This document shows positions 1 through 27,572 of a stretch of DNA of 27,572 nt, piece after piece. Positions within the stretch are counted from its first letter, which is position 1. The number at the start of each line of letters is the position of its first letter. A program made the position numbers and the translations under genes. The notes below the pieces were generated by a model that was not told the origin of the DNA, did no database searches, and saw nothing but the letters and a program-made list of their open reading frames with translations. Source of the stretch: a virus; IMG/VR virus record IMGVR_UViG_3300004097_001413, positions 1-27,572 of that record. One strand, 5' to 3'.

Positions 1-3
1 AAA

Positions 4-42
4 AAAAAATCCACCTACCCTTAATCGGATGGTGGATTTTTT
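4..42 (-). terminator. Rho-independent terminator of the late operon
   Basis: A perfect 12-bp stem (4-15 with 31-42) encloses a 15-base loop. Read on the minus strand it ends in an uninterrupted T run that reaches the window edge. It lies about 20 bases past the stop codon of the giant ejection protein, so it most likely ends the leftward structural transcript. The stem is flanked by A on one side and T on the other, so it could also work for transcripts coming from the left. Confidence 0.85.
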
Positions 43-62
43 ACGTCTAGCTTATAGTAGAA

Positions 63-3000
63 TTATAAGTTACCATCTATGTAGTTACCCACATCGTTAC
101 CCATTATCTTCTGTAGATATCTACCACTAGCACTATCATTACTTTCATACAGCTGTTGTATGGTAGATTCTGTAGCACCTAGTGATTGAGTATGTAACCA
201 CTGGTTGAACTTTTCAGGCTTACCTCCACTAGTAGTATAGCTGTCCATGAAATTCATATAGGTATCTTTATCATAGTTACCTGACTGTATCATACGTTTA
301 GCGCCTCTACCTAGGTCAGTGATTTTATCAGTACGTAAGCTATCAAAGCCTTGTGTACGATAGAAACTCTGTACTGCAATAGACTCGTCTAAAGTCTTAG
401 TACCTAATACCCTTGCAGCCTTAGCGAACCAGCTGATGTCACTTAGGTCAGTAATTAACGAGCCGTTACCTGTAGTACGTGAGCCTGCCATGATTGCACC
501 TACTCCCGCCAGAGGTCTATTAACTCCATTATGTGCCAAGCTATCTGCCATTACCTGCCCAGCATTTACACCTTGACTCAAGTCACTAGCAGCATTGAAG
601 ATGTTACCTACAAACTTAGATGCCAGTGACCACGCTGGTACTTCATCAATACTAGTAGGGATCAAGAAAGGAGTACGTGGATTCAAGTCACCTCTAGTAT
701 ACAACTCCAGCCCTTCACCGAACAGTGGCTTAGTGAAGTTACTAGCAAGTCCATACAGTATCCACTCACTGTGGTTCTTTCCTGTAGCAGTAGTAATACC
801 TGTGTAGAAGTCATTACCATCTTGTGAGTTAAGAGATATATGGTCGTTCAGTGCTTTGAACCCTGGCACTGATTGCACACCGAACATGCCAGCTTGTATA
901 CCCATCATAGACGCCACACCTACAGCATCCTTATTACCTACCTTACCCAGTAGAGACTGTATTAAGTTAAACTGATAGGTCTGGAATAATCCTATAGCTT
1001 GACCTGCAAAGCCTTGGAAGATAGTAGGACGTTGGGCACTAACATAGTTACCGTGTACTCTGGTAGTATAGGTACGCAGTGTACTAGCACGGAGTGACTG
1101 GTCAGTAATACCAGCAGCATCCATTACTAAGTCAGCCTGTCTAGCTGCTACAAACTTAACAAAGTCCTCCATCCAGTCAGCAGGACTAGCAGCAATGTTA
1201 ACCATCTTCTTACCGCCTTTAGCTAACTGTGCAATCATAGTGTCAGCATCTTGTGTTACATCAAGAGTGATATCATCTACTACTTGACGCATCTCACGAA
1301 CTACGTTAGTTATGATACCTTGGTCACGGTAAGACTTAAGTAATGCCTTACCACTTTCCCCGAAGTAATCTTTAACTGCTTGCATCTGCAACTTAATATT
1401 ACTGCCCATTCCAAACGCTGTATCAGGTACTGTAACATGTAACCCTTTAGCTACCTGCTGTGCCTTAATTGCAGGAATAGATTTCATCAGAGCATTCATC
1501 TCAGGTACTGACATTATAGGCATACTCATAGCATTGATCATAGGCTGTATGTAATCCAAGCGTAGCATCATTGTAGCAGCTATGCCATTAGCCTTAGGTA
1601 CTATACTTCTAAGCTTCTGGTCTGTCATGTTAGGAGATGTACGTAGCATGTTACCTGTCTGCCCTTCATATACTTTAGGTAAGCCATAGTGATCCATGTA
1701 CTTACTCATCTCTTCGTAGTTACCTGTACGACTTGCAGAGCTAAACGCTGACCCTAACCCTTGGAAGATAGCAGTAATAGTTTTATCAATCGCCTGCTGT
1801 CCATCTCTCCATGAGTTACCAGTCTCCTTAGATGTACGGTTCAGCATAATGTTCTTAGTTTCACGGAATGGGGTAGTAATAGGCTGCTGCTTACCTGCAC
1901 CCAGTGTACCATACGTCTGTGAAACTCCATCCATTTGATCTAGTGCTGCGAACTCTTCACCGTACTTAAGCTCAGTAAGGTTATCCACAGTACCTTTCCA
2001 TTCACGTGCCATAGAATCTACATAGTGCTGTACTAGGTTAGCATTAGCTTCAGGCGCTACATCCCAATTAACACCTTTACGTGTAAGGTCTGCATTAGAC
2101 TGGTACTCATTGAGTGAGAACTCTTCTATATACTCCCCGCGCTCCTTGAACCCAGCTTCCATATCTTCCTTGGTACGAATGTTAATGCTGTCTCCGAACT
2201 GTGCACGTACCTGAGCTTCCTTCTGTGCTAACTCTTGTGAGGTATTAGCACCTATAATACCTTTCTGGTTGTGTGACCATACTTCATTATTAACAGGCTC
2301 TACATAGAACCGATGCTTGTACTTCCTAGCATCTAGCCCACCAGGGTACAGTACATCTGCACTTAAGTTACTAGAGATTCCGCGAGCAGATGCAGCTACT
2401 TGCTTAGCTTCTACAATCAGAGCATTAGCACTTACCTTAGCTCTCCAGAAACTGGCAACATCAGGACTCTGAATAGAAGTTACCTGCTCATCAAGCATTG
2501 TACCTAGCTTAGTTAAATTACTAGGAATGAAGCGCTTCTGGTTTACTATCTTAGCTACCAGTTCGCTAACTTCTCTACTCCATAAAGAGTTCTCAGTACT
2601 AAGCAAGTCAAACAACTTATTACCTGTAGCTGATCCTGTTAACTTCTCAATATTTTTAAGTGAGATAGCTATCTGCTCTTCATCAGTAGATTTAATTAGC
2701 CCTTGCATGTAACTAGCTTGAGCTTGTCCATCAGGCAGTACAGGTGAAAACTTGTAGAAGCGCTGACGTAACTTACTATCTAGTGCATTCAACTCCATGA
2801 TACTGGAAGGGTTAGCTTGTACACGTGTAGCTGCACCAGCAATAGCTGTCTGTATTAACTCATGCCCCTTCAGTGTAGTAAGCTCATTGAACTTGGCAAT
2901 AGATTGTGCCTTGCTTAAGCCACTACCATACTCAGGTGCAAAGGTACGGAGTACACCAGTTATCTGAGTATTACGTGTAATGTCTTGTAGGTCACCATTA

Positions 3001-5543
3001 CCGCCATACTTCCAGCTAGGTTCAGGTGCAGTCTGTAGTAAGTTAGACTGAGTGATTCCATCTCCCATATCATCTAAGCGTTTAAGCAGTGTATTAATGC
3101 TATCATCTACTACTTCCAGAACTTTAGTGTTCTGCGCAATTGAGTCAGCCAGTGCTTCAGCTCCACCCTCACTAGCATCTACTGGGTTCTTATAGAATAT
3201 CTTAGCTACTGTCGGCTTAGTAGGATCATTGGATTGCGTCCAATACTTAGTACTTTTAGCACCTTCACCTAACTCTAATGCAAACACTTCATCTGTATCT
3301 ATCATACGTGCAATGTCACTAGTAGTGTAGTTGTGTGTCTTATTAAGTTGGCGCTGGGTAAGGCGTTGAGCAGCAGTTGATTTAAATGCAGTATACAGTG
3401 CATCAAAGTCTGTAAGTACCGCTTCATCAAATTCACCATCTAACTTCCGTACACTACCATCAGGCATAGTAATTGAAGCTTTACCTTTCCACCCACCTAG
3501 TACCTCACCATGTAACTTGTTCATCATAGCAAAGTTGTCCCAGTTAAATGCTACTTCCTTTTTAAGCTTACGCTTACTTTGGCTAGCTGCATAGAAGTGG
3601 GCGCTGGCACTCATAGGATCAGCACTAAGTACAGAGAAGTTCTCAAGATTAGTAGTAGTACTGTAATCACCAGCTATTACATTATCTCCACGCATGACAA
3701 CATTACCTCTGTCTGCCATTGTAGGTGACCACTGTGACTCCGTGTAAATATTACCACTGTTCAAACCTATTAAGCGCTGTGACTCACCTAGTCTAGACTT
3801 AAGCGCTCTGTTATCTTGAAACAGTTTACGAGTAGCAGCACCAATAGACTCAGCGTTACTACGCATCTTCTTATCAGCAGCATTGAACTGTGCCCACGCA
3901 TCAGCCATTAACTCCATAGGGTCATTCAGGTAGGCTTCTGTTTTCTGTAATTCTGCAATACGCTGGTAGTCAGTAGGGCTTATAGTCTTCTGTGCTAGTA
4001 TACGCTCCATTGCTACTCTGTTACGTTCTACGACTGCCCAACTACCTGGACGTTGTATCTTGGACAGTGCTATCATTTCATTGCGGATAGAGGAGAATAC
4101 TTCTGAGCTGAATATCTGACCTAGTGCTACAGTATTACCATGTCCTATCTCATGGCGTAATGTACCTACTAAGTGGGCAGGATCTAGAGCATCAGTAATT
4201 CCACGTTCATTTATAAGCTCACGGTTAAGTAACTGCTCACGTATACGAGGTGCATCACCTGTAATACTAACCCCTCTAGAGTTCGCAAACCCATTCAAGA
4301 ATCCGCGCTGTACAGCATCCTCAGGGTCATACTTAGTACCAAAGTGCTTACTACCTATAGCAGCTAAGTACTCATCAGCAGTGTCTAATATTTCAATCGG
4401 CTGAGCTAGTGGGTCAAATAAGAAATCATGGTCGTCATACTTACCTATTGAGTTAGCATTACGGAAAGCATCAGCAACTTGGTGCTTATCGCCTTTCTTG
4501 ATAAGTGCTACAATTGCAGGTGTAAGGTGTCCATCAATCTCACGTCTACCTAGAGCATTAGTACGTGTACCTGCTTCACCTACAAGTACAGCAACTTCTT
4601 CTACTAGGTCAGCATTAAACTCCTTATCACGGCGTTGAGCTTCCTTAAGTGCTGCACCAGTAAGACCTTCTAGTCTAGCTTCAGCGTCTTTCTGTTTAGC
4701 AGCTAACTGTACAATTTTATTACCTTGGTTGAAGCCTATACGGTTAGTTCTACTATCTAAGCTGATAAGCTCCTTGTTTATTGCATTATGCTCTTTCTGT
4801 GCACCATCAATAAGTGAGTTGATAGCACGGTTATTTACTGCGCCATATACTGCACCCCCTAGTGTAGTACCTATACCAAGCCCCATAAAGTAACCATCTT
4901 TCTGGTCATACATTGCTTCAAAGTAACCTAGCTGATTCTGGTTAACAGTGACGTGCTGGTTAGTAGCCATTAGTATAGCTGTTTCGGCAAAGGCAGTTTC
5001 AATAGCTGCTTGATGAGCACCTTGTTTTACAGCACTAGCTAGACGCTTGGAACGATTTGCTACGTGCATAGTATCTTCTAGTATCTCTGCTCCTATCTTC
5101 TTAGAGGCAGAAGCAGGTACTAGTATTTTACGTATAGCTACAGCTGCCAGATTCTTAGAATCACTAGCACGTGCAGCAGTCTGTGCATACTTAGCAGCTT
5201 TAAGTCCGAGAGTACCTGGTATTAGTGATGAAGCTACATAACCTACACCATCAATAAACGCTTTATTATCTTCATAGTAATCAGCAGTATCTTCCCAGTC
5301 CCATGACTTTAGTAAGTCTTCAGTACGTATCTGTTCTACATCTGCGCCAAACATATTAGTAATAGCTATACCTGTATTGACAAGTCCTACGCCCCCACTT
5401 ACTACAGATGCAGCTAACCCGTGAGTCAGTGCATCTCCTAAGCTAGCAGTAGATCCTTCCATCTCAGCATTAAAATCAAACGTACTAGTATAGGTATTAG
5501 GTTTAACACTAAGCTCTAATAGCTCTTCTCTAGACATACTCAT
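63..5543 (-). CDS. Giant internal virion / DNA-ejection protein with HEXXH metalloprotease motif (gp16-like)
   Basis: This encodes 1,826 residues from an ATG just past the stop of the preceding gene, with GGAG upstream. The longer reading needs a TTG at 5573 without a ribosome-binding site. Size and last place in the ejection-protein cluster match T7 gp16-type proteins, which leave the capsid and help build the envelope channel. Glycine-rich hydrophobic segments near residues 34-66, 96-118 and 217-240 could enter membranes. Residues 464-468 read HEIGH, and NDPMELMADAWA follows with E544, the layout of gluzincin zinc proteases (two His, catalytic Glu, third Glu ligand). The C-terminal third has phrases such as TIFQGFAGQAIGLFQTY, which I associate with other podovirus giant virion proteins. 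I see no lytic transglycosylase motif. The virion role is fairly sure from context; proteolytic activity is inferred from motifs. Confidence 0.85.
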   Translation of the reverse strand: MSMSREELLELSVKPNTYTSTFDFNAEMEGSTASLGDALTHGLAASVVSGGVGLVNTGIAITNMFGADVEQIRTEDLLKSWDWEDTADYYEDNKAFIDGVGYVASSLIPGTLGLKAAKYAQTAARASDSKNLAAVAIRKILVPASASKKIGAEILEDTMHVANRSKRLASAVKQGAHQAAIETAFAETAILMATNQHVTVNQNQLGYFEAMYDQKDGYFMGLGIGTTLGGAVYGAVNNRAINSLIDGAQKEHNAINKELISLDSRTNRIGFNQGNKIVQLAAKQKDAEARLEGLTGAALKEAQRRDKEFNADLVEEVAVLVGEAGTRTNALGRREIDGHLTPAIVALIKKGDKHQVADAFRNANSIGKYDDHDFLFDPLAQPIEILDTADEYLAAIGSKHFGTKYDPEDAVQRGFLNGFANSRGVSITGDAPRIREQLLNRELINERGITDALDPAHLVGTLRHEIGHGNTVALGQIFSSEVFSSIRNEMIALSKIQRPGSWAVVERNRVAMERILAQKTISPTDYQRIAELQKTEAYLNDPMELMADAWAQFNAADKKMRSNAESIGAATRKLFQDNRALKSRLGESQRLIGLNSGNIYTESQWSPTMADRGNVVMRGDNVIAGDYSTTTNLENFSVLSADPMSASAHFYAASQSKRKLKKEVAFNWDNFAMMNKLHGEVLGGWKGKASITMPDGSVRKLDGEFDEAVLTDFDALYTAFKSTAAQRLTQRQLNKTHNYTTSDIARMIDTDEVFALELGEGAKSTKYWTQSNDPTKPTVAKIFYKNPVDASEGGAEALADSIAQNTKVLEVVDDSINTLLKRLDDMGDGITQSNLLQTAPEPSWKYGGNGDLQDITRNTQITGVLRTFAPEYGSGLSKAQSIAKFNELTTLKGHELIQTAIAGAATRVQANPSSIMELNALDSKLRQRFYKFSPVLPDGQAQASYMQGLIKSTDEEQIAISLKNIEKLTGSATGNKLFDLLSTENSLWSREVSELVAKIVNQKRFIPSNLTKLGTMLDEQVTSIQSPDVASFWRAKVSANALIVEAKQVAASARGISSNLSADVLYPGGLDARKYKHRFYVEPVNNEVWSHNQKGIIGANTSQELAQKEAQVRAQFGDSINIRTKEDMEAGFKERGEYIEEFSLNEYQSNADLTRKGVNWDVAPEANANLVQHYVDSMAREWKGTVDNLTELKYGEEFAALDQMDGVSQTYGTLGAGKQQPITTPFRETKNIMLNRTSKETGNSWRDGQQAIDKTITAIFQGLGSAFSSASRTGNYEEMSKYMDHYGLPKVYEGQTGNMLRTSPNMTDQKLRSIVPKANGIAATMMLRLDYIQPMINAMSMPIMSVPEMNALMKSIPAIKAQQVAKGLHVTVPDTAFGMGSNIKLQMQAVKDYFGESGKALLKSYRDQGIITNVVREMRQVVDDITLDVTQDADTMIAQLAKGGKKMVNIAASPADWMEDFVKFVAARQADLVMDAAGITDQSLRASTLRTYTTRVHGNYVSAQRPTIFQGFAGQAIGLFQTYQFNLIQSLLGKVGNKDAVGVASMMGIQAGMFGVQSVPGFKALNDHISLNSQDGNDFYTGITTATGKNHSEWILYGLASNFTKPLFGEGLELYTRGDLNPRTPFLIPTSIDEVPAWSLASKFVGNIFNAASDLSQGVNAGQVMADSLAHNGVNRPLAGVGAIMAGSRTTGNGSLITDLSDISWFAKAARVLGTKTLDESIAVQSFYRTQGFDSLRTDKITDLGRGAKRMIQSGNYDKDTYMNFMDSYTTSGGKPEKFNQWLHTQSLGATESTIQQLYESNDSASGRYLQKIMGNDVGNYIDGNL

Positions 5544-5544
5544 A

Positions 5545-7383
5545 TTACTGTACTCCGCTACGTACTTGTTCAAGTGTACTAAGTTTATTAGATTTCTGTA
5601 TCATCTTGTGAATAGCCTGATCCCAGTGAGTTTTGTTTTCAAGGTTCATAGTAGTACCTCCTATGCCTGCACCGCCAAGTAGGATAGCTGGCAAGTTAGC
5701 ACTTGTAATACCTACACCACTTTTAATGTTAGTTGTACGTAGTACTGTGTAGTAGTTAGCTAGCCCTTGTGTGACAGTATCAATACGTTTCTGCGTAGAG
5801 GCATCCATTACTAATCTACCGAATGAATCTGTAGTACCTAACTTAGACAGGTAATCCACCGCACCGTCTACTGTATCCATAACACTTACTAGAGGATCTT
5901 TACCTGCACTAAGGCTAAGGTCTATTGACTTCCACTCGTCACTAGTAAGTACCTGCTTAAAGTCATCAGAGATGTCCTTACTGTAAGGGTAAGTAGGGTC
6001 AGTCAGTATCTTATTAAGGTCAGGTAGTAGGATTGTACCTGCCTTGATTGCAGCAGTGGCATCAGTTTTCATACCTTCTAGTCCAGCCGCAAAGAAAGTA
6101 GATTGAGTCTTAGGGTCTTTCAGTGCTTCAATCTGCTCAGCGTACTCTTTCTCATACTGTTCACGGTTCTGAGGATCACTTACTATCTTCTGATCACGCA
6201 CGTTACGAGCTGTAGCTTTAGCTGTGCTTACACCTGCATCAATTAGAGTCAGAGCTAAGTTATCTTTGTCATCAGTCTGTATCTGCTTCTCGCGCTTGTT
6301 CAGTGCTAATTGTGCGAATTGAGTAGTAGTACCTGTTTGCCCACGATTCTTCCAGAAAGTTTGACCACGTACAGTAGCAGTAGCTGTATTAGCAAACGGG
6401 TCACTATTATCTCTGATGAACTGCTCAGCTTCTGCGTCATCTTCAGTGTTATCACGTATGAATGTGTGCCAGTCTTCAGTAACACCTATCTTCTGTTGAG
6501 TGTCCATCTTACTCTTGATAGCGTTAGACTGTGACTGTTGCGCGTGTAACTTAGTTTGGAGTGAGCCTAGGTTCTCACGTGTACCAAGACCAAGACTATT
6601 CAAGTACTTAAACTCAGCTTCATACTCAGCAAGTCGTGTACTGTCCAGCTCAAGTCTATCCATAAGTACTTGACGATCAGCAAGTGTAACATTTCTACCT
6701 GACTGTAATAGCTTAGTAGCAGTCTCTGCACGTACTAGTCCATCAGCAATTACTGCACGTGTTAAGGCTGTACTATCAGAGGCATACAAGTTATTAGCTT
6801 TCTGCACAGCTGTATAGGTTTGAGTAGCTATTACCTGTCTATTGTTAGCAGCAGTTAAATTACTTCTTGCTTGGTTCAGTCTATCAGTAGTTGCCTTTTC
6901 AAGCGTCATACGTTTTAAACCGCCTAAGAAAGAAGTGTCACTTTTCAGTGCATCTAACTTAGCAGAGTACACATCTACTTCATTACTATAACGTTTAATG
7001 TTCTCAGCAACTACTGGGTTATTAACCTGCTCATTGTACTGTGTACGTGCAGGTGCATTGAATTGTTCAGCAATTTCAGCAGTAGTTACTGTAACGCCCG
7101 AAGCTTTCATAATACCATCAGCTTCATTTCTAATAGACGCATCAATGTCCGCAGCTATAGATGCTAGCTCAGAACTATTAGCTATTACATCTTCACGATG
7201 CCCAACCATGCTAGTAGTGATATCTTTAGCATTGTAGTTAGACTCTTGTACTGCTGCACGAGTAGCCACTTCTTCATCAGTTGTATTAATTATAGCATTA
7301 GTAGTATCTATCTGAGCTTGCTGATTAGCCTTTAACTCTTCAAGCCCTTGTAGAAACGATAAGTTATTTGATTGTGTTTCCAT
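5545..7383 (-). CDS. Internal virion protein, alpha-helical (gp15-like)
   Basis: The protein has 612 residues and starts at an ATG preceded by AGGAAT. It is rich in Ala, Gln, Asn, Asp and Thr, with long stretches that look helical or coiled-coil (about residues 60-300 and 380-450), and has no signal peptide or catalytic motif that I recognise. It sits between the gp14-like genes and the giant gp16-like gene and is the first gene after promoter cassette A, so it is probably the middle ejection protein that forms part of the inner core and channel. The giant gene starts one base beyond its stop, so the two are translationally coupled. The assignment rests on position, size and composition rather than on recognised sequence similarity. 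Confidence 0.7.
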   Translation of the reverse strand: METQSNNLSFLQGLEELKANQQAQIDTTNAIINTTDEEVATRAAVQESNYNAKDITTSMVGHREDVIANSSELASIAADIDASIRNEADGIMKASGVTVTTAEIAEQFNAPARTQYNEQVNNPVVAENIKRYSNEVDVYSAKLDALKSDTSFLGGLKRMTLEKATTDRLNQARSNLTAANNRQVIATQTYTAVQKANNLYASDSTALTRAVIADGLVRAETATKLLQSGRNVTLADRQVLMDRLELDSTRLAEYEAEFKYLNSLGLGTRENLGSLQTKLHAQQSQSNAIKSKMDTQQKIGVTEDWHTFIRDNTEDDAEAEQFIRDNSDPFANTATATVRGQTFWKNRGQTGTTTQFAQLALNKREKQIQTDDKDNLALTLIDAGVSTAKATARNVRDQKIVSDPQNREQYEKEYAEQIEALKDPKTQSTFFAAGLEGMKTDATAAIKAGTILLPDLNKILTDPTYPYSKDISDDFKQVLTSDEWKSIDLSLSAGKDPLVSVMDTVDGAVDYLSKLGTTDSFGRLVMDASTQKRIDTVTQGLANYYTVLRTTNIKSGVGITSANLPAILLGGAGIGGTTMNLENKTHWDQAIHKMIQKSNKLSTLEQVRSGVQ

Positions 7384-7603
7384 TGTAAATTCCTAGTGGG
7401 TGGTGGATTGTGTTAGTTGGTGAAGCAGTTTAGGACTCCGCCTGTTATACTGTCGCAGTATGACTAAGTCAAGTATCTACGCTGCCTCACTCCGTTCGTT
7501 GCTGCGACCCCGCTTCGCTAGGGGCAAGTACTTGACAGAGCACATACTACTTCAGTTTGCGGTGCCAAGTCCTCTGCCGCTTTCACCATAGACGCCATTT
7601 AGT
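7384..7603 (-). promoter_or_regulatory. Intergenic promoter cassette A
   Basis: This gene-free 220-base stretch holds a strong sigma70-type promoter on the minus strand: TTGACT (7467-7472), 17-base spacer, TATAAC (7444-7449), followed by AGGCG. The leader to the gp15-like start is about 60 bases. Upstream lies a GC-rich block (about 7485-7523) with GCGAAGCG and CCCC/GGGG pairing, and the palindrome CAAGTACTTG (7525-7534). The whole arrangement recurs at 19,773-20,001. It should give the last two ejection genes their own transcription. Confidence 0.8.
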
Positions 7604-7915
7604 TTATGTTGTGGTGCGCTTAACTCCTGCTATGTCAAGGTTAGCCTTTGCTATTGCATTAGCGTCTCCCGCACCAGCAGCTTGAGCAGTAGCAACATTG
7701 ACGCTCATTTGATCAATAAGTGCTTTAATTGCCTTCAATGACATCTCCTGCTCTAGTGTAACATTACTATTCAGTGCAGCACCTCTGAGCAATCCTTGCC
7801 CAATTTCTAGTGATACATCTCCGAACAAGATACTGTCAGCTTCATCTTCACTAAATACCGATGAGGACAGCTCCCCGTTCGGCTGCGAGTCTGCGTTGCT
7901 CTTCTGTGTACGCAT
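7604..7915 (-). CDS. Small virion-associated protein of unknown function
   Basis: The protein has 103 residues. I chose the ATG at 7915 because AAGGAG lies six bases upstream; a longer reading from 7957 lacks such a site. Its first 65 bases overlap, in another frame, the end of the gp14-like gene. The sequence is acidic near residues 20-35, helical in the middle, and ends in an Ala/Gly/Asn-rich tail with a basic VKRTTT end. I recognise no family. Its place between the gp14-like and gp15-like genes suggests a minor internal virion component or assembly helper. It is the last gene before cassette A. Confidence 0.65.
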   Translation of the reverse strand: MRTQKSNADSQPNGELSSSVFSEDEADSILFGDVSLEIGQGLLRGAALNSNVTLEQEMSLKAIKALIDQMSVNVATAQAAGAGDANAIAKANLDIAGVKRTTT

Positions 7916-9302
7916 CAGCGTCTCCTTGTAGGTTGTTATGATAGTCTTCACTACCACGTGAGATTGTCTTATTCTCTACATCTATCCAAGCTCTATAAGG
8001 ATCATAGTCACCGATATTTATGTCTTGGACAGAGCTAGCTCTGGCTGTAGGATTGTAGCCACTAGATACATCAGTCTGTATCGTAGGTGCTTGAATTGTA
8101 GAACTACTACCATATGTACCATTTGACTCCCCTTGACTAGCGGGGTCAATCTCTCTACCTAAATTATCAAGTAGTGGGGCTGAAGTGACCTCGACTCCTA
8201 GCTGCTCACTTAGCAGTTCTGCTAGTGTAGAGGTAGATTGTACATTAGAAGCTATAGTGTTTACAGGTGCTGTAGCTGATGGATTACTAGTAGTAGCTGT
8301 AGCATTAGAAAGTGTAGGAGCTGATATAGTTGGTATGCTGTTAGTGCCAGCACCATTACCATTACCTGTTCCTGCATCTATCTGATTCATTACACTTTCA
8401 AGTGTGGCTATACTGTTAGCATCAATGTTACCATTTTCTAATAAATTAGCTAATTGCCCTGTAATGTACTGCGTGTCATTAGGGTTAACTAGTGTATCAG
8501 ATGTATTAGTATCTATAGTAGATGACTGTGTTGCACTTTCTGCTATAGACTCTAGGTTAGTAGCTGACTGCCCTGATTGTTGCTGTGAAGTGTCCGTACT
8601 ACCTGTAGTATCAGTAGTTCCAGTTTGCTGACCAGTTGTAGCTGTCTGCGTATTATTAGCAGTATCTGTTGCAGCGGTCGTATCTGTGGTAGATGTTACG
8701 TTCTCAGTCCCAGCTTGTGCAGCGGCTACAGCATCTAGTATCTGTTGATTCTGAGATAACTGTAGTGATGCGCCAGCAGATGCAGCTTCAGCAGTAAGAT
8801 CATTATTAAGCAACTGCTCAGTTGTTGAACCAAAGCTACCTGTACGTGTACCTACGTTACTTATGTTAGACTTACCATCACTGAGTATCTGGCTCATAAG
8901 CGCAGTGACTTGTTCTTGCCCACTACCATTACCTGCTAAGATAGCGTTAAGTGCAGCAGTTGACTCATCTGTACCACGTGTAATAGACTGTTCCTGCGCA
9001 GCCTGCGAGTTCGTAGTTTCATTACCTACTGAAGCCTGTGACCCTTGCTCAGCTGTAACTTGCTGCTGGGTAACTGCTTCTTGAAATTCTTCTGAGCTAA
9101 GTAACTGCTCCAGTGTACTCTGTAGTTCAGAGGATGAAGTACCCTCTTCAGTTTGAGTTGTAAGGTCAGTCAGTAATTGCTCGAAGCTGGTCTGACGCGT
9201 AGGAGTTTCTACTACATCAATAGCATTATCTCCTGCTTTATCAGCGTTGTAAGCACCTACTGCTACAGTACCTACAGTTGCTGCTACGGCTCCCCAAGTC
9301 AT
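7851..9302 (-). CDS. Internal virion protein with hydrophobic N-terminus and low-complexity body (gp14-like)
   Basis: The protein has 483 residues. The start overlaps the stop of the cupin gene as ATGA and has AAGGAT upstream. The N-terminus begins MTWGAVAATVGTVAVGAY, a short hydrophobic Ala/Gly/Val segment like the start of T7 gp14, which enters the outer membrane during ejection. The rest is very rich in Ser, Thr, Gln, Asn and Ala, with an almost pure Thr/Asp/Gln/Gly tract around residues 205-245 and Gly/Asn linkers near 315, so much of it is probably disordered. The last 60 residues look more ordered and charged. Position in front of the gp15/gp16-like genes supports the role; direct similarity is limited to the N-terminal pattern. 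Confidence 0.65.
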   Translation of the reverse strand: MTWGAVAATVGTVAVGAYNADKAGDNAIDVVETPTRQTSFEQLLTDLTTQTEEGTSSSELQSTLEQLLSSEEFQEAVTQQQVTAEQGSQASVGNETTNSQAAQEQSITRGTDESTAALNAILAGNGSGQEQVTALMSQILSDGKSNISNVGTRTGSFGSTTEQLLNNDLTAEAASAGASLQLSQNQQILDAVAAAQAGTENVTSTTDTTAATDTANNTQTATTGQQTGTTDTTGSTDTSQQQSGQSATNLESIAESATQSSTIDTNTSDTLVNPNDTQYITGQLANLLENGNIDANSIATLESVMNQIDAGTGNGNGAGTNSIPTISAPTLSNATATTSNPSATAPVNTIASNVQSTSTLAELLSEQLGVEVTSAPLLDNLGREIDPASQGESNGTYGSSSTIQAPTIQTDVSSGYNPTARASSVQDINIGDYDPYRAWIDVENKTISRGSEDYHNNLQGDADAYTEEQRRLAAERGAVLIGI

Positions 9303-9817
9303 AATGGATCCTTATCACCTACTGGTGAAATTGTTAAAGTAATAGGAAGTTTGCAGTCATCATAGTCCTTCGCTATAATCTCCTGCTCAATCTCTTCCAC
9401 GTTGGTTGAATCAGTACTATGAAAGGTAGTCCACACAGTCTCTTCTAAGCAGTAAACTACTCGTTGTGTACCTGCACTAGATACAAATGTAATGGGAGCC
9501 TCATAGCACTGCTCTCCCTCAAATGTAGCCACTATGCACTTGCCTTTAGATATTACATTGACGTGTGCATGCTTGTGAATCTTACCTACTACAAGTGCAC
9601 CTGCTGGCATAGTAAACTCTCTACCATACTGGCTAGGTGCAAAGTGGTGAGATGTAGGAAAGTCCTCAATACTCAACTCCCTATCATCTCCCTCTAGTGC
9701 CATAGCAATTAACTGTATACGCGCTCTAGCTTCCATGTCCTTACCTAGTCCAAAGAAGTCAGTAGGTAAAGCATTAGGGCTACGTATAAGAGGTGCTATA
9801 GCTGCTAGCTTGTTCAT
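9299..9817 (-). CDS. Cupin-like (RmlC-type jelly-roll) protein
   Basis: The protein has 172 residues; GGGAGA precedes the ATG, and the start overlaps the endolysin stop by four bases. Residues 65-135 read like a small cupin barrel: a Pro-Ala-Gly turn, GKIHKHAHVNVISKG with three histidines (81, 83, 85), then YEAPITFVSSAG and a closing histidine at 133. These could bind a metal as in metal-binding cupins. Similar short cupin proteins occur among structural genes of other short-tailed phages, where they are thought to be virion-associated. Substrate and activity are unknown, and I cannot tell whether the barrel binds metal, sugar or only another virion protein. Confidence 0.65.
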   Translation of the reverse strand: MNKLAAIAPLIRSPNALPTDFFGLGKDMEARARIQLIAMALEGDDRELSIEDFPTSHHFAPSQYGREFTMPAGALVVGKIHKHAHVNVISKGKCIVATFEGEQCYEAPITFVSSAGTQRVVYCLEETVWTTFHSTDSTNVEEIEQEIIAKDYDDCKLPITLTISPVGDKDPL

Positions 9818-10281
9818 GCAATCTCCCAGTGGAATAAGTCCACGAATCGGTTATGTAGTATACCATCAGCATGTTGCCACTTACCTCCCCAACGCAGCTC
9901 TATACCATGGCGCTTTGCAGCTAACTGCATTAGCATATCTAGCCTAGCGTACTGCATGTATATCCAAGTCTTTACATTAGCAGTAGTAGTGTTAGTAGTA
10001 GCTGCAATTCTATGTAACTGACGCTCATCACACCATAGGTACTTGTGAGTATTGTGGTAAATCACTAAGTCCACTGCCTCACTAGGAAAGCGGTTGTGCT
10101 TACCTTTAGGGAACTTCAGACGGGACTCCCCACTCTCATATAAGGCATCCTGTTCCGCACGCTTTCTATGCCCACAGGTGACACCTATATCCATTTCAGC
10201 TAGTACTTCCATTACAATAAGCTTGAGTACTGGTGCACATGTACTTAACTTAGCCTCACTGTTATCACTTAATTTGTTCAC
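9814..10281 (-). CDS. Endolysin, M15/VanY-type L-alanyl-D-glutamate peptidase
   Basis: The protein has 155 residues and starts at GTG, with a perfect AGGAGG six bases upstream. It shows the M15 peptidase layout: CGHRKRAEQDALY near residues 36-48, then KHNRFPSEAVDLVI giving zinc ligands H62 and D71, and FVDLFHWEI giving D148 and H151, as in the T5 endolysin. Such enzymes cut the L-Ala-D-Glu bond of peptidoglycan. There is no signal peptide, so export would need the holin encoded two genes upstream. Length fits a single-domain Gram-negative endolysin. A structural murein hydrolase is possible given the tail-gene setting, but endolysin is more likely. Confidence 0.85.
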   Translation of the reverse strand: MNKLSDNSEAKLSTCAPVLKLIVMEVLAEMDIGVTCGHRKRAEQDALYESGESRLKFPKGKHNRFPSEAVDLVIYHNTHKYLWCDERQLHRIAATTNTTTANVKTWIYMQYARLDMLMQLAAKRHGIELRWGGKWQHADGILHNRFVDLFHWEIA

Positions 10282-10283
10282 TA

Positions 10284-10577
10284 TTAACCTCCTAGGGCGA
10301 CTAGTCTATCTTCATGATCTTGTAAGATAGTATAAATTTGAGCCTTTAGACTATTAACTTCTTCTACAGCATCAAGTAGTAACTGGTTGCTGTTTACTAA
10401 GTCAGTACGTAATGCTTGTATCACTAAGTGGCTATCACGTATAGTCGTAAAGTGCAATAAGGGTGAATACATTGTAGGCACTTGCACTACTTGTGGCAAC
10501 TGCTTTACAGATTTAATTTTAAGTACTGACACTTCTTCCATTACAGTAAGGTCAGCAGGTACTTGGAGTATAGCCAT
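10284..10577 (-). CDS. Small coiled-coil protein of unknown function
   Basis: The protein has 97 residues. The ATG overlaps the nozzle stop (TAATG) and is preceded by GGGAGG, so translation is coupled. The N-terminal half is beta-prone and proline-containing, while residues 55-92 form a likely amphipathic helix with heptad-like Leu/Val/Ile spacing (LLLDAVEEVNSLKAQI). No catalytic motif is visible. Position between the tail nozzle and endolysin genes suggests a tail accessory or a lysis-related helper; there is no membrane segment that would make it a holin or inner spanin. Confidence 0.7.
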   Translation of the reverse strand: MAILQVPADLTVMEEVSVLKIKSVKQLPQVVQVPTMYSPLLHFTTIRDSHLVIQALRTDLVNSNQLLLDAVEEVNSLKAQIYTILQDHEDRLVALGG

Positions 10578-12355
10578 TACCAGTTACCTCCCTGTTCCAC
10601 TTCTATAGCCATTCCAGTTAAGTAGAAGTTAGCGCCTGTCACCTCGACTTGCAACTCCTTACCTTCTATATGACCGTAGTGCCTTCCATCCGCAGGGTTA
10701 TAAATGAACTCAATAGGATTATCATGACCTAGCACTCCAGCATCATAGACTCTAACAGCACATCTGTCGGCTTCTGTAGAGTCACTGTGTAATCTACCAT
10801 CCAACTTAATACTGTGGATTACTGTAGTCTTAGATCTACTAAGTTGAATGTTACCTACAATAAACTCCCCCATGCCAATAGCTGTAGCTACTAATGAATC
10901 AGCAGTAATTAAGTCATTCGCAGCTTCAGTACTCTTACCTAAATCTATATCTACTAAGTTGACGTTGCTATTAGTAATAGAGCTTCCACGTAGTGCAGCT
11001 AAGAATCTATTAGGTATAAAATCTTGAGGGTATAACTGACTAGCTCCACGTTTACTTGTATTAAGTGCTGGAGTAATTGCAGTGTAGTTACCTTTCAAAA
11101 CTGCCAACTGCCCAGTACCTAGATTAAGAAAGAACAATCTATTAAGTTCATTAGGGAAATCTACTACTTCAGTAGGTCCCATGTTAGATCTACCTACTTT
11201 AACCACTAAGTAGTTACCTACATACTTAAGGGCTACTACCTTAGTAGATAATTCATGAGCCTGTAATACAGGAGAAGGTACAGCTGCGCGTCTAATTAGG
11301 TTACTACCTTCATCCTTATACTCAGTAGATAAGTTGTTGAGCATCTCGTCTAACGCGGGGTCTATCAGTTCTACGCCATTAGGTGATACACTTGACAGTC
11401 CATTAGATAGCATTGCAATCTGAGTACTAGCTACTTCCCCTTGTGTAACTATAGGACTGCCACCTTCATGTACTAGCACGCCTGAACTGCCCGCAACCTC
11501 TGTAAATATCCAAGGGTTACTTGAGTCCCCACTGAATGCAGCATGTATAATGTTAAGCTTACAGTAGATCATTAGACCTGTAGGGTTAGGTACTATTATA
11601 ACGATTGGACCTTTAGCTTCACTGATTTGAGTGCTACCTCCCCCGCCTACTGAAGGTGTAAAGTCAGTGAAGTCTATTGGGCTAGACCAGTACAATCTAT
11701 CTGTATCCCAGAATAGTAAGTAGTTACCATATGAAGTAATACTGAGATCATTCAATGCACCAACAGGGTTAATATCTATACCTATGAGGTTATAAATTTC
11801 TGCTGAGTGAGTAGATGCATTGTAAATCATTACATCACTACCTGTAAGTGCGTTGTCCAAGGTAATAGTAGGGTCAAGTGTATAAGAACTTGACAACATG
11901 ATAACTGTCTTAGTCTGGAACACTGTATCTATTTTAGTAGCACGGTGGAACACCCCTATATCAGTCATTAACTCCTTCCACTCACCGTTAGTTGCTACTG
12001 AGTAACTAGTACCTCCTTCATAAAAAGAACTAACCCCACTTATGTAACGGTAATAAGCTTCACCTTCAGCATCAATCATTGTACCTAGGTCAGGAGAGTT
12101 TGAAACTTCGTAGTAAGCAGGTAAGTCTGCTCCACCCCCAATATCAGCATTGTACTCAGAGCTACTGAAATTGATTGACTTAATACCACCTGTAAAAGGT
12201 AGAGCGTTCATACTCCACAATACTTTAGGTGATGTTAGTCTAGAGTTGTAGACCTGTGACTGCTCATAACTGCCTGATAGTGCTGAGTGCACTTCATCGC
12301 CTGAGAGCCATGAGTTAGCTTGTGACAAGTCCATATATAATTCAGTTGTTGACAT
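10577..12355 (-). CDS. Tail tube nozzle protein (gp12-like tail tubular protein B)
   Basis: The protein has 592 residues with AAGGAA just ahead of the ATG. It is almost entirely beta-rich, with repeated short strands separated by Gly/Asn/Ser turns, and includes LLFWDTDRLYWSSPIDFTDF and a glycine string near residue 236, a pattern I associate with podovirus nozzle and stabilisation proteins (T7 gp12, P22 gp10). Its C-terminal part reads like a small beta-sandwich. It follows the adaptor, fibre and holin genes and precedes the lysis genes. The role would be the distal end of the short tail tube, through which DNA leaves. No enzymatic motif is seen. Confidence 0.7.
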   Translation of the reverse strand: MSTTELYMDLSQANSWLSGDEVHSALSGSYEQSQVYNSRLTSPKVLWSMNALPFTGGIKSINFSSSEYNADIGGGADLPAYYEVSNSPDLGTMIDAEGEAYYRYISGVSSFYEGGTSYSVATNGEWKELMTDIGVFHRATKIDTVFQTKTVIMLSSSYTLDPTITLDNALTGSDVMIYNASTHSAEIYNLIGIDINPVGALNDLSITSYGNYLLFWDTDRLYWSSPIDFTDFTPSVGGGGSTQISEAKGPIVIIVPNPTGLMIYCKLNIIHAAFSGDSSNPWIFTEVAGSSGVLVHEGGSPIVTQGEVASTQIAMLSNGLSSVSPNGVELIDPALDEMLNNLSTEYKDEGSNLIRRAAVPSPVLQAHELSTKVVALKYVGNYLVVKVGRSNMGPTEVVDFPNELNRLFFLNLGTGQLAVLKGNYTAITPALNTSKRGASQLYPQDFIPNRFLAALRGSSITNSNVNLVDIDLGKSTEAANDLITADSLVATAIGMGEFIVGNIQLSRSKTTVIHSIKLDGRLHSDSTEADRCAVRVYDAGVLGHDNPIEFIYNPADGRHYGHIEGKELQVEVTGANFYLTGMAIEVEQGGNW

Positions 12356-12385
12356 AGTAATTCCTTTGTGAGTGAGTGGGTACTA

Positions 12386-12733
12386 TTAATTATCTTTATC
12401 TACTTTCATTTTGCGTGTAAGCCATATCTGCATTAGGAATATACCCCTAGCACCTAAATGACCTGCTATACCACTACAAAAGAAAACTAGCTCTATGTTG
12501 AAATTTAAACTCATTGCAAGCAGTGCTGCTAGTACACCTGCAAATCCACTGATAAGGGTATCTACTACCAGTGCTAGGAAGCTAAATTTCTTAATCTCCC
12601 CTGAGCGCCATTTACCTAAATAACTCATTATTCCTCCAGCTGCTGCTAAAAGTACAATCCCTAGGTAGTGACTGCGTGACTCGTAAAAGTCCACTACCAT
12701 GCGTAGCAAAGTAGTTTCTGGTTCTTTTGCCAT
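12386..12733 (-). CDS. Holin, LydA-like (holin superfamily III)
   Basis: The protein has 115 residues from the ATG at 12733, which has AAGGAAGAG upstream; a longer GTG reading from 12766 is less likely. Three hydrophobic segments are visible (about residues 24-41, 51-76 and 82-104), the last carrying CSGIAGHLGARG, typical of LydA-type holins. The C-terminus is short and charged (RKMKVDKDN). Such proteins form lethal holes in the inner membrane and release or activate the endolysin. It sits alone between the fibre and nozzle genes, separated from the endolysin by two genes. A hairpin lies in its leader. Confidence 0.8.
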   Translation of the reverse strand: MAKEPETTLLRMVVDFYESRSHYLGIVLLAAAGGIMSYLGKWRSGEIKKFSFLALVVDTLISGFAGVLAALLAMSLNFNIELVFFCSGIAGHLGARGIFLMQIWLTRKMKVDKDN

Positions 12734-12752
12734 ATTCTCTTCCTTTGAAGCT

Positions 12753-12773
12753 GTAGGTACTTGCACTACCTAC
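12753..12773 (-). promoter_or_regulatory. Hairpin in the holin leader
   Basis: A perfect 7-bp inverted repeat (GTAGGTA / TACCTAC) with a 7-base loop lies between the fibre stop and the holin ribosome-binding site. On the minus strand it is not followed by T residues, so it is not a normal terminator. It could be an RNA processing or stability element or a translation control for the holin. Confidence 0.4.
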
Positions 12774-12787
12774 TGTTAATATTGCTA

Positions 12788-14653
12788 CTACGTACCGTGG
12801 GTGATATTTGCTAACCAGTCCGTAGGTGTCGCAGTAAAAGACATTAAAGCCTTATGAGTCCCTGGGGATAATGTAAAGGGAAGTACTAGCTCATCATCTG
12901 CTGTAGGGCGGTTACGTATAGTGTCACCGCTTCCTGATGCTACATCAATGTTAAACGTGTAGTCCATGAGAATCTCATAGGTCTTACCCACTTCCACATC
13001 AGCAAGTGCAGGAAGTCTGCACGTAAATGGTGTAGTGTAAGGGTCAGTAGTAGGTATAGGCATTGTACGTGTACTAACTAATTGACCTCCATCATACAGT
13101 GGGATATAGTCATTAACGTTTGATAGCGTAATTCCAGTTAGTTCTTGTGAGGCTACATCTACTGCCCAGTAACCACCTTGGAATGTCAGTTCTATTACTA
13201 TGGCTATAGGCGTTAGCAAGTCCAGTTGTATAGGAAGACTGTTTATAGCTGCGATGTCTACAGGTATAGGAGAGTCTCTAAGAAAGAACCGCTCTCTTAA
13301 GTAATCAGGTACTGACTCATCCTGAGCAGTCAGCAGTTGCATGTAAGAACCTAATGGCTTGAAGATTCTAATACGGTAAGGATCTGCTGAGCCTGCATCA
13401 AGTGCTGTACCTCTGGAAGGTAAGCGTACAATGAGTGGAATATCTGCTGTACTGGGACTAGCTGTACCTGTACCTGCATCTCCAATGTAAACATTAGTAC
13501 TTGCCAGCTCGGCTTCTACTGCACGTGTAAACACTTGATTTACTGGCTGAGTTGACTCACCTAATGTAGTACCTCCTCCACTTCCATTACCATTACCACC
13601 CCCCTCAGCACTTTCAAGTGCAGTTGTTCTATTCTCTAGTGAAGTAGCTCTAGAATCTAGTGAAGCTGTACTATCTCCTAGTTCTTGCAACTGATCTTCC
13701 ACGATATTAGAGGAGAATCCTGTAGCTTGACTGTTAATTTCATCAGCTCTATCAGTACGGGAAGCCTGTTCACTTATAAGCTCTAGGTCCTCCAGTAAGG
13801 TAGTACCTGTAGCTATTACTCCTGTAACTATCTCAGAGGGGTCTACGTCAGCAGGGTTTTCAGCAATACTTCTTACTGCTGCTAGTTCCTGTCCAGTAGA
13901 GTTAGCTGTACTGAACAGTTCAATTAACTGTGTCTGTACTGTTGAGCCTACAGCGCCTACTCCGCCGCCAGCAGCCTCTGTAAGTGCAGAGATTTCAGCA
14001 GCTGTAAATGACTGTAAGCTACTTACTACATTCCAACGTGTACCATCAAATACTATCATGTAATCAGCATTAGGCTGTAACGTGTAGGAAGTTACAAGAC
14101 TAGTAGATTCTGCAAAGAACTGCTCAGTACCACTAGTTGATGTTAATGTACCAGAAGTATTAACTCCTGTAGTAAGTACAATCAGGTTACCCGCTAAACT
14201 ATTGTCAGCCGGAGGGAGTTTAAGTGTGGCACTTGAAGATAAGTGGTACTTAAGTTCTACCTGTAGAGATGTGGCAGCTGTAAGAACATTAACTGCTGGA
14301 TTAAGGGCATTAGCTACTGAGATAGTACCTCCCCATGCACTACCTTTGTACTCTTGAGCAGTAGCTGTATCTACAATATAGAAACGCTGCCCTTGGAAAG
14401 GAGACAGGTTATCACGTTGTGAAACGCTACCAGCAACTACTTGTCCAAATGCCCCAATCCAAGTATCTGTACCGTCATTAGCGTACACACACATAGATTG
14501 AATTTCTTCTAAGTAGTACATGTACTGAGAGACTTTACCTAGCGTAAGGAGATCAGCACCTGCTATACGCTTAGCTCCCATATTCTGTACTACGACTTTG
14601 TTAGCTTGTACCCCCAGCGCTACTGGAGCACCGTTCATAATTTCATCTGACAT
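12788..14653 (-). CDS. Tail fibre / appendage protein
   Basis: The protein has 621 residues. I start it at the ATG at 14653, whose GAGGTG site lies inside the end of the preceding gene; the longer ORF from 14701 has no site. Order of parts: a beta-rich N-terminal region with virion-attachment character (about 1-230), a helical coiled-coil region (about 240-355, with repeats such as STASLDSRATSLENRTTALES), a glycine/asparagine linker at about 358-368, and a beta-rich C-terminal domain of about 240 residues. This is the build of a trimeric fibre. I recognise no enzymatic motif in the C-terminal domain, so it may be a receptor-binding or adaptor part. It lies next to the tail adaptor and holin genes. 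Confidence 0.7.
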   Translation of the reverse strand: MSDEIMNGAPVALGVQANKVVVQNMGAKRIAGADLLTLGKVSQYMYYLEEIQSMCVYANDGTDTWIGAFGQVVAGSVSQRDNLSPFQGQRFYIVDTATAQEYKGSAWGGTISVANALNPAVNVLTAATSLQVELKYHLSSSATLKLPPADNSLAGNLIVLTTGVNTSGTLTSTSGTEQFFAESTSLVTSYTLQPNADYMIVFDGTRWNVVSSLQSFTAAEISALTEAAGGGVGAVGSTVQTQLIELFSTANSTGQELAAVRSIAENPADVDPSEIVTGVIATGTTLLEDLELISEQASRTDRADEINSQATGFSSNIVEDQLQELGDSTASLDSRATSLENRTTALESAEGGGNGNGSGGGTTLGESTQPVNQVFTRAVEAELASTNVYIGDAGTGTASPSTADIPLIVRLPSRGTALDAGSADPYRIRIFKPLGSYMQLLTAQDESVPDYLRERFFLRDSPIPVDIAAINSLPIQLDLLTPIAIVIELTFQGGYWAVDVASQELTGITLSNVNDYIPLYDGGQLVSTRTMPIPTTDPYTTPFTCRLPALADVEVGKTYEILMDYTFNIDVASGSGDTIRNRPTADDELVLPFTLSPGTHKALMSFTATPTDWLANITHGT

Positions 14654-14654
14654 T

Positions 14655-14882
14655 TTACACCTCAGTGTTGGATAAGTTAGTAAATTGGTAACCTTGTCCA
14701 CTATCTACAGGGTCTTCTTGTGTAATTGAATAGCGCTCGTTCTTCTTATAAGTATCTGAAGGGTAAGCCACAGCTAACAGTGGTACATTTCCGTTGGCAG
14801 TGGCTGCTGAGACTACGCTAGTCTTACCTATACGCTTCAATTTCTCAGCAGCTGTCTCTACTATAATTTCAGGGGTAGCCAT
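14655..14882 (-). CDS. Small protein of unknown function between tail genes
   Basis: The protein has 75 residues. The ATG lies three bases past the stop of the adaptor gene, with GAGGAAT within that gene's last codons, so the two are coupled. It has a helical N-terminus (IIVETAAEKLKRIGKT) and otherwise small polar residues and turns. It ends one base before the fibre start, so gp11-like, this gene and the fibre form a tight unit. No family recognised. It may be a small neck or fibre-attachment component. Confidence 0.6.
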   Translation of the reverse strand: MATPEIIVETAAEKLKRIGKTSVVSAATANGNVPLLAVAYPSDTYKKNERYSITQEDPVDSGQGYQFTNLSNTEV

Positions 14883-14885
14883 AAG

Positions 14886-15479
14886 CTATTCCTCCATAGA
14901 TGTGAAGTCTTCAATTATGCCTTGTAATTGTAGCATCATCTGAGTTCTAGCTTCACGTGCTAGTTCCATTCTACCAATAGTAGGGTAGAAGTCTGATAGT
15001 GCGGCATCTATAAAGACTGAATCGTTATCCTTCATTAACCAAGTTTCTAAGTTGTTATCTTGGACTTCAGGGTAACAGTAATAACTGACATATAAGCTAC
15101 TAGCGCCTACAGTCCCTTTGACTACTATCGCCTCGCCTGCTACATAGTAGATATCCGACTTACGTTCAAAGTAGGAGTCTATTAAATCTGAGGCACTTAC
15201 ATAGTCATAAGTATTGTCGCGTGTAGTTAACTGTAGAGGATTTCCAGTAGCACTCATAGGCGCAACTATAGTGAACTTTCTAACACGTGGAGGTAGTGCT
15301 ACCTTAAAGTCGCTGTAAGTACCTCCTAAGTCCACAGACTCCTCTACTATGTCTCTAGGGAAGTAACCTGCAGTATGCACCATGCGAATAGCCTTTCGGA
15401 CTGAGCTACGTATAACATCCGTCTTATCTATACGATTAGTGCGACTTACTATTAGACTAACCATTTCATCTAGTGTCAC
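14886..15479 (-). CDS. Tail adaptor / tail tubular protein A (gp11-like)
   Basis: The protein has 197 residues from a GTG at 15479 with AAGGAGAG upstream. The longer ORF up to 15551 would translate through the capsid terminator and is rejected. Length is almost that of T7 gp11 (196 residues). The N-terminal 55 residues are helical, with a DDxI-like pattern (VSLIVSRTNRIDKTDVIRSSVRKAIRMV), followed by a beta-rich centre and a C-terminal helix, the arrangement of adaptor proteins that join portal to nozzle. It is the first gene after the terminator that follows the capsid gene, so it should be expressed less than the capsid. Confidence 0.7.
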   Translation of the reverse strand: MTLDEMVSLIVSRTNRIDKTDVIRSSVRKAIRMVHTAGYFPRDIVEESVDLGGTYSDFKVALPPRVRKFTIVAPMSATGNPLQLTTRDNTYDYVSASDLIDSYFERKSDIYYVAGEAIVVKGTVGASSLYVSYYCYPEVQDNNLETWLMKDNDSVFIDAALSDFYPTIGRMELAREARTQMMLQLQGIIEDFTSMEE

Positions 15480-15499
15480 AATTTCTCTCCTTTTAAAAC

Positions 15500-15538
15500 A
15501 AAAAAAAAAGGCGTGAAGCTGTAATAGCCCCACGCCTC
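15500..15538 (-). terminator. Strong terminator after the major capsid gene
   Basis: On the minus strand a GC-rich 7-bp outer stem (15531-15537 with 15509-15515), with additional inner GGCT/AGCT-type pairing, is followed by ten T residues. It lies 20 bases after the capsid stop and ahead of the adaptor ribosome-binding site. Position and form match the capsid terminators of T7-like phages, which reduce transcription into the tail genes. Confidence 0.9.
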
Positions 15539-15557
15539 TCCCACCACTCACAACTTG

Positions 15558-16772
15558 TTAGATAGCGCCAGCAGTCAAATCGTAAATGATACCACAAGCA
15601 AATGGGTTTTGCATTTCGATTGTAAGCTCAGTAGTCATTACACCACCTTTTGCATCTTGACCGTTAGTACTAGCTGGATTTTCGTTAATGAAATCTACCA
15701 TAGTATCGCGACCTTCCATGTAAGCAAAGTCGAACTGTGAAGTTTCCATAATAACCATCATCTTCTGCCAATCAACGTTAGTGTTGAAGATTGGATGCTC
15801 TACTAACTGGATCACACCACGAGGTATTACTATCTGAGTAAACTTCAAACCAAAGCTAGATTCAGCTTGTACGATTTGGTACTCACCAGATAAACGACCG
15901 ATTTCGTTAATTACGTTAATAGCCGTTTTACCACAGTAAGCTACACGAGTGTTACCACTCATTGAGTCAGTACGTTGGTCAAATAATGGATCAAGCATTG
16001 CAATCAATTGGGTGTAGCTAGTAGTAGCACCTGCTTGACGAATGTTAGTAGGAGCTAACTTCTGAATAAGTGCTTCGATACCATCCATTGTATGTAATGG
16101 CTCACCAGTAGCTGCATCAACTTTGTTCTGCTTACGAGAGAAGAACGTTGCTAGCTCAATATCACGACCGTGGAAGAATGTAGCATCATCTTTGTTTTCA
16201 GAGATAGTACCTTTACCTGCCACTTGCTTAACTGCTGCTAGTGTACGACCTTGCGCCCAGGCATTACGGAAAATATGAGAGTTGTTTAAGTGACGTACTG
16301 GAATGATAGCACGATGTTGAGGCTTATCACTAGCTTCTGGATGAGCGTTACCGATAGCAGGTAAGATAGCTCCAGCTGTTAGTGCTGCTGCAGTAGTATC
16401 CCCAAACTCACGTTCAACCACAATACTAGTAGCAGATGCAACTTCAATTACACGGATGATCTCACCCGCAGTAAATACACCTGATACAAAAGTAGGTGGT
16501 ACACGTAAAATGTCATTTGGTACTAAGCCTGCACTGGCTACCACTGTTAGAGTTGTAGCACTTGCTGTTGCATTAATTCCAATAACAATGTTAGTAAACT
16601 GTGCTGTCTTAGACCAGTAACCATGTTCAATTTGAAGTGCTGTCTTCTTCTTCGCCATGCCAGATAGTGCAAACAGTGGCGCGTCACCATTAGGGTTAAT
16701 ACGCGCGTAGTTAGCAGCAAAAGACTTCTTAGCTAAATCAGCTGGTAAATCAGATGTTGAGTAAAATTTCAT
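15558..16772 (-). CDS. Major capsid protein
   Basis: The protein has 404 residues; AAGGAT precedes the ATG. It follows portal and scaffold genes and is followed by a strong terminator, both typical for the main shell protein. The sequence is a mixed alpha/beta, Ala/Thr-rich protein with an early beta-rich insertion (about residues 55-130), then RNAWAQGRTLAAVKQVAGKG and a long helix-rich core, reading like an HK97-fold capsid of the DUF5309/SU10-like kind; that family placement is from memory of pattern and unsure. Its codon use looks smoother than its neighbours (more GCT, ACT and AAC, fewer CTAG sites), fitting high expression. Confidence 0.85.
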   Translation of the reverse strand: MKFYSTSDLPADLAKKSFAANYARINPNGDAPLFALSGMAKKKTALQIEHGYWSKTAQFTNIVIGINATASATTLTVVASAGLVPNDILRVPPTFVSGVFTAGEIIRVIEVASATSIVVEREFGDTTAAALTAGAILPAIGNAHPEASDKPQHRAIIPVRHLNNSHIFRNAWAQGRTLAAVKQVAGKGTISENKDDATFFHGRDIELATFFSRKQNKVDAATGEPLHTMDGIEALIQKLAPTNIRQAGATTSYTQLIAMLDPLFDQRTDSMSGNTRVAYCGKTAINVINEIGRLSGEYQIVQAESSFGLKFTQIVIPRGVIQLVEHPIFNTNVDWQKMMVIMETSQFDFAYMEGRDTMVDFINENPASTNGQDAKGGVMTTELTIEMQNPFACGIIYDLTAGAI

Positions 16773-16794
16773 AATAGTATCCTTGTACTACTTG

Positions 16795-17652
16795 TTAATA
16801 GTTAAATAACTTTTCCATATCAGAAAGGCTATCAGCTGGTTGTTCCATTTGCTGCTGCTGGTTACGAGGTGCAAACTGCATGTTACCCATCTGGCTTGAA
16901 TAGTCTTGCATCATCTCAAGTGCCTTCTGTTGTACTTCTTGGGCAGAAGCATTAGGGAACATTGAGCGGATGTGACTAGTAGCCATCTGTACCATAGGCT
17001 GCATCTCAGGCTTACTAAAGTCAGCATACTCAGGAGTAGACCACATGTTATTCATCTGGTGGTTATTAATTAACTCAGGTAATGACTTGTTCTGGAAGTT
17101 CTCGAACATACCATTAACTGCTTTATCCGCTACTCTACTACTGAGGAATGATGATAACCCAGCGCCTTGCTGTACAGCTGCATTAATGATACTAGGTAGT
17201 GCTGAGAAGTCGCCACTAGTAAACTGGGCTTGTACATCAGCATTAAAAAGTTCACCTACAAAGTCTTTACCTTTAACTAGTGCATTGTACTCATCAATTT
17301 TAGTACGTGCAAAGATTGACTCGAAAGGTGTTTCAGGTGCAGCAGGAGCAGCAGGTGTTGCTGGATCACTTGTACCATTATCCGCTGATTTGAACCATTT
17401 GTCCATCGGAGATCCACCCTGCGGAGAGCCTGCTGAGCTATTAGGGAACCCCTGTGTACCTGGTGGTAAGCCATTAGGATCAGTAGCTACTGGCGCATTA
17501 CTATTAGGTGCTGACTGGCTGTTCATCATATCAAAGATATTAGGTCCTCCCCCCATAGGATCTAGTGGCTGTGTAATACCATTTACTGTACGAGGTGCTT
17601 GTGCTTGTGGAGCTTGATTATTTTGAGCTTGTGCATTATATGGCTGATTCAT
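16795..17652 (-). CDS. Scaffolding protein
   Basis: The protein has 285 residues with AAAGGAA ahead of the ATG. The first 110 residues are a Pro/Gln/Asn/Ala/Gly-rich disordered region, including a PATPAAPAAPETP stretch. The middle is helical (residues 115-215), and the C-terminus holds Met/Gln-rich helices ending in SLSDMEKLFNY. Acidic-to-neutral, extended and helical proteins directly upstream of the capsid gene are the rule for scaffolds in short-tailed phages. No protease motif is seen, so head maturation by this gene is unlikely. Its start overlaps the end of the preceding small gene by 17 bases. Confidence 0.8.
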   Translation of the reverse strand: MNQPYNAQAQNNQAPQAQAPRTVNGITQPLDPMGGGPNIFDMMNSQSAPNSNAPVATDPNGLPPGTQGFPNSSAGSPQGGSPMDKWFKSADNGTSDPATPAAPAAPETPFESIFARTKIDEYNALVKGKDFVGELFNADVQAQFTSGDFSALPSIINAAVQQGAGLSSFLSSRVADKAVNGMFENFQNKSLPELINNHQMNNMWSTPEYADFSKPEMQPMVQMATSHIRSMFPNASAQEVQQKALEMMQDYSSQMGNMQFAPRNQQQQMEQPADSLSDMEKLFNY

Positions 17653-17947
17653 CTTGTGATTCCTTTAGTAGTGCTATGTTGGCGTAGTGGGTATCGAGTA
17701 AAAACTCAATCATTAAAGCTGAGATGTCAGTACGTATTTGTGCTGCTACTAACTTCTCAGGGTTTGCTAAATACTCAATAGCGTTGGTACTAGCTTTATC
17801 TAAGATATAAGATACCTTTAAATTTTCAAGTGCTAGTACTGATTGCGGATTGAGAATGAACTTACTGATATCTAATTCAAAGTTAACATTAGTAAGTAAA
17901 TCACATTCGCGCTTATTGAGGGGCTTGAGCTGCTGGCTGTCCGTCAT
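17636..17947 (-). CDS. Small helical protein between portal and scaffold genes
   Basis: The protein has 103 residues from the ATG at 17947, which has AGGAG six bases upstream; the longer ORF from 18013 overlaps the portal gene more and lacks a site. It overlaps the portal end by 35 bases and the scaffold start by 17. The sequence is mostly helical (ALENLKVSYILDKASTNAIEYL, then an LLDTHYANIALLKES end) with no Cys cluster or catalytic motif. I do not recognise it. Position suggests a head-assembly helper or minor head protein. Confidence 0.65.
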   Translation of the reverse strand: MTDSQQLKPLNKRECDLLTNVNFELDISKFILNPQSVLALENLKVSYILDKASTNAIEYLANPEKLVAAQIRTDISALMIEFLLDTHYANIALLKESQDESAI

Positions 17948-19772
17948 TTGGTGCTCCTGTTGCTTGAGGCTGTAAGGCTGCTGGGTTAGTGCCACGGAAC
18001 TTACTAGTATCAAAGCCTGTGCTAGAGAATACGTACTCTACCAGCTCTGGTAACTTCTCCCCGTAGTAAGCTTGTAATTGTGGCGACTGGAGTAGTAACT
18101 CGAATAAACTTCTAGCAGTAGGTAAGTCCATTAGAGTTTCTTTACTAATTAAGCCATCTGCTAGTTTAAAGTCAACTGCTGACTTACGTAACATTATAGG
18201 GTCTACTTCTACTGTAGCATCTGCATTAGTAATAGTAGAGCTTGATTGGTACTGTAGTATATTAGTCTTAACAATAAACTTAAGCGGTCCCATGGCTACT
18301 ACTTCTACAAGGCTAGCCCAAGTTACTAGGTCGTCATCAGCATTCTGCATGATTTCATTGAACTCTCCTAGTGTCTTGTTACCCTTCTGGAAGTTACCTT
18401 GTTGAGGATCATTCAATCCACTAATACGGTTAGCTACATTACCTAAGTAGCCTAGCTCCTGTAAAATACTACCACCTAGGTTATCTTGGAAAGGTATCTG
18501 CCTGTAGGCATGATCTAACCCTGGGTTTAACATGTTAGGCTTAACAGGTATCTTAGCGCTGGGGTTGTCACTCTCAAAGTGCTGCTTATCAATACGTGAG
18601 CTACTGTAAAGTGCTCTATCACTGAGGTTACGTTTCAGTCCTTGCATTCTAGCATCGTAGTATTTAGTCTGCAAGTTCTGCATAGGAATTAATAGTTCAG
18701 CTGCTGACTTAACTTGATCACCAATACCTTCTTCATCAATCTGACATATTACTACTGGGAACACTCCATGAGCATTAGTAAGCTTTTCAGCCATTACTAT
18801 CTTGTTCCAATTATGGATAGTAAGTTTCCAGATTTGCATGGTATCAGCATCAGGTACATTTACCTTAAACATGCTAGGTACTACTCTTACGTGAAGAGTT
18901 ACTACTTCATGCATACCTGTCGGATCTGCTAACTTACCTTTGGAATTCTTACTCATGTCCACATGACCTCCATAGCCGTGGAACAGAGATTCAATGTCAG
19001 TCATCTGTGACTGGGTTTCAACACTAGTAACAATGTCAGGCGTGTAGAACCTACGGGTAGTTGAGCCTCCTGTTGCTTCCCTATCAGTAACACTGTTAAG
19101 TAAAGCAGTAGCTCCCAGTGATGATTTCAAATCTGCTAGAAAACTGTATAGTCTGTGAGAGGTCATACGTTCAATTGTACCTATGAAGTCTCCACGGTCA
19201 GATACTTCGTTAACTGCTACAGTAGTATCATAAAAGGTATTATACATATCATAGCGCTTGAACTCATTACCTGAGCGCGTGTTAGATGTTACAGTTGAAG
19301 CAGTACTGGCTAAGTCAGGGCTATTACCTATAGTAGCTATATTACGTGATACCCAGTCACAAGATATACAGCCTACATTATACTTAGGTAAATCTTTGAA
19401 GAAGAGCATTAACTCTCTGCTCCACTTACTGGTCTTAGCGTTCTCTTCTATCACTGCATTCATCTGTTTAACAGCATTTGCTCGCTCAGGGAGTGAACTA
19501 GTAGATTCAAATATTGCAGGATTAGCCGTGAACATTCTAATTAAGAAGTTACTAATCTTACGTACAGGAGGTTTTACTACTGGCATAGTTATATCATCGT
19601 AGTAGTCTTCAACCTTTTCTCTACGTGACTTCTCTTCTAATTGCACTGCTTTATCTACACGCTCAAATCTACTACGTGCAGTCTCCATGTTGTAACGCTG
19701 GAAGCAGATATTAGCGTAAGACACTAGTAGCTTCTGTGACTCTTCTGTTAGTTGTATAAAAGCATTTGCCAT
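17913..19772 (-). CDS. Portal (head-to-tail connector) protein
   Basis: The protein has 619 residues; AGGAAC lies six bases ahead of the ATG. It is preceded by promoter cassette B and followed by scaffold and capsid genes. The N-terminal half has a helical start with RARSRFERVDKA-like charged patterns and YYDDITMPVVKPPVRKISNFLIRMFTANP, and the middle has ELLIPMQNLQTKYYDARMQGLKRNLSDRALY followed by a proline/aspartate-rich loop, which read like the stem-and-wing regions of podovirus portals. The C-terminus is a Pro/Gln/Ala-rich tail. Twelve copies would form the ring through which DNA is packaged and ejected. Confidence 0.8.
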   Translation of the reverse strand: MANAFIQLTEESQKLLVSYANICFQRYNMETARSRFERVDKAVQLEEKSRREKVEDYYDDITMPVVKPPVRKISNFLIRMFTANPAIFESTSSLPERANAVKQMNAVIEENAKTSKWSRELMLFFKDLPKYNVGCISCDWVSRNIATIGNSPDLASTASTVTSNTRSGNEFKRYDMYNTFYDTTVAVNEVSDRGDFIGTIERMTSHRLYSFLADLKSSLGATALLNSVTDREATGGSTTRRFYTPDIVTSVETQSQMTDIESLFHGYGGHVDMSKNSKGKLADPTGMHEVVTLHVRVVPSMFKVNVPDADTMQIWKLTIHNWNKIVMAEKLTNAHGVFPVVICQIDEEGIGDQVKSAAELLIPMQNLQTKYYDARMQGLKRNLSDRALYSSSRIDKQHFESDNPSAKIPVKPNMLNPGLDHAYRQIPFQDNLGGSILQELGYLGNVANRISGLNDPQQGNFQKGNKTLGEFNEIMQNADDDLVTWASLVEVVAMGPLKFIVKTNILQYQSSSTITNADATVEVDPIMLRKSAVDFKLADGLISKETLMDLPTARSLFELLLQSPQLQAYYGEKLPELVEYVFSSTGFDTSKFRGTNPAALQPQATGAPNDGQPAAQAPQ

Positions 19773-20001
19773 TATAGTTCCTTAGTTAGGGGGTAGTTGG
19801 TGTCTTTATGGTTAATTCTTGTAGGCACTCGCCTGTTATAATAAGATACTGTCAATAGAGTCAAGGGTTCACACTGGCGTCGCTCCGCTCCTTGTGCTCA
19901 GCCGCTCCGCTAGGCAAACCCTTGTACTTATCTCCAGTACTTATTTTTGCGCTGCCGTACCCACTTCGGATTCAACCAGCGACGTCCTATTTAATGTACT
20001 A
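19773..20001 (-). promoter_or_regulatory. Intergenic promoter cassette B
   Basis: This gene-free 229-base stretch ahead of the portal gene holds TTGACT (19859-19864), an 18-base spacer and TATAAC (19835-19840) followed by AGGCG on the minus strand. Upstream is a GC-rich block with repeated GCGGAGCG units (about 19875-19912), ending in CCTAGCG, as in cassette A. It should drive the portal-scaffold-capsid unit. Beyond the GC-rich block (about 19915-20001) I see no gene and no clear terminator for the fibre. Confidence 0.8.
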
Positions 20002-21795
20002 CTATATCCAATTAACGCCAGCTACCCATGTGATTTCACTTCGTAGGTTGTAGTGGTAATCGAGTAAAGTATTGTCACTAAGTAATGAGTACTTCAGTGG
20101 GTTATCAGGACGCTCACCCTTAGATTCCCACGTTCCATTATTGCCACCAATAGTATCAACAACTGTGTAGTCTTCTGGTATTTGGTCAAATACCCACTGA
20201 TGTAATCCATCGAACTTGATCCACGCAGGTAAGGCACTAAAAGAAGTTGCGTAATTTCTTAGCTTCAAAAACCAATCTATAGTAATAACTCCAGGTGCGT
20301 TACCTGTTACCATCTCAGTGCCATTAACTACTACGGAGATTTCACCAGCTGCATCACGTGAAAATACTAAGTGGTAAAACCCTGCCCCTGGTACTGGGTC
20401 AGTACTGACGTTAGTATCACCATCAATAGTGAATTGCACAATACCTGTGGATTTTATTCCAAGGTAGTCATTCAGACCATCAGCTCCCCAAAAGTAGTGA
20501 GACGTTGCCCCGTTCCAGTACCACATCACTTCACCTGAGAATGCACCATTAATTACAACTTGGTTATCAAGAATTACACCTGATGTTACATTAGATACAC
20601 TTGTTAGGTAGTGAGGATTGACGCCTAAGTCCAGTGCATCTTCAAGGTTCACTAGATTTAAGTTATACTCTTCATCAGCTAGTATAGTGTTAAATGTTTC
20701 ATTAGTATGAATGCTGTCGCCTGTATTCATCCAATCATTAGTTTCAAATGTATCTAGGTCACCATATATTCTAGGTACTGATGCAAAGCGAGTGTTGTAC
20801 TCATCTCTGAGTATTTCCCACATATCACCTAATTCTTGTGCTGTATCATTAGGACGTATCAGTAGTATTTCGTTACCTGTTACACCTGCTACTGCTAAGT
20901 CGTCAAGTAGCACTCTAGCGTCAGATGTAGCTTTAATCATTGCCTGACTCTTATCATTAGTACCTGTCATTATACGTGCATCAGTTACACCCATCTCGGT
21001 ATACCAATCTGCGATATTACGTACTAGTATATAGTCTCTAGTTGTTTGACCACTGTAAGCAAAGTTAATGACATCTAGGTAATCTGATCCTTGTACATCT
21101 GCAATATTTTTAAGTGCACCAGAGAAGCGGAATGAGCTAGTGAAGTTAGATAAACGGATGGTAGTGCTTTCTGTAGGTGTAGGATTTACTATCTCTACAG
21201 ATCCAAACTCACCTAACGCACCTGATGTATCAATGTTATCTATAGCTACTGGCTCAGTAATACTGAACGTGCCCCCGTCAGGCTTCTTCTCAAAGTAAAT
21301 CTTTGCAGATAACCAGTTCAATTCACCATTACCTATAATCAGTACTTCGCTCGAAGTACTACCTGAAACTTCTATACAAGACTGGCTAGGTGAGTATATG
21401 CTATCACTAATACTAGTAGCTGTACCATTTGTACTTGCAATGTTAGTTCCTGTATCAGGATGAAACCCCATGAACGCACGTGTAAATAAATTACGTAATC
21501 TACCAGCGTTGTGAGCAAGCATTGTTATAAAGTAAGTAGGTGATTGTGTATTACCTACCCCAGCAGTTAGACTGTCTAGTAGGAACAGTTGGCTACCTGT
21601 TAGTACTGTATCAACTGTTCCATCTCCAACAGGATCTACAGGATCTACAGGATCTACTGCGCCGATTACCTGCAAAGGTTCAAACACTATTCCAGCAGCT
21701 GCTGCTAGCTCTACTTGATTCTTAGCAAGTTGATGTAGTGCGCGCTTCAGTGCTAAGTCTGGCGACTGTAGAGAGGGTAGTATTACATGTTTCAT
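20002..21795 (-). CDS. Tail fibre / tailspike with SGNH-type esterase domain
   Basis: The protein has 597 residues from the ATG at 21795 with AGGAA upstream; a GTG at 21822 would add nine residues. After a short helical head and a DPV-DPV-DPV linker come the SGNH blocks: DSLTAG with nucleophile S75, YSGQTT (G249), GTND (N280) and DSIH (D360, H363). All four catalytic blocks are therefore present, so it is probably active, for instance removing acetyl groups from host surface sugars. About 150 beta-rich residues lie between blocks I and II, much more than in a minimal SGNH fold, perhaps a carbohydrate-binding insert. Residues 390-560 resemble a LamG/concanavalin-like sugar-binding domain (YHLVFSRDAAGEISVVVNG). 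It lies between terminase and portal, apart from the other tail genes. Confidence 0.8.
   Translation of the reverse strand: MKHVILPSLQSPDLALKRALHQLAKNQVELAAAAGIVFEPLQVIGAVDPVDPVDPVGDGTVDTVLTGSQLFLLDSLTAGVGNTQSPTYFITMLAHNAGRLRNLFTRAFMGFHPDTGTNIASTNGTATSISDSIYSPSQSCIEVSGSTSSEVLIIGNGELNWLSAKIYFEKKPDGGTFSITEPVAIDNIDTSGALGEFGSVEIVNPTPTESTTIRLSNFTSSFRFSGALKNIADVQGSDYLDVINFAYSGQTTRDYILVRNIADWYTEMGVTDARIMTGTNDKSQAMIKATSDARVLLDDLAVAGVTGNEILLIRPNDTAQELGDMWEILRDEYNTRFASVPRIYGDLDTFETNDWMNTGDSIHTNETFNTILADEEYNLNLVNLEDALDLGVNPHYLTSVSNVTSGVILDNQVVINGAFSGEVMWYWNGATSHYFWGADGLNDYLGIKSTGIVQFTIDGDTNVSTDPVPGAGFYHLVFSRDAAGEISVVVNGTEMVTGNAPGVITIDWFLKLRNYATSFSALPAWIKFDGLHQWVFDQIPEDYTVVDTIGGNNGTWESKGERPDNPLKYSLLSDNTLLDYHYNLRSEITWVAGVNWI
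21631..21657 (+). repeat. Three tandem copies of a 9-bp unit in the fibre gene
   Basis: Three exact copies of AGGATCTAC stand in frame and encode the DPV-DPV-DPV linker near the fibre N-terminus, just ahead of the esterase domain. The exact nucleotide identity suggests recent expansion by slippage. Confidence 0.9.
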
Positions 21796-21825
21796 ATTTA
21801 ATATTCCTATGTTGTGTAGCACTTG

Positions 21826-23391
21826 CTACGAAAAGTTCATTGTTTCCATATGACCTACCTCTTCAGGCTTGTCAACATCTACCTTGTGAGTGGTAGCTGC
21901 TTCGGCTACTATACCATCCAATGGTAGTAGGTAATACTCAGAGTATGTAACAAATACATGCTCAGCATAGGCACCTACATCTAGAATATCATCTACGTTA
22001 GTGGCACTAGCAGGATTATATACCAGCGCTTGTGAGAGAACTATAGGGCGTACATCTGGGTGTAGAATAATTCCACCACTGACATAGGACTTAAAGCTTG
22101 CAAGTATACGTGAGGCTTTACTTAGACCTTCAGGAGTTACAGCTACTACCTCTACAGCATCTACTTCTAGTAATGTAAAGAAGTGGTCAAACCACTGTAT
22201 CAGTGTTGCTTGGTAGGCTATAGACTCTACGCATATAAGAGGTATACCTTCCATTAGTGTCCACTTGATAACTTCCTGCACTAGCTCTGGGGCTGACTTC
22301 TGTATATTACGTATCTCACGGTATACAGGTCCAGTACTGTCATAGACATAGAACATACCTACTATCTGATCATCACTCTTCTTCTTACCTAGTGACGGAT
22401 CAATGATTAGGAACTTACCTGCTACTAAGTCGATACCTTCCATGTACTTGTATTCAGCTATGTTACTTTCATCAAGGAACTTACTACCACTAGCCTTAGG
22501 ATCGTTCATTAGCTCTGAGTAGAATATCTCTACCATGCCCATCTGACTATCTTGACGTAAGTCTGACAGTAGTGACTTCAAGCTAATAACATCTTCCCAA
22601 AGTGCAGTACCATCTGCCAGTATTGCTGCGCCTATCCACGAGCGCCACTCACTGCTAAGCTGTAAGTTACGCAGTATACAGCCAAAGACATTACTGTTTC
22701 TGCCTCCTATCTCTACATCAGGGTACATGTTACCTATATAGAAGATTGCACTCCTAGCAGGTGAGCGTGCTTTATATAGTGTACCTAGAAACCATTGTAG
22801 CTGCTTCATAGCAACTTCAGGAGATAGCGCTTCATCACGTGCTTGCATATCATCGCATATTATAATCTCTGGACGAGTGTTCTTCTGGTTAGCACCACGT
22901 ACAGCTCCACCTACACCTTGTGGCTTAAGTATTACCCAGCGGTCACGGAAGCGAAATATCTTGTTCCTGTCATTATCACTTTCTATCTCACTACGCCAAT
23001 CACCAAACAGTGCTACTATGTTATCACTAGATAGCATGTCACATACATCGTTGATTAGGTTCTGAGCTAGTGTAGCTGTATTACATACTACTAGTATAAA
23101 GCGTAAATCAGTATACAGTACGATGAATAATATCAGTAGCTTTATCAGCTGAGTCTTACCATGACCACGTGGTATACCTAATGCATACCGTGATACATCA
23201 TCCCATTCGTCTTGTAGTACTGCCTTAGTCATATCTTCCCAGATACTATAGTGCAGTGGAGAGAAAGGTTTAGTACATACTTCAGGCAGTGCTACTGCTG
23301 CAAAGTAGTCCAGATCTTGAAACATGCTTGCTTTAGTATCTTCCTTATTAAAGAGGAGTTCGCCTTCCATGGCTGCCGCTTCCCCAAGCAT
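21826..23391 (-). CDS. terL: Terminase large subunit (packaging ATPase/nuclease)
   Basis: The protein has 521 residues. The ATG overlaps the lipoprotein stop (TAATG); a second possible start, ATG seven codons later with GGGGAAG upstream, cannot be excluded. The ATPase half shows Walker A GIPRGHGKT (72-80) and Walker B EIIICDD (acidic residues 180-181). The nuclease half has the RNase H-like acidic residues D331 (FLIIDPSLGKKKSD), E389 (LICVES) and the VDDILDVGAYA cluster (467-471). It drives DNA into the prohead through the portal and cuts the concatemer. Length fits the T7 gp19-type family. The neighbouring HTH gene is the likely small subunit. Confidence 0.95.
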   Translation of the reverse strand: MLGEAAAMEGELLFNKEDTKASMFQDLDYFAAVALPEVCTKPFSPLHYSIWEDMTKAVLQDEWDDVSRYALGIPRGHGKTQLIKLLILFIVLYTDLRFILVVCNTATLAQNLINDVCDMLSSDNIVALFGDWRSEIESDNDRNKIFRFRDRWVILKPQGVGGAVRGANQKNTRPEIIICDDMQARDEALSPEVAMKQLQWFLGTLYKARSPARSAIFYIGNMYPDVEIGGRNSNVFGCILRNLQLSSEWRSWIGAAILADGTALWEDVISLKSLLSDLRQDSQMGMVEIFYSELMNDPKASGSKFLDESNIAEYKYMEGIDLVAGKFLIIDPSLGKKKSDDQIVGMFYVYDSTGPVYREIRNIQKSAPELVQEVIKWTLMEGIPLICVESIAYQATLIQWFDHFFTLLEVDAVEVVAVTPEGLSKASRILASFKSYVSGGIILHPDVRPIVLSQALVYNPASATNVDDILDVGAYAEHVFVTYSEYYLLPLDGIVAEAATTHKVDVDKPEEVGHMETMNFS

Positions 23392-23705
23392 TACTGGTTC
23401 TCAGTACCTACTGATGCTATAACACTCCAAGGAATGTCTGGCTGCTCAGTAGGTGAGATGTGAGTACTATTAGCAGCTGCATTTACTACTTCACGGCATA
23501 GACCGATTCTGTAACCTTGTGCTGCTACTGTTAAATTTCTAGATGCTGCTATGAAAGCAGTAGGTCCACATACTCTAGTAATAGCTGCATTGAATGTAGT
23601 ATCATTCAGTTCACTTACAGTTTGTAGTGGTGTTGATTGACATGCACTAAGTGCTAGTAGTAGTGGTACAAATAACATCTTCTTCTTCTTCAGTATCTTC
23701 TTCAT
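23391..23705 (-). CDS. Small lipoprotein, outer-spanin (Rz1-like) candidate
   Basis: The protein has 104 residues with a lysine-rich start (MKKILKKKKM), a hydrophobic core and a lipobox LSAC, giving a mature lipoprotein of about 83 residues with its N-terminal Cys at residue 22. AAAGAGG precedes the ATG at 23705; an internal ATG at 23678 behind GAAGAAG is an alternative. The mature part has two further cysteines (RVCGP and GLCREV) and no second membrane segment. In T7 the Rz/Rz1 spanins lie between small and large terminase, exactly this place. However, it is less proline-rich than usual Rz1 proteins and no inner spanin is visible nearby, so it may be another envelope lipoprotein. Confidence 0.65.
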   Translation of the reverse strand: MKKILKKKKMLFVPLLLALSACQSTPLQTVSELNDTTFNAAITRVCGPTAFIAASRNLTVAAQGYRIGLCREVVNAAANSTHISPTEQPDIPWSVIASVGTENQ

Positions 23706-23835
23706 CAGGTATTACCTCTTTGGTTCTAGTTAGGAAGCTATCTATACTACCGAATAACTTAGTAGCATCTACAGCTTGGTTGGGATTAGTTACTACTTTC
23801 GATGAGTCTAGAGCTATCTGCTCCGAAGACATCAT
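23647..23835 (-). CDS. Small acidic ORF, doubtful as an independent gene
   Basis: This 62-residue ORF starts at tandem ATG codons inside the end of the HTH gene and ends inside the lipoprotein gene. There is no clear ribosome-binding site. The C-terminal part is strongly acidic (DEEDTEEEED) and then threonine-rich. It is the only open frame across the roughly 80 bases between its neighbours, which argues that it may be translated, either independently or as a +1 frame extension of the HTH protein. The GAA-rich codons of its acidic run also lie where ribosomes would bind for the internal lipoprotein start. Confidence 0.35.
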   Translation of the reverse strand: MMSSEQIALDSSKVVTNPNQAVDATKLFGSIDSFLTRTKEVIPDEEDTEEEEDVICTTTTST

Positions 23836-24352
23836 CAAACGCTTGCGTTCTAGTAAGCTGCTCACGTTCACCTCCGTTAGTAATACCTGCCAACTTATCA
23901 ATAGCTGACATAGACGCTGGGGTTAAGTCTCTACCTGCTACTGATACTACATCGTTGTTAGTATTAGTTACAATCTTGACTGATTGACGTACATGATCTG
24001 GTAACTGTAGTACTGCTACATTCACATTACTACCAGTACCTCCTGACTCTCCAGCATCTCTACGCACCATACTATTCACTGTCTTCATAATGTTCACTAT
24101 CTTGCTAGTGTCCATCTCCAGTGGTATCATAGCCTGTAGCTTAATAGCTAGTTGATTCTCTATAGAGTCTAGTACTGCTGAGTGTCCACCTACTGCTAAT
24201 TGACTATCTGATCGCTTAGATGCTATAAGGTCTGCATACTTAGATTGTACCTGACATATAGCACTGATAGAATTCTCAGTAATCTCAGCTACCTCTGCGG
24301 GAGTAGTACCTTTAGCTAATAACTCTACTACTATCTGTGTCGCTCTTTGCAT
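23786..24352 (-). CDS. HTH protein, terminase small-subunit candidate
   Basis: The protein has 188 residues with a perfect AGGAGG five bases from the ATG. Residues 8-42 form a helix-turn-helix (LLAKGTTPAEVAEITENSIS). The middle is helical, with a MIPLEMDTSKIVNIMKTVNSM stretch suited to oligomerisation, and the C-terminus is less ordered. It is the first leftward gene and lies two short ORFs upstream of the large terminase, where T7-like phages put the small subunit that recognises DNA for packaging. A transcription regulator is the main alternative, because the gene faces the divergent control region; the location next to the large terminase favours packaging. Confidence 0.65.
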   Translation of the reverse strand: MQRATQIVVELLAKGTTPAEVAEITENSISAICQVQSKYADLIASKRSDSQLAVGGHSAVLDSIENQLAIKLQAMIPLEMDTSKIVNIMKTVNSMVRRDAGESGGTGSNVNVAVLQLPDHVRQSVKIVTNTNNDVVSVAGRDLTPASMSAIDKLAGITNGGEREQLTRTQAFDDVFGADSSRLIESSN

Positions 24353-24408
24353 AAGTCCTCCTAGTAGACTCTACAGAAATTTGAAAAAAATATTTTACTT
24401 TATAAGGT

Positions 24409-24438
24409 ATTATACTTACTTCTACTACAGTGCTGCAA
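24409..24438 (-). promoter_or_regulatory. Sigma70-type promoter for the leftward arm
   Basis: TATAAT (24409-24414 on the minus strand) is a perfect -10 with TTGCAG (24433-24438) 18 bases upstream as a weak -35. It lies about 57 bases ahead of the HTH gene start. It does not share the AACAGGCG downstream sequence of cassettes A and B. Confidence 0.55.
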
Positions 24439-24671
24439 GTAGTTTAGTGAATGTATTGTAGTAGTACTAGTGCAATGGGTGGTTAAAAATACCGTAGAAA
24501 AATGTAGCAGGTGCCTTTATAGGACTAATTCCGCAGCACCCAAAAAGACCCCCTACCCCCCACCAATACGAACACTTCTCATTCACCACCACAAATCACG
24601 ACTTTCTACTACCAGCTTACAATTAATTAGTACTATTTCGTGTTTATTTGCATATTAGTAGTAGTAAGTGG

Positions 24672-24701
24672 TTGCAAGTTAGCAGTATATAGTATTACAA
24701 T
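24672..24701 (+). promoter_or_regulatory. Sigma70-type promoter for the rightward arm
   Basis: TTGCAA (24672-24677), an 18-base spacer and TACAAT (24696-24701) form a good sigma70-type site 50 bases ahead of the first rightward gene, whose AGGAAG ribosome-binding site follows. Confidence 0.6.
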
Positions 24702-24751
24702 AGCGGCTCGTTAGTAAGTAAGTTCAATTAATTAATAGGAAGTAACAACAC

Positions 24752-24913
24752 ATGAATATGTATCAAACTAGATGGGCAAGACACCACGACTGGTTTATTA
24801 GAATAGATGTAGTGAATGGCAAGCAAGCGGTAGTAGTAAAGGACGATATGACAGCAGGCAGTGAGCTAGTATTTACTAGCTTTAACAAACTTAAAGAATG
24901 GGCAGGATACTAA
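24752..24913 (+). CDS. Small protein of unknown function, first rightward gene
   Basis: The protein has 53 residues from an ATG with AGGAAG nine bases upstream; too short for most automatic cut-offs, but the site, promoter and coupled neighbour support it. The sequence MNMYQTRWARHHDWFIRIDVV has many aromatic, Arg and His residues, then a beta-like KQAVVVKDD stretch and a short helix with a KLKEWAGY end. It reads like a small compact beta/alpha domain. I do not recognise it. The place at the head of the operon fits an early host-takeover protein, which is a guess. Confidence 0.6.
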   Translation: MNMYQTRWARHHDWFIRIDVVNGKQAVVVKDDMTAGSELVFTSFNKLKEWAGY

Positions 24914-24915
24914 CC

Positions 24916-25356
24916 ATGAATACTAGCATAATAGGCAGCATTAGCAGAGTAGTAGCTGGTATACAGCACGGACTTAATACATTAGTAGGTAATAGCTACA
25001 TGAATTCACATTTTGAGTACGGGGTAGGTAGTAATAGTGGGGGTAGTAGGTCGGATGCGTGTTTGCCTGACAATGCACCCCTTTTTAGTAGTAGCATGGC
25101 TAGTAACATTTCTAGTAGTAGCTCAGTTGATAATAGTCTACCTGGTAGCACGAGTAGCTTGCCAATAGTAGAGACAGTGGATAACCCTATTAGATTTGTT
25201 ACTGGTTACTTATGGAAGATTAACAAGGCAGCAGTAGCCAACGGTAACATGAAAGCCAAATATACACTGGTAACTACTAGGTTAAACTTCTTGCTTCTAT
25301 TAGAGGTTAGTAGAGCAAAGGCAGCAGCACAGCAGACAGCAAAGGAGAATAAGTAA
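24916..25356 (+). CDS. Protein of unknown function with Ser-rich centre
   Basis: The protein has 146 residues from the ATG two bases past the preceding stop, with GGCAGGA upstream; a longer reading from 24898 would overlap that gene. The centre (residues 37-85) is dominated by Ser, Asn and Gly, largely from AGT/AGC codons in TAGTAG-like tracts. The C-terminal 60 residues look folded and helical (NPIRFVTGYLWKINKAAVANG, then LLLLEVSRAKAAAQQ). No family recognised. It overlaps the next gene by one base (TAATG), so the three small genes form one operon. Confidence 0.6.
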   Translation: MNTSIIGSISRVVAGIQHGLNTLVGNSYMNSHFEYGVGSNSGGSRSDACLPDNAPLFSSSMASNISSSSSVDNSLPGSTSSLPIVETVDNPIRFVTGYLWKINKAAVANGNMKAKYTLVTTRLNFLLLLEVSRAKAAAQQTAKENK

Positions 25357-25556
25357 TGGAACGTTCTAATCAAAAGGTAGTTGATATACAGTCAAGAGCT
25401 ATTGAGATACTATGTGAATCTTTAGAGTCAATGCTACAAGTAATGGTTGATAGTGATACTATTTACCAGCTAAGTGCAGAATCTTTAATGATTCGAATTG
25501 ATTCTATTAAGGACGCAAACAAGCTTATTAGCTTACAACTTGATAGTGACATTTAG
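25356..25556 (+). CDS. Small helical acidic protein of unknown function
   Basis: The protein has 66 residues; AAGGAG lies eight bases ahead of the ATG, which overlaps the previous stop. The whole sequence looks like two amphipathic helices (VVDIQSRAIEILCESLESML and the LISLQLDSDI end) with a net acidic charge, as in small phage proteins that bind and inhibit a host enzyme, though nothing specific supports that. It is the last gene before a stretch with candidate terminator hairpins. Confidence 0.65.
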   Translation: MERSNQKVVDIQSRAIEILCESLESMLQVMVDSDTIYQLSAESLMIRIDSIKDANKLISLQLDSDI

Positions 25557-25776
25557 CAGTAGTCATTCACTTTATAGCTTGCTAGTGGTATCTAGTTGGC
25601 TATGTGGTGAGATACTATAACGGGGGGAAACTCCCTACAATGTAGTAGTATTACATTTTTATTTAATATAGCGCTTGTAGCTACTAAGTACAAATGATAA
25701 GATGCGTACTCACTCAGGCAATTATGCCAACCGCTCACAAGAGCATTAACTTTTAATACATTTAAGGATTTACATT
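25557..25776 (+). promoter_or_regulatory. Intergenic region with hairpins and a promoter candidate
   Basis: This stretch holds, in order: an inverted repeat GTATCT (25588-25593) / AGATAC (25610-25615); a G6/CTCCCT hairpin (25622-25635); a short hairpin (25641-25655) followed by TTTTTATTT that may end the small-gene operon; a weak promoter TTGTAG (25675-25680), 17-base spacer, TAAGAT (25698-25703); and a GGCA/TGCC hairpin near 25718. AAGGAT precedes the next ATG. Confidence 0.5.
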
Positions 25777-26502
25777 ATGTCAACTACTCAAACACTAGCA
25801 ATCGCGACTACTTTGTTTACTTTACCGATTCACTTTAAAAACTGGGCTACTGGCTCTAAAGGTCACAAAGACTTACTGGCTCTAGCTGAAAAAGGTGGTA
25901 TTGCTGACTTTGAAAAAGAAGTTACTAAGTCTACTAATGATGAAGGGGTTATCCAGTTCAAACGTAACTCATTAAACTTTTCAGTAAGCACTTTAGATAT
26001 TCCAGCACTAGTGGCTGATAAAGGCTTAACACCTGTACAAGCTGAACACTTACAAGAGTTAGTTAATGCAGCTATTAAGAAAGATGTACAAGCACTAGTT
26101 AGTGATACAGAACGTACAACACCTGTGACTGATGCTGACTTGCCAAGCTGGGAAACTGTACTGAGCCAACCTTACAACAAGCGTCCTAACTCAGTTAAGG
26201 TAACTGTTGAAATGATCAAAGCTTGTACTGAAGCGCTTATCGCTTATCTTACTGCCGAAGGTATTAAACAAGGTGGTTTAGACTTAACAGCAAGCCTATG
26301 TACTAAGAAGTTCAGTATTAGCGCATTGAACACCATCGAAACACCACTGATTGAGCATGTACAATCTCTTATTAATGGCTGGTTTGATTCTATTGGTGAT
26401 GCAGAAGCACAAGTCTTCTACCCTGTTGTAAGCTTATGGACTACTAACATTGAAGCTAAGCTTAACCCTAAACAAGAAGAAATTAGTATTGATATCTTCT
26501 AA
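25777..26502 (+). CDS. 241-residue protein of unknown function, probably highly expressed
   Basis: The protein has a good AAGGAT site and is followed by a strong terminator, forming a transcription unit of its own. Codon use is smoother than in neighbouring genes. The sequence is soluble and mixed, with a FTLPIHFKNWATGSKGHKDLL start, a helical middle (TPVQAEHLQELVNAAIKKDV) and a C-terminus PKQEEISIDIF. An acidic end closed by Phe is seen in single-stranded-DNA-binding proteins such as SSB and T7 gp2.5 (about 230 residues), and the size and early-arm position would fit, but I do not see a clear OB fold, so this is only a hypothesis. No enzymatic motif is visible. Confidence 0.85.
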   Translation: MSTTQTLAIATTLFTLPIHFKNWATGSKGHKDLLALAEKGGIADFEKEVTKSTNDEGVIQFKRNSLNFSVSTLDIPALVADKGLTPVQAEHLQELVNAAIKKDVQALVSDTERTTPVTDADLPSWETVLSQPYNKRPNSVKVTVEMIKACTEALIAYLTAEGIKQGGLDLTASLCTKKFSISALNTIETPLIEHVQSLINGWFDSIGDAEAQVFYPVVSLWTTNIEAKLNPKQEEISIDIF

Positions 26503-26523
26503 GCTGCTCTAAGTAGACTATAT

Positions 26524-26558
26524 AAACCCTGTAGCTAGTGATAGTTATGGGGTTTTTT
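26524..26558 (+). terminator. Strong rho-independent terminator
   Basis: A 14-bp stem (26524-26537 with 26542-26555, including four G-U pairs) closes a GUGA tetraloop and is followed by further T residues. It lies about 20 bases after the stop of the 241-residue protein and should end that transcript efficiently. Confidence 0.9.
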
Positions 26559-26621
26559 ATTGCCTAGTGGAATGTATGGGAGTCTAGTAGGTACTGTTCA
26601 AAAGTGAACCCCAGAAAGCCC

Positions 26622-26657
26622 AGAATCCATAGAATCATAAGAATCCATAGAATCCAT
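26622..26657 (+). repeat. 9-bp repeat array, forward
   Basis: Four adjacent 9-base units: AGAATCCAT at 26622, a variant AGAATCATA at 26631, then AGAATCCAT at 26640 and 26649. The reverse complements of both unit types are found again near 26951-27038. Confidence 0.9.
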
Positions 26658-26950
26658 AAGAACACCCCCCCCCCAACCCCCCTATATTATGCCCTCTTTT
26701 ATGTACCTTGTTACTAGCTCACATATAACCCCTTGTACCTACTATTCCCTTATACCTACTAGCTGGCGTGTGTGTCTGTGTGGTGGGTGCTGGCTGGTAT
26801 GTAGTAGGAAGGTAGTTATTGTATATATTTTTAATTTTAAATTTGATATAACCCCCCTAACCCCTACGCTAACCACCGCAAATATAGACGAGTTACTACC
26901 TCACAGAAAAGCACACCTCAAAACCTACCCTATACCCCTCCCCTGTTTTC

Positions 26951-26977
26951 ATGGATTCTAGTGATTCTAGTGATTCT
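26951..26977 (-). repeat. 9-bp repeat array, inverted
   Basis: Three adjacent units on the other strand: ATGGATTCT (exact reverse complement of AGAATCCAT) and two copies of AGTGATTCT. A single further unit TATGATTCT at 27030-27038 is the exact reverse complement of the variant unit in the forward array. Confidence 0.85.
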
Positions 26978-27244
26978 AGGTATCCTATGCGCTTTGGGGT
27001 GCGTATTTCCGTACTACCTGCGAAGCGTCTATGATTCTCCCTTACTACTACCCCTCTTCTTATTCCTCTTCTCCCTCTTATACTGCTACCTACTGCACTC
27101 ATATACCACTCTAGTAGTACCCTTCTTCACAAGCTTAGGAGTAGGAAGTCCCCAGTGCTACTAGATTATCTTAGTTGCGCTACAATACTATTTAATAGTG
27201 CCACTATCTCAAGAGTGCGACCCCAACCAGTACTAAATGAGTGC

Positions 27245-27273
27245 TTGACATATTCTATGAAGTGTGGTACAAT
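27245..27273 (+). promoter_or_regulatory. Near-consensus sigma70 promoter
   Basis: TTGACA (27245-27250), a 17-base spacer and TACAAT (27268-27273) make the best sigma70 match in the window. It lies about 50 bases ahead of the start of the basic 68-residue protein and is likely an early promoter that works with unmodified host RNA polymerase. Confidence 0.85.
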
Positions 27274-27323
27274 CGAGGCTAGAGCAACAACTTATTACTA
27301 ACTAACTACTAAGAGGGCATACC

Positions 27324-27530
27324 ATGCAAAGTAGTACTAAGGTACAGCGCATTAAAGCTACTAAGCCAAGTAAACATGCAGACCACTACGAAGGCAGAGC
27401 AAGCAAGTCTACTAGAACTAGTAAGCGCAAAGGGTACAACAAGGGCAGCAGTAACAAGCGCAAGTACAACAACGATGATCCGCGTACTATGCAAAACAGA
27501 AGCAACACTACTACTAACTTAAACTACTAA
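27324..27530 (+). CDS. Small, very basic protein, possibly nucleic-acid-binding
   Basis: The protein has 68 residues; AAGAGGG lies six bases ahead of the ATG, behind a near-consensus promoter. It contains 17 Lys/Arg against four Asp/Glu, with Ser, Thr, Asn and Gly making up most of the rest (for example STRTSKRKGYNKGSSNKRKY). There is no hydrophobic core, so it is probably disordered when free. Such proteins usually bind DNA or RNA, and an immediate-early position would suit a host-takeover factor. No family recognised; its function is inferred only from composition. Confidence 0.65.
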   Translation: MQSSTKVQRIKATKPSKHADHYEGRASKSTRTSKRKGYNKGSSNKRKYNNDDPRTMQNRSNTTTNLNY

Positions 27531-27555
27531 TACATACTAAGAGGTATACATCAAG

Positions 27556-27572
27556 ATGACTACTACTACTAC
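27556..27572 (+). CDS. Start of a further rightward ORF, cut by the window edge
   Basis: An ATG with AAGAGG eleven bases upstream opens a frame reading Met-Thr-Thr-Thr-Thr before the window ends. The spacing to the preceding stop (25 bases) and the repeated AAGAGG leader, as in the gene before, suggest that it is the next gene of the same operon. The product is unknown. Confidence 0.4.

What the first reader, a model, noticed from the sequence alone, without database searches (positions are those of the whole stretch)
3912..4154. Zinc metalloprotease motif inside the giant ejection protein
HEIGH at residues 464-468 is followed by NDPMELMADAWA with E544, a layout that matches gluzincin proteases. 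T7-type gp16 proteins usually carry a lytic transglycosylase instead. A protease delivered into the cell with the DNA could mature the ejection proteins or attack a host defence or envelope protein.
Basis: partly seen in the sequence, partly recalled or inferred. Interest (0 to 1): 0.62.

Follow-up and report, generated by a model that had tools for sequence, protein, structure and literature searches.

The report
Swappable protease in phage ejection protein
A short-tailed phage probably carries a zinc-dependent protease built into the giant protein it is thought to inject with its DNA; related phages lack it, carry a decayed copy, or carry a different enzyme (an ADP-ribosyltransferase-like domain), which suggests that this protein is a delivery scaffold for exchangeable enzymes.

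Summary
HEIGH and MELMAD lie where stated, in a 1,826-aa late-gene protein. They are not chance: in an alignment of six proteins (window plus five relatives, about 26-39% identical, including Aeromonas phage P5), 14 of the 17 invariant columns across residues 241-600 fall in HExGH, SxxxRPxxW, Y and P-ELxAD. An AlphaFold2 model is confident from the HExxH helix to the second motif. Its best structural matches are M34 zinc proteases, with end-offsets that place H464 and E544 on the zinc ligands. Z is only 6.4, so the fold call is moderate.

The protease domain occurs at two different positions of the same scaffold. It is therefore dispensable cargo, which argues against obligatory self-maturation and favours a host-directed enzyme; the substrate is unknown. 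No lytic transglycosylase was found.

Zinc peptidases in injected phage 'polyvalent' proteins are known (Iyer 2017; N4 vRNAP). This is a new variant of that kind in a podoviral ejection protein. Ejection itself is inferred.

The parts
63..5543 (-). Giant ejection-type protein gene, 1,826 aa from ATG 5543 (TTG 5573 would give 1,836 aa)
   Evidence: ORF and translation; full-length homologues of about 1,520-1,890 aa in the same position after a 570-640 aa gene; PHROG 16165, unknown function
3744..4301 (-). Zinc-metallopeptidase (zincin) domain, residues about 415-600 (ATG numbering)
   Evidence: 13-sequence profile match, residues 425-610 TTG numbering; AF2 core confident; VIA-align top rows M34 peptidases
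4140..4154 (-). HEIGH, residues 464-468: predicted zinc ligands H464 and H468, general base E465
   Evidence: direct sequence; HExGH invariant in 13 sequences
4038..4064 (-). SxxxRPxxW motif, residues 494-502, shared by domains at both insertion sites
   Evidence: S, R and W invariant in 13 sequences
3930..3932 (-). Invariant tyrosine Y538, six residues before the third zinc ligand
   Evidence: invariant in 13 sequences; role inferred only
3900..3914 (-). ELMAD (gluzincin ExxxD motif): predicted third zinc ligand E544 and D548
   Evidence: E and AD invariant in 13 sequences; end-offset of the structural alignment maps E544 to the zinc-ligand glutamate of the M34 fold
3498..3662 (-). Scaffold core element (ARYxWA-like, here SAHFYAA), which lies after the peptidase domain here but before it in the site-B relatives
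   Evidence: core profile hit, TTG residues 638-692, iE 5.8e-5
261..1604 (-). Conserved C-terminal region of the scaffold (PHROG 16165; QRPxxFQGxAGxAxGLFQTY)
   Evidence: phrog_16165 E 8.6e-35, TTG residues 1324-1771; invariant columns
5545..7383 (-). Upstream 612-aa gene, probable partner ejection/internal virion protein
   Evidence: synteny: a 570-640 aa gene precedes the giant gene in all relatives checked; no family match

Best explanation
The segment is a gluzincin-type zinc peptidase domain. H464 and H468 of HEIGH and E544 of ELMAD are the predicted zinc ligands, E465 the general base, and D548 a second-shell residue. It is carried as accessory cargo in the giant late-gene protein that this phage most likely packages in the head and ejects with its DNA. 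It most likely cleaves a host protein early in infection (a defence or envelope-associated target), with phages exchanging, losing or inactivating the domain as hosts change. Shown by computation: the motifs, their selective conservation, a model matching M34-type peptidases, two different positions in homologous scaffolds, decay, and an ADP-ribosyltransferase-like domain in its stead in another clade. Inferred: zinc binding, proteolysis, packaging and ejection, and the host target.
For: Motifs at the stated place. In six site-A proteins 14 of 17 invariant columns of residues 241-600 fall in the motif segment. 13 domains share HExGH, S..R..W, Y and E..AD. Profile-to-PDB search with 8 sequences: Ste24p, an M48 gluzincin, E 0.019, aligned at both motifs. 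With 13 sequences, 12 of 14 listed PDB sequences are zincins (Ste24p, lethal factor, PPEP-1/Zmp1), each weak (E 0.18-1.6). Pfam M48 2.2e-4 in one member, ATLF 0.016 in another. AF2 model: 10-residue blocks over 91-220 at pLDDT 71-95. VIA-align: the top nine rows are M34 peptidases, Z 6.4-3.8, best row 3.0 A over 94 residues. Range ends (88->673, 222->776) put model H101 (=H464) at 686 and E181 (=E544) at 735, the zinc ligands of that fold (ligand numbers from my own knowledge). Dispensable cargo: 12 intact, 2 decayed, 14 ART, 54 neither of 82. Two sites. Separate placements in the tree.
Against: Foldseek itself gives no significant match (best E 0.23; the lethal-factor fold ranks 40th), and Z 6.4 is below the level that secures a fold. 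The model's first 90 residues are unreliable, so the beta-sheet part of a zincin was not modelled. The best single row of the 13-sequence PDB search is not a zincin. No curated family reaches its cut-off. Ejection and virion presence are inferred. No host target is known. Self-cleavage is not excluded.
Confidence: 0.55

Rival explanations
1. The peptidase processes the ejection protein itself, or its partners, during head assembly or after entry, as proposed for P1 DdrB and other polyvalent proteins.
For: Self-processing is the leading proposal for zincin domains in polyvalent proteins (PMC5512222). The domain sits inside a 1,826-aa polypeptide.
Against: 54 of 82 full-length family members keep the scaffold without the domain, and two keep a catalytically decayed copy. 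No second recognisable effector in the same protein needs release. N4 vRNAP with its zincin domain is packaged unprocessed (PMC5512222).
Confidence: 0.22
2. A zincin-fold domain that is now structural (assembly, packaging or membrane contact) and no longer a peptidase.
For: Decayed copies persist in L028, L030 and L130. In N4 the region containing the zincin domain is needed for encapsidation (PMC5512222).
Against: In the window's clade the catalytic residues are the most conserved ones while the rest of the domain drifts, which is the pattern of an active site.
Confidence: 0.12
3. An envelope-acting enzyme that helps ejection across the cell wall, standing in for the lytic transglycosylase of T7 gp16.
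For: No lytic transglycosylase found in the family or in the other window ORFs scanned. The giant protein is a plausible trans-envelope component.
Against: The best matches are protein peptidases, not peptidoglycan hydrolases. Most relatives manage without it. The window has a separate M15-type endolysin.
Confidence: 0.07
4. Chance HExxH in a helical structural protein, with no metallopeptidase fold.
For: One HExxH has P 0.019 in shuffled sequence; Foldseek E values are not significant.
Against: Both motifs co-conserved in 13 sequences at two scaffold sites; profile and structure comparisons converge on zincins.
Confidence: 0.04

Closest known systems
Zincin-like metallopeptidase (MPTase) domains of phage and plasmid polyvalent proteins (Iyer et al. 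2017, PMC5512222)
   Same: HExxH plus downstream Glu, embedded mid-protein in a large protein predicted to enter the cell with DNA; ART domains are used in the same class of protein
   Different: No match to any Pfam model in the present scans; HExGH / SxxxRPxxW / Y / ExxAD signature; carried by a podoviral ejection-type scaffold, not an RNAP, ParB or primase fusion; whether it falls in one of their 12 clades was not tested
Phage N4 virion RNA polymerase, C1 domain (PMC12633501)
   Same: Giant ejected virion protein with an HExxH domain; N4 has HELVH at 2228 followed by EAYADA near 2280
   Different: Only a weak profile match (hhalign probability 37%, second-motif region only); no RNAP here
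MEROPS M34 (lethal factor catalytic domain, Pro-Pro endopeptidases PPEP-1/PPEP-3)
   Same: Top structural matches over the two catalytic helices; zinc-ligand offsets coincide with the lethal-factor numbering
   Different: 15-22% identity, Z 6.4 at most, no significant sequence match; secreted proteases rather than virion proteins
MEROPS M48 (Ste24p/HtpX)
   Same: Profile search hits Ste24p at HExGH and HExxADA; Pfam M48 2.2e-4 in one member
   Different: M48 proteins are membrane peptidases; the window itself has no M48 match
T7 gp16 internal virion protein
   Same: Position of the gene and size class; presumed role in DNA ejection
   Different: No lytic transglycosylase domain found; no sequence homology shown

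Membership tests
Gluzincin metallopeptidases (MEROPS clan MA(E)) | HExxH with both His as zinc ligands and Glu as general base | tested here: met
   sequence motif HEIGH 464-468, HExGH invariant in 13 sequences; metal binding itself not tested
Gluzincin metallopeptidases (MEROPS clan MA(E)) | Third zinc ligand Glu in a downstream ExxxD motif on a second helix | tested here: met
   E544-xxx-D548, invariant E and AD; predicted helix
Gluzincin metallopeptidases (MEROPS clan MA(E)) | Zincin fold, including the N-terminal beta sheet | tested here: inconclusive
   Catalytic helices match M34 folds at Z 6.4; N-terminal 90 residues of the model have low pLDDT; Foldseek not significant
Gluzincin metallopeptidases (MEROPS clan MA(E)) | Zinc-dependent proteolysis | not testable with these tools
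   needs protein
MEROPS M34 | Significant sequence or structure similarity to lethal factor / PPEP | tested here: inconclusive
   top rows but Z < 8; ATLF 0.016 in one member; PDB profile hits E 0.21-1.6
MEROPS M48 | Match to the Pfam Peptidase_M48 model | tested here: not met
   one of 13 members at E 2.2e-4, not the window's own; the window has no M48 match
Polyvalent-protein MPTase | Zincin domain within a large protein delivered with DNA | tested here: inconclusive
   domain present; delivery inferred from gene order and family annotation only
Polyvalent-protein MPTase | Two or more disparate effector domains in one polypeptide | tested here: inconclusive
   only one enzymatic domain recognised in the window protein; the rest of the protein has no family match
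T7 gp16-type ejection protein | Lytic transglycosylase domain | tested here: not met
   no Pfam match in the window protein, 41 N-termini or 58 middle regions
R-S-E ADP-ribosyltransferase (domain of another clade, not the window) | Invariant R, S and E in an ART fold | tested here: met
   R53, S67, E112 invariant in 11 sequences; nearly all of the 50 structural rows shown are ART-fold proteins, Z 6.1-4.4; Foldseek alone not significant; NAD use not testable

The most novel reading that the evidence does not exclude
The giant ejection protein of this podovirus family is a delivery scaffold with exchangeable cargo positions: a zinc peptidase inserted at either of two sites, an ADP-ribosyltransferase in another clade, or nothing, so that the phage swaps injected host-directed enzymes while keeping the ejection machine. 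It would be a short-tailed-phage counterpart to interchangeable injected proteins such as the T4 internal proteins.
Probability: 0.4. Interest if true: 0.68.

Novelty: new variant of a known kind. Interest (0 to 1): 0.52.

Why it matters
If true, short-tailed phages use their DNA-ejection machine to deliver a protease, and related phages deliver an ADP-ribosyltransferase from the same scaffold. That gives a concrete, testable set of first-minute host-directed enzymes in cultivated phages (Aeromonas phage P5; the PaP2/PaMx group), and a way to ask which host proteins are attacked before any phage gene is expressed.

Tried and rejected
Pfam, PHROGs and NCBIfam on the window protein and domain: no family for the peptidase segment. 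Domain-only search of phage records: no relative. Domain-only scan of viral contigs with the window sequence found only the identical contig. Scan of prokaryote genomes with the site-A alignment found no relative. Foldseek against PDB and BFVD gave nothing significant. Direct profile tests against N4 vRNAP and P1 DdrB were inconclusive: hhalign 37% and 10%. A mutual-exclusion statistic for peptidase versus ART was not used as evidence, because the groups are separate clades. A MAFFT column difference alone was not trusted for the two sites; it was checked with core and downstream profiles. The idea that the protein carries the T7-type lytic transglycosylase was rejected. In the library search no paper on Aeromonas phage P5 was found, and the Tiera paper mentions no SDS-PAGE or mass spectrometry, so it gave no virion proteomics.

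Full report
Observation. The gene is on the minus strand, 63..5573 with a TTG start or 63..5543 with the ATG that directly follows the upstream stop codon (GGAGTACAGTAATATG). HEIGH is at residues 464-468 (window 4140-4154), E544 at 3912-3914 and D548 at 3900-3902, in NDPMELMADAWA. A lone HExxH would appear in 1.9% of shuffles of this protein, so the motif alone proves little.

Conservation. A tblastn search of annotated phages found Aeromonas phage P5 (31% in the matched pieces, 1,827 aa) and more distant C-terminal matches in Polaromonas phage Tiera, EBPR podovirus 3 and the Pseudomonas PaP2/119X/PaMx group. P5 has HEKGH and NPKELWADAFA at the same place. Scans of IMG/VR with alignments of these proteins gave well over 100 loci. 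In the window's own clade L008, L089, L090 and L091 also keep both motifs. In an alignment of the six, residues 241-600 contain 17 invariant columns, and 14 of them lie within 474-558 (TTG numbering): H, E, G, H, S, R, P, W, Y, P, E, L, A, D. The surrounding sequence is nearly free to vary. That is the pattern of an active site.

Fold. An 8-sequence profile of the domain finds Ste24p, an M48 gluzincin, at E 0.019, with both HExGH and HExxADA aligned. A 13-sequence profile returns 14 PDB sequences, 12 of them zincins: Ste24p, lethal factor and ten PPEP-1/Zmp1 sequences. None is significant alone (E 0.18-1.6), and the single best row (E 0.086) is not a zincin. Pfam gives M48 at 2.2e-4 in one member, and ATLF and SprT-like weakly in others. 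AlphaFold2 on a 7-row alignment models the helices from just before HExxH through ELMAD at pLDDT 71-95 by block; the first 90 residues are unreliable. VIA-align ranks six lethal-factor catalytic-domain chains first (Z 6.4-5.5, 2.6-3.0 A, 90-94 residues) and three PPEP chains next (4.7-3.8). Unrelated helical bundles follow at 3.8 and below. The ends of the aligned ranges (88..222 on 673..776) have offsets 585 and 554. If there are no gaps between those ends and the motifs, they put H464 (model 101) on residue 686 and E544 (model 181) on residue 735, which from my own knowledge are the first and third zinc ligands of that fold. Foldseek alone is not significant, and Z 6.4 is below the secure range. 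I therefore hold the fold at moderate-to-high confidence and the family (M34, M48 or a group of its own) as open.

Two sites on one scaffold. A second group (L021, L039, L041, L047, L054, L084, L087) carries the same kind of domain. Profiles of the two groups find each other and, apart from the decayed copies, nothing else in the family (E 7e-11 to 3e-6; hhalign 98.2%), and they share HExGH, SxxxR, W, Y and ExxAD. The position differs. A profile of the scaffold's ARYxWA core lies after the peptidase in the window (residues 638-692, TTG) and P5, but before it in the second group, where the peptidase separates that core from the next conserved element. Relatives without the domain have core and next element almost adjacent: in L033 the core ends at 563 and the next element begins at 569, while in L047 the figures are 562 and 752.

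Census and tree. Of 82 distinct full-length proteins (window included), 12 have an intact domain, 2 a decayed domain, 14 an ADP-ribosyltransferase-like domain and 54 neither. In the decayed copies (L028, L030, and the partial L130) the first zinc histidine, the general-base glutamate and the Asp of the second motif are replaced. A tree of the C-terminal 790 residues places the window's group as one clade of seven, one of which (L092) lacks the domain. The second group falls in two separate places, one of them (L047) inside a clade of domain-free relatives. The ART group is a distant clade. Gain, loss and decay have therefore probably all happened.

The alternative enzyme. In the PaP2/Tiera/EBPR3 clade a 145-residue segment (A7) has invariant R, S and E, and its AF2 model has mean pLDDT 78. 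Nearly all of the 50 best VIA-align rows shown are ADP-ribosyltransferase-fold proteins (KptA/Tpt1, ExoS, Arr, CDTa, PARPs), Z 6.1-4.4. This was not part of the finding but bears on function.

Function. That the protein is an ejection protein is inferred from gene order (a 570-640 aa gene, then this gene, at the end of the structural module) and from depositors' labels ('structural protein', once 'ejection protein'). There is no proteomic evidence here. Because most relatives keep the scaffold without the domain, it cannot be required for the family's ejection mechanism in general. Because no second effector is recognised in the same polypeptide, the argument that it frees other domains is weak. 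The ART-like domain carried instead in another clade suggests a host-directed enzyme. I give the cargo-protease-with-host-target reading about 0.55, self-processing 0.22, a structural relic 0.12, a cell-wall role 0.07 and chance 0.04.

Known context. Iyer et al. 2017 (PMC5512222) described zincin-like domains as the commonest domain of polyvalent proteins, linked the N4 vRNAP domain to lethal factor by profile, and proposed self-processing or effector roles. The N4 vRNAP structure (PMC12633501) notes the HExxH in its C1 domain. T4 internal proteins are a precedent for variable injected anti-defence proteins (PMC12373910). The kind of thing is therefore known. What appears new is this subfamily, its host scaffold, its two insertion positions and the alternation with an ART. 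I found no paper describing these, within an open-access library only.

Motif and layout: confirmed. T7-type gp16: analogy only, no lytic transglycosylase in the family. Maturation of ejection proteins: possible but not favoured. Attack on a host protein: favoured, unproven.

Noticed in passing
L006:633-771 aa and homologues (L004, L005, L052, L056, L059-L061, L068, L071-L073, L075, L077): ADP-ribosyltransferase-like domain (invariant R, S, E; ART-fold matches) in the giant protein of the PaP2/Tiera/EBPR3 clade of phages.
   Followed up: yes
L028, L030, L130 (middle region): Decayed metallopeptidase domains that keep the overall sequence but have lost several catalytic residues.
   Followed up: partly
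L007 / IMGVR_UViG_3300028844_003872: Contig 100% identical to the window in its best segment over the gene, but its ORF is broken near the C-terminus (stops earlier than the window's 1,836 aa); possibly an assembly error.
   Followed up: no
window 20002-21822 (-): 606-aa ORF between terminase and portal with a weak GDSL-lipase match (E 0.019); an unusual place for an esterase or tail-spike-like protein.
   Followed up: no
window 9814-10281 (-) and 12386-12766 (-): M15-type peptidase endolysin (phrog_465, 2e-23) and superfamily III holin (1.9e-16) placed among the tail genes.
   Followed up: partly
window 9299-9817 (-): Short tail fibre / adhesin-like protein (phrog_12032, 6e-35).
   Followed up: no
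L142 (phage N4 gp50, residues 2228-2337): N4's HExxH domain shows EAYADA and an NRAL segment that align weakly with this family's second motif and its NRAL; a hint of distant kinship.
   Followed up: partly
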